From: Methanobacteriota archaeon
Lineage (GTDB): Archaea; Halobacteriota; Methanomicrobia; Methanomicrobiales; Methanoculleaceae
Length of the DNA stretch: 42,867 nt
Direction of reading: 5' to 3'
NCBI GenBank assembly: GCA_030446015.1
Contig: JASUSO010000012.1
Coordinates: forward strand, 1-42,867
The notes beneath the pieces are model-generated. The model was given only the letters and a program-made list of their open reading frames with translations, ran no database searches and was not told where the DNA came from. The position numbers were made by a program, and so were the translations under genes. This document shows, in pieces, positions 1-42,867 of the stretch; position 1 is the stretch's first letter; the number at the start of each line of letters is the position of its first letter.

Positions 1-468
1 GTCCCGGTGATCGCCGTCGGCAAGGGCAACCCGCACAACATCACGTCGGTCGACGACTTTGCCCGGCCGGGGCTGAAGATCGCGCTCGGCGGCGTGAACA
101 CCACCGCCATCGGCAGGGCCGGCGACAAACTCTTCCGGGCGCACGGCATCCTCGACGCCGTCGAGACAAACGTCATCCTCCGGGGACCGACGATCAACGA
201 AGTGGTGGTCGCGATGAACATGGGCACGGCTGATGCCGCGCTCCTCACGCTCGATATGGTGAACCCCGAGACGATGGACACGATCGCTCTGGCGCAGGAA
301 GACAGCCTCACCCTTATCGTCCCGATAGGGGCGACCACCTTCACGGAGCAGCCGGACGCCGCTCAGGCGTTCGTCGAGTTCGTCACCTCCGACGAGGGGA
401 AGGCAATCTTTGTCGACCACGGGTTCCCGGCCTACCCCGACCCGGCATACGCGGGGGTGGAGCCATGA
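1..468 (+). CDS. wtpA: Tungstate/molybdate ABC transporter substrate-binding protein, 3' part
   Basis: The gene enters from the left edge, so only the last 155 residues are visible and the start is outside the window. The frame is open from base 1. The family binds the oxyanion outside the membrane and delivers it to the permease. Visible features typical of ModA/WtpA C-terminal lobes are a VGKGNPHNI segment, the LKIALGG...TAIGRAG strand-helix, and a tail with EQPDAAQAFVEFVTSDEG, which forms the last helix before GF.AYP. The stop codon overlaps the ATG of the TrmO-like gene (ATGA), so the two are translationally coupled. Transport function is supported by the permease and ATPase that follow. 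Tungstate versus molybdate cannot be decided here; tungstate is plausible because many methanogens use tungsten enzymes. Confidence 0.8.
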   Translation, partial: VPVIAVGKGNPHNITSVDDFARPGLKIALGGVNTTAIGRAGDKLFRAHGILDAVETNVILRGPTINEVVVAMNMGTADAALLTLDMVNPETMDTIALAQEDSLTLIVPIGATTFTEQPDAAQAFVEFVTSDEGKAIFVDHGFPAYPDPAYAGVEP

Positions 469-956
469 ACGGCACGGAATACACCTGCAGGGCCATCGGC
501 GTCGCCCGGACGCCGTTCACCGACCCGGCCGCCACCCCCATCCAGGCGACCTTCGCCACCGCCCGCGGGACGGTGGAGGTCTACCCCGAATTCCGGGACG
601 GTCTTGCGGCGCTCGCGGGGTTCTCCCACCTCATCCTCATCTACCGGTTCCACCGGGCCGCCGGTGAAGAAATCGCCGAACGACCGCTCGTCGACGGCAC
701 CGAACCGCACGGCATCTTCGCCACCCGGCACTTCAACCGCCCGAACATGCTCGGGATATCGGTCGTCAGGCTTACCGGGATTGACGGCGCCACGCTCGCC
801 GTCGAGGGCATCGACCTCCTGGACGGGACACCGATCCTCGACATCAAGCCCTACATCCCGGCGTTCGACAGCCTTCCCGATGCTGCCTCAGGGTGGGTGA
901 CGCCGCAGCACGTCGAGCAGATCAAAAAACAGAGCGCGTCCTTCAGGGTAGATTAA
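465..956 (+). CDS. TrmO/TsaA-like SAM-dependent methyltransferase
   Basis: The 163-residue protein matches the TsaA/TrmO beta-barrel family. It has an opening strand YTCRAIGVARTPF, the run FSHLILIYRFHRA, the segment GIFATRHFNRPNMLGISVV and LLDGTPILDIKPYIPAFD; the last two are hallmark stretches of the family. In bacteria TrmO adds the N6-methyl group to t6A37 of tRNA using S-adenosylmethionine. In archaea the substrate is less certain. The gene sits between the binding-protein and permease genes of the oxyanion importer. It overlaps the upstream stop (ATGA) and is followed 2 bases later by the permease GTG. This placement suggests co-expression with metal uptake and possibly a role other than tRNA modification, which is inference. 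Confidence 0.8.
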   Translation: MNGTEYTCRAIGVARTPFTDPAATPIQATFATARGTVEVYPEFRDGLAALAGFSHLILIYRFHRAAGEEIAERPLVDGTEPHGIFATRHFNRPNMLGISVVRLTGIDGATLAVEGIDLLDGTPILDIKPYIPAFDSLPDAASGWVTPQHVEQIKKQSASFRVD

Positions 957-958
957 CT

Positions 959-1771
959 GTGTTCCCGAACCGGGCCGCTCTCCCCCGCCCCTCCCCGTTC
1001 AAGGCGATCTTTCTCGCCGTCTCGTTTTGCCTGATCGCCTACATGCTCGTCGTCATCGCCGGCCTCGTGGTCTATCCGCCGCTCCCGGCTCTCATCGAGA
1101 GCCTGCTCTCCCCCGAGATCCTCTTTGCCGTCGAACTCTCGCTCGTCACCTCGGCGGTCTCTACCGCCTTCTGCGTCATCGCCGCCGTGCCGGTCGCCTA
1201 CTCGCTCGCCCGGTTCTCGTTTCCCGGCAGAGGGGTGGCAAACACCATCTTCAACATCCCGCTCACCCTCCCGCCGCTCGTTGCGGGCGTGGCGCTGCTC
1301 ATCTTCTACGGCCCCTCGACGTTCGGGAAGATGCTCTCGGAGTGGGGGCTTGATGTCATCTACACCCCGCTCGGGATCGTCGTCGCCCAGTTCTTCGTCA
1401 ACCTCCCTTACATGGTGAGGGGCACACGCTCGGCCTTCGAGACGATCAACCCCCGCTACGAGCATGTTGCCCGGACGCTCGGGTGCACCGAGTGGGGCGC
1501 GTTCCGCCAGGTCACCCTTCCTCTCGCCAGAAGCGGCCTCATCGCAGGTCTGGTCATCACATGGTCGAAGTCCATCGGGGAGTTCGGCGCGGTTCTCATG
1601 CTCGCGGGGGCCACCCGGATGAAGACCGAGACCCTGCCCATCGCGCTTTTCCTGAACATGTCGACGGGGGATCTCGACCTTGCCGTCGCCGCGTCCGTCA
1701 TCCTGATCGCCATATCGGTGATCTCGCTCGCGGTCTTTGAACGCTACACCGGCGGACGAGGGGTGTTCTAG
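959..1771 (+). CDS. wtpB: Tungstate/molybdate ABC transporter permease
   Basis: This is a 270-residue integral membrane protein of the ModB/WtpB type with about six membrane segments: an N-terminal helix in AIFLAVSFCLIAYMLVVIAG, further helices around residues 45-130, and a last helix near ASVILIAISVISLAVF. The conserved EAA loop for ATPase docking is seen as EHVARTLGCTEWGAFRQVTLP, with the typical A..LG....F..V.LP spacing. I chose the GTG at 959 because it follows the upstream stop by 2 bases and gives a normal family length. The frame stays open back to 893, but that start would overlap the TrmO-like gene by 64 bases. The stop is followed immediately by the ATPase GTG. Confidence 0.85.
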   Translation: MFPNRAALPRPSPFKAIFLAVSFCLIAYMLVVIAGLVVYPPLPALIESLLSPEILFAVELSLVTSAVSTAFCVIAAVPVAYSLARFSFPGRGVANTIFNIPLTLPPLVAGVALLIFYGPSTFGKMLSEWGLDVIYTPLGIVVAQFFVNLPYMVRGTRSAFETINPRYEHVARTLGCTEWGAFRQVTLPLARSGLIAGLVITWSKSIGEFGAVLMLAGATRMKTETLPIALFLNMSTGDLDLAVAASVILIAISVISLAVFERYTGGRGVF

Positions 1772-2821
1772 GTGCTCAGGATCGCCGGGCTCGCCAAACG
1801 TCTCGGGGACTTCGCTCTCGACGGCGTGGACCTGACCGTCGACGACGGCGAGTACTTCGTCGTCCTCGGCCCGACCGGCGCGGGAAAGACCATCCTCCTC
1901 GAGACCCTGGCAGGGATATACTCCCCGGACGCCGGAACGATCGATCTGGACGGCCTTGATATCACCCGCACCGACCCGAAAGACCGGGGGATCGGCATGG
2001 TCTACCAGGACTACATGCTCTTTCCCCACCTCACCGTCGGGGAGAACATCGGGTTCGGCCTCAAGCAGAGGAAGACCGATCCCGCCCGCATCAGGGAGAG
2101 CGTGCAGGAGACCGCGGCCCTCCTCGGGATCGGGCATCTCCTGGATCGGACGACGGGGACGCTCTCCGGCGGCGAGCAGCAGCGGGCGGCGATAGCCCGG
2201 GCGCTCGTCCTCCGGCCCCGCGTCCTGCTCCTCGACGAACCGCTCTCGGCGCTCGACACCGTCACCCGGGAACGGCTCCGGAGGGAACTGAAGGCGATCC
2301 ACCGGACGACCGAAACGACGGTCATCCACATCACCCACCACTTCGAGGACATATTCGCCCTCGCCGACCGGGTAGCGGTGATGCAGGACGGCAGGATCGT
2401 CCAGACGGGCACGCCTGATGAGGTCTTCCGGAAACCTGCCACCGAGTTCGTCGCCGCCTTCACCGGCATGGAAAACGTCTACTGCGGGGTATCGAGGGTC
2501 CAAAACGGGGAGGCAACGATCGACCTCGGGGAGATCGTCGTCCGGACTGTCACCGCGATCGAGGGCGACGTCTGCGTCGGCATCCGGCCTGAGGAGGTGA
2601 TCCTCTCCCGCCGGCCGTTCGAGTCGAGCGCCGCAAACACCTTCCCGGGCACGGTTGCTGAGATCCGGCAGAACGGCATGTTTTCGCGGGTCGTCGTGGA
2701 TACGGGGCTGCCTTTCGTCGCCGTCCTGACCCGGCAGAGCGTCGCCCGCCTGGGCCTCGTCGAGGGGGAGCCGGCGAATGTCACCTTCAAGGCTTCTGCG
2801 GTCCACGTCTTCAGGCGGTAG
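1772..2821 (+). CDS. wtpC: Tungstate/molybdate ABC transporter ATP-binding protein
   Basis: The 349-residue nucleotide-binding subunit powers the importer at the inner face of the membrane. Walker A is GPTGAGKT at residues 33-40, the signature LSGGEQQR lies near residue 131, Walker B LLLDEPLSALD near 151, and the switch His is in ITHHFED. The last 100 residues, from about VCVGIRPEEVILS, form a TOBE/Mop-type domain that in this family senses or positions the oxyanion. The start is a GTG directly abutting the permease stop, so permease and ATPase are coupled. The length fits ModC/WtpC-type ATPases (about 340-360). Confidence 0.88.
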   Translation: MLRIAGLAKRLGDFALDGVDLTVDDGEYFVVLGPTGAGKTILLETLAGIYSPDAGTIDLDGLDITRTDPKDRGIGMVYQDYMLFPHLTVGENIGFGLKQRKTDPARIRESVQETAALLGIGHLLDRTTGTLSGGEQQRAAIARALVLRPRVLLLDEPLSALDTVTRERLRRELKAIHRTTETTVIHITHHFEDIFALADRVAVMQDGRIVQTGTPDEVFRKPATEFVAAFTGMENVYCGVSRVQNGEATIDLGEIVVRTVTAIEGDVCVGIRPEEVILSRRPFESSAANTFPGTVAEIRQNGMFSRVVVDTGLPFVAVLTRQSVARLGLVEGEPANVTFKASAVHVFRR

Positions 2822-2830
2822 CATTTATCC
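2822..2830 (+). promoter_or_regulatory. TATA-like element for the deformylase-like gene
   Basis: CATTTATCC lies 26-34 bases before the ATG at 2856 and just after the wtpC stop. The spacing fits a leaderless or near-leaderless transcript. Similar TTTATCC/TTTATCG boxes precede other genes in this window. Confidence 0.4.
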
Positions 2831-2855
2831 GGTCACCCGGCGCAGGGGCGAACCG

Positions 2856-3377
2856 ATGGATGCCGATGATATCCGGGAAGAACTCGTCTTTGCCGCTCAA
2901 GAGGCCGCCCTCGCCGACCGGTTCGGGATACCCCCCGATGCGCTCGTCCCCCTCCTCTTCTCCCTCCGCTACGGGGGCGACTGGAGCTACGCCGCGGAGG
3001 GGCTCACCGCCATATCGGCGGTGAAGAAGACTACGGTCTACGATGACGAACGGCTGATCGGCTACTCGCTTGAGGAGACCTACCTCTTCGTCGACCCGGT
3101 ACTCCTGCACAGGGAGGGAACCGTCTACCGGCTGGAGAAGTGCGGCAGCGCTCCCGCGCGGCTGCTCGTAAAACGGCCCTACCGGTTGCGGCTCGGCGCT
3201 CGCCGGGTCATCAGGGCGACCGTTCACCCGCTCGAGAGAACGATCCGGGCCGAAGACCTCGGTGCCGCGGAGATGACGTTTACAGGCTCCACCGCCTACG
3301 GGATCGACCACGAGATGGAGCACCTCGCCGGGCGCGAGATCCGCGGGGAGGGGCTCCGGACCTTCCGGTTCGGGTGA
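2856..3377 (+). CDS. Divergent peptide-deformylase-like protein
   Basis: The protein has 173 residues. Near the C-terminus it carries YGIDHEMEHLAGREI, which fits the third peptide-deformylase motif (HExDHL.G). Upstream, LEKCGSAPARLL resembles the second motif (EGCLS.P), which supplies the metal-binding Cys. Together these give a plausible Cys plus two His metal site and a catalytic Glu. The first motif (GxGxAAxQ) is only loosely recognisable in PPDALVPLLFSLRYGGDWSY. The ATG at 2856 was chosen because the earlier in-frame ATG at 2778 lies inside wtpC and a TATA-like box sits just upstream of 2856. Archaea do not start translation with formyl-methionine, so the classical substrate is absent. 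It may deformylate or hydrolyse something else, or it may be a non-catalytic metal protein. Confidence 0.6.
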   Translation: MDADDIREELVFAAQEAALADRFGIPPDALVPLLFSLRYGGDWSYAAEGLTAISAVKKTTVYDDERLIGYSLEETYLFVDPVLLHREGTVYRLEKCGSAPARLLVKRPYRLRLGARRVIRATVHPLERTIRAEDLGAAEMTFTGSTAYGIDHEMEHLAGREIRGEGLRTFRFG

Positions 3378-3482
3378 GGAAGTTTGTGCGGCCGGGAGAA
3401 TAGAACGCCATATAACGCTCTCGTACGACCACACCCCTAAAAGGGAAGATGTGTTGTGGGGAGGCCGGCCCCGAACCGCCCC

Positions 3483-3641
3483 TTACACCTTCCGGAACAG
3501 GTTCTTCTCCGCACCGCACCGGGAGCAGGCCCAGTTCTCGGGCAGATCCGCAAACTCCGTGCGGGGCTCGACACCACGGCCGGGCTCGCCGGCCCTGGGG
3601 TTGTAGACGTAGCCGCAGAGTCCGCACCGGTATGAATCCAT
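3483..3641 (-). CDS. Rubredoxin (first of two)
   Basis: The 52-residue protein has the two rubredoxin knuckles CGLCGYVYNP and WACSRCG, which hold one iron with four Cys. It also carries the usual aromatic core residues and a DLPENWAC loop. Rubredoxins carry single electrons in the cytoplasm, often to oxygen- or peroxide-detoxifying enzymes in anaerobes. A GGTGA ribosome-binding site lies upstream of two consecutive ATG codons (3644 and 3641). I chose 3641 because its spacing from GGTGA matches the paralogue at 3898-4056, where the same MDSYRC start is used. The gene stands alone behind its own leader of about 250 bases, downstream of the second rubredoxin. Confidence 0.93.
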   Translation of the reverse strand: MDSYRCGLCGYVYNPRAGEPGRGVEPRTEFADLPENWACSRCGAEKNLFRKV

Positions 3642-3644
3642 CAT

Positions 3645-3897
3645 CTCTTCACCTCACCGCCCCGACCGGCCGCAACGTCGACGGGGCACGGCACCATGCA
3701 TCCTCATGGGGATAAGTACTCCGGTCGGGGGAGGAAGAACCCTGCAGGGAGGTCTTCACGGGCGAATCGCTCTTTGGGGCGGGCGATATACGGAGGGGAG
3801 ACCGAGGTTTCGGCTTGTGCGAAAAAAGGGAGCAATACGCCAGCCGGCGTGTATCGTCGGGAGAGAAGACCGGAGTCCGGTCAGGAACCGCTCTCCC
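3645..3897. other. Gap between the two rubredoxin genes
   Basis: These 253 bases hold no convincing gene. On the minus strand a TACTTATCC box near 3710-3718 could be the promoter of the downstream rubredoxin, giving it a leader of about 45-50 bases. If so, the two paralogues can be transcribed separately. Confidence 0.4.
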
Positions 3898-4056
3898 TTA
3901 CACCTTCTTGAACCGGCTCTTCGGTGCTTTGCACCGGGGGCACTTCCAGGTATCGGGCAGGTCTTCAAAGGCAGTGCCGGCCTTGATGCCCTGGCCGGCG
4001 TCGCCGATAGCAGGGTTGTAGATGTAGCCGCACAGCATGCAGCGGTATGAATCCAT
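3898..4056 (-). CDS. Rubredoxin (second of two)
   Basis: The 52-residue protein begins [15 protein letters not shown] and has a second knuckle [10 protein letters not shown], so all four iron-binding Cys are present. It is collinear with the rubredoxin at 3483-3641 without gaps and clearly a tandem paralogue. The surfaces differ: this copy is richer in Lys ([15 protein letters not shown]), while the other is more acidic, which may mean different partners. The ribosome-binding site GGTGAAG lies 8-9 bases before the ATG. A GTTTATCCG box on this strand at about 4131-4139 may be its promoter. The HerA-like gene upstream ends at 4142. Confidence 0.93.
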
Positions 4057-4141
4057 TGTTTCTTCACCTCTCCGCCCACCGGCCGCAAGAGCGGCAGGGC
4101 ATGAGATCTCATTTACTCTCGCGTGCGGATAAACGCTCCGG

Positions 4142-5752
4142 TCACGAGCCCGAAAAGAGGAGTTCTTTCCCCGTGCAGCCGTCGAGAACGATCGAGCGCT
4201 CTCCCCGCTCCGAGGCGAACCGGATCAGGTAGACCGGGTAGTAGATCGTATCGAACCCGACGATCTCCGCCGTGGGCTCGAGCCCCTTGAGGATCGTCCG
4301 GAGAGACGACTCCGTAACCCTCATCTCGAGAGATTCCCCGCGGAGGGGCTCCATCGGCGGGAGGTCGCCCGACCCCGGACGGAGGGCGGAGAGCGCCGGG
4401 ACGTCCGCCGCAAGCAGGGGGACGTAGACCGTCGTATCGCCCACCGTCTTCATCTCCGTGATGAGTTTCGCACCGGCAAGGCTCTTTATCGCCTTCTTCA
4501 CCGCGGCCGGCGCGAGGTGAGTATCGGCCTCGATCTCGGCCAGGGTCGAACCGCCGTTCGCGAGCCCGGCAACGACCCTCACCGCGGCCTCATCGAGCCC
4601 CAGGAGCTCCGAGAACCCCGGTCGGACCTTCAGGCCGCGATCGATCTCGACGATGCAGCCGGTGGATGCATCGACGACGAACGACGCCGTCTTCGTAGAT
4701 CTCCGGAGCAGCCCGCCGATGTAGCGGATATCCACCCGATGAAGCGGCCGGTAGACCCGTTCCCCGGAGACGATCCGCTCCTCCGGCTCAAGGAATAGGA
4801 ATCGGCGCTTCCGCTTCCCCTTCGCGATATCGAGCGCCTCCTCGCGGAGCAGCACCGGGATAACCGCATTCGCAGCGGCTTGCGGCGGATCCGCCGGCTC
4901 GGCCGGGGAGACCTCCTCGGGGCCGCAGGGTTCCGCCCGGACGGGCTCCGGCGGCCTGGGTTCGGCGGGCCTGACCGGCCGTGCGGGCACGAGCCGGGGC
5001 GTCAGCCCCCGGTGCTCGCAGAGCCGGTCGCGGAACCGCATCCGGACCTTCTCGCGGGAGAGGCCGCCCATCACGAAGAACTCCCCGGGCTCGAGCTCCG
5101 CGAGTTCCGCGACCTCTTTCCGGGACGAGAAGAAGAGGCCGACCGCTTTCAAGTCGTTCTCTATCGAGAGTTTCCCGATGATCTGGTTGTTGCACTGCGA
5201 GAGGACGTTCTTCGTCACGAGCGACGGCCGCTGGGTCGCGACTAAGAGGCCGAGCCCGCGTTTGCGCCCCCGGCGGGAGATCTCCTCGATCTTCTTGATA
5301 GAGTCGCCGGATTGGGGGATGAACTTGTCAGCCTCCTCCACGATCAGCAGGAAGGGTTTCTTGAGCCCGCTCTCGAGGTCGTAGAGGACGTCAGCGAGGA
5401 GAGATACCTTCGCCTGCATATCGGTCTCCGAGACATCGTAGATCACCGCCGTCCGGGAGCAGATCGCGTTCTGCATCAGGTCCCGGATGTTCGCCCGCTC
5501 GATATCCACGTCGCAGTCGTCGCCGGAACCGATCCAGAGGAGGTGGAACCGATCCCGAAGCGAGGAGTACTCTCCCTCCGTATCGATGAGGCAGAACCCC
5601 ACCCGCGCCTGCAGGAGCTGCTCGCAGATGACCGCGATGCTCCAGCTCTTCCCGGCGCCGGACTGCGCGATGATGCAGGTCCTTCCCGTAACCAGTTCCT
5701 GGGCATCGACGGCGACGTCGCGGTCGCCGGCCTTCCCGATCACGATCTCCAT
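4142..5752 (-). CDS. HerA/FtsK-like DUF87 ATPase with C-terminal winged-helix region
   Basis: The protein has 536 residues. The N-terminal ATPase has a Walker [12 protein letters not shown] near residues 27-37, a Walker [12 protein letters not shown] near 135, an arginine-rich segment [19 protein letters not shown] and the [10 protein letters not shown] region, all typical of HerA-type pumping ATPases. A low-complexity Pro/Glu/Arg linker (about residues 255-295) follows. The C-terminal part has a helix-turn-helix-like stretch around [23 protein letters not shown] and a second alpha/beta piece. Known relatives act on DNA in repair, or move DNA or proteins. No NurA nuclease is adjacent, so a role in HerA-NurA end resection is not supported here. 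It may instead be a membrane- or chromatin-linked regulator. It is a single gene on the minus strand. Confidence 0.75.
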
Positions 5753-5838
5753 CGGCTCAAAGAGATCACAGGACGGCGGGAGGTTTAACGTTTCCTCTTC
5801 GCTTCAGGTGGGTCTGTTTGCGAATTTGGCCCCGCTCG

Positions 5839-7215
5839 TCAGCATCTATTTCTGCGGAGCGAGAGGAAGACCCCGAAGACCGAAAGAACCGCAAAGGCGA
5901 GGAAGATCAGCCGCAGGCTCGCGAGGAACTCCGGGAAGATCGCCGGGGTGACGACCGTCGATCCCATGATGACCGCAAAGACCACGAGAACCGCCCCCAT
6001 GCTCAGCATCATCCCGAGCGACCGCATCATCGCCACCATCGCCGACGCGCTCCCGTAGTAGCGTTTCTCCACGCAGCCCATGATCGCGGCGGTGTTCGGG
6101 GACGAGAAGATCCCGAGCCCCACGCCCAGCAGCACGAGGAGAGCAAGGATCACAGCGATCGGCGTCGCCTCATCGAGCAGGGAGAAGCCGAAGAGGCCCA
6201 CCGCCGTAACCACCATCCCCACCGAAGCGACGAGCCCGGGCTGCATCCGGTCGGCCAGGCGGCCCGCCATCGGGGCGACGAAGACCTGGACGATCGGCTG
6301 GAGGAGGAGCAGGGTGCCCGCGGTGACGGGTTCGTAGCCCCGGATGTACTGGAGGTAGAGGGAGAGGAGGAAACCGACCGCGAACGTGGCGCTGTAGTTG
6401 ATCAGGGCGGCGGCGTTCGAGGCGGCAAAGACCCGGTTCTTCTCAAGCAGCGTCACCGGGAGGAGCGGGTTCTGGCGGCCGCGCTCCACCCGGAAGAAGG
6501 CAACCCCGAGCACCAGGGCCACCGCAAGGAGCGTCGCGCCGGTCGGGGTGGTCACCCAGGCCAGGCCAAGGAAGAGGCAGAGGATCAGGGCGGAGGAGAG
6601 GACCAGGCCCGCAACGTCGAACTGCTCCCGCTGCCGCTCGTTTAAGAATGCCGGGAACTTCCCGGCGTAGAAGAGGACCGGGACGGCGAGGAGCGCGGTC
6701 ACGATGAAGATGCTCCGCCAGCCGAGGAACTGGGTCAGGGCGCCGCCGAGAAACGGCCCGAGCGAGAGCCCGGCGTAGACCGCCGTCGTGTTCAGCCCGA
6801 TCGCGTAGCCCCGCTCTCCGGGCGGGTAGAGCTGGGTGATCAGGGCCACGCTGTTTGCGTAGATCATGGCGCCGCCCACCCCCTGGATGAACCGGAAGGC
6901 GAGGAGGAGATCCATCGTGGGCGTGAAGACGGTGAGGAGGGAGCCGCCGGTGTAGACCGCGATCCCGGCCAGGAAGACGGTGACCCTCCCCCGCGAGTCG
7001 CCGAACTTTCCTGCCGGGAGGAGGAAGAGGACCGACGCGAGGAGGTAGGTGCTCGTGACCCAGGCAAGCGTGGCGGCGTCGGCGGAGAACTCCCCGCCGA
7101 TGGCAGGCAGGGCGAGGTTGATCGCGGAGCCCGTGAAGGGGTTGAGGAACGTGGCGACGGTGACCAGTATGAGGATGAACCTTCGCGAATACGGCGTACT
7201 CTCTTCATGCTCCAC
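5839..7215 (-). CDS. MFS multidrug exporter, EmrB/QacA (DHA2) type
   Basis: The product of about 458 residues is a polytopic membrane protein with roughly 12-14 membrane helices. It carries the MFS loop-2 motif GKFGDSRGR, the early motif NLALPAIGGEF typical of DHA2 drug:proton antiporters, and LAWVTSTYLLA. It probably expels lipophilic or cationic compounds using the proton or sodium gradient. I chose the GTG at 7215, which reads MEHEESTPYSRRF, because a GAGGG element lies 5 bases upstream and the preceding residues look non-conserved. The frame is also open to a GTG at 7278. The small broken membrane-protein gene starts 111 bases away in the divergent direction. Confidence 0.85.
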   Translation of the reverse strand: MEHEESTPYSRRFILILVTVATFLNPFTGSAINLALPAIGGEFSADAATLAWVTSTYLLASVLFLLPAGKFGDSRGRVTVFLAGIAVYTGGSLLTVFTPTMDLLLAFRFIQGVGGAMIYANSVALITQLYPPGERGYAIGLNTTAVYAGLSLGPFLGGALTQFLGWRSIFIVTALLAVPVLFYAGKFPAFLNERQREQFDVAGLVLSSALILCLFLGLAWVTTPTGATLLAVALVLGVAFFRVERGRQNPLLPVTLLEKNRVFAASNAAALINYSATFAVGFLLSLYLQYIRGYEPVTAGTLLLLQPIVQVFVAPMAGRLADRMQPGLVASVGMVVTAVGLFGFSLLDEATPIAVILALLVLLGVGLGIFSSPNTAAIMGCVEKRYYGSASAMVAMMRSLGMMLSMGAVLVVFAVIMGSTVVTPAIFPEFLASLRLIFLAFAVLSVFGVFLSLRRNRC

Positions 7216-7325
7216 GGTATCCCTCGTACTCCCGGTATGCGTGATAGAGGTATTTGCGGCGAACTCAGATAAGGGCACTGTCGCCGCCCACGGACTACGT
7301 TAAGGAGAACGGCACCGGAGAGGGT

Positions 7326-7589
7326 ATGCCCGGCCCGACCCCCGGTGCCCGGGAGGAACTCCGCGGCCTCTCGATCCGGCTCATCCTCTTCCTCGGCGCG
7401 GCAAGCCTCTTCGGGACGGCGTGATTCGTGGGGAGCGCCGCGATGGGCGTCCTCTACGACGTATCGGTCGGGCATATCGTCGCGTATATCGTCGCCGCCG
7501 AGGCTGCGGCGGTCGTCGCTTACCTCTGGATGTACCGCTCCCGGATCGCGGTGAGGCTCCAGGAGGGGCTCGGGGAGATCATCCCATGA
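7326..7589 (+). pseudogene. Small two-helix membrane protein gene interrupted by in-frame TGA
   Basis: Reading from ATG 7326 gives 32 codons (ending SLFGTA), then TGA at 7422-7424. The same frame then continues without a break (FVGSAAMGVLYDV...) to TGA at 7587. The joined product would have 87 residues and two hydrophobic helices (IRLILFLGAASLFG and GHIVAYIVAAEAAAVVAYLW), followed by a basic tail. Codon third positions are almost all G or C on both sides of the TGA, as in real genes of this genome. This points to one gene with a recent nonsense change, perhaps TGG (Trp) to TGA. A shorter protein could start at ATG 7440, which has GGGGAG 7 bases upstream. A sequencing error or programmed readthrough cannot be excluded. 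Confidence 0.55.
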
Positions 7590-7953
7590 CGCTGCGCCGC
7601 GAGACCATCCACGCTTTCAGCGCCCCGCCGATCGCGCCGCCGACGGCACCGAGGAAGCCGAAGTAGACGGCGAGGGCGAAGAGGAGGACGGCGACCCCAA
7701 GACCGATGAGAGCACCGATTGGGCCGAGGAGCGCCGTCCCGCCGACAACGGCGACGACCGAGAAGATTGCGGCGACGACGAGCCCGCCGATAAGCCCGCC
7801 GAGCGCGCCCCGAGCCGCCCCCGGGGGCCCGAGGTAGCCGCCGATGATCCCTCCGACGATCGGGCCGCCTACCGGGAAGAACGGGCTGATGAAGAGCATG
7901 AATATGATGCCCACCAGCGGAGAGAGCCAGTAGGGACTGTCCTGGTTTGCCAA
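7579..7953 (-). CDS. DUF5518-type glycine-rich membrane protein
   Basis: The protein has about 124 residues and four hydrophobic stretches. GIIGGYLGPP and GGLIGGLV glycine zippers and FLGAVGGAIGGAL near the end fit the archaeal DUF5518 group, whose function is unknown. The preferred start is the TTG at 7953, because GGAGG lies 6 bases upstream. An ATG at 8001 would add 16 residues with no ribosome-binding site. Its 3' end overlaps the broken small membrane-protein gene by 11 bases on the opposite strand. It follows a second DUF5518 protein, and the two probably form an operon. Confidence 0.7.
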   Translation of the reverse strand: MANQDSPYWLSPLVGIIFMLFISPFFPVGGPIVGGIIGGYLGPPGAARGALGGLIGGLVVAAIFSVVAVVGGTALLGPIGALIGLGVAVLLFALAVYFGFLGAVGGAIGGALKAWMVSRRSVMG

Positions 7954-8008
7954 GCACGCCTCCGATATGAGATGAGCCGGGGAGAAGACCCCGGCGCTCA
8001 ACCTCCGA

Positions 8009-8347
8009 TCACCGCCGGATCGCCCCGGCGATGACGCCGCCGAGCAGGGAGAGGAGGCCCTGGTAGACGAACGCCATCACGATGATGACGAGCGACGTTC
8101 CGAGGCCCGCGATGAACCCGAACGCCCCGAGGAGAACCGTGCCGCCGATGAGGAGCAGCACCGCGATGACGATGGCCCCGAGGATGCCGGCAAGCAGCCC
8201 GGCCTTTGCACCGTTCCCTATTCCGCCCCGGACCATCCAGCCGGCGACGAACCCGCCAACGAGCGGTCCGATGACCGGGAGCAGGAAGCCAAGAATTAGC
8301 CCCACGAGCCACCCGACGATGACTCCTGTCCAGAAGTTATCCGCCAT
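8009..8347 (-). CDS. DUF5518-type glycine-rich membrane protein (upstream paralogue)
   Basis: The 112-residue membrane protein starts MADNFWTGVIVGWLVGLILGF and is a paralogue of the neighbour at 7579-7953. It shares the PVIGPLVGGFVAGWMV and GLLSLLGGVIAGAI zippers. The whole protein is close to four consecutive helices with very short loops. Such zippers promote oligomers in membranes, but no activity is known for this group. It begins with ATG behind an AAAGGA element. A strong TATA box on the same strand at 8381-8390 indicates that it starts the two-gene unit. Confidence 0.72.
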   Translation of the reverse strand: MADNFWTGVIVGWLVGLILGFLLPVIGPLVGGFVAGWMVRGGIGNGAKAGLLAGILGAIVIAVLLLIGGTVLLGAFGFIAGLGTSLVIIVMAFVYQGLLSLLGGVIAGAIRR

Positions 8348-8380
8348 ATCCTTTTATCACCGCCGGGAATTCGGGAACGT

Positions 8381-8390
8381 GGTATATAAG
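8381..8390 (-). promoter_or_regulatory. TATA box of the DUF5518 pair
   Basis: On the minus strand the sequence reads CTTATATACC. It lies 34-43 bases upstream of the ATG at 8347, in the gap after carbamate kinase, and predicts a leader of about 10-15 bases. Confidence 0.6.
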
Positions 8391-8409
8391 CGTTGGGGCG
8401 GGCGACCGA

Positions 8410-9354
8410 TCACGGGCGGATCCGGGTTCCGGCCCGGCCGTCAAGCGCCCTGGAGGCGTCGTTTAACGATGCGATGACCGCCCGCTTCCCCCCGGCTTCG
8501 AGGAACCCGACGGCCGCCTCGATCTTCGGCCCCATCGTCCCGGGAGGGAACTGCCCCGCCGCGAGGTGGCGCCGTGCTTCGCGAACCGTCATCTCGTCGA
8601 TCTCCTCCTGGTCGGGCCGCCCGTAGTTCAAGGCGACGCGCTCGACGTCGGTCAGGATCAGGAGGTCTTCGGCACCGACGAGGCTGGCGAGGAGCGCCGC
8701 GGTGTAGTCCTTGTCCACGACCGCCTCGACGCCCCGGAGGGCGCCTCGACCGTCCGCGACCACCGGGACGCCGCCCCCTCCCGCGGCGATCACGATCGCC
8801 CCCGCCGAGAGGAGGCGGACGATCACCCACTCCTCCACGAGGGCGACCGGGCGCGGGGAGGGGACGGCCCGTCGGTAGCCCTGCCCCGGGATCTGCACCA
8901 TCCGCCAGCCCTTCTCCGCTTCGAGCCTCCGCGCCTGCATCGCGGTGTAGAACGGGCCGATGGGTTTTGTGGGGTTCTCAAACGCCGGATCGTCGCCGTC
9001 GACCAGGGTCCGGGTGAGCACCGTCGCGACCGGGCGGTCGAGCCCGGCCTCCCGGAGCGCCTCCTGCAACGACTGCTGGAGCATGTAGCCGATCATCCCC
9101 TGGCTCTCCGCCCCGCAGACGTCGAGCGGCATCGGCGGGAGGGTATCCTTCGCGATCTCGTTCTTGAGAAGGATGTCCCCCACCTGCGGCCCGTTCCCGT
9201 GGGTGACGACGACGGCGTAGCCCTCGCCTGCGATCTCCACGATGCGGCGCGACGCCTTCTGCACGTTCGCGAACTGCTCCTCGGCCGTCCCCGTCTCCCG
9301 GTGCTGCAGGATGGCGTTGCCGCCGAGCGCGATCACCACGGTTCTCGCCGGCAT
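8410..9354 (-). CDS. arcC: Carbamate kinase
   Basis: The 314-residue enzyme transfers phosphate from carbamoyl phosphate to ADP, making ATP, or runs in reverse to make carbamoyl phosphate. Family marks are the N-terminal VVIALGGNAIL, VVVTHGNGPQVGD, the AIVIAAGGGGVPV glycine loop, the VVDKDYTAALLA segment with the catalytic Lys/Asp, and PGTMGPKIEAA near the end, all in the usual order. The length matches the family (about 310). It starts 4 bases after the arginine deiminase stop, so the pair forms an arginine-to-ATP route. The middle enzyme, catabolic ornithine carbamoyltransferase, is not in this window and must come from elsewhere if the pathway is complete. Confidence 0.93.
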   Translation of the reverse strand: MPARTVVIALGGNAILQHRETGTAEEQFANVQKASRRIVEIAGEGYAVVVTHGNGPQVGDILLKNEIAKDTLPPMPLDVCGAESQGMIGYMLQQSLQEALREAGLDRPVATVLTRTLVDGDDPAFENPTKPIGPFYTAMQARRLEAEKGWRMVQIPGQGYRRAVPSPRPVALVEEWVIVRLLSAGAIVIAAGGGGVPVVADGRGALRGVEAVVDKDYTAALLASLVGAEDLLILTDVERVALNYGRPDQEEIDEMTVREARRHLAAGQFPPGTMGPKIEAAVGFLEAGGKRAVIASLNDASRALDGRAGTRIRP

Positions 9355-9358
9355 CCCG

Positions 9359-10666
9359 TCACCCCCGCTCCAGCGTGCAGGTCATGCAGTGGGGCCCGCC
9401 GTAACCCCCCGTCAGGTTCTCGAGGTGCAGCGGGAAGACCTCGATCCCGTGCCGGGAGAACTCCGGCTTGTGCGGGAAGACGCACCCGGCGTTCATTATC
9501 CGGCGGTAGTCCTCCTCTGCGTGGCGCAAGAGCCGTCCGTAGCGCTGCGGGTCGCGGGCGGCCTTCCGCTCCAGGTTGAGGAGGACCGTCCGCATCACCC
9601 GTTCCCCCTCTACCGCGAGGATGCTCCCGTCACGGACGCAGAGGACGTTTGCGGCGTAGGAGAGTTGCTCCAGGATCGAGAGATCGATCACGGAGAACCC
9701 CTTTGAGCGGATGTAGTCGTAGAGGGTCGTCGTCTCGCCCGACGGCTCGTAGCCCCCGTCCGACCGGTGATAGACCTCGAGGCGCGCCCGCCGGAGGAGG
9801 GGTTCCGAACCGAGCACCACCCCGCTTCCCGCGACGTTGAAGTAGGTGTCGAGGTGCATGTCGACCATCGGGTCGGGCCGGTCGCCCGGGATGAGCGGGT
9901 GCCCCGGCTGGTGAACGATGCCGATCTCGTCGAATCCCGGGGTGAAGTTGAGGAACTGAGCTACCCCGTCGCGGTTCGTCCGATCCCCGGTGCCGACGAG
10001 GGCGAACTCCCCCATCGGCATGAAGTCGCCGCCTTCGAACGTCCCGGGCGCCTCGACCGTCCCGGCGATCGGGATGCCGAGGATCTCCCAGAGGAGCCGG
10101 GTGATCTCGGGTTCTTTCGCCCGCTGCCGCTTCGCCGGCCGGCCGACGACGAGACCAGAAGCGGTCGCCGCCTGCTGGTCGCGCATGAAGTAGAGGTTTG
10201 CAAGCGGCCTCTGCTCAAGGATATGGACGTCCACCCCGCCGCCGATACCCCTCACGCCCACGTCGATGACCGGATTCAGGAGCAGGAGGGTGAAGAAGTG
10301 GAGCGAGTCCAGGGCTTCGGCGTTCTGCTCCATGCTCCGCCGGGCCTCCGCAACATCCCTCTCGTCGCCCCGGACGGTGACGGTCTCGTGAGCCCAATCG
10401 ACGAGCCGCCGGCGCACCGTCGGGTCGCAATCGGCTGCATCGAGGATCGTCTCCTTGAGCCGCAGCACCCGGACGCCGAACTCCTCCTTGAGCGTGCGCT
10501 GGAGGGAGTCGTGCTCGCGCCGCGCCTTGTAGCGGCTGAACGCCCGTTCGTAGAGCGCCGCGTACGGCTCGAGCAGCCCGAAGAACATCTCGATCCCCGG
10601 ACGGTGAACGGCCACCGTCCGGAGGCGGTCCCACTCCGCCCGCACTCCGGCCGCCATCCGGCTCAC
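9359..10666 (-). CDS. arcA: Arginine deiminase
   Basis: The 435-residue protein belongs to the amidinotransferase/pentein fold. It hydrolyses arginine to citrulline and ammonia. The catalytic Cys is seen in GGYGGPHCMTC (Cys427). Other active-site pieces are FEGGDFMPMG, TGDRTNRDGV and the His/Asp loop VDMHLDTYF. The start used is a GTG whose last bases overlap the stop of the upstream small gene (GTGA); an in-frame ATG three codons later is also possible and has GGTGA upstream. It is the middle gene of a three-gene unit ending in carbamate kinase. Citrulline could feed ATP formation or arginine turnover. Some arginine deiminase relatives act on other guanidines, so the substrate is inferred from the arcC neighbour. 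Confidence 0.88.
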   Translation of the reverse strand: MSRMAAGVRAEWDRLRTVAVHRPGIEMFFGLLEPYAALYERAFSRYKARREHDSLQRTLKEEFGVRVLRLKETILDAADCDPTVRRRLVDWAHETVTVRGDERDVAEARRSMEQNAEALDSLHFFTLLLLNPVIDVGVRGIGGGVDVHILEQRPLANLYFMRDQQAATASGLVVGRPAKRQRAKEPEITRLLWEILGIPIAGTVEAPGTFEGGDFMPMGEFALVGTGDRTNRDGVAQFLNFTPGFDEIGIVHQPGHPLIPGDRPDPMVDMHLDTYFNVAGSGVVLGSEPLLRRARLEVYHRSDGGYEPSGETTTLYDYIRSKGFSVIDLSILEQLSYAANVLCVRDGSILAVEGERVMRTVLLNLERKAARDPQRYGRLLRHAEEDYRRIMNAGCVFPHKPEFSRHGIEVFPLHLENLTGGYGGPHCMTCTLERG

Positions 10667-10827
10667 CTCTCCCTCCGGAGAGCGGCGAAGCGGTACGCGA
10701 TCATCACCCCGATCGCCGTCGCTGCCGCGAGCGCCCAGTTCACCCGGCCGCCGATGGTGAAACTGATACCGGCAAAGACGACGAACGCCAGGATGCCGTA
10801 GAGGAGGATCTTTGCATAGCGATGCAT
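10663..10827 (-). CDS. Small membrane protein leading the arginine deiminase operon
   Basis: The 54-residue protein MHRYAKILLYGILAFVVF... has two predicted membrane helices (residues about 6-24 and 29-46) and a very basic tail ALRRER. Its TGA overlaps the arcA start, so the genes are coupled. A GTTTATCCG box on the minus strand near 10851-10859 probably drives the operon. Nothing in the sequence names its function, and it is too small to be the usual arginine/ornithine antiporter. Confidence 0.65.
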   Translation of the reverse strand: MHRYAKILLYGILAFVVFAGISFTIGGRVNWALAAATAIGVMIAYRFAALRRER

Positions 10828-11024
10828 CGGAAGAGCCCCTCTCCCGGAGAACGGATAAACCTGTCGCAGGCCGGGATCCAGAAATCGGGGGAGGAGATCC
10901 GAATTTCTGTCTCAGGAAGTGCCTGTTGTCGGCCTATCGGAGAACAGGATCACAAAAATTATCATCCGGTGAATCAATCCCACACTCAAAGTCGGTGCTT
11001 TGTCCGACACAAGGAGGTGTCCAC

Positions 11025-11225
11025 GTGAGGATTAGACGGTACAAACCCCCCATCTCGACGACCGTAAAGCCGTTTCGGATGGTGCGGAGACTGCATTGCA
11101 ACCCGACCTACACCCCGCTCAGTATCGGGCCGGTGATGAACGCCGCCGTCCTCGCGGCCCTCTCGGCGACGGCATCCATGTCGGGACTGACCCTCGGGGC
11201 CTGTCTGCGCCTCGTGGGGCTGTGA
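11025..11225 (+). CDS. Small hypothetical protein with a strong ribosome-binding site
   Basis: The frame runs from GTG 11025 and encodes 66 residues. The first 25 are strongly basic (MRIRRYKPP, RMVRRLHC); the rest contains a hydrophobic stretch with Ala, Leu and Met (GPVMNAAVLAALSATASM). AAGGAGGTG at 11011-11019 is an excellent match to the 16S rRNA 3' end, 5 bases before the GTG. An AT-rich ACAAAAATTATCATC element near 10951-10965 could be the promoter. Codon third positions are mostly G or C in the second half. I do not recognise the family. It could be a small membrane or DNA-binding protein. Confidence 0.5.
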   Translation: MRIRRYKPPISTTVKPFRMVRRLHCNPTYTPLSIGPVMNAAVLAALSATASMSGLTLGACLRLVGL

Positions 11226-11250
11226 CGCTCGCCAGCGTGACAGGGAGCAG

Positions 11251-11745
11251 TTACAGCCCGATAACGTCCATCGCCCAGAACCCGAACCGGACCATCCCCG
11301 TCCGCAGCGTGCCGATGAGGTTGTTCCCCTCGATCGTGGCCGTTCCGTTCCGGATCGCCGCACGGAAGGTGTCAAACGGCCTCTCAGAGACCATGACCTC
11401 CTCCACCGTCGCGGCATCGGCGGTCACCGTGGCGATCGGGTCGGGAGAGCCCTTTGCGTCGAACTGGACGATCTTTTTGTCGTGGAACATGACCCCGATG
11501 ACCAGCACGCCGTCGGGGGACGTGATGTAGAGGTTGACCTTCTCGTCGGCGAACGGCCCGGTCACCCATCCCGGCAGCCGGTCGGCGTACTCGTTGTAGG
11601 TCAGGGTATACTCCCGCATCGCAAAGAGGAGTTGCACCTCTGCCGGGGACAGGTCGGCGTTCTCGACCACGATCGCGCCCGCCGGCACGGCGAGGGCCAG
11701 CGCCGCGAGGAGAAGGGCAATGAGGGGTCGAGAGCGCTGGGTCAT
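11251..11745 (-). CDS. Exported protein of unknown function, SCP2-like
   Basis: The 164-residue protein has a signal peptide (PLIALLLAALALAVPAGA, likely cleaved near residue 24). The remaining domain includes VNLYITSPDGVLVIGVMFHDKKIVQFD, ATVTADAATVEEVMVSERP and a final GNNLIGTLRTGMVRFGFWAMD. The pattern of a small alpha/beta sheet followed by an amphipathic helix resembles SCP2 sterol-carrier-like proteins, but I am not certain. It would act outside the cytoplasmic membrane. The gene stands alone, pointing away from the ABC exporter genes. Confidence 0.6.
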   Translation of the reverse strand: MTQRSRPLIALLLAALALAVPAGAIVVENADLSPAEVQLLFAMREYTLTYNEYADRLPGWVTGPFADEKVNLYITSPDGVLVIGVMFHDKKIVQFDAKGSPDPIATVTADAATVEEVMVSERPFDTFRAAIRNGTATIEGNNLIGTLRTGMVRFGFWAMDVIGL

Positions 11746-12082
11746 CGAGCTCCCCCCGCCCGCTCCTCGCGTTCCGGTGCGCCTGCGCCTGGAGAGGCGC
11801 TATACGCCGAGCGAGCCCGCTCGCTCTCTCTACAGGTCAGCAAACTGCCTCCGCACATGCCGTCTCCGAGGATGGATGGCCGGTTCTGGTATTTCAGGAT
11901 ATCTATAGCGCCCGGCCGCCGGGAAGAAGCCGGGGTGCATTTGCCGTCCGGGCCGGCACCCCGAAGGCACGGCGGGGGACGATACAGGGTTCACCCACAG
12001 ACCGACGCATCCCGGGAGAGGGAAAAGGAGATATGACGGCATCGTGCATGGGATATAACGGCGCGGGAGCGAGTGGCGATCG
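11746..12082. other. Gene-free region between divergent genes
   Basis: These 337 bases hold no convincing gene. The visible features are a self-complementary GGATATCTATAGC stretch near 11898-11910 that could act as a promoter core, and the GGGATATAACG TATA box near 12050-12060 ahead of the ABC ATPase. The GC-rich segments have no recognisable repeat. Confidence 0.5.
12050..12058 (+). promoter_or_regulatory. TATA box of the ABC-2 exporter operon
   Basis: GGGATATAAC lies about 25-33 bases before the ATG at 12083, which suggests a leaderless or very short-leader transcript. Confidence 0.5.
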
Positions 12083-13033
12083 ATGGAAGGTGACGAGATC
12101 ATCGAGGTGCGGGACCTCGAACATGCGTTCGGCGACTTCACGGCGGTTCGCGGCATCAGTTTCACCGTCAGGAGAGGCGAGATCTTCTCGTTCCTCGGCC
12201 CGAACGGCGCGGGGAAGAGCACCACCATCAACATCCTGACGACCCTGCTCCCCCTCCAGAAGGGCACGGTGCGGGTGGCCGGCTACGACGTCGCCCGGGA
12301 GCCTAGGAAGGTCAGGGCGGCGATCGGCATCGTCTTCCAGGAGGACGTGCTCGACCGGGACCTCACGGTCCGGGAGACGATGGAGTTCCACGGCCGGATC
12401 TACGGCATCCCCCGGGAAGAGCGGCGGCGGCGGATCGACGACCTGCTCAGGATCGTCGAACTCGAGTCAAAACTGGACGAACGGACGAAGAACCTCTCCG
12501 GCGGCATGAAACGGAGGCTCCAGATCGCACGCGGCCTGATGACCCAACCGGAGGTGCTCTTTCTCGACGAACCGACGCAGGGGCTCGACCCCCAGACACG
12601 GATGAGGATCTGGGACTACATCCGGCGGGTGAACGAGGCCGGGACGACGATATTTTTGACGACGCACTACATGGAGGAGGCCGATATGCTCTCCGACCGG
12701 ATCAGCATCATCGACCACGGCAGGATCGTCGTCTCCGGAACCCCGGCCGGACTGAAGAACGCCCTCGGCGAGGACGTCGTCTACCTGGAGACCGACGACG
12801 ATCGGACGGCCAGGGACGCTCTCAGGGGGATCGAGGAGATCCGGTCGGTCACGGAGTCGTCCCGCGGCCTCTCGGTCACGATCTCGGCCGACGGGAGCCA
12901 TTGCCTCCCGAGGATCATCGATGCGGTGCGCGGCGCCGGAGTCGGGATCTCAAGCGTGAACTTAAAGAAACCGACGATGGACGACGTCTTCGTCCACTAC
13001 ACGGGAAGAGAACTGCGCGATACGGGGGCATGA
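12083..13033 (+). CDS. ABC-2 type exporter ATP-binding protein (DrrA type)
   Basis: The 316-residue ATPase has Walker A GPNGAGKST at about residues 38-46, a Q-loop in IGIVFQEDVLD, signature LSGGMKRRLQIARGL, Walker B VLFLDEPTQGLDPQ and the His switch in FLTTHYMEEAD. The GGMKRRL signature and the C-terminal DVVYLETDDD...VFVHYTGREL tail are typical of DrrA/NodI-type exporter ATPases. It would power efflux of a lipophilic compound or an envelope component through the permease encoded 4 bases downstream. The ATG follows a likely TATA box closely, and no strong ribosome-binding site is seen. Confidence 0.9.
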   Translation: MEGDEIIEVRDLEHAFGDFTAVRGISFTVRRGEIFSFLGPNGAGKSTTINILTTLLPLQKGTVRVAGYDVAREPRKVRAAIGIVFQEDVLDRDLTVRETMEFHGRIYGIPREERRRRIDDLLRIVELESKLDERTKNLSGGMKRRLQIARGLMTQPEVLFLDEPTQGLDPQTRMRIWDYIRRVNEAGTTIFLTTHYMEEADMLSDRISIIDHGRIVVSGTPAGLKNALGEDVVYLETDDDRTARDALRGIEEIRSVTESSRGLSVTISADGSHCLPRIIDAVRGAGVGISSVNLKKPTMDDVFVHYTGRELRDTGA

Positions 13034-13037
13034 ACGG

Positions 13038-13874
13038 ATGGCATGGGAGTTCCTCACCGTCTACTGGCGGGAGATGATCCGGTTCGTCAGGTTCAGGGCG
13101 CAGCTCTTCTCATCGCTCCTGCAGCCGGCGCTCTGGATGGCGTTCTTCGGCGTCGCGATGTCTTCGAACTTCGACCGGTTCACGTCGGCGATCCCGGCCC
13201 CGGCGGGCGTCGTCCCCCTCGACTACCTCACCTTCATGGCGGCAGGAGTTATCGCGATGACGACCCTCTTTACAAGCCTCTTTGGAGGGATGAGCCTCCT
13301 CTTCGACAAGAACTGGGGGTTGATGCGGGAGATGCTCGCAAGCCCCATGCCCCGGACGCACATCATGCTCGGGGTCAGCCTCTCGGGGATGACGAAGTCG
13401 TTCATCCAGGTCTCGATCATCATGGCCTTCGGCCTCCTCCTCGGGGTGCAGTTCTTCCCGGGTTACTCGCCCGCCCGGATCGTCCTCTCGATCCTCGGGA
13501 TATTCGCGTTCGTCGGCGCCTTCTCGCTCGGGTTCCTGCTCTTCTCCTCCACCATCTCGATGCGCCTCGAAAGCCCCGAAGGGCTGCAGGGGGTCATGAC
13601 GCTCCTCACCCTGCCGATCTTCTTCGTCTCGAACGCCCTCTACCCGATCCAGGCGTTCCCGCCGGTCCTGCAGGCGCTCTCGAGCTACAACCCGCTCACC
13701 CACCTGGTCAACGGGATCCGCTACTTCGCCCTCGGAGACGATTTTTTCGCCGTCGGCGCCCGCTACACCTTCACCACGGCCGATGTCCTCACCTCGTTCG
13801 CGTACCTGGCGGTATTTGCGGCGGTGATGTATCTCCTTGCCCGGCGGACGTTCGAGAGGGCCGTCGTGACGTAA
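13038..13874 (+). CDS. ABC-2 type exporter permease
   Basis: The 278-residue membrane protein has six predicted helices and ABC-2 family features: an amphipathic start WREMIRFVRFRAQLFSSLLQP, LDYLTFMAAGVIAMTTLF, the NWGLMREMLASPMPR loop that contacts the ATPase, and a late LPIFFVSNALYPI...LSSYNPLTHLVNGIRY signature. It forms the channel of the exporter with the ATPase just upstream (4-base gap). Substrate is unknown. The lipoprotein gene that follows may be part of the same unit. Confidence 0.9.
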   Translation: MAWEFLTVYWREMIRFVRFRAQLFSSLLQPALWMAFFGVAMSSNFDRFTSAIPAPAGVVPLDYLTFMAAGVIAMTTLFTSLFGGMSLLFDKNWGLMREMLASPMPRTHIMLGVSLSGMTKSFIQVSIIMAFGLLLGVQFFPGYSPARIVLSILGIFAFVGAFSLGFLLFSSTISMRLESPEGLQGVMTLLTLPIFFVSNALYPIQAFPPVLQALSSYNPLTHLVNGIRYFALGDDFFAVGARYTFTTADVLTSFAYLAVFAAVMYLLARRTFERAVVT

Positions 13875-13906
13875 GGGTAATCTTCCATGAAGCAGAGAGG
13901 AGGAGC

Positions 13907-14767
13907 ATGCAACGAACCGTATACGCGGTGCTGGCCCTCGTCGTCATCGCCACCGCCCTCTCCGGGTGCACCGGGGTGCCGGGCCTCGAAGAGACGGAGC
14001 AGTTCGACCGGACGGTCGCGGTGGAGCCGGAGAGCGGTATCGTCGTGATCAACCGGAACGGAGACGTCGCCGTGAACGTCCACGGGGGAAATGACGTCCT
14101 CATCACGGCGGTCAAGCGATCCGCTTACGGCCAGGGCGAGCTCGATAAGGTCAGGATCGAGGTGACGGAGGGCAATCCTCTGCGGGTGGAGACGGTGTAC
14201 ACCAGTCCTAACCCGCGGGTGAGCGTCGATTACACGATATCCCTGCCGCCGGCCGTCGTCCTGCAGAGGGTCGAGACCTCGAACGGCGGGATCGAACTCT
14301 CGGGGGTGCGAGTCGAGGGCTCGGAACTCCTGACGTCGAACGGCCCGGTGATCGTCGACGGCGCTCCCGGCGGCGATCTCGCGGCGACCTCCTCGAACGG
14401 CCGGATCGAACTCTCGGGCGTCGAGGGCTACGTCACGGCCACGACCAGCAACGCCGCCATCACGGTGGAGGACTGCGGGGGGATTGCAGGTCTCGCGACC
14501 TCGAACGGAGCAATCAACGCCGAGATCCGTGCCATCCGGGGAGACATGACGGTATCGTCGAGCAACGCCGCCATCACGCTCAGGTTCGCGGAGGGCCTGG
14601 ACGCCCGGGTGACCGCCGCCACCTCGAACGGCAGGATAGCGGTCCATGATCCGGCGCTCCGGCTCGAAGAGTCGACGGGAACCTCGGTCTTTGGAACGCT
14701 CGGCAACGGAGGTCCGACCGTCACCGTCAGAACCTCGAACGCCGACATTACCCTCCTCGGGCCCTGA
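13907..14767 (+). CDS. DUF4097-type repeat lipoprotein
   Basis: The 286-residue protein has a lipoprotein signal ending in ALSGC, with the lipidated Cys at residue 21. After a short beta domain, about eight copies of a repeat with an S-N-(G/A)-x-I core follow (TSNGGIEL, SSNGRIEL, TSNAAITV and others), spaced about 18-30 residues apart. Such repeats form stacked beta coils in the DUF4097/DUF4098 adhesin-like group. It is anchored outside the cell membrane. The ATG has a strong AGAGGAGG site 4 bases upstream. Its position 32 bases after the permease suggests that it is expressed with the exporter, perhaps as a surface partner or sensor of envelope state. Confidence 0.8.
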   Translation: MQRTVYAVLALVVIATALSGCTGVPGLEETEQFDRTVAVEPESGIVVINRNGDVAVNVHGGNDVLITAVKRSAYGQGELDKVRIEVTEGNPLRVETVYTSPNPRVSVDYTISLPPAVVLQRVETSNGGIELSGVRVEGSELLTSNGPVIVDGAPGGDLAATSSNGRIELSGVEGYVTATTSNAAITVEDCGGIAGLATSNGAINAEIRAIRGDMTVSSSNAAITLRFAEGLDARVTAATSNGRIAVHDPALRLEESTGTSVFGTLGNGGPTVTVRTSNADITLLGP

Positions 14768-14788
14768 CCGGCGGCCTCCTCCCCGTAA

Positions 14789-14798
14789 CCTTTTATCT
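14789..14798 (+). promoter_or_regulatory. TATA-like box before the chemosensory cassette
   Basis: CCTTTTATCTCC lies about 37-46 bases before the ATG of the double-CheW gene and after the lipoprotein stop. It fits a promoter giving a leader of about 15 bases. Confidence 0.45.
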
Positions 14799-14834
14799 CC
14801 CCGGGACAAATCTTCGAGCATCCGATGATCCGCC

Positions 14835-15812
14835 ATGACGCACCTTCTGTTCTTTACCGTTGAGGGGCTGACCTGCGCTCTCCCTCTCGCCGAGACCCGG
14901 CAGGTCGTCGGCATGGTGGAACTCCAGCCGGAGACCGGCAAGCGCCGCGGGGGAGCGGGGACCATGAACCTGCACGGCAGAACCGTCCCGGTCTACTCGC
15001 TCCGGAGCCTCCTCGGGCTCCCCGACCGTCCTCCGCTCCCTACCGACGTCCTCGTCATCGCGCACCCCGACCGGGAATGCGTGGCCCTCTGGGCCGACGG
15101 GGTCCGGGGGGTGCGGGAGAGAGAGGTGCAGCTCCCGCCCGAACCCGACGCCGCCTCCCCTCCCGGCGTGCTGCTGACCGAAGACGCCGAGATCATCATC
15201 CACAATCTTGACGCGTTCCTTGCAGCAGAAGAGCCCCCGCAGCACCCCCTTCCGCCCGGTGCGGCCACAACCGCCGTGGAAGCGCCGCAGCACGACGCCG
15301 CAAAGGTCGGTGCGATCCTCGCAGAACGGGCGCGGGCGTTCGCGCAGCCGGTGGTGGAGAGGGACGAGACATCGTTCTCAGAACTTCTCACGTTCAGGCT
15401 TGCCGGCCGGGAGTACGCCATCGAGACGCAGCACATCCATGAGGTCTTCATCGTGCACGAGATCACCCCGGTCCCCGGGGTTCCCGACTTCATCGTCGGG
15501 ATCTGCGCCTTCCGGGGGGAGATCATCTCCGTCGTCGATCTCCGTGCATTCTTCGGGATCCCGAAGCGCGGCCTGACCGACCTCAACCGGGTCATCGTCC
15601 TCTCCGACGAGACGGTGACCTTCGGCATTCTTGCGGACTACATCACGGACATCTACGTCCGGCCGGTCGACCAGTTCTCCCCCATTGTGCCCGGAACGAC
15701 CCCAATCCCGCAGCGTTACCTCCTGGGCGTCACGGACGGGTCGGTGCTCGTCCTCGACGCGGCGGCGATCCTTGCCGACCCCGCGCTGGTGATTGACCAG
15801 ACCAGGAAATAA
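14835..15812 (+). CDS. Tandem double-CheW coupling protein
   Basis: The 325-residue protein contains two CheW-like domains. The first (about residues 4-130) has [22 protein letters not shown] and [19 protein letters not shown]. The second (about 180-320) has [41 protein letters not shown] and [12 protein letters not shown]. They are joined by a Pro/Ala-rich linker. CheW proteins bridge chemoreceptors and the CheA kinase. A double copy may bind two partners or nucleate arrays. It is followed by oligo-T at 15819-15823 and a separate promoter for the MCP, so the cassette may have two transcription units. Confidence 0.88.
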
Positions 15813-15818
15813 AACGGC

Positions 15819-15823
15819 TTTTT
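15819..15823 (+). terminator. Short oligo-T terminator after the double-CheW gene
   Basis: A run of five T lies 7 bases after the stop codon in the context GGCTTTTTCAGG. It fits archaeal T-rich termination but is short. Confidence 0.35.
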
Positions 15824-15873
15824 CAGGCTCATTATAAGGATCGGAGGCTCAGGAGCGTCGTTCGCAGGATAGA

Positions 15874-15884
15874 ACATTATTTAA
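15874..15884 (+). promoter_or_regulatory. TATA box of the MCP gene
   Basis: ACATTATTTAA lies 60-70 bases upstream of the MCP ATG at 15944, predicting a leader of about 35 bases. A second AT-rich piece (CTATTAAATC) lies at about 15903-15912. Confidence 0.5.
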
Positions 15885-15943
15885 CCCGGAGTGTGCATCA
15901 ATCTATTAAATCATCGTACAAGGACGAGTGGAACGGGAGTGGC

Positions 15944-18325
15944 ATGTTCACGTTTTTTTCAGACATGAAGGTCGGGACGAAGATCCTCGTCATCTGTTTA
16001 TTTCTGGCGATCATCCCGACGCTGATGCTCGGCATAGTGGCGTATACCAGCTCGAGCGGTGTGATCAACGACCAGATCGAGACGCTGCTTGAGACGCAGG
16101 TGCACGACGCACGGGGATGGACCAACGACGTCTACAAACTCACGCGCAATAAGGTGAACAGCGACCTCAACGTCCTTCGTGAGAACTTCTACGCCCGCGG
16201 CACTCCCGAGGTCATCGACGGGAAACTGGCCCTGGTGGACGGCACCGGCGAGCCGTACATCATCAACGACAACTTCGAGATCGTCGACCAGGTGCAGTCC
16301 CTGGTCGGCGGCGCGGCGACGGTCTTCCAGGTCTACGACGACCACGCCGTCAGGATCTCGACAAACGTCATCGGAAACGACGGGACAAGGGCGGTCGGGA
16401 CCGAGTTGACCCAGAACGTCTACGACGTCGTGGTGAACCAGGGGGAGACCTACTATGGGAGCAGGGACCTCTTCGGCAAGCGCTACGTCACCGCATACGA
16501 ACCGATAAAGGACAGCCGCGGAAAGATCGTCGGGGTTCTCTTCGTCGGAACGGAGGAGCAGGAGACGGTCGACGTCGTCAAGTCGAGCCTGAAAGAGACG
16601 GTCATCGGCAAGAACGGCTATATGTTCGTCGTCGACAGCAACGGCCAGCTGCTCGTGCACCCATCCCGGGAAGGGGAGAACACGGCCGACGAGGAGTACA
16701 TCCAGGAGATGATCAGGAACAAGGTCGGGGTCATCCGCCACCAGATCGACGGCACCGATATCATCGACGCCTACACCTACTACGAACCGCTCGACTGGTA
16801 CATCGTCTCGCGTGCCGAACTCTCCGACTTCACCGGGCCGATTGACACCATCAGGAACACCATCATCGTCGTCGTCCTGGCATCCATCGCCATCGGCGTC
16901 GCCATCTCCATCCTCTTCGGCCGCTCGATCTCCGACCCCCTGCAGCAGGTCGTGCTGATGCTCAAAGAGCTCCGCAACGGACACCTCTCAGCCCGGCTCA
17001 ACATCAGGCGGCAGGACGAGATCGGGGTCATGGCCAGAACGATGGACGAGTTCGCCGGCGACCTCCAGACGAACGTCGTCGGGAACCTCCAAAAGATCGC
17101 TCTCGGCGAGTACGTCCAGGAGTTCCCGGTCGCCGACGAGGGCGACGAGATCCGCCCCGCGCTCGCGATGATGGTCCAGTCGCTCGACCACCTCCACAAA
17201 GAGACGCTCAAACTCACCGACGCCGCCCGTGCGGGCGATCTCTCCATCCGCGGCGATGAGAAGGCGTTCCGCGGCGGCTACCGGATGATCATCGCCGGGT
17301 TCAACAAGACCCTCGAGTCGATCACCGAGCCGGTGAACGAGGCGATGCGGCTTGCGCGGTTCTACGCTTCCGGCGACTTCACCGCCCGGTTCGACGAGAA
17401 TATCCCGGTTGCCGGGGAGTTCGTCGCCTACCGCGACGCCCTCAACACCATCGGGATCGAACTCTCGCGGCTGATGAAACTGATCAGCGAGGAGCTCTAC
17501 GAGGGCGTCTCGGTCCTCTCGCTCGCCTCAAACGAGATCCTGGCGGTCACGAGCCAGCTCGCCGCGGCCAGTTCCCAGACCGCGGCAACGGTGAACGAGA
17601 CGTCGGACTCGGTCGAGAGCGTCAGGAAGAAGACCGAACTCGTGAACCAGAAGACGAAGGAAGTCTCCGAGAAGGCGATACGGGCGCTGGAGGTCTCGAA
17701 AGGTGGGCAGAAGTCCGTGCGCGAGACGCTTGAAGGTATGATCCAGATCCAGCGGCAGATGGATATCGTCCGGATGAACGTCATCCGGCTCTCCGAACAG
17801 AGCCAGGCCGTCGGGGAGATCATCGCGACCGTGAACGACATCTCTGAGCAGTCCAACCTGCTCGCGGTGAACGCCTCCATCGAGGCCGCAAAGGCCGGAG
17901 AGTTCGGGAAAGGGTTTGCCGTCGTCGCAAACGAGATCCATAACCTTGCCGAGCAGTCGAAGAAAGCGACCTCGAACATCCGGGCAATCCTCACCGATAT
18001 CCAGCAGGGCATCTCCTCGACCGCGGCCTCGACCGAACAGGGTATCCGGTCCGTTGCAAATGCGGCCCAGCTGACGAGCAACGCGCAGGAGGTCATCGAG
18101 GTGCTCGCCCAGTCGATCGCAGACACCTCGCAGGAGGTTATCGAGATCGCCGCCTCGATCCAGACGCAGGCCTCGGGAATCGACCAGATCTCGCGTGCGA
18201 TGGAGAACATCCGGGACGCGGCGCAGAAGAACCTCGAGACCACCCATAAGGTGGAGAAGACCGCCGAGGACCTGCACGAACTCGGTGCCCGCCTAAAGAG
18301 GATCACCCAGCAGTACCGGGTCTAA
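15944..18325 (+). CDS. Methyl-accepting chemotaxis protein with Cache sensor
   Basis: The transmembrane receptor has 793 residues. Helix 1 (about residues 13-33) and helix 2 (about 305-325, [21 protein letters not shown]) flank an extracellular sensor. That sensor has a Cache_3/Cache_2-like part with [18 protein letters not shown] and a second one with [24 protein letters not shown] domain follows ([14 protein letters not shown]), then extended HAMP-like helices, then the signalling hairpin with tip region [17 protein letters not shown] and [12 protein letters not shown] chose ATG 15944 ([13 protein letters not shown]) because GGGAG lies 4 bases upstream; the frame is open 17 codons further. 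It would relay an extracellular signal to the CheA hybrid encoded 10 bases downstream. Confidence 0.92.
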
Positions 18326-18335
18326 CACGACTGCC

Positions 18336-20630
18336 ATGGCCGGATCGGACGACGTATTTCACGCCCGTCTCCTCGAGACGTTCCGCGAGGAGGCGGACGG
18401 GTACCTTGAAACAATCACCGAGGGGCTGATCGCGCTCGAGAGAACCGGGCCGACACCCGAACTGGTCGAGCGGGTGTACCGGACGGTCCACAGCCTGAAA
18501 GGAGCATCGCGGGCGGTCAACCTCCGGGAGATCGAGTCCGTCTGCCAGAACCTCGAGACCGTCTTCTCCCTCCTGAAGCGGGGCGAGTACGTCCCGGATG
18601 CGGACGGCTTCGACCTCTTCCACCGGACAGTCGCGGTCATCAGGAGCCTTCTTCGGGAGGAGAGACCCGAGACCTCGCCGGCGGAGATCAACGGGGCGCT
18701 CCGGGCCATCCCCGGCGGGAAGGAGGCGGCCCGGAGCAGCGCTCCGCAAGGCCGCCGGAACGAACCTGATCCGGCCGCACAGAACCAGATCCCCGGAACA
18801 TGGGGCGGTTATAGCAGCGGCGAGCAGAGAGCCGACCGGGGCACGGTCCGGATTGCCGCCCACAAACTCGAGAAACTCACCGCCGGAGCCGACAGCCTCC
18901 TCACGACACGACTCTTCATCACGCAGAGGATACGCGAGCTCGAGGAGATGATGACGCGCTTCTCCCTCTGGCAGTGGAACCACTCCCAGGCGTTCAACGA
19001 CCTGCAGATGATCCGCAGGAAGGCCTTCGGGGAAGAGAGGGCGGCGATTCCTTCCGATCTCGTCCTGCCGCTCCAGCGGGCGGTCGAGTTCCTGGAGTAC
19101 AACCGCGAGTTCGTGACCAACCTCCAGCACGATCTCGCCACGCACCTGCGTTTCATGGAGATCGACCGGTCGACGCTCGAGACGAGCACCTCCGAGATCT
19201 CCGCCCTCGTCCACGACGCCGCGCTGCTCCCGGCTTCAGCCATACTCACCCCGTTCTCCGCGTTCGTGAGAGAGTTCTCCCGCTCCTCGGGAAAGTCGGT
19301 CGACCTCACGATCGAGGGAGGAGAGATCGAGGTCGACCGACGTATCCTCGATGCGTTGAAAGACCCCATCATGCACCTCATACGAAACAGCATCGATCAC
19401 GGCATCGAGAGCCCACAGGTCCGGATAGCCCGGCAGAAGCCGGCCACCGGCTCCGTGCGGATCCGGGTCTTCCCCCGCTCGGGAAGCAGGGTCGGCATCG
19501 AGGTGGCCGACGACGGCGTCGGCATCGACGGCAACGCAATCCGGAGAACCGCCGTCGAGAATGGGGTGATCACGGCGGAAGAGGACGCAAGCCTCACGGA
19601 CAGCGAGGCGATCTGGCTCATCTTCCGCTCGGGGATGACCACGAGCCGGATCGTCACCGATCTCTCCGGGAGGGGGCTTGGGCTTGCCATCGTGGAAGAC
19701 ACCGTCTCCCGTCTCGGAGGGGAGGTGACGATCTCCTCGACCGTCGGCAAAGGGACGGCGATCACCCTGACCGTCCCGGTGAGCATGGCCACCCTCCGCG
19801 GGCTGCTCGTCCGCTCCGAACGGCAGATATACGTTCTCCCGATGCAGCAGGTGAAGCAGGTCCTCCGGGTTCGCCCGGATACCCTGACCGCTTCCAAAGG
19901 CCGGGCGACGATCCAGTTCTCGGGCGAGACGATCGAGGTCATCCGGCTCACCGACGCCCTGGGCATCCCCCCGACCGGCCCCGTAGCGGAGGAGGACCGG
20001 CCGAGGCCGCTCGTCATCATCGCATACGGGGCCGGACAGATCGCTTGTATGGTCGACGAGGTGATCCGGGTGCAGGAGATCGTCGTCCGGCCGCTCGGCA
20101 GCCAGCTCGTCTCCGTGCGGAGGATCGACGGGGCGGTGATCCTCGGGGACGGGCGCCTGGCGCTGGTGCTCGATCCCCTCGAACTGATCCAGGACGCGAT
20201 GCAGGCGGAGCGGTCGGCATCGGCATCCACGCTCCCCAGGGGAGTAGAGCGCCGGGTCATGGTCGTCGAAGACTCGGTTACGTCGCGTGCCATGCTGCAG
20301 GCGATACTTGAAGGGGCCGGATATCAGGTAGAGACCGCCGTCAACGGGATCGACGCATTCGCAAGGCTTAAGCAGCATGAGTTTGATATGGTCGTTTCAG
20401 ATGTCGATATGCCCCGGATGAACGGTTTTACGCTCACCGAGAAGATCCGGGCCGCAGGTGGACGTCTTGCCGGGATCCGGGTGGTGCTGGTCACTTCGCT
20501 CGACTCGCCCGAAGACCGGGAACGGGGAAAGGCGGTCGGAGCGGATGGATATATTGTCAAGAAGAACTTTGAGGCGGAAGAGTTTCTCAGGATTGTCCGC
20601 CACCTGATGCACCGCCGCGAGGGGGAGTGA
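18336..20630 (+). CDS. CheA-type histidine kinase fused to a receiver domain
   Basis: The 764-residue hybrid has, in order, a phosphotransfer (HPt) domain with the phosphorylated His52 in TVHSLKGAS; a helical dimer region (about 165-300); a CheA-type ATPase with N-box MHLIRNSIDHGIE, DDGVGID and GRGLGLAIVEDTV; a CheW-like regulatory domain (about 485-620); and a C-terminal receiver with acceptor Asp in VVSDVDMPRMNG. Fusion of CheA to a receiver is seen in chemosensory systems that control things other than flagella, such as Wsp and Frz. The stop is followed by the REC-kinase gene after 13 bases. No cheY, cheB or cheR is next to it, so its receiver may act as a phosphate sink or pass the signal to the kinases that follow. 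Confidence 0.92.
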   Translation: MAGSDDVFHARLLETFREEADGYLETITEGLIALERTGPTPELVERVYRTVHSLKGASRAVNLREIESVCQNLETVFSLLKRGEYVPDADGFDLFHRTVAVIRSLLREERPETSPAEINGALRAIPGGKEAARSSAPQGRRNEPDPAAQNQIPGTWGGYSSGEQRADRGTVRIAAHKLEKLTAGADSLLTTRLFITQRIRELEEMMTRFSLWQWNHSQAFNDLQMIRRKAFGEERAAIPSDLVLPLQRAVEFLEYNREFVTNLQHDLATHLRFMEIDRSTLETSTSEISALVHDAALLPASAILTPFSAFVREFSRSSGKSVDLTIEGGEIEVDRRILDALKDPIMHLIRNSIDHGIESPQVRIARQKPATGSVRIRVFPRSGSRVGIEVADDGVGIDGNAIRRTAVENGVITAEEDASLTDSEAIWLIFRSGMTTSRIVTDLSGRGLGLAIVEDTVSRLGGEVTISSTVGKGTAITLTVPVSMATLRGLLVRSERQIYVLPMQQVKQVLRVRPDTLTASKGRATIQFSGETIEVIRLTDALGIPPTGPVAEEDRPRPLVIIAYGAGQIACMVDEVIRVQEIVVRPLGSQLVSVRRIDGAVILGDGRLALVLDPLELIQDAMQAERSASASTLPRGVERRVMVVEDSVTSRAMLQAILEGAGYQVETAVNGIDAFARLKQHEFDMVVSDVDMPRMNGFTLTEKIRAAGGRLAGIRVVLVTSLDSPEDRERGKAVGADGYIVKKNFEAEEFLRIVRHLMHRREGE

Positions 20631-20643
20631 GAGGAGCGATACC

Positions 20644-21966
20644 ATGGAAGGGAAGCATGAAGGAAGAACGAGGATGAGCGTTCTGGTGGTCGAAGACAGC
20701 AGGACGCAGGCCGAGTTCATCCGCTACGTTCTTGAGACGGAAGGATACGACGTCACTCTGGCCGCCGACGGCATCGAGGCGATGCGGCGGATGGAGGTCA
20801 ATATACCCGATATCGTCCTGACCGACATCATGATGCCCGGAATGGACGGGTACGAACTCTGCCGCCGGATCAAGCAGCAGAACCCGAATACCCCCGTCAT
20901 CCTGGTCACCAGCCTCTTCGATCCCGCCGACGTGCTGAAAGGGCTTGCCTCGGGGGCGGACAGTTTCATCGTCAAACCCGTCGACCCGGGGCACGTCCGT
21001 TCCCAGATCGAGGCCGTCATGCGAGTGCGGGAGATCTCCGAACCGAAGGAGTCTCCCGCCGAACTGGAGATCCCCTTTGCCGGCAGCACCTATACCATCA
21101 CCGCAGGACGGCTCAAGATCTTAAACACCCTCCTCTCGACGTATACCATCGCGGTGACGAAGAACACCGAACTCCAGGAGGCGCAGGAGCAGCTGCACTC
21201 CTTAAACGAACAACTCCAGGAGGCCGTCGCGGATCTCTCGCGCAGCAACGAGAGTCTTGCCGCCGAGAACCAGGAGCGGCGGCGCGTGGAAAAAGCGCTC
21301 GCGGACGCCAACCGAAAACTCCAGCTCATGGCAAGCATCACCCGCCACGACCTCCTAAACCAGCTCTCGGCGCTCTGGGGGTATCTCGACCTCGCCCAGG
21401 TGCTGCGCGAACGGGATCCGGCGAGCGCGTGGCGTCACGTCGAGAGCGCTGCCGAGATGGTGAACCGGCTCAACAACACCGTCCGGTTTACGGCCGAATA
21501 CCAGAAGGTGGGGGCGACGGCCCCAACCTGGCAGGAGATCAGGACGCTCGTGGAGCGGTCGCAGAAATACGTCTCAATGGGCAAGGTCGTTCTTGAGAAC
21601 GCCGTTCCGGCGGGGGTGGAGATCTTCGCCGACCCGCTCATCGAGAAGGTCTTCTCGAACCTCATCGAGAACGCTCTCCGCTACGGGGAGACGGTCACCA
21701 CCATCACCTTCAGCCTCAAGCAGGACGCAGAGGGATACATCCTCATCTGCGAGGACGACGGGGTCGGGATTTCCGCCGACGAGAAGGAGAAGATCTTTAC
21801 CTACGCGCACGGCATGAACACCGGGCTCGGCCTCTTCCTCGCACGGGAGATCCTGGCCATCACCGGGATCTCCATCCAGGAGACGGGGGTCCCGGGGAGT
21901 GGAGCACGGTTCGAGATCCTCTGCCCGGCCAGGGTGATCCGCGCTCCCGACCGGCAGACTGAATGA
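20644..21966 (+). CDS. Receiver-histidine kinase hybrid
   Basis: The protein has 440 residues. The receiver domain (about residues 12-130) has acceptor Asp61 in IVLTDIMMPGMDG and the Lys in FIVKPVD. A long coiled coil (about 165-225) follows, rich in Leu, Gln and Glu, then a histidine-kinase core with H-box SITRHDLLNQL (His235), N-box SNLIENALRYG, DDGVGIS and GLGLFLAREIL. It is cytoplasmic, with no membrane helix. GAGGAG lies about 7 bases before the ATG. Being 13 bases after the CheA hybrid, it is a likely receiver of its phosphate. This kinase-to-kinase design is common in methanogens, and the final output protein is not in the window. Confidence 0.9.
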   Translation: MEGKHEGRTRMSVLVVEDSRTQAEFIRYVLETEGYDVTLAADGIEAMRRMEVNIPDIVLTDIMMPGMDGYELCRRIKQQNPNTPVILVTSLFDPADVLKGLASGADSFIVKPVDPGHVRSQIEAVMRVREISEPKESPAELEIPFAGSTYTITAGRLKILNTLLSTYTIAVTKNTELQEAQEQLHSLNEQLQEAVADLSRSNESLAAENQERRRVEKALADANRKLQLMASITRHDLLNQLSALWGYLDLAQVLRERDPASAWRHVESAAEMVNRLNNTVRFTAEYQKVGATAPTWQEIRTLVERSQKYVSMGKVVLENAVPAGVEIFADPLIEKVFSNLIENALRYGETVTTITFSLKQDAEGYILICEDDGVGISADEKEKIFTYAHGMNTGLGLFLAREILAITGISIQETGVPGSGARFEILCPARVIRAPDRQTE

Positions 21967-21994
21967 ACCGAGACGATACCCGCAGGCATCCCCC

Positions 21995-23398
21995 ATGAAC
22001 ATCACCGAGATTCAGACCGCATTCGTCACCGATACGCGCCGCATCGCGATCATTGCCGGACTGACCGTGCTGAGCCTCGGCGCAAGCCTGCTCGCCATGG
22101 TCCTCGGCGCACCCGAGAGCCTTCTTCCTCTCCCCACCCTCCCGCTCACCATCCCGATCATCCTCGCGGGTTACTGGTACCCGCGGCGGGGCATCCTCTT
22201 CGCCGCCTGCGTTGCGCTCCTCTACGCCGTCACGACCTACATCCTCTCCCCGCCGGACCCCCTGCTCGCGTATACCATCCTCCCCCGGGCGATCCTCCTC
22301 GTCCTCATCGGCGGCGTGGTCGCGTTCCTCGCGACCAGACTCCGTGAGTCCGAGCAGCAGATGAACCAGATCATCGAGTTCCTGCCCGATGCGACCTTCG
22401 CCATCGACCGCGAGGGGAAGGTCATCGCCTGGAACCGCGCGATCGAGGAGATGACCGGGGTGAGGAAAGAGGCCATGCTCGGCCGGGGGGGGTACGCGCA
22501 CGCGGTGCCGTTCTATGGCGAGGCGCGGCCGCTGCTTGCGGACCGGATCCTCCAGGGCGATCCCGAGGAAGGCTACCCGGCGGTCAGGCGAAGCGGCGAC
22601 GTCCTCGTCGCGGAGGTCTACACCCCCCACCTCAGGAACGGGCGGGGGGCGCATATCAGGTTCACGGCGACCGCGCTTCTCGACCGGAGCGGACGGGTCA
22701 CCGGGGCGATTGAGTCCATCCGGGACGTCACCGACGAGGTGATGACGGCGGCGGCACTGCAGAACGCCGGCCGCCAGCTCAACATCCTCACGGGGATCCT
22801 GCGCACCGACCTCGCGAACCGGCTTGCGGTCCTCTACGGGCACCTCTCGGTGGGCGCAATGAAGTTCGACGACCCCGAGATACTCTCCTTCATCGACGAC
22901 TTGAGCGATGCCGCAAATGGGATCCGCCGGCAGCTTGAGATCTCCCGCGAGTTCCGCGACATCGGGACATCCCCGCCGGCATGGATCCCCGTGCAGCAGG
23001 CCGTCAGGAAGGCTGCCGCCACCCTCTCCTTCGGGAATGTCTCCTTTGAGGCGTGGACAGAACGGCTCGAGATCTTCGCCGACCCCCACCTCGCGACGGT
23101 CTTTACCCACCTCTTTGAGAACGCTCTTGCCCCGGCGGTGAAGGCGGAGAGGATCGTCGTCACCTACCAGGTGCGCCCGGAGGGGTGCGCCATCATCGTC
23201 GAGGACGATGGAACCGGCATCCCCGACGCGGAGAAGGAAGGTCTTTTTGCGCAGAAGGCAGAGAGTTACGGGCATGGGCTCTTCCTCGCCCACGAGATAC
23301 TTGCCATCACCGGGATCACGATCCGCGAGACCGGAACGTTCGGGACCGGGGCGAGGTTCGAGATCCTGGTGCCGTCAGAGGGGTATAGGGTTGTCTGA
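21995..23398 (+). CDS. Membrane PAS sensor with degenerate histidine-kinase core
   Basis: The 467-residue protein has four predicted N-terminal membrane helices (about residues 17-110). A PAS domain (about 125-245) begins QMNQIIEFLPDATFAIDREGKV, and a histidine-kinase-like domain follows. The H-box reads GILRTDLANRL, aligning with ITRHDLLNQL of the upstream kinase; the phosphoacceptor His is replaced by Thr271. The ATP-binding boxes remain: HLFENAL, EDDGTGIPD and SYGHGLFLAHEIL. It therefore probably binds ATP and may pair with the upstream kinase, but should not phosphorylate itself on His at this position. It starts 28 bases after that kinase and ends the cassette. The C-terminal halves of both kinases are similar, so they likely arose by duplication. 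Confidence 0.85.
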   Translation: MNITEIQTAFVTDTRRIAIIAGLTVLSLGASLLAMVLGAPESLLPLPTLPLTIPIILAGYWYPRRGILFAACVALLYAVTTYILSPPDPLLAYTILPRAILLVLIGGVVAFLATRLRESEQQMNQIIEFLPDATFAIDREGKVIAWNRAIEEMTGVRKEAMLGRGGYAHAVPFYGEARPLLADRILQGDPEEGYPAVRRSGDVLVAEVYTPHLRNGRGAHIRFTATALLDRSGRVTGAIESIRDVTDEVMTAAALQNAGRQLNILTGILRTDLANRLAVLYGHLSVGAMKFDDPEILSFIDDLSDAANGIRRQLEISREFRDIGTSPPAWIPVQQAVRKAAATLSFGNVSFEAWTERLEIFADPHLATVFTHLFENALAPAVKAERIVVTYQVRPEGCAIIVEDDGTGIPDAEKEGLFAQKAESYGHGLFLAHEILAITGITIRETGTFGTGARFEILVPSEGYRVV

Positions 23399-23408
23399 GG
23401 TGAACGGT

Positions 23409-23894
23409 GTGATAACTGCTGCTGTCCTTCCGGGATCGGGCGCACGACCGATCGGAGTCCGGCCGGAGGTTCGTGAACTCTTAAGCGCGGAGTTCCCCGC
23501 CGCGGATGAGGTCTGGCGCGAGTACCACGGCACGACCGGCGATCCCGCACGGGACCGGATCTTCGCGGTCCTCCTTGCAGGGCGGATCGTCTCCCTCGCC
23601 CGGTGCAGGAGGCACCCCGACGGCCTGGAGGTCGACGGCGTCTTCACGCCCGAGGACTGCCGCGGCAGGGGGTATGCCCGCATGGCGATGAACGCCCTTG
23701 TCGTTGCCTGCCACAACGACGACCTCTACATGTACGCCGTCGAGAGCCTCGCCGGGTTTTACGCGGAGTTCGGGTTCGTCTCGATACCGGAACGCGACCT
23801 CCCCCCCGGAGTCCGGGAGCGCTACACCTGGGCTGCGGGGAACATGGAGGGCGCCGAGGTCCGGCCGATGTTTCGGAGAGCCGGGCTGTTCTAG
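23409..23894 (+). CDS. GNAT-family N-acetyltransferase
   Basis: The protein has about 161 residues with a GNAT fold: a middle strand DGLEVDGVFTPED, the acetyl-CoA loop CRGRGYARMAMNAL, then ALVVACHNDDLYMYAVESLAGFYAEFGF, the typical last strand and helix. It moves an acetyl group from acetyl-CoA to an unknown amine. I chose GTG 23409 because GAGGTGA (23397-23403), a very good ribosome-binding site, ends 5 bases before it. GTG 23400 and TTG 23391 are in-frame alternatives. The gene follows the kinase cassette with little gap and may be read with it. A repeat region lies directly after its stop. Confidence 0.78.
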   Translation: MITAAVLPGSGARPIGVRPEVRELLSAEFPAADEVWREYHGTTGDPARDRIFAVLLAGRIVSLARCRRHPDGLEVDGVFTPEDCRGRGYARMAMNALVVACHNDDLYMYAVESLAGFYAEFGFVSIPERDLPPGVRERYTWAAGNMEGAEVRPMFRRAGLF

Positions 23895-24278
23895 GCCCGT
23901 CGCCTCGCACCTGGCGGTGCTCACGCTCCGGATGTTCCGTCCGTCGCCTCTCGCACCTGGCGGTGCTCACGCTCCGGATGTTCCGTCCGTCGCCTCTCGC
24001 ACCTGGCGGTGCTCATGCTCCGTTCCTTTTGGAACGTCGCACTTCGCGTCTTCGCGTCTTCGCGCGAGGCTCACTTGAGTCTGCACTGAAATCTCACGCG
24101 AAGAACGACGCTCCCGCGGAGCGGAGTTGGAGCACCGAAGGTGCGACCCGCGAAGAACGCGAAAGGAAGTCGACGGGTTGACCTTTTGCGAACGACCTCT
24201 GCCATTTTAACGAAGTACTGAGACTGTATCGTTACCCCCGGCAAGTAATTCAAGTCACACCTGACGATGCTCAGGTAC
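23895..24278. repeat. Repeat cluster A: structured modules and 46-bp tandem repeat
   Basis: This 384-base gap carries no gene. On the minus strand three modules lie at 23905-23947, 23951-23993 and 23997-24041. They form a tandem array with an exact 46-bp period, shown by CTGGCGGTGCTCA at 23911, 23957 and 24003 (the last with T for C nearby). One module lies on the plus strand at 24104-24146 and a tail remnant on the minus strand at 24255-24273. Each full module reads (in its own direction) GCGAC, a hairpin of changing sequence, GGAG, then TGAGCACC-loop-GGTGCGA. Between the opposed modules is a 46-bp core (24058-24103) bounded by CTTCGCGCGAG and CTCACGCGAAG. Confidence 0.8.
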
Positions 24279-24515
24279 TCACGCCCCGCCGCCGCGCTCC
24301 TCGAAGTAGCGCAACGCCTCGGGAACCTGCTCCCTGATCGTCCGCAGGAAGTAATTCGTGAGGTCGGGATCGGCCACCAGGAACGAGTGCTGCATCGCCC
24401 GTTCGGTATCTTTGGTGAGCCCGCCTCGCTCGTCGATCTCCTCTTTTATGACATGGACGGCATCATCGACGTCCTGTTTGCTCTCCCACTTCAGCACCGA
24501 TATCGTTCTTGCCAT
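24279..24515 (-). CDS. Small conserved-looking acidic protein, function unknown
   Basis: The soluble, mostly helical protein has 78 residues, starting MARTISVLKWESKQDVDDAV and containing HVIKEEIDERGGLTKDTERAM, FLVADPDLTNYF and EALRYFEERGGGA. No domain is recognised. GAGGTGA lies 6 bases before the ATG, which supports real translation. It is on the same strand as the ZPR1-like gene upstream, but a T-run terminator and 75 bases separate them. A repeat-module remnant lies just past its stop. Confidence 0.7.
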   Translation of the reverse strand: MARTISVLKWESKQDVDDAVHVIKEEIDERGGLTKDTERAMQHSFLVADPDLTNYFLRTIREQVPEALRYFEERGGGA

Positions 24516-24581
24516 TGCTCTTCACCTCACGGCGCTGCCGTATGGGGGGAGGTTCTATTTCAGATTTGCCCCCCCGGGACG

Positions 24582-24588
24582 AAAAAAA
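24582..24588 (-). terminator. Oligo-T terminator after the SepF-ZPR1 unit
   Basis: Seven T in a row on the minus strand start 3 bases after the stop of the ZPR1-like gene. This is typical of archaeal intrinsic termination. Confidence 0.55.
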
Positions 24589-24590
24589 GG

Positions 24591-25118
24591 TCAGGCTTCT
24601 TCCTGATCGAGGAGCATCTTCTCGGCTTTCTCACTGACGAGCACGCTGTTTCCGGCAGGATCCTCGAGGATGAGCGTGAAGGGGAAGGCTACCTCCCGTG
24701 CCGCGCCGATCGTCTCCAGCACCCTGAGTGCGGCCGCCCGCTCGTCTTCGCTCTCGGGGTTTGCGAGGACCGTCCCCACCGCCTGCTCAAAGCGGGCGAG
24801 GACCCCCTCGATGTTGGTAACGAACCCCTCGCAGGCGGTGCCGGGCTCGACCGCAAGGCCGAGTTCGGGGATCCGGATCGTCGCCGTCGTGCTCCGCGCC
24901 ACCCGGATGGCGAGGTCGGCCGGCTCCTCAACCCGCACCGACCACCGGACCGGCTCGCCCTCCCCGAGGATGATGGTGTCGGTGTGCCGGTAGCCGCAGG
25001 CCTCGCAGGCGATGGAGACGAGCAGGAGGTCCGGGAAGTGGGGGATGTCGAGACGGTGGTGGACGATCCGGATCTCGCTCCCGCAGGCGGGACAGGTCCC
25101 CGGATGGGACTCCTGCAC
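24591..25118 (-). CDS. ZPR1-type zinc-finger protein
   Basis: The protein has 175 residues. A four-Cys zinc finger at the N-terminus, CPACGSE (about residues 9-15) and CEACGYRHTD (about 38-47), is followed by a beta-sandwich-like region with EEPADLAIRVARSTTATIRIPELGL. The finger and the IACEACGYR..D pattern match ZPR1 proteins, which in eukaryotes bind translation factor eEF1A; archaeal forms have one such unit. The start is a GTG overlapping the SepF stop by one base, and the two genes are coupled. Confidence 0.85.
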   Translation of the reverse strand: MQESHPGTCPACGSEIRIVHHRLDIPHFPDLLLVSIACEACGYRHTDTIILGEGEPVRWSVRVEEPADLAIRVARSTTATIRIPELGLAVEPGTACEGFVTNIEGVLARFEQAVGTVLANPESEDERAAALRVLETIGAAREVAFPFTLILEDPAGNSVLVSEKAEKMLLDQEEA

Positions 25119-25495
25119 TAGAGGCCCCCGCCGATCTTCTCGCGGGAGACCTTGACGGACATGGGCGTGATGACAACGTACTTCTGCTCGCCGAGGCCGA
25201 CGATGTCGCCGTTCACGTCCTTTGCCACGTCGCGAAGGTCCTTTAAGACCCGCTCGAACGTCACCTTGTCCATCTTCAGCCGCCCGATGTCGACGATGAC
25301 GATATTACCGTTGTAGACTTCGTCTTTGACACGGGGAGTATCCTTGAGATCGGCGATGGTGGCGATCTTGATGTACATGGATGCCGGCTCTTCGTCGTTC
25401 GATCCCTCGTAGGCGGCGAGATCGAGCTCCATGTAGTCCTCTTCGCTCCGTGCAGGACTTCTGCCGAGGATGCTGTCAAAGAGTTTTTTAACCAT
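25118..25495 (-). CDS. sepF: Cell division protein SepF (archaeal)
   Basis: The 125-residue protein has the DUF552/SepF core: YIKIATIADLKDTPRVKDEVYNGNIVIVDIGRL, KVTFERVLKDLRDVAKDVNGDIVGLG and a final KYVVITP. In archaea SepF tethers FtsZ to the membrane at the division site, using an N-terminal amphipathic helix; here MVKKLFDSILGR fits that role. The length is normal. A clear AT-rich promoter (25514-25527) lies just upstream and there is little leader, so the mRNA may be nearly leaderless. ftsZ is not in the window. Confidence 0.92.
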   Translation of the reverse strand: MVKKLFDSILGRSPARSEEDYMELDLAAYEGSNDEEPASMYIKIATIADLKDTPRVKDEVYNGNIVIVDIGRLKMDKVTFERVLKDLRDVAKDVNGDIVGLGEQKYVVITPMSVKVSREKIGGGL

Positions 25496-25513
25496 AGAAA
25501 AATTGAGGAATGA

Positions 25514-25527
25514 ATTTTATTTAATAG
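25514..25527 (-). promoter_or_regulatory. TATA box of the SepF-ZPR1 operon
   Basis: CTATTAAATAAAAT on the minus strand lies 19-32 bases upstream of the SepF ATG. It is a strong archaeal TATA match in an otherwise GC-rich window. Confidence 0.65.
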
Positions 25528-25545
25528 TATCCATTATTTTCTCCG

Positions 25546-26043
25546 TCAGATCTCCAGGTTCCAGAGATCGTCCCCGACATAGTGGACGCTTTTGACGGAC
25601 TTGCCCTTCTCCTGCCGCTCCATATCGGCCGCATCAAGGAGTGCAATCCCCACGGCAAGCGGTTTTCCATGCCGTTCCTCGACGACCTGCACCGGGTGCC
25701 TCGCACGAACGTCCGGCGAGATCGCCACGATCCCGGGGCGCATGGCATCCGCGCCGTTTGCGACGAACCTGACCGCGCCGGAATCGACCACCACCCGCCG
25801 CTCGGGGATCGGGTGCTCGACGAGCCCGCGCAGGGTCGGAAACGCCCATTCTCCGGTTCCCATCAGGAGAGGCTTTTTGTTGACGAGGTAGATCTCGACG
25901 GGAGCATCCGTCTCCACCCGCTCGATCTTCTCCGACCGGAAGAGGTCGGCCGATACTCCGATCTCGCCGGTGAGCCGCTCGAGGAGTTCGCTTATCTGTG
26001 ATTTCCGGATGACGTGGCGCTTCTTTATGGTAATCTTTGGCAT
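25546..26043 (-). CDS. PUA-domain RNA-binding protein
   Basis: The protein has 165 residues. The first 75 (MPKITIKKRHVIRKSQISELLERL...) form an MCT-1/DUF1947-like N-terminal domain. Residues about 80-155 form a PUA domain: RRVVVDSGAVRFVANGADAMRPGIVAISPD and RHGKPLAVGIALLDAADM. The archaeal family of this architecture is related to MCT-1/ligatin proteins that bind tRNA or the ribosome. A role in translation is inferred from the family and from the divergent LSm-L37e genes sharing its promoter region. Confidence 0.85.
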   Translation of the reverse strand: MPKITIKKRHVIRKSQISELLERLTGEIGVSADLFRSEKIERVETDAPVEIYLVNKKPLLMGTGEWAFPTLRGLVEHPIPERRVVVDSGAVRFVANGADAMRPGIVAISPDVRARHPVQVVEERHGKPLAVGIALLDAADMERQEKGKSVKSVHYVGDDLWNLEI

Positions 26044-26090
26044 TGTCTCGAAACCTCGGGGTGCGCTGACTCTCGCGCAGCGACGCGGTT

Positions 26091-26380
<290 letters not shown>

Positions 26381-26396
26381 CGTTAGGTGAGAGAGA

Positions 26397-26579
26397 ATGT
26401 CAAAAGGCACACCATCGATGGGCAAGCGGCAGAAGCGCACTCACATCGCCTGCAGGCGATGCGGCAAGATCTCGTTCCACGCACAGCACAAGGTCTGTGC
26501 ATCCTGTGGATTCGGCAAGAGCTCGAGAATCCGCAGTTACCGCTGGACGGAGAAGAAGGCAAAGGTACCGACGCACTAG
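26397..26579 (+). CDS. rpl37e: Large-subunit ribosomal protein L37e
   Basis: The 60-residue basic zinc-ribbon protein has [10 protein letters not shown] and [10 protein letters not shown], giving the four zinc-binding Cys. It begins [16 protein letters not shown], the normal L37e start. The family length is 55-65. GGTGAGAG lies 4-8 bases upstream of the ATG. It sits 16 bases after LSm, and PurF follows after 9 bases. Confidence 0.97.
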
Positions 26580-26588
26580 AGTTGCATC

Positions 26589-28025
26589 ATGTGTGGTATC
26601 GTTGGCATCGTCGATGCTGGCGGTGTCTCGTTTCCGCTGTATTACGCCCTGTACGCTCTCCAGCACCGGGGGCAGGAGAGCGCAGGGATCTCTACTTTTG
26701 AAGACAAGACCCTGTACACGCACAAAGCCCAGGGGCTCGTCGCCGAGGTCTTCAACAGCCAGAACCTGCAGGAACTGCGGGGAAACGCCGGAATCGGACA
26801 CGTCCGCTACCCGACAACCGGGTCGAAAGTCCCTGAGAACGTTCAGCCGTTTAACTTCAAGTACCGGGGGCTCAATCTCTCGATCGCCCACAACGGCAAC
26901 CTGGTCAATACGGCCGAACTCCGGGAGGAGTACGAGCGCCGGGGGCAGATCTTCTGCACCACGACCGATACCGAGATCATAGGGAGCATCATCGCCGATG
27001 CCCTCCGGACCTCAAAGAGCATGGAGGACGCCGTCCTGCTCTGCATGCGGCGGCTGCGCGGTTCCTACGCCGCCGTAGCGCTCCTGAACAACACCGTCTA
27101 CGCTTTCCGCGACCCGCTCGGCATCAAACCGCTCTGCATCGGGAAGCTTGAGAACGGCTACATCGTCGCGTCGGAGAGCGTGGCGATCGATGCGCTGGAC
27201 GGCACGTTCGTCCGGGACGTGCGTCCCGGCGAACTCGTCCGGATCGACGAGTCCGGGCTCACCTCCACCCAGATCGCGACCGCGAACCGGAGGGCGTACT
27301 GCATCTTCGAGTACATCTACTTCGCCCGCGCCGACTCGGTGATGGACGGGACGCTGGTCTACGACGTCCGGCGGCGGATCGGGCAGAAACTCTACGATGC
27401 AAACCCGACCCAGGCCGACACGGTCTGCCCGGTTCCCGACTCCGGGATCGCGTACGCGGCGGGTTACGCCAAGCGGTCCGGGATCCCGTTCCTCGAGGGG
27501 CTGATGAAGAACCGTTACATGGGCAGGACGTTCATCATGCCGACCCAGCAGCAGCGCGAGCGGGCGGTCCGGATCAAACTCAACACCGTCCGGGGAAACC
27601 TGAAGGACAAACGGGTGGTGCTCATCGACGACAGCATCGTCCGGGGGACGACCTCCCGCCGGATCGTGAACATGATCCGGGATGCGGGGGCCGACGAGGT
27701 CCATCTCCGGGTCGGTTCCCCGCCGATCATCGCCCCCTGCTACCTCGGGGTGGATATGCCCACCCGCACGGAGCTGATCGCGAGCGGCAAGGATGTCGAG
27801 ACGGTGCGTAAAAGCATCGGCGCGACGTCGCTCACCTACATCCCGCTCGAAGACCTGGTGGACGCGATCGGGGGCGGCGAGCAGAACCTCTGCACCGGGT
27901 GCCTGACGGGGTGCTACCCGGTGGAGATCAACGGAGAGAAGAACTGCCACTGTGTCGTGGACTACGTCTCCGGCACTCACCAGGCCGATCTCTCGACCTT
28001 CAAGGCCGGGAAGGAAGAGACGTAA
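26589..28025 (+). CDS. purF: Amidophosphoribosyltransferase
   Basis: The 478-residue enzyme catalyses the first step of purine synthesis, making phosphoribosylamine from PRPP and glutamine. The N-terminus is MCGIVGIVDAGG, so the nucleophile is Cys2 (class II glutaminase; no propeptide). Further marks are LQHRGQESAG, GHVRYPTTG, NGNLVN, the PRPP loop VVLIDDSIVRGTTS, and a C-terminal CTGCLTGCYP region plus CHC, which match the Fe-S type PurF. Oligo-T at 28047-28055 ends the unit. Confidence 0.96.
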   Translation: MCGIVGIVDAGGVSFPLYYALYALQHRGQESAGISTFEDKTLYTHKAQGLVAEVFNSQNLQELRGNAGIGHVRYPTTGSKVPENVQPFNFKYRGLNLSIAHNGNLVNTAELREEYERRGQIFCTTTDTEIIGSIIADALRTSKSMEDAVLLCMRRLRGSYAAVALLNNTVYAFRDPLGIKPLCIGKLENGYIVASESVAIDALDGTFVRDVRPGELVRIDESGLTSTQIATANRRAYCIFEYIYFARADSVMDGTLVYDVRRRIGQKLYDANPTQADTVCPVPDSGIAYAAGYAKRSGIPFLEGLMKNRYMGRTFIMPTQQQRERAVRIKLNTVRGNLKDKRVVLIDDSIVRGTTSRRIVNMIRDAGADEVHLRVGSPPIIAPCYLGVDMPTRTELIASGKDVETVRKSIGATSLTYIPLEDLVDAIGGGEQNLCTGCLTGCYPVEINGEKNCHCVVDYVSGTHQADLSTFKAGKEET

Positions 28026-28046
28026 CCCAGTCTTCTCCGATCACCG

Positions 28047-28055
28047 TTCTTTTTT
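28047..28055 (+). terminator. T-rich terminator after purF
   Basis: TTCTTTTTT starts 21 bases after the purF stop and precedes the repeat cluster. It is a good archaeal termination signal for the LSm-L37e-PurF unit. Confidence 0.55.
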
Positions 28056-28075
28056 CCGACATGCCGGGCACCGGC

Positions 28076-28240
28076 CTTCGCGTGAGGTTTCAGTACACGA
28101 CTCAAGGGAGCCTCGCGCGAAGAACGACGTTCCCAAAGAGAAAGGAGTTCGAGCACCGCCAGGTGTGAAATGCGACTGCCAAAATGGCAGGGGCTTGAGC
28201 ATCGCCAGATGCGAGAGCGCGAAGAGAAGTCGAGGATTGG
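28076..28240. repeat. Repeat cluster B: two structured modules
   Basis: The gap 28026-28393 has no gene. It holds two plus-strand modules. The first (28123-28168) begins AACGAC and ends GAGCACC-GCC-AGGTGTGA, with a poorly formed first hairpin. The second (28171-28214) has the perfect hairpin CTGCCA-AAA-TGGCAG and then GCATC-GCCA-GATGC, a paired change from the usual GCACC/GGTGC. Upstream, 28076-28122 is nearly the reverse complement of 24058-24103 in cluster A. After the modules, AGAAGTCGAGGATTG parallels GGAAGTCGACGGGTTG of cluster A, so similarity extends beyond the modules. Confidence 0.8.
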
Positions 28241-28393
28241 CTTCCAGAGGTGGCCTCGACCAGATTTAGCGAAGCGCTGATCCGGAAGGTGAAGCGCAAG
28301 CGCTACTGATCCCGATCGCGGTCGTTTGACAAAAAACCCTACAGGAGACGGATAACAGGAAGAAAGATGCAAAAACGCGGAAGAATCTCTCAT

Positions 28394-28467
28394 AGCGAGG
28401 GATGGATTTGAACCATCGATCTACGGGTTATGAGCCCGCCGGGATTTCCTGACTACCCCACCTCGCT
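28394..28467 (-). tRNA. Initiator tRNA-Met (CAU)
   Basis: The gene is 74 nt without encoded CCA. The acceptor stem AGCGAGG/CCTCGCT pairs over all 7 bases. The first pair is A1:U72, a mark of archaeal and eukaryotic initiators. The anticodon arm GCGGG-CTCATAA-CCCGT has anticodon CAU and the three consecutive G:C pairs next to the loop that all initiators share. The T-arm is GATGG-TTCAAAT-CCATC. No intron is seen. A TATA box lies just upstream on the same strand. Confidence 0.95.
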
Positions 28468-28480
28468 TCCGACCTGTGAG

Positions 28481-28490
28481 GTATATAGAT
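28481..28490 (-). promoter_or_regulatory. TATA box of the initiator tRNA
   Basis: ATCTATATAC on the minus strand lies 14-23 bases before the tRNA 5' end. A second, palindromic AGATATATATCT lies at 28502-28513. Confidence 0.55.
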
Positions 28491-28517
28491 TGTTCTTTGG
28501 GAGATATATATCTTTGC

Positions 28518-28547
28518 GCGTCCCGGACCGGTGCGAGTCCGGGACGC
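28518..28547. other. Perfect 11-bp hairpin
   Basis: GCGTCCCGGAC (28518-28528) and GTCCGGGACGC (28537-28547) pair perfectly around an 8-base loop CGGTGCGA. It lies between the AT-rich palindrome at 28502-28513 and the thioredoxin promoter, pointing away from any gene end. It could be part of a small RNA or a protein-binding site. Confidence 0.5.
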
Positions 28548-28566
28548 CGGTGCCCGGGCAAGGCTA

Positions 28567-28579
28567 ACCATTTAATATG
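28567..28579 (+). promoter_or_regulatory. TATA box of the thioredoxin gene
   Basis: ACCATTTAATATG lies 23-35 bases before the ATG at 28602, predicting a leaderless or nearly leaderless mRNA. Confidence 0.55.
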
Positions 28580-28601
28580 AGCGAACGGCATACTCCGTCA
28601 T

Positions 28602-29018
28602 ATGGAAGGAGATAAGCCGCTTGACGACGAACTGCAGCGTCTCCGGGAGGAACGCCTCCGGAAACTCGAGGAACGGCTCATGGGCACGCCGGGCGGTGTC
28701 ATCGAGATCGGCGATGCCGCGTTTCAGAAGGTCCTGCAGGAGCACCACGCCCTGGTCGTCGACGTCTGGGCGGAGTGGTGCGGCCCCTGCCGGATGGTGG
28801 CCCCGGTCGTCGAGGACCTTGCGCGGGACTTCGCCGGCAGGGTGACCTTCGGGAAGTGCAACGTCGACGAGAACCCCAGGATCGCGGCGAGTTTCAACAT
28901 AACGGCGATACCCACGCTCCTGTTCTTTGCAAACGGCACGCTGGTCGACCGGGTGGTCGGGGCGCTCCCGAAAGAGGCCATCAAAGCCCGGGTCATGCGG
29001 GCGTTCGGGACCGGCTAG
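28602..29018 (+). CDS. Thioredoxin with charged N-terminal helix
   Basis: The 138-residue protein has the redox motif WCGPC (Cys60, Cys63), the cis-Pro segment ITAIPTLLFFANG, and the usual fold boundaries VDVWAEWCGPCRMVAPVVEDLA and NVDENPRIAASFN. The first 28 residues form a strongly charged helix (DDELQRLREERLRKLEERL) not present in normal thioredoxins of about 105 residues; it might mediate dimerisation or partner binding. It reduces protein disulfides in the cytoplasm. It converges with the pterin dehydratase gene, and both stop codons share the CTAG at 29015-29018. Confidence 0.92.
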   Translation: MEGDKPLDDELQRLREERLRKLEERLMGTPGGVIEIGDAAFQKVLQEHHALVVDVWAEWCGPCRMVAPVVEDLARDFAGRVTFGKCNVDENPRIAASFNITAIPTLLFFANGTLVDRVVGALPKEAIKARVMRAFGTG

Positions 29019-29362
29019 AGGAGTGCGCCCTGCCGGCACCGGAGCCACTCGGAGAGCCGTGCGGCCATGATGAAGTCGTTTCGGGAGAGGCCGCCGATGG
29101 CGTAGGTGTACCAGGCGACATCCACGTACCGGGTCTCGCGGATGCCGAGGTCCGGGGTATGGTTCTCTCGCGCGGCAAACTCGGCGACGTCGTTGAGGAA
29201 CGTCACCGCTTCAGCGAACCCTTTGCAGGCGAACCGGGCGGTAAGCCGCCCGTCATCGAGCGACCATTCCGGGACTTCCGGCAGGAGGTCGGCGATCTCC
29301 CGCCGGGTCAACGGTGCCGTGTCCGCGACATCCGGGGTGAGCGACTCAGACGAAAGATCCAT
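29015..29362 (-). CDS. Pterin-4a-carbinolamine dehydratase family protein
   Basis: The 115-residue protein matches the PCD/DCoH fold: LLPEVPEWSLDDGRLTARFACKGFAEAVTFLNDVA, then the active-site region ARENHTPDLGIRETRYVDVAWYTYAIGGLSRNDF. The bacterial/animal motif HHPE appears here as NHTPD, keeping the second His and Pro. The end ARLSEWLRCRQ fits. The classical role is recycling of tetrahydrobiopterin, which methanogens do not use, so the substrate may be another pterin, such as one on the way to methanopterin or molybdopterin. That is inference. Confidence 0.85.
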   Translation of the reverse strand: MDLSSESLTPDVADTAPLTRREIADLLPEVPEWSLDDGRLTARFACKGFAEAVTFLNDVAEFAARENHTPDLGIRETRYVDVAWYTYAIGGLSRNDFIMAARLSEWLRCRQGALL

Positions 29363-29401
29363 ACAGATCCCTCATCGGAGAGGACGAAAAAGGTTATTCT
29401 C

Positions 29402-29640
29402 CGGAGCACCGGTGCTTGAAGACTTTCAGGTTGCTTGAGCACCGATAGGTGCGAAGAACGCGAAGGCTGCGCGTCCTTCGCGCAAGACCGTATCGTCATC
29501 TACACTAATAACTCACGCGAAGCCGCGAAGAGCGCGAAGACCCGGTTGGTTGAGAGTTACACTCCTTCACACCTAACGGTGCTCATGCTCCTGCCATTCT
29601 GGCAGTCGCACTTCGCGGCTTCGCGCTCTTCGCGTGAGAC
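29402..29640. repeat. Repeat cluster C: opposed structured modules
   Basis: The gap 29363-29696 has no gene. A module on the plus strand (29410-29454) has hairpin CTTGAA-GACT-TTCAGG (one G-T pair) and GCACC-GATA-GGTGC. A partial module tail, GGAGCACCGGTGC, lies just before it (29403-29415). On the minus strand a module at 29567-29610 has CTGCCA-GAA-TGGCAG and CACC-GTTA-GGTG. Between them are CTCACGCGAAG at 29511-29521 and, facing it, CTTCGCGTGAG at 29628-29638, each followed inward by GCGAAG-type repeats (CCGCGAAGAGCGCGAAG). Confidence 0.8.
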
Positions 29641-29696
29641 CATGGTTGCCGTCCCGGTACATGCAAGAAATTTCTATAATAAGATGACACGGTGCA

Positions 29697-30266
29697 CTAG
29701 CGCAACTTCTTGACCAGGAACGCAACGTTCTCGGCGAACCGCCGGACGGTTCTCATCCCTTCTTCGTCGTTTACGGCCTCACCCGGCGCCCAGCCAAAGA
29801 CCATGTTCCAGTAGGTCGAACCCGGCACGATCATGTCGTTAATCAGGTAGAACATCAGGAGTTCCTGGATCGTGGCGGTATGCCCGCCCCGCCGGGCCAC
29901 GGCGATCGGGCCGCCCACCTTCCGCGAGAGGAAGGAGTCGGACGCCATCGAGACCATCCCGATCCGCTGCAGGGCCGCCGCGACGTCGCCCCGCGCCGTT
30001 CCGAAGTAGACCGGGGTTCCCACGATGAGCCCGTCGGCCTCCCGGATCTTTTCGATGATCTCGTTTAGGCCGTCGTCGAGGGAGCATTCTCCACTGGTGC
30101 AGAGCCCGCAGGCGGTGCAGGAGAGGATACGCATCTCTCCGAGCATGATGGTCTCAGTCTCGATACCTTCGCGCTCGAGGACCTTCACGCACTCCCCGAG
30201 CACCTGTGCGGTGTTCCCCTCGCGCCGGGGACTCCCGCAGAGCAGTATTACTTTTCCATTCGACAT
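29697..30266 (-). CDS. Iron-sulfur flavoprotein (NADPH-dependent FMN reductase fold)
   Basis: The 189-residue protein has a flavodoxin-like fold with the FMN phosphate loop LLCGSPRREGNTAQVL, then a compact Cys cluster SCTACGLCTSGEC (C-x2-C-x2-C-x4-C) as in the Isf family of methanogens, then GTPVYFGTARGDVAAALQRI. Isf proteins are dimers that carry electrons between ferredoxin and flavin, often linked to oxygen or peroxide defence. I chose ATG 30266 (MSNGKVILL) because GAGGTG lies 5 bases upstream. It follows the DUF362 protein by 1 base, so the two form an operon. Confidence 0.88.
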   Translation of the reverse strand: MSNGKVILLCGSPRREGNTAQVLGECVKVLEREGIETETIMLGEMRILSCTACGLCTSGECSLDDGLNEIIEKIREADGLIVGTPVYFGTARGDVAAALQRIGMVSMASDSFLSRKVGGPIAVARRGGHTATIQELLMFYLINDMIVPGSTYWNMVFGWAPGEAVNDEEGMRTVRRFAENVAFLVKKLR

Positions 30267-30267
30267 A

Positions 30268-31371
30268 TCACACCTCAATCAGACGGTAATCGGCATCCCC
30301 GAGCCCGATGGCAGCCGCATACTCGAACTGGTACCCGGCGTCCGTGTAGTCCCAGATCCCCTTGAACTTGTCCTCCCCGGGAGCAAAGTTTCCAGCAAGC
30401 TGCGTCCGGGAGAATCCCTGCTCTCTGTTGACGAGGTCGAAACTCGCGCGATCGATCGCGACCGGATCGGTGGAGGCGAGGATCCCAATGTCGGGAACGA
30501 CCGCCGCGTCGCTCCAGGAGACACAGTCGCAGTCCGGGGTGATGTCGAGGAGGAAGTTGACGTAGCCGACCCTCCCGGGTTTGCCGCGAACCGCACCGAG
30601 GGCGTACTCGCAGAGCCGCTCGATGAACGGACGGATCTCCGTCGTCCAGTCGAACTCGATCGCGCCCGTCGGGCAGGAGCGCATGCAGTCGCCGCACCCG
30701 ACGCAGTGCTCCGGGTTGAGCACCGCCCGCCCGTCGGCGAGGGTCATCGCCGCCTGCGGGCAGACCGTGGTGCACTTCCCGCACCCGCCGCACCGCTCGG
30801 CCTCCACGAACGGCCGCCCCGCGTGCTGTTCCGCCTTCCCGGACGGCGGGGCGCAGCCCATCGCCAGGTTCTTGATTGCGCCGCCGAACCCGGCGAGGTC
30901 GTGGCCCTTGACGTGCGAGAGGACGATCATGCTGTCGGCGTCGAGGATGCTCCCGGCGATCCGGACGCGTTCAAAGTGCTTCCCGCCGACGGCGACCTCC
31001 TTCCAGTAGCCGCCGGTGAGGCCGTCGGCGACGATGACCGGGGCGCCGGAGACCGCGTAGGCGAACCCGTGCTCGATCGCGGTGACGGTGTGCCGGACGG
31101 CGTTGGCCCGGCTCCCGGCGTAGAGGGTGGCGGTATCGGTGAGGAACGGCTGCGCTCCGCGCTCTTTGATCTTATCGACCACCTGCCGGGCAAAGAGCGG
31201 GTGGAGGTAGGTGTCGCACCCGCGCTCGCCGAAGTGCAGCTTGACGGCCGCAAGGTCTCCCGGACGGATGACCGCGTCAAACCCGGCCGCGTCGAAGAGA
31301 CGGCGGATCTTCGCGATTTTGCTCTCGTGGTGGCCCCGGGCCCGGATACCGGCAAAATAGACGTCTGCCAT
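30268..31371 (-). CDS. DUF362 protein with two 4Fe-4S motifs
   Basis: The 367-residue protein has an N-terminal DUF362 domain (AVKLHFGERGCDTYLHPLF, LSHVKGHDLAGFGGAIKNLAMG), a ferredoxin insert with CGGCGKCTTVCP and CVGCGDCMRSCP (eight Cys for two clusters), then more DUF362 sequence ending in FKGIWDYTDAGYQFEYAA. The function of DUF362 is not established; neighbours point to electron transfer with the flavoprotein just downstream. The start is ATG 31371 (MADVYFAGIRARG) with GGGAG 9 bases upstream; the frame is open 22 codons further. Confidence 0.88.
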   Translation of the reverse strand: MADVYFAGIRARGHHESKIAKIRRLFDAAGFDAVIRPGDLAAVKLHFGERGCDTYLHPLFARQVVDKIKERGAQPFLTDTATLYAGSRANAVRHTVTAIEHGFAYAVSGAPVIVADGLTGGYWKEVAVGGKHFERVRIAGSILDADSMIVLSHVKGHDLAGFGGAIKNLAMGCAPPSGKAEQHAGRPFVEAERCGGCGKCTTVCPQAAMTLADGRAVLNPEHCVGCGDCMRSCPTGAIEFDWTTEIRPFIERLCEYALGAVRGKPGRVGYVNFLLDITPDCDCVSWSDAAVVPDIGILASTDPVAIDRASFDLVNREQGFSRTQLAGNFAPGEDKFKGIWDYTDAGYQFEYAAAIGLGDADYRLIEV

Positions 31372-31464
31372 CGATCTCTGCTCCCTTGCGGGTACTTTCC
31401 GCTGCCGGAGGATAAGAATTGCGCCGGGTCCCGGCAACCGTTCAACGGGGGAGGGGGAGGGGCC

Positions 31465-32457
31465 TCACCGGATCTCAACGCCCTTCAGCCGGACGCCGGG
31501 CTCCTCTGTCACCTCGCCGACGACCCGGGCGTCGGGGACGATCTCCCGGATCGCGGCGACGCTGGTTGCCGGAGCAACGAAGGCGTAGCCCATGCCCATG
31601 TTGAACGTCCGGTACATCTCCACGTCGCCGATCTCGCCGGCCTGCTGCAGCCAGGAGAAGATCTCGGGGACGTCGAGGGGGTCGGTGAAGGAGAACCCGT
31701 ACTCCGAGAGCCTCGTGAAGTTCAGGAGGCCGCCGCCGGTGACGTGGCACATCCCGTGAACCTCGCAGGCCTCCGTCACCCGGAGCACCTCGGCATAGAT
31801 CCGGGTCGGCGTCAGGAGTTCTTCGCCGAGGGTCTTCCCGTTCGAGAGACGGGTCTCGTACGACGCACAGTCCTCGACGACCCTGCGCGCAAGGGTTAAG
31901 CCGTTGCTGTGGATGCCGCTCGAGGGAACCCCGACGATCAGGTCGCCGGGGACGATCCCCTCGCCGGTGACGACCTTCTCCTTCTTCTGGACCCCTAGAC
32001 AGGTCCCGGCAAGGTCGAGACCGTTCACGAGCCCCTTGAGGGTCGCGGTCTCGCCGCCGACGATGTTCATGTTCGCTAAGCGAGCCCCCTCGTTCAACCC
32101 TTCGCCGATCTGGGCCATCTTCTCCGGCGAGAGGGCGTCGGTCGCGATGTAGTCGACGAACGCCACGGGTTCGAGGTTCATCACGTAGAGGTCGTTGACG
32201 TTCATCGCGATGCAGTCGATCCCGACGGTGCGCCAGTCCTGGAGGGCGTCCGCGACGAGCATCTTCGTGCCGACGCCGTCCGTGGCGAGCGCGAGGACGT
32301 AGGGATCAAAGTCGATCAGCCCGGCGAAGTGCCCGACCTTTCCGAGCATCGAAAAAGCGCCGGACCTCCGGTAGGTGAGGTTCTCGATCAGCGCCCGGAC
32401 CGCCCGGGCTTCCTGGTCGATATCGACCCCGGCTTCACGGTAGGTGTGTTCAGTCAT
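31465..32457 (-). CDS. purM: Phosphoribosylformylglycinamidine cyclo-ligase
   Basis: The 330-residue enzyme closes the imidazole ring in purine synthesis (FGAM to AIR, using ATP). It has TYREAGVDID near the start, ALATDGVGTKMLVAD, DCIAMNVNDLYV, NIVGGETATLKG, PSSGIHSNGLTLARRV and HVTGGGLL, all standard PurM signatures in order. I chose ATG 32457 (MTEHTYREAG) because it matches the family start and has GGAG upstream. It overlaps the end of lysC by 8 bases (ATGACTGA). Confidence 0.95.
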   Translation of the reverse strand: MTEHTYREAGVDIDQEARAVRALIENLTYRRSGAFSMLGKVGHFAGLIDFDPYVLALATDGVGTKMLVADALQDWRTVGIDCIAMNVNDLYVMNLEPVAFVDYIATDALSPEKMAQIGEGLNEGARLANMNIVGGETATLKGLVNGLDLAGTCLGVQKKEKVVTGEGIVPGDLIVGVPSSGIHSNGLTLARRVVEDCASYETRLSNGKTLGEELLTPTRIYAEVLRVTEACEVHGMCHVTGGGLLNFTRLSEYGFSFTDPLDVPEIFSWLQQAGEIGDVEMYRTFNMGMGYAFVAPATSVAAIREIVPDARVVGEVTEEPGVRLKGVEIR

Positions 32458-33850
32458 CAGAGTTCTCCGAGAGGCGGAATTCGTCGTGCAGCACCTGCAG
32501 GGCGCGCTTGCCGTCCCCACCCTTCACGACGAAGGAGACGTTCACTTCACTTGAACCCTGCGAGATCATCATGACGTTGATCCCGGCATGGCCGAGGGCG
32601 GAGAAGATCCGGCCCCCGGTGCCGGGGGAGCCGGCCATCCCCGCACCTACGACCGCGACCGCGGCGACGTCCCGGTCGTAGGTGACCTCGCGGACGATAC
32701 CCTGCTTCGCGATCGGAGTGAGGGCGGCGATCGCGGCCTCGAGGTGCGACTCGTCGATGATGAGGGAGATGTTCGCCTCGCTCGAGCCCTGCGAGATCAT
32801 CATGACGTTCACCTCCCGCTCGGCGAGCGCAGAGAAGATTGTCTTTGCGACACCGGGGCGGCCGACCATCTGGGCGCCGTTGATGTTGACGAGCGCCACC
32901 TTCTCGATCAGGGCGAGCGCCTTGACCACCCGCTTCTCCTGGTGCTTGTCCCGGAGGACGAGGGTGCCGGGGACGTCGGGCCTGAACGAGTTCTTGACCC
33001 GGATCGGGATATTCTTCTGCATCGCGGGCTCGATCGAGCGGGGATGGAGGACCTTCGCGCCGAAGAAGGAGAGCTCCATCACCTCGAGGTAGGAGATGTC
33101 GTGAAGGACCCGGGCGTCCTTGATGATCCGGGGATCGGAGGTCATCACCCCGTCGACGTCGGTCCAGATCCAGATCTCGTCGGCATCGATCCCGGCGCCG
33201 ATGACGGCGGCCGAGTAGTCGGAACCGCTCCGGCCGAGGGTGGTGACGACGCCCTGCTCGGTCGCCCCCATGAACCCCATGATCACCGGGACGGAGTCGG
33301 CGAGCAGCGGGGCGACCCGGGCACGGATCCTCTCCTCGCTTACCGGGAGGGCCCGGGCGTCCCCGTGATTTGCGGTCGTGACGATCCCCGCCTCGACGCC
33401 GTCGAGGACGACCGAGGGGATGCCGCGCTGTTTGAGAGCGGCGCAGACGATCGGTGCGGAGAGCCGCTCCCCGAAGGAGATGACGTAGTCGCGGGACCGG
33501 GGAGTCAGTTCCTTTAGGGTGTGCACCGCGGTGAGGATGTTCTGCAGCCGGGTGAGCCGGTCGTCGATGACCGCGGCCACCTCACGGGCGTGGTCGGGAG
33601 CCACTGCGTTCAGGAGCCGGAGGTGGCGCTCCCGTATCGTCGAGAGAAACGTCTCGATCCGGGGCTGCTCCTTGCTTGCCATGACCTCATCGGTCACCGC
33701 GATGATCTGGTCGGTGACCCCCGAGCATGCCGATACGACGACCGCGACCTCGTCGCCTGCGCTACGATGCGATTCCACGATATCCGCGACCCTGCCGATA
33801 CAGTCCGTCTCTCCGACAGAAGTGCCGCCAAATTTCATTAAAAGCCTCAT
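32450..33850 (-). CDS. lysC: Aspartate kinase
   Basis: The 466-residue enzyme phosphorylates aspartate, the entry to lysine, threonine and methionine. It has MKFGGTSVGETD at the N-terminus, VVSACSGVTDQI, GRSGSDYSAAVIGAGIDADEIWIWTDVDG, and two ACT domains at the C-terminus (VALVNINGAQMVGRPGVA and VAAVAVVGAGMAGSPGTG, each followed by VNVMMISQGSSE or INVMMISQGSSE). The ACT pair suggests feedback control by an amino acid. ATG 33850 is used; ATG 33838, giving MKFGG, is also possible and has GAGG upstream. Lysine made from its product could feed the ablA-ablB osmolyte route at 38217-40359. Confidence 0.95.
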   Translation of the reverse strand: MRLLMKFGGTSVGETDCIGRVADIVESHRSAGDEVAVVVSACSGVTDQIIAVTDEVMASKEQPRIETFLSTIRERHLRLLNAVAPDHAREVAAVIDDRLTRLQNILTAVHTLKELTPRSRDYVISFGERLSAPIVCAALKQRGIPSVVLDGVEAGIVTTANHGDARALPVSEERIRARVAPLLADSVPVIMGFMGATEQGVVTTLGRSGSDYSAAVIGAGIDADEIWIWTDVDGVMTSDPRIIKDARVLHDISYLEVMELSFFGAKVLHPRSIEPAMQKNIPIRVKNSFRPDVPGTLVLRDKHQEKRVVKALALIEKVALVNINGAQMVGRPGVAKTIFSALAEREVNVMMISQGSSEANISLIIDESHLEAAIAALTPIAKQGIVREVTYDRDVAAVAVVGAGMAGSPGTGGRIFSALGHAGINVMMISQGSSEVNVSFVVKGGDGKRALQVLHDEFRLSENSDD

Positions 33851-33872
33851 TCTGGCTCACTTGTCCCCTGCA

Positions 33873-33893
33873 ATTACTTTATGGTATTATACA
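33873..33893. promoter_or_regulatory. Two-way promoter between lysC and tfrA
   Basis: In the 60-base gap, the minus strand has TTGTATAATACC (about 33882-33893, 32-43 bases before the lysC ATG). The plus strand has ATTACTTTATGG (about 33873-33884), 27-38 bases before the tfrA ATG. Both spacings suit short leaders. Confidence 0.5.
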
Positions 33894-33910
33894 ACGCACC
33901 GACTAATAAG

Positions 33911-35542
33911 ATGCATGTAGACGAGATTGTGGACGCGCACGTGCTGGTTGTCGGGAGCGGCGGCGCCGGTGTCCGGGCCGCCATCGAGGCATCCCGGTAC
34001 GGCGGCGTGGTCATGGTCTCCAAGACCATCGCCGGCAAAGGCGGGTGCACGACGATGGCGGAAGGCGGTTACAACGCCGTGCTGCGGGACCGGGACTCCA
34101 TCCAGGTTCACCGCGAGGATACGCTGAAAGGCGGGGCGTACCTCAACGACCCGGCGCTCGTGGACGCGCTGGTCACCGAAGCGCCTGAGCGGATGGCCGA
34201 CCTCGTCCGGTGGGGCGCCGTCTTCGACGTCACGGAGGATCGCATGGTCGCGCAGCGCCCGTTCGGCGGCCAGCGGTTCCCCCGGACCTGCTACGCCGGG
34301 GACCGGACCGGGCACGAGATGATCATGACCCTCCTCGACCGGCTCGACGCGACCGACACGCACCTCTACCAGGAGGTCTCGGTCGTCGATCTCGTCAAGG
34401 ACGAGAACGGTGCGGTCGCCGGCGCGATTGCGCTCGACCGGGACGGGAACGTCATCCTCTTCCGCTCCGACGCGACGGTGCTCGCGACCGGCGGGGGGAC
34501 GCAGGTCTACGATATATCCACGAACTCCGCCGCCGGGACCGGGGACGGGTTCGCGATGGCCTACCGGGCGGGGGCGGAACTGATCGATATGGAGATGGTC
34601 CAGTTCCACCCGACCGGGGCCGTCTACCCCTACGACGCCCGCGGCCGCCTGGTGACGGAGGCCGTCCGGGGCGAGGGAGGGATCCTCCTGAACGCACGGC
34701 GGGAGCGGTTCATGGAGCGCTACGACCCCGAACGGATGGAACTCTCCACCCGCGACGTGGTGGCGCGGGCGATCGCGACCGAGGTGCTGGAGGGGCGAGG
34801 GACGAGCCGCGGGGGAGTCTACCTTGACGTGACCCACCTCTCCGCGGAGACGATCGAGAGCCGGCTCCCGGTGATGCTCGAGCAGTTCCTCGCGTACGGC
34901 GTCGACATCCGGCGGGAGCCGATGGAGGTCGCCCCGACCGCCCACCACATCATGGGCGGGGTCAGGATCACCCCAGAGTGCCGGACGACCCTCCCGGGCC
35001 TCTTCGCCTGCGGGGAGGTCGCCGGCGGGGTGCATGGCGCAAACCGCCTCGGCGGGAACGCCCTTGCCGAGACGCAGGTCTTCGGGAAGCGCGCCGGGGA
35101 GTTCGCCGGGAAGGCGCCCGCACGGAGCGGCCGGATCGACGATGCCGCAATCGACGAGAGACTCCGGATGCTCGACGGTTTCTTCGAGGGGACGGTAAAC
35201 CCCGCAGACGTCAGGAAGGACCTGAAACTGACGATGTGGAACCAGGCCGGGATCTTCAGGAACGCCGCCGACCTCCGGGCGGCGCTCGAACAGATCCGCC
35301 GGCTCGCCGACCAGCGGCTCCGCGCCGCCTCGACCGCGAACCTGCTTGAGTGCTGCACTGTCCGGAACATGTGCACCACGGCGTCCCTGATCGTCCGGTG
35401 CGCCCTGCTCCGGCCGGAGAACCGGGGCGCCCATGTCCGGCGGGACGCAGGAGTGTTGACCGACCCGGCAACGTCGCCCTTCGGCCACACCTACATCTCG
35501 CTCGCCCGGGAAGGGATCGAGCGGCGGGAGGTGGCGGCATGA
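33911..35542 (+). CDS. tfrA: Thiol:fumarate reductase subunit A (FAD subunit)
   Basis: The 543-residue flavoprotein has the FAD loop VLVVGSGGAGVRAAIEASRYGG, KGGCTTMAEGGYNAV (the His/Cys flavin link region of fumarate reductases is replaced, as in non-covalent types), VQFHPTGAVYPY, VTEAVRGEGGILLNARRERFMERY and APTAHHIMGGVRI. In methanogens TfrAB reduces fumarate with coenzyme M and coenzyme B, making the CoM-S-S-CoB heterodisulfide and succinate for biosynthesis. I chose ATG 33911 (MHVDEIVDAHV); ATG 33881 lies inside the promoter. The stop overlaps the tfrB ATG (ATGA). Confidence 0.93.
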   Translation: MHVDEIVDAHVLVVGSGGAGVRAAIEASRYGGVVMVSKTIAGKGGCTTMAEGGYNAVLRDRDSIQVHREDTLKGGAYLNDPALVDALVTEAPERMADLVRWGAVFDVTEDRMVAQRPFGGQRFPRTCYAGDRTGHEMIMTLLDRLDATDTHLYQEVSVVDLVKDENGAVAGAIALDRDGNVILFRSDATVLATGGGTQVYDISTNSAAGTGDGFAMAYRAGAELIDMEMVQFHPTGAVYPYDARGRLVTEAVRGEGGILLNARRERFMERYDPERMELSTRDVVARAIATEVLEGRGTSRGGVYLDVTHLSAETIESRLPVMLEQFLAYGVDIRREPMEVAPTAHHIMGGVRITPECRTTLPGLFACGEVAGGVHGANRLGGNALAETQVFGKRAGEFAGKAPARSGRIDDAAIDERLRMLDGFFEGTVNPADVRKDLKLTMWNQAGIFRNAADLRAALEQIRRLADQRLRAASTANLLECCTVRNMCTTASLIVRCALLRPENRGAHVRRDAGVLTDPATSPFGHTYISLAREGIERREVAA

Positions 35543-37002
35543 AGTCGGTCACACTCAGGATCTCGCGGTTCGACCCTGCCCGCGATACGGAGCCGCACTT
35601 CGAGGAGTACACCGTCCGGGTCAACGAGGGCGCCCGGGTGCTCCACGCTCTCCATGCCGTCCGCGACGAGCACGACCCGACCCTCACCTACCGCTACTGT
35701 TGCGGGTCGGGGCAGTGCGGGAGCTGCGCCGTCAGGGTTGACGGGAAGCCCGTCCTCGCCTGCATGGAGGAGGCCCGCGACGGGATGACAGTCGAGCCGC
35801 TCGACCTCCCGGTCTTGAAAGACCTGATGGTCGACCTGGAGCCGGTGATCGCAAAGATCGCCCGAATCTGCCCGGCGCCGGACGCAGGGCTCCCGGCCAG
35901 GGAGGAGATCGAGGCGATCAAGCCGCTTCGGGACTGCATCGAGTGCCTCTGCTGCGTATCGGCCTGCCCGGCGCTCCAGGTGACGGATTTCGCCGGCCCG
36001 ACGGTGCTCCGGCAGGAGATGCGCCTCGCCCTCGACCCCCGCGACTCGGGGGACCGTATCACCGACGCGATCGAGAAGGGGCTCTTCTACTGCACGACCT
36101 GCAAGCGCTGCACGGAGGTCTGCCCGAAAGAGATCGATATCCCGGGCAAGGCGATCGAGAAACTCCGCGAGATCGCAAACCGCCGGGGGCTGACCCTTCC
36201 CCGCCACCAGGAGGTGGCGCGGCTGATCCAGGAGACCGGTCGGAGCGTCGAGCGGACGCAACCAACCTTCCTTGAGCAGGTGCCGGAGGTGATCGAGCCC
36301 GACGGCCCGGTCCGCGGCGAGGTGGGGTTCTTCGTCGGGTGTATGTTCAACGGGCGGGTGCCGCAGACGGCGCTCGACGCGATGGAGGTATTGAAGCGCA
36401 ACGGGATCCGGGTGATCGTCCCGCACGACCAGGTCTGCTGCGGTTCGCCCCTGATCCGGACGGGGCAGACATCGTTTGTAGAGGATCTCAAGAAGAAGAA
36501 CATCGAGGCCTTCGCCCGCCGGGGGATCAAGACCGTGATGACGATCTGCGCCGGGTGCGGGGCGACGCTGAAGAACGACTACGAGACGCCGTTCGAGGTA
36601 AAGGACGTCACGGAGGTCCTGACCGAGTACGGGATCGAGCCCCCGGCGAAACTCGATATCACGGCGACCTACCACGACCCCTGCCACCTCCTCCGCGGCC
36701 AGGGGATCAGGGAACAGCCGCGCACACTTCTGCGCGAGGCCGTACGGGAGTTCGTCGAGATGCCCTCGCAGTGCTGCGGCGCCGGCGGCGGCGTCCGGTC
36801 GGGGGTGCCGGAGGAGGCGAAGGCGCTCGGGGCGAAGCGCGACGAGGCGGTGAGGGCGACCGGTGCAGACGTGGTGGTGACGGTCTGCCCGTTCTGCGAG
36901 TTCCATATCGCCGACTGCACGGATGTGCCGGTGAAGAACCTGGTGACGATCCTGCTTGAGGGGTATAGGAAGAAGGATGCGGAGCGGGAAGGGGGCGCGT
37001 GA
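35539..37002 (+). CDS. tfrB: Thiol:fumarate reductase subunit B (Fe-S / CCG subunit)
   Basis: The 487-residue protein has an N-terminal [2Fe-2S] domain with YCCGSGQCGSCAVRVDG and CMEE, two [4Fe-4S] motifs, CIECLCCVSACP and CTTCKRCTEVCP, and two CCG domains (CCGSP with CAGCGATLKND, and DPCHLLRGQG with CCGAGGGVR and CPFCEFH). The CCG part resembles HdrB, which handles the CoM/CoB thiols, while the N-terminal half resembles succinate dehydrogenase B. This fusion is the hallmark of TfrB. It is coupled to tfrA by a 4-base overlap. Confidence 0.95.
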   Translation: MKSVTLRISRFDPARDTEPHFEEYTVRVNEGARVLHALHAVRDEHDPTLTYRYCCGSGQCGSCAVRVDGKPVLACMEEARDGMTVEPLDLPVLKDLMVDLEPVIAKIARICPAPDAGLPAREEIEAIKPLRDCIECLCCVSACPALQVTDFAGPTVLRQEMRLALDPRDSGDRITDAIEKGLFYCTTCKRCTEVCPKEIDIPGKAIEKLREIANRRGLTLPRHQEVARLIQETGRSVERTQPTFLEQVPEVIEPDGPVRGEVGFFVGCMFNGRVPQTALDAMEVLKRNGIRVIVPHDQVCCGSPLIRTGQTSFVEDLKKKNIEAFARRGIKTVMTICAGCGATLKNDYETPFEVKDVTEVLTEYGIEPPAKLDITATYHDPCHLLRGQGIREQPRTLLREAVREFVEMPSQCCGAGGGVRSGVPEEAKALGAKRDEAVRATGADVVVTVCPFCEFHIADCTDVPVKNLVTILLEGYRKKDAEREGGA

Positions 37003-37122
37003 GCCCCCGGTAACTCTTCTCCCCGACCGGGGCAAGATCCTGCTGGGCGGCCGATGCGTCGCCGAACCCGGGATGCATGCAATTAATGCCGTGCCCGGTA
37101 AGACTCTACCAGAGGAAGGGAT

Positions 37123-37725
37123 ATGCAGATCGCGAATGCTCCCGACGGCACCATCCACATCGACAGAAAGGTTGTGACCGCACTTGACCGTTTTGTGGTT
37201 TCGGTGACGGGCATCGTCGAGCGGTATACCCGCTACGTGATCGTCAGCGGATACGTTGCAATCCTCTTTGGAAGGGCCAGAGGTACGGAAGATATCGATC
37301 TTCTCGTCGACTACATGAACCACGATAGGTTCCGGTCATTTTCCGAGGAACTCCTGGCAAAAGGATTCTATTTCCTGAACTCCGATGATATCGATGAGAT
37401 CTACTCAATGCTCCGAGACGGGCTCGCCGTCCGGATTGCCGGGGCCGGGAGGATCATCCCGAACGTCGAGATGAAGTTCAAGAAAGACGACTTCGATCGT
37501 TATGCGATGTCCCGGGCGAAGGCGGTGTTGTTTGACGACATCCGGTTCTTCGTATCGCCCATCGAGCTGCAGATTCCCTACAAACTCTATCTCGGGAGCG
37601 ACAAGGATATCGAGGATGCGGTCTATCTCTGGGTGTTGTTCCGGGAGATGCTGGATGGCGATCTCCTGCGATCGTTCATGGAGAGCCTGCAGGTCAGGGG
37701 GGAGCCATATGGAATTGAAGTTTGA
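37123..37725 (+). CDS. AbiEii/DUF6036-like nucleotidyltransferase
   Basis: The protein has 200 residues. The segment VIVSGYVAILFGRARGTEDIDLLVD fits the nucleotidyltransferase core (G-x-A...G..R.T.DID) found in AbiEii and related toxin or antitoxin proteins. Later, LQIPYKLYLGSDKDIEDAVYLW resembles the helix after the fold in this group. It overlaps the next, smaller gene by 17 bases, which suggests a two-gene module. AGGAAGGG lies 5 bases before the ATG. The GC content looks a little lower than that of its neighbours, which may mean transfer. A toxin-antitoxin role is inference. Confidence 0.75.
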   Translation: MQIANAPDGTIHIDRKVVTALDRFVVSVTGIVERYTRYVIVSGYVAILFGRARGTEDIDLLVDYMNHDRFRSFSEELLAKGFYFLNSDDIDEIYSMLRDGLAVRIAGAGRIIPNVEMKFKKDDFDRYAMSRAKAVLFDDIRFFVSPIELQIPYKLYLGSDKDIEDAVYLWVLFREMLDGDLLRSFMESLQVRGEPYGIEV

Positions 37726-37939
37726 CCGCGAGAAAAACCGGCAGGAGCGGCTGAATTTTGTCCGGAGGCATGCTCTCTGGGTCAGGGGGGTTCCAAACGA
37801 GGTCTGGAGCCGCGAGCAGGCCGACCTGATCGACGCGTTCTTTGAGAATGCCAAAAACTTTGCTCTTTCCCGGTCTGATTATCTCCAGATGCACCAGACC
37901 CAGCGGCGCCGCCCCGAACCGGTCTACGGCGATGGGTAA
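37709..37939 (+). CDS. Small partner protein of the nucleotidyltransferase
   Basis: The protein has 76 residues, MELKFDREKNRQERLNFVRRHALW..., rich in Arg and Glu, with the helical stretch REQADLIDAFFENAKNFALSRSDYLQM. No domain is recognised. GGGGGGAG lies 4 bases before the ATG, inside the end of the upstream gene, so translation is coupled. Its size and linkage fit an antitoxin or cognate helper for the nucleotidyltransferase, but this is not proven by sequence. Confidence 0.65.
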   Translation: MELKFDREKNRQERLNFVRRHALWVRGVPNEVWSREQADLIDAFFENAKNFALSRSDYLQMHQTQRRRPEPVYGDG

Positions 37940-37980
37940 GGCAGGGCAGGCGGGACCGTTTCCAGGTATTGGTTCAAAAA

Positions 37981-37996
37981 TGTTCCATGTGGAACA
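37981..37996. promoter_or_regulatory. 16-bp dyad TGTTCCA-TG-TGGAACA
   Basis: Two perfect 7-base arms surround a TG centre, in the gap between converging genes. The form recalls centromere-like ParB sites (TGTTTCACGTGAAACA) but differs from that consensus at several places. A protein-binding site is inference. Confidence 0.35.
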
Positions 37997-38216
37997 GAAT
38001 GTGCCCATCCAGGGCGCTGCTCTCCTGACCCGGGTCACCTGCACCTCCGAAAACCTGCCGGGGATTCGGACATTTCATGTGACGCACTCGCGACGGATGA
38101 ACCGGCGTAAACCGATGCTCCCTTTTGTTGTTTGCTTCCCATATATGCCAGCGGGTGAACGTGCGCCCCAAAAGCCGGCACGACGCCCGTCCTTACACCG
38201 GCGGCGGACCTTCTCC

Positions 38217-39056
38217 TCACCTCTCCAGCGGCCGATACCAGACGTTCATGCTCTCGAACCCGCCGCAGATGTTGGTGTTATTGACGAGGGTGCCCCCCCA
38301 CGCGTACCCCGCCCGGGCAAACACGGCGTTGATCGGGTAGGAGAGAGCCCGGGCGATGGTGAAGGCGGTCTTCATCCCGGCCGCCCGCATCTCCTCCTCC
38401 ATCCGCAAAAGGAGGAAGCCCGAGAGGCTTTTGCCCCGGAAACCCGGGTGCACGGCGAAGTCGGTCATCTCGACGTTCTCGTCCTCGCGGTAGATCTCCG
38501 CCGAGGAGGCCGCGGCAAGCCGGCCGTCTTCGGTGCGGACGAGGAAGTAGCGGTAGTCCCCGGCCATCGTCTCCCGCAGGTAGCCGGGATCACCGATGGG
38601 GAACGGGTAGGTCGCAAAGACCTCGCCGTAGAGCGCGGCAAGGTCGTCGGCGTCGTCTTCCGCCGCAGGGGCGCACGTCCAGCCGGGCGGAAGGGCGGCC
38701 GGATGGGCATCGCCAGCCTTCTCCCGGACGGCCGCGAGGACCGCGGCGACGTCACCCGACTCCCGCCGGCGTTCCGCATCAAAGAACTTCGCCGCGAAAT
38801 ACCCGTCCTCCCTGCCCCGGAAGAATCCCGGAACCCGTGCCTCGACGACGTAGCCCCGGGAGATGAAGAGCGGGAGGGCGGAGGCGGGCACCTTTGCAAA
38901 TATCTTCGAGTAACCCTCCTTCTGTGAGAGCGCATCCAGATCGTCGAGGATTTCTGGGAGGTCGGCGGGCGAGAGGTGCATCACGTAGATGCGGTCGCTC
39001 AACCGCCCGTGCTGGACGAGAGTGCCGCCGATCGTCGTGACGGTGTCAGGACTCAT
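38217..39056 (-). CDS. ablB: Beta-lysine N-acetyltransferase
   Basis: The 279-residue enzyme acetylates beta-lysine to N-epsilon-acetyl-beta-lysine, an osmolyte made by methanogens in salt. The N-terminal half has [43 protein letters not shown] and [12 protein letters not shown]. The C-terminal half is a GNAT domain with [21 protein letters not shown] and [19 protein letters not shown]. Its start overlaps the ablA stop by 11 bases (ATGAGTCCTGA), so the two are coupled. Confidence 0.93.
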
Positions 39057-40359
39057 TTCTCCGCTCGAACCGCTCGGTGTTCTCCGGGACGAGCGCAGTC
39101 GTCGGGTCCTCGTCGGAGAGGAGTTTGACGATCCCGACCGCCTTGGACTCGTCCGCGCCCTCGAGTTTGAGGTACTGCCCGCAGGTCGCGCACTTGCGGT
39201 CGCACCAGACCGGTTCGTAGGAGTCGGGCTCGCGGTAAGTGGTGATCACCCCCTCGAAGTTCCGGAGCACCACCCGGTTCGTTGCCCAGGAGATGAGGTA
39301 CTGGGGCATCACCGGGATCTTCCCGCCGCCGCCGGGAGCGTCGATGACGTAGGTCGGGACGGCAAACCCGCTGGTATGCCCGATAAGGCTCTCGACGATC
39401 TCGATCCCCTTCGAGACCGGGGTGCGGAAATGGGTGAGCCCCTCGGAGAGGTCGCACTGGTAGAGATAGTAGGGGCGGACCCGGTTCCGGACGAGTTTCT
39501 GCACCAGGGTCTTCATGATCCGGGGGCAGTCGTTCACCCCCGCCAGGAGGACGGTCTGGTTGCCGAGCGGTATGCCGGCATCGGCAAGCCGTGCGAGCGC
39601 CTCCGTTGAGGAGGTGGTGATCTCCGCCGGGTGGTTGAAGTGAGTGTTCACCCAGAGCGGGTGGTGGCGGGCGAGCATCGCGCAGAGTTCATCCGTGACC
39701 CGGTAGGGGAGGACAACCGGAACCCGGGTGCCGATCCGGACCACCTCGACGTGCTCGATGTCGTCGAGCTCGGTCAGGATCCAGTCGAGGCGGTCGTCGG
39801 GGAGCATGAACGGGTCGCCCCCGGAGAGGAGGACGTCCCGGATACCGGGGTTCTCCCGGATGTAGTCGAGGCTCTCGAGGATCTCGGTTTCCGAGGGGAT
39901 GGAGTCGACGTCCCCGACCTTCCGCTTCCGGGTGCAGTGCCGGCAGTACATGGCGCAGACGTTGCTGACCAGGAAGAGCACCCGGTCGGGGTAGCGGTGG
40001 GTGATACAGGGGGCGGGGTGGTCGGCGTCCTCAGCGAGCGGATCCTCCATATCGTCGGGCTCGACCTGCAGCTCCGCCGGCGACGGGAAGCACTGCATAA
40101 AGATCGGGTCGTTCCAGAGATCCTTTGGATCGATGAGCGAGAGATAATACGGCGTTATCCGCAGGGGGAACCTGCTCGCGGTCTCTTCCAGCTCCCGCCG
40201 CTCGTCCTGCCCGAACGATACGCCGAGCAGCCGCTCGAATGTGGAGATATCGGTGATCGCGTGCCGGACATGCCACCTCCAGTCCCGCCAGACTTCCGCG
40301 GCGGCACCGGCATCGATCCTTTCTGCTATCTCCTGCTGGTTGGTTGATAAAATGGCCAT
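39046..40359 (-). CDS. ablA: Lysine 2,3-aminomutase
   Basis: The 437-residue radical SAM enzyme converts lysine to beta-lysine with PLP. The cluster motif is [15 protein letters not shown] (C-x3-C-x2-C). Other marks are [62 protein letters not shown] and [26 protein letters not shown]. The C-terminal zinc-binding region has [13 protein letters not shown] strong TATA box and GGAG support the ATG at 40359. The product is acetylated by AblB. Confidence 0.96.
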
Positions 40360-40391
40360 TCGCAGTTCTCCGGGTCACACTGTACCGCCAA

Positions 40392-40403
40392 TCATATATA
40401 ATG
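40392..40403 (-). promoter_or_regulatory. TATA box of the ablA-ablB operon
   Basis: CATTATATATGA on the minus strand lies 33-44 bases upstream of the ablA ATG. Salt control is known for this operon in other methanogens, but no specific operator is visible here. Confidence 0.65.
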
Positions 40404-40492
40404 GGATCGATCTCGCCGTAAAATGCGCGAAAATCAAAACTGTGCCCTAAAAATCGGGATCGACGGACGGAGCGCCGAGCCCCGGAAGGGGA

Positions 40493-41632
40493 TCAGTCCT
40501 GCCCGTCGCCGCGTTTCAAGAGCATCATGCTCGTGAAGACCCCGGAGAAGACGACCTGCATGCCGGCGAGGAAGAGGGCCAGCGCCCAGACGGCGTTTGC
40601 GATCTGGAAGAGCGGGCCGAACCCGGCGGCCGCCCAGTCCCGGAGGATCCCGAGCCCGACGATGCCGCCACCGGCCATCAGGAGGAACCCGGCGAGGAGC
40701 TCCCGCTCGAGATTGTGGTAACTCATGAGCCGGGAGAGGAACGGTCCCGCCTCGCCGTAGCCCTGGACGGCCGAGTAGACGGCGATGTTGACCCCCGCAA
40801 AGAGCGCCTGGAGCCCGCCGACGAAGAAGAGGGCGGCGAGAATGAAGGAGTGGATGAACGAGGTCTCGACCTCTCCCCGGACGGCGAAGATGACCATCAG
40901 GAAGAACCCGAAGACCGCGAAGATCAGTCCGGGAACGGTGATGAACGGGATCGGCCGGTAGAGGAGCATGAACCGGACGTGCCGCCAGCCGTCGGAGAAA
41001 CTCTGCAGCTTCGAGGGGGCGACCCGGGCGGAGTAGGTGATCGGGACCTCGGCGATCCGGAGGTTGGCCTTCGCCGCCTCGATGATCATCTCGCTTGCAA
41101 ACTCCATCCCCCCGGTCTTCACATTCATTCGTTCGAGCGCCTCCCGCCGGAACGCCCGAAACCCGGTGTGCGCATCCGAGATCCGGATGGAGAAGACCCG
41201 GTTGAGGAGCCAGGTGAGGAAGGGGTTCCCCACGTAGCGGTGGAGGGCCGGCATCGCCCCCGGCCGGATCTCCCCCCGGAGCCGGGAGCCGAGCGCCATG
41301 TCGGCCCCGGCGTCGAGCAGGGCGAGGAGTTTCGGGATCTCGAGGAAGTCGTAGGTGTTGTCCGCATCCCCGATGACGATGTACTTCCCCCGGGCGCGCG
41401 CGAGCCCCGCGAGGTAGGCGTTGCCGTAGCCCCGCTTCTCCGGCCGGACGACCGTCGCCCCGAGGTCGCGGGCGATCGCCGCCGTCCGGTCGTCGGAGGA
41501 GTCCGCGACGATGATCTCGCCGTCGATCGCAAGATCGGCAAAGACCTTCTGGATCTTTCTGATGCACTCACCGATGGTGGCCTCCTCGTTGAGTGCGGGA
41601 AGGACGACGGAGAGGGCGGGGGCGGTGTCCAT
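40493..41632 (-). CDS. Membrane-anchored family 2 glycosyltransferase
   Basis: The protein has 379 residues. The GT2 domain (about residues 1-230) has SVVLPALNEEATIGECI, GEIIVADSSDDRTAAIA, the DxD-like YIVIGDADNTYDFLEIP and SDAHTGFRAFRREALER, which match dolichyl-phosphate mannose synthase-like enzymes. Four membrane helices follow (about residues 232-375). It likely transfers a sugar to a lipid carrier on the cytoplasmic side, for glycoproteins or surface sugars. I chose ATG 41632 (MDTAPALSVV); 41 more codons are open upstream but would run through a TATA box. It is a single gene. Confidence 0.88.
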   Translation of the reverse strand: MDTAPALSVVLPALNEEATIGECIRKIQKVFADLAIDGEIIVADSSDDRTAAIARDLGATVVRPEKRGYGNAYLAGLARARGKYIVIGDADNTYDFLEIPKLLALLDAGADMALGSRLRGEIRPGAMPALHRYVGNPFLTWLLNRVFSIRISDAHTGFRAFRREALERMNVKTGGMEFASEMIIEAAKANLRIAEVPITYSARVAPSKLQSFSDGWRHVRFMLLYRPIPFITVPGLIFAVFGFFLMVIFAVRGEVETSFIHSFILAALFFVGGLQALFAGVNIAVYSAVQGYGEAGPFLSRLMSYHNLERELLAGFLLMAGGGIVGLGILRDWAAAGFGPLFQIANAVWALALFLAGMQVVFSGVFTSMMLLKRGDGQD

Positions 41633-41657
41633 TTTATGGAATAGTATCGGGCTTTCG

Positions 41658-41670
41658 CTGTATAGAGTGT
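41658..41670 (-). promoter_or_regulatory. TATA box of the glycosyltransferase gene
   Basis: ACACTCTATACAG on the minus strand lies 26-38 bases before the ATG at 41632. This supports that start over the longer open frame. Confidence 0.5.
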
Positions 41671-41848
41671 ATCGATTGGCATGCGGGGAGATGAGGGCGA
41701 GTGGGGGCCAGTGTGGGTGTGCACATCCGGCGATCGCCGACTGGCGGAACATCACGGATCGGTGAGAAACTCCGCCTACCGGGGGGTAAGAGCCGGCACA
41801 CAGCAGAAGTTAACCACCCCGCCCAAAAGGCGCGAGGAAATTCACAAG

Positions 41849-41859
41849 AAGTTTTATCG
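41849..41859 (+). promoter_or_regulatory. TATA-like box of the hepT-mntA pair
   Basis: AAGTTTTATCG lies 24-34 bases before the hepT ATG, implying a short leader. GGTGA lies 10 bases upstream of the start. Confidence 0.45.
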
Positions 41860-41882
41860 GGGCACCGGGTGAATCATCTCCA

Positions 41883-42314
41883 ATGGCGGCCCACGATATC
41901 CGGATCAGGGAGCGGATATTGCAGAAGGTTGAGGTGCTCATCGATCGGATCGAGTTCATCGAGCGCCATCTATCTGACGCTGTCGTGAGCGACCGCATCC
42001 TGCGCAAGGCACTCTACAAAGAGTTTCAGGAGGCCGTGGAGGCAGTTACGGATATATGTGCGCTCATCCGTCGGATGCTCTACTCCTCTGCACAGGACGA
42101 TTACACCAATCTCGACTATCTGGTGACCAACGAGATCATCGATCCGGAGACCGGGAGGGACATGAAATCCGCCAACGGGCTCCGAAACCGCCTGGTTCAC
42201 GAATATGATGGTGTCAACGACCATATCGCGTATGCCGCAATGCAGCGGCTCATGCCCCGCATGCGCAGGTTTCTGGAGGAGGTGCTGATATGGCTGAATG
42301 CAGACATGACCTGA
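41883..42314 (+). CDS. hepT: HepT-type HEPN toxin (DUF86)
   Basis: The 143-residue helical protein has the HEPN RNase motif R-x4-H-x-Y, seen as RNRLVHEY (Arg101, His106, Tyr108). It starts with RIRERILQKVEVLIDRIEFIERHL, the usual first helices. HepT toxins cut RNA or tRNA until silenced by the MntA partner, which adenylylates the Tyr of this motif. The stop lies 25 bases inside the next gene. All toxin residues are intact, so the pair is likely functional. Confidence 0.92.
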   Translation: MAAHDIRIRERILQKVEVLIDRIEFIERHLSDAVVSDRILRKALYKEFQEAVEAVTDICALIRRMLYSSAQDDYTNLDYLVTNEIIDPETGRDMKSANGLRNRLVHEYDGVNDHIAYAAMQRLMPRMRRFLEEVLIWLNADMT

Positions 42315-42682
42315 TCCTGGACCACTTCCGGGAGATCCTCCCCTCGATCAGGGCGATTCTGCTCTTTGGCTCACATGCCTCGGACTACGCGAGCCCCGGG
42401 TCCGATATCGATCTCTGCCTGATCCTGGCCGATGGAGCGGATAGGGCTGCAGTGCATGAGAGAATGCTCCTCGTCCCGGAGGGGTACGATATCGTCATTT
42501 ACGACGAGATCCCCTGGTATCTCCGGGGAGAGATTCTTGAGCGGCACTGCACCCTCTACGCAGAGGACCCTGACGACTTTGACTTCTGGCTTTACAAACA
42601 GCGCCGGATCTGGTCCGACATGAAGCGGCGTCAGCAGAAGGCGTCTCCCCGGGAACTCTTGAAACGCCTCGGGCACTCCTGA
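42290..42682 (+). CDS. mntA: MntA-type nucleotidyltransferase antitoxin
   Basis: The 130-residue minimal nucleotidyltransferase has LLFGSHASDYASPGSDIDLC, giving G-S-x10-D-x-D (Gly27, Ser28, Asp39, Asp41), and a later acidic strand in GYDIVIYDEIPWYL. In type VII systems it transfers AMP to the HepT toxin and blocks it. GGAGGAGGTG lies close before the ATG, inside hepT. The order toxin then antitoxin with overlap is normal for this family. Confidence 0.92.
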   Translation: MAECRHDLILDHFREILPSIRAILLFGSHASDYASPGSDIDLCLILADGADRAAVHERMLLVPEGYDIVIYDEIPWYLRGEILERHCTLYAEDPDDFDFWLYKQRRIWSDMKRRQQKASPRELLKRLGHS

Positions 42683-42830
42683 CCGGCTCACACGCATCTC
42701 GTTGTGGACGTCAAAACAGGCGTGGAGAATGCAATAGAAGGAGCAGGTTCTCGCTTCTTTCGGCCCTGTTGAAATGCTTTCCACAACCTCTGGATAACAC
42801 CTGGTTGCCGATAGAGATGGGCGAGGTGGG

Positions 42831-42867
42831 TCTCACGCGAAGTGCGACTTTCCCGAAGGGAAAGGAG
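42831..42867 (+). repeat. Repeat module D, cut by the window edge
   Basis: CTCACGCGAAG at 42833-42843 leads into TGCGAC (42843-42848) and the hairpin CTTTCCC-GAA-GGGAAAG, then GAG, where the window ends. It matches the modules of clusters A-C in layout, with its own stem sequence. Confidence 0.7.

Follow-up and report, generated by a model that had tools for sequence, protein, structure and literature searches.

Short double-hairpin modules dispersed and nested in Methanoculleus genomes, and their likeness to small mobile DNA elements

Mobile hairpin clusters are, to our knowledge, known mainly from mitochondria, and lack a proven mover. The double-hairpin elements (DHE) of Allomyces mitochondrial DNA are reportedly short and dispersed and contain two hairpins per unit, like the modules described here. 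The SDR5-type small dispersed repeats of the cyanobacterium Nostoc are very short, mobile and nested into other repeats, and apparently differ from these modules in sequence and structure. Repetitive hairpin elements of sponge mitochondrial DNA are short, dispersed, two-hairpin units that have invaded intergenic regions and merged in tandem (PMC2800124), and in the GC42 clusters of yeast mitochondrial DNA changes are concentrated in the loops (PMC4478555). Among prokaryotic elements, REPINs consist of two inverted conserved ends and are accompanied by a RAYT (PMC3116915, where SDR5-type repeats are also mentioned), and MITEs are small, non-autonomous and produce a target duplication (PMC10969869).

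Here, a family of modules carrying two hairpins side by side is described from the archaeal genus Methanoculleus. No description of such a double-hairpin family was found among the open-licence papers listed, as judged by titles and the openings of abstracts, and no such repeats are mentioned in the accessible part of the M. marisnigri genome paper (PMC3035220). It is moderately probable that the modules are selfish DNA elements of ~42 nt that are recognised by their single-strand fold, like the GC clusters of yeast mitochondria.

Modules in the window and in related genomes

The window, which is the whole stretch of DNA that was analysed, corresponds to contig C50 (42,867 nucleotides) of a Methanoculleus assembly of 2,102,627 bases in 105 contigs. 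The original prediction that modules lie at four places and on both strands was borne out by re-inspection, which located them in gaps at 23.9–24.15 kb, 28.1–28.2 kb and 29.4–29.6 kb and at the contig end. Of the nine copies proposed, six were matched by a covariance model (6 of at least 148 matches genome-wide) and one was recovered by a strict structural search, whereas the other two are only partial. The modules and remnants are as follows (G and L numbers below denote genomes and loci; hp1 and hp2, hairpins 1 and 2).

23903..23947, minus strand: double-hairpin module with decayed hp1 (CGGACGGAACATCCG) and hp2 GCACC-GCCA-GGTGC; 32.7 bits
23950..23993, minus strand: double-hairpin module, tandem repeat of the 23903..23947 copy with a 46-bp period, belonging to tandem repeat family D3; 31.6 bits
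23999..24041, minus strand: complete module TGC-GA-[CGTTCC AAAA GGAACG]-GAGCATGA-[GCACC GCCA GGTGC]-GA; 68 bits, model match spanning 23994-24045
24104..24144, plus strand: complete module AAC-GA-[CGCTCC CGC GGAGCG]-GAGTTGGA-[GCACC GAA GGTGC]-GA; 61.8 bits, model match spanning 24100-24149
24255..24272, minus strand: remnant consisting of hp2 only; motif match with 2 mismatches
28119..28171, plus strand: module with decayed hp1 (CGTTCCCAAAGAGAAAGGAG) and hp2 GCACC-GCCA-GGTGT; 46.1 bits
28171..28212, plus strand: complete module TGC-GA-[CTGCCA AAA TGGCAG]-GGGCTTGA-[GCATC GCCA GATGC]-GA, in which hp2 GCATC/GATGC is a compensating change; found by strict structural search
29418..29457, plus strand: degenerate module with hp1 lost and hp2 intact (locus L021, 1482-1521); 27.6 bits
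29564..29614, minus strand: module with hp1 CTGCCA-GAA-TGGCAG and hp2 CACC-GTTA-GGTG; 59.9 bits
42843..42867, plus strand: hp1 of a module severed by the contig end (TGCGACTTTCCCGAAGGGAAAGGAG); found by inspection of the window

The modules share the layout X3-GA-[hp1]-GA-Y3-N-GA-[hp2]-GA (with N in brackets in one version), in which the GA/GA at the stem bases, the covarying outer X3/Y3 and the GNA/GNNA loops are features added to the earlier description. Solitary modules satisfying the strict definition are 41–45 nt long in 126 of 163 cases and range from 33 to 49 nt. Most begin with TGC or AAC, and the 3′ end is the variable 3′ arm of hp2. Among distinct modules, the commonest X3/Y3 combinations are AAC/GTT (29/108), TGC/GCT (22/108; two of three pairs) and TGC/GCA (18/108). 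The hp1 stems include CGTTCC, CGCTCC, CTGCC, CTGTCC, CTTCCC, CTTTCCC, CGGAC and GGCC, and the hp2 stems include GCACC, GAAGCC, GAAGACC, GAAACCC, GAAACTC and GCATC. The copies that had been read as CGGA/TCCG stems with a 7-base loop look instead like decayed CGGAYG-GAA-CRTCCG hairpins.

In 80 loci drawn from at least 104 motif-bearing stretches, adjacent hairpins gave 252 rows, compared with 36 in shuffled loci, and a gap of 8 nt separates 70 pairs (140 rows, both strands being read). At this gap, GA/GA flanks hp1 in 64 and hp2 in 55 of the 70 pairs, and 35 of the 64 carry an hp2 other than the retrieval motif; at gaps of 6, 7 and 9 nt (112 of the 252 rows) the stem bases are less uniform. The GA/GA, which is usually retained on both hairpins, would form tandem G-A pairs at the stem bases.

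A covariance model built from 24 modules (E up to 0.01) detected at least 148 matches in the genome, among 150 candidates scored. Many lie close to a contig start: 28 begin no more than 150 bases from one, distributed over 17 of the 105 contigs. Arrays therefore probably break the assembly and collapse, and the copy number is probably underestimated. A search of 100 relatives (E up to 0.001) matched 43, including 33 of the 35 genomes of the genus; a genome of another genus of the same family (G035) had 44 matches and nine other relatives had 1–6 weak ones. In 294 genomes of the phylum (E up to 1e-5), matches were found in 12, all of this genus, one of 107 genera represented. Strong matches are thus nearly confined to the genus, where copy number ranges from 0 (G014, G021) to beyond the 59 candidates that were scored per genome, with 6 in G024, which is a single contig. 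The motif-bearing stretches among genome contigs, at least 104 in number, are mostly titled Methanoculleus, and the remaining carriers are metagenome-assembled genomes titled Methanomicrobiales, Methanomicrobiaceae or Euryarchaeota. Carriage by viruses was also considered and set aside, on the strength of 0 matches in viral contigs to one exact motif pattern.

Paired variation, loop type and the choice between DNA and RNA

The stems, X3/Y3 and both hairpins vary by compensating change. Covariation was 0.510 compared with 0.188 in shuffles for 24 modules, and 0.445 compared with 0.174 in shuffles and 0.114 for the best slide for 127 distinct rows, in which 11 of the 14 pairs show change on both sides. 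Selection biases the two module sets, A1 having been produced by a script that demands hairpins and A2 comprising rows fitted to the model (150 of 209 matches); the test for hp1 used the hp2 motif alone and involved no pre-selection of hairpins. In that test, a perfectly paired hp1 stem of 5 bp or more lay upstream of 26 of 69 distinct hp2-motif matches, compared with a mean of 1.9 (maximum 6) in shuffles and 7.1 (maximum 12) in chimeras made by fusing the 5′ half of a copy with the 3′ half of a different one; in the other 43 matches, hp1 is shorter or decayed. The claim that hp1 changes in sequence while its pairing is kept is upheld. The hp2 motif itself (up to 2 mismatches) has 113 matches in the genome, 56 forward and 57 reverse, compared with 2 for the reversed control. 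That the stems are chance palindromes within a GC-rich simple repeat might be suggested by the GC-rich 9-bp CGCGAAGNN arrays in the flanks, but the reversed-motif, shuffle, slide, shuffled-locus and chimera controls were all exceeded, and this explanation, which the original prediction had named as one possible refutation, can practically be dismissed.

The loops follow a narrow pattern. In the loop, stem and flank counts given here, related copies are scored separately and only identical contexts are merged, and some genomes are counted twice, once as a named record and once under a G handle. A GN(N)A loop caps 43 of 69 hp1 (stems of at least 4 bp) and 76 of 88 hp2 in the 88 distinct strict modules, compared with 17 of 304 other hairpins in the window; the hp1 loops are mixed, 26 of the 69 being of other types. 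The share of GNNA in hp2 is inflated because the loci of this genome and most others were retrieved with motifs containing a GNNA hp2 and parts of the framework, although GN(N)A is also found in 30 of the 35 hp2 that differ from the retrieval motif. The ratio of pyrimidine to purine at the third position is unaffected by retrieval: GNYA outnumbers GNRA by 32 to 8 in hp2 (binomial 2e-4) and stands at 4 to 3 in hp1, and in the model set the ratios are 53:8 in hp2 and 11:4 in hp1. In that set the loop is closed by C-G in 116 of 119 hp2 and 75 of 103 hp1. Many short hp1 have the form GC-GNA-GC; among TGCGA-N7-GAGC inserts, 48 of 77 (8 of the 30 distinct 7-mers) consist of 2 bp and a GNA loop, namely GCGAAGC (16), GCGCAGC (10), GCGTAGC (7), GCGGAGC, ACGGAGT and CCGGAGG (4 each) and others (3).

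The usual tetraloop of RNA is GNRA. Stable DNA tetraloop motifs are said to be headed by d(cGNNAg). For DNA mini-hairpins with a GNA or GNNA loop and at least two G-C pairs, extraordinary stability and resistance to nucleases have been described, with melting at 78°C for the GCGAAGC hairpin (PMC4686876). The loops of the modules resemble those of very stable DNA mini-hairpins more closely than the GNRA loops of RNA.

The genes bordering the modules were located with our own ORF caller. The claim that copies are confined to gene-free gaps holds in the window, but elsewhere 6 of 116 modules lie inside a called ORF. Of the 48 module-bearing gaps in the 80 named loci, 21 are convergent, 20 tandem and 7 divergent, compared with 32, 77 and 62 of 171 other gaps (Fisher 9e-4 for the convergent class and 5e-3 for the divergent one), and the module-bearing gaps of another locus set are convergent in 20, tandem in 9 and divergent in 3 cases. 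Copies seem to be tolerated where no promoter is hit. Within tandem gaps, the orientation is 16 sense and 33 antisense in the 80 named loci, and 10 sense and 5 antisense in the other set.

These data bear on whether the modules belong to a structured RNA family (a small RNA, a UTR or an RNA-stability element) that is kept by selection and has spread by duplication. The strong covariation is compatible with such a family, as are the lack of substitutions in a 298-bp block shared by five species (see below) and wobble pairs outside the core (22 of 344 X3/Y3 cells and 24 of 96 cells at the pair preceding hp2). RNA parameters also yield the fold; DNA and RNA parameters give an identical fold for three representatives, and folding alone therefore cannot choose between the two. 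On the other side, a search of the whole window against Rfam at gathering thresholds identified tRNA only and no module, and five loci searched with E up to 1 gave one match, to mir-1249, at 23.1 bits compared with a gathering threshold of 83. Only 26 of 1185 paired cells in the core stems are G-U/G-T, GNYA loops predominate in hp2, the orientation relative to tandem genes is inconsistent, copies favour convergent gaps, and copies turn over at orthologous sites. A structured RNA family, which had been one of the two readings originally offered, is not supported as the main reading by the Rfam result, the loops, the scarce core G-U/G-T or the orientation, and is considered unlikely. The case for DNA is made by the loop type, the scarcity of wobble in the core stems and the absence of a gene-strand preference.

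Nested insertions, turnover of sites and the search for a mover

When a module was deleted in silico together with one of the copies of its flank repeat, another intact double hairpin was restored for 8 of 279 modules. In 7 of the 8 cases the junction lies in the outer hp1, within its 3′ arm and directly past the loop, and the repeat measures 3 nt in six cases and 4 nt in two:

L001, L207, L210, L242, L268 and L288: 3-nt duplication of GGG, GAA or GAG
L266: nested case with a 4-nt repeat, shifted by one base
L071: nested case in the 3′ arm of hp2, with GAAG

The eight cases represent seven genomes, as judged by contig, L266 and L288 being in the same one. In the six cases with a 3-nt repeat, the 3 nt past the inserted module match the target (GGG twice, GAA once and GAG three times). 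When only solitary modules were considered, 7 of 153 restored a double hairpin, compared with 66 of 20,808 shifted deletions (Poisson 8e-7); with arrays included, the contrast is weaker (8 of 262 modules and 216 of 27,190 controls). A looser test, which accepts any hairpin at the joined flanks, is noisy (68 of 192 and 137 of 691 controls). One further case, L028, appears nested by eye and fails the restoration test, we think through one extra G. Flank repeats of 3–4 nt occur at 66 of 163 solitary modules, compared with 29.3 when shuffled, and once identical flank pairs are merged the excess is weak (14 of 78 compared with 7.9; p 0.011); flank overlaps of at least 3 nt, with the restriction to solitary modules lifted, number 32 of 84 compared with 16.1. 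A target-site duplication is thus seen where the empty site can be read and is weak across all distinct flanks.

Modules also lie within larger MITE-like elements, one of which reaches into the window:

29609..29701, no strand assigned: right-hand portion of a MITE-like element (~240 bp, CTAG-ended) that carries a 9-bp CGCGAAGNN array

This element, whose two ends are CTAGTACTTGTTGTCATC...GATGACACGGTGCACTAG (L165, L166, L167, L168, L169 and window 29609-29701), occurs as partial copies elsewhere in the same genomes, and some copies contain modules: two are found in L165/L166 and none in L167/L168, without a clean duplication. A second MITE-like family (L171-L176, L033, L082 and others) is characterised by ends of the ATATCGCCA type and by the palindrome GGGGAGGGGGG/CCCCCCTCCCC, which often holds a module flanked by two GAG. 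The uninterrupted GGGGAGGGGGG is present in L176. In L175 the palindrome holds a module with a GAG on either side, and in L171 the same position is occupied by a different module.

The occupancy of orthologous gaps differs between relatives. At the first window locus, the gaps of G033 and G026 are short and module-free and other sets of modules are present in G003, G004, G006, G011, G015, G020 and G031. At the second, 0 of 8 relatives (G003, G004, G006, G011, G015, G020, G031 and G033) have a model match, and G011 has a longer gap of different sequence. At the third, the element of the window is common to G004, G006, G020 and G031, G003 has another set, and no model match is found in G033, G011 or G015. 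At the L012 locus, seven relatives are readable, of which G003, G006, G015 and G033 have other modules and G011, G020 and G031 have none.

The third locus coincides with a block free of substitutions. Positions 29404-29701 (298 bp) show zero substitutions over 280–298 aligned bases in ten comparisons of five species, while the adjacent gene shows 7–21 differences per 147–183 aligned bases (about 5–14%). Within the block (window; L145-L148), variation is found only in the 9-bp repeat units. On the right the block stops at the CTAG end of the MITE-like element, and it occurs at full length at the same locus in only five of the 35 genomes. The lack of substitutions could reflect recent exchange or a function of the block.

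The suggestion of a small non-autonomous mobile element is sustained by the nested copies with short duplications, the empty or differently filled sites and the high copy number restricted to the genus. The arrays, the nesting and the matched arms might, however, be produced without transposition, by replication slippage or template switching at hairpins and short homologies. Tandem arrays with periods of 46 and 68 bp are present, the arms change as blocks, the flank repeats are of microhomology size and weak after removal of redundancy, and the two protein families sought as movers (see below) point to none, all of which this explanation accommodates. It does not account well for the target-matching 3 nt in the six nested cases, given that GGG follows only 12 of 163 solitary modules, nor for the dispersal of copies over both strands. 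A process acting on palindromes alone should, moreover, erase the GA/GA mismatches by pairing them, and their persistence (64 and 55 of the 70 pairs at the 8-nt gap) argues against plain palindrome correction, which is thought unlikely as the sole cause. Slippage or template switching without transposition is considered unlikely. In the 68-bp arrays at L133, L134 and L135, an inner module is combined with a truncated outer hp1; these arrays are found beside the same gene in three species with different copy numbers.

Two protein families were sought as movers in the 35 genomes of the genus. The Y1 transposase (Y1_Tnp, PF01797) exceeded its cut-off in six, namely the copy-poor G002, G014, G021, G023 and G024 and the copy-rich G010, and was not found above cut-off in the copy-rich G003 and G020 (one contig each), G005 (3 contigs) or G013 (4 contigs). 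A RAYT or IS200 Y1 transposase was rejected as the mover, its distribution being opposite to expectation. Reverse transcriptase (RVT_1) was found in only 3 of the 35 genomes (G012, G023 and G032) and not in G000, the genome of the window, and a retro-element was likewise rejected. Neither family thus leaves a candidate, and a replication-linked process is possible. In G021, which has zero model matches, the Y1 transposase family is represented by 19 matches, including many fragments, an IS200-type expansion in a lineage without double-hairpin elements.

Y1 transposition is not known to leave a target duplication. A further possibility is that the modules are REP/REPIN elements mobilised by a RAYT or IS200/IS605 Y1 transposase acting in trans, since they are hairpin-forming, extragenic and high-copy and show compensating changes, as REPINs do (PMC3116915). 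The proposed REP kind stands by this analogy; it does not stand as to the mover, as five of the six genomes with Y1 are copy-poor, G003, G005, G013 and G020, all copy-rich, have none above cut-off, and a short duplication would not be expected of Y1 transposition. Movement by such a transposase is very improbable.

A selfish element recognised by its fold could operate as follows. A module exposed as single-stranded DNA, on the lagging strand or in an extruded cruciform, would fold into two abutting hairpins, each capped in most copies by a GNA/GNNA loop, with tandem G-A pairs sealing the base. The resulting shape would be what is recognised, and the stems could then drift freely if both arms change together. 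Copying into a new site would duplicate 3 nt, or sometimes 4 nt, of a purine target (GGG, GAG or GAA), and the duplicated GA would also complete the base of the second hairpin. The favoured target would be the 3′ arm of a hairpin just past the loop, either in the module's own hp1 or in the palindrome of a larger MITE; because the target is an existing hairpin arm, nested and tandem arrays would grow. The structure, the paired variation, the nesting with duplication and the turnover of sites are established by the observations above; we infer movement as single-stranded DNA and recognition by shape, with either an enzyme or the replication and repair machinery as the mover. A bolder version, offered tentatively as a less probable possibility, is that the module is a ~42-nt replicator whose only defining feature is its DNA shape, a double mini-hairpin, single-stranded and nuclease-resistant, that an archaeal enzyme would release and re-insert at the 3′ arms of hairpins with a 3-nt duplication. 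If true, it would be among the smallest mobile DNA units in a cellular chromosome, and one without conserved inverted ends.

Relation to known small mobile elements

We regard the double-hairpin element as a probable member of the small hairpin-forming mobile elements, and as neither a REP/REPIN nor a MITE. With the GC clusters and DHE it shares a dispersed hairpin unit of ~35–50 nt, flank repeats and presence/absence differences, as a matter of kind and not of descent. Unlike GC42, in which the loops change, the Methanoculleus modules vary in their stems by paired change and keep the loop type and the GA/GA; they differ further from GC clusters in their ~150 or more copies, in residing in an archaeal chromosome and in nesting at one favoured place. 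The likeness to the sponge elements and DHE is also claimed as one of kind and not of sequence kinship, those being organellar and the modules archaeal, and GNA/GNNA loops and tandem GA are unmentioned in the portion of the sponge account that was available (PMC2800124). In contrast to REPINs, the modules have side-by-side hairpins, not an inverted REP doublet with conserved ends, and most carriers are without a RAYT gene. In contrast to MITEs, they have no terminal inverted repeats and are much shorter, and they insert into MITE-like elements. The problem of mobile hairpin clusters is thereby brought into an archaeal genus with isolates and many sequenced species, in which nested insertions show the exact ends of the unit, and which offers a natural test of whether recognition and movement can act on a DNA shape rather than on a sequence.
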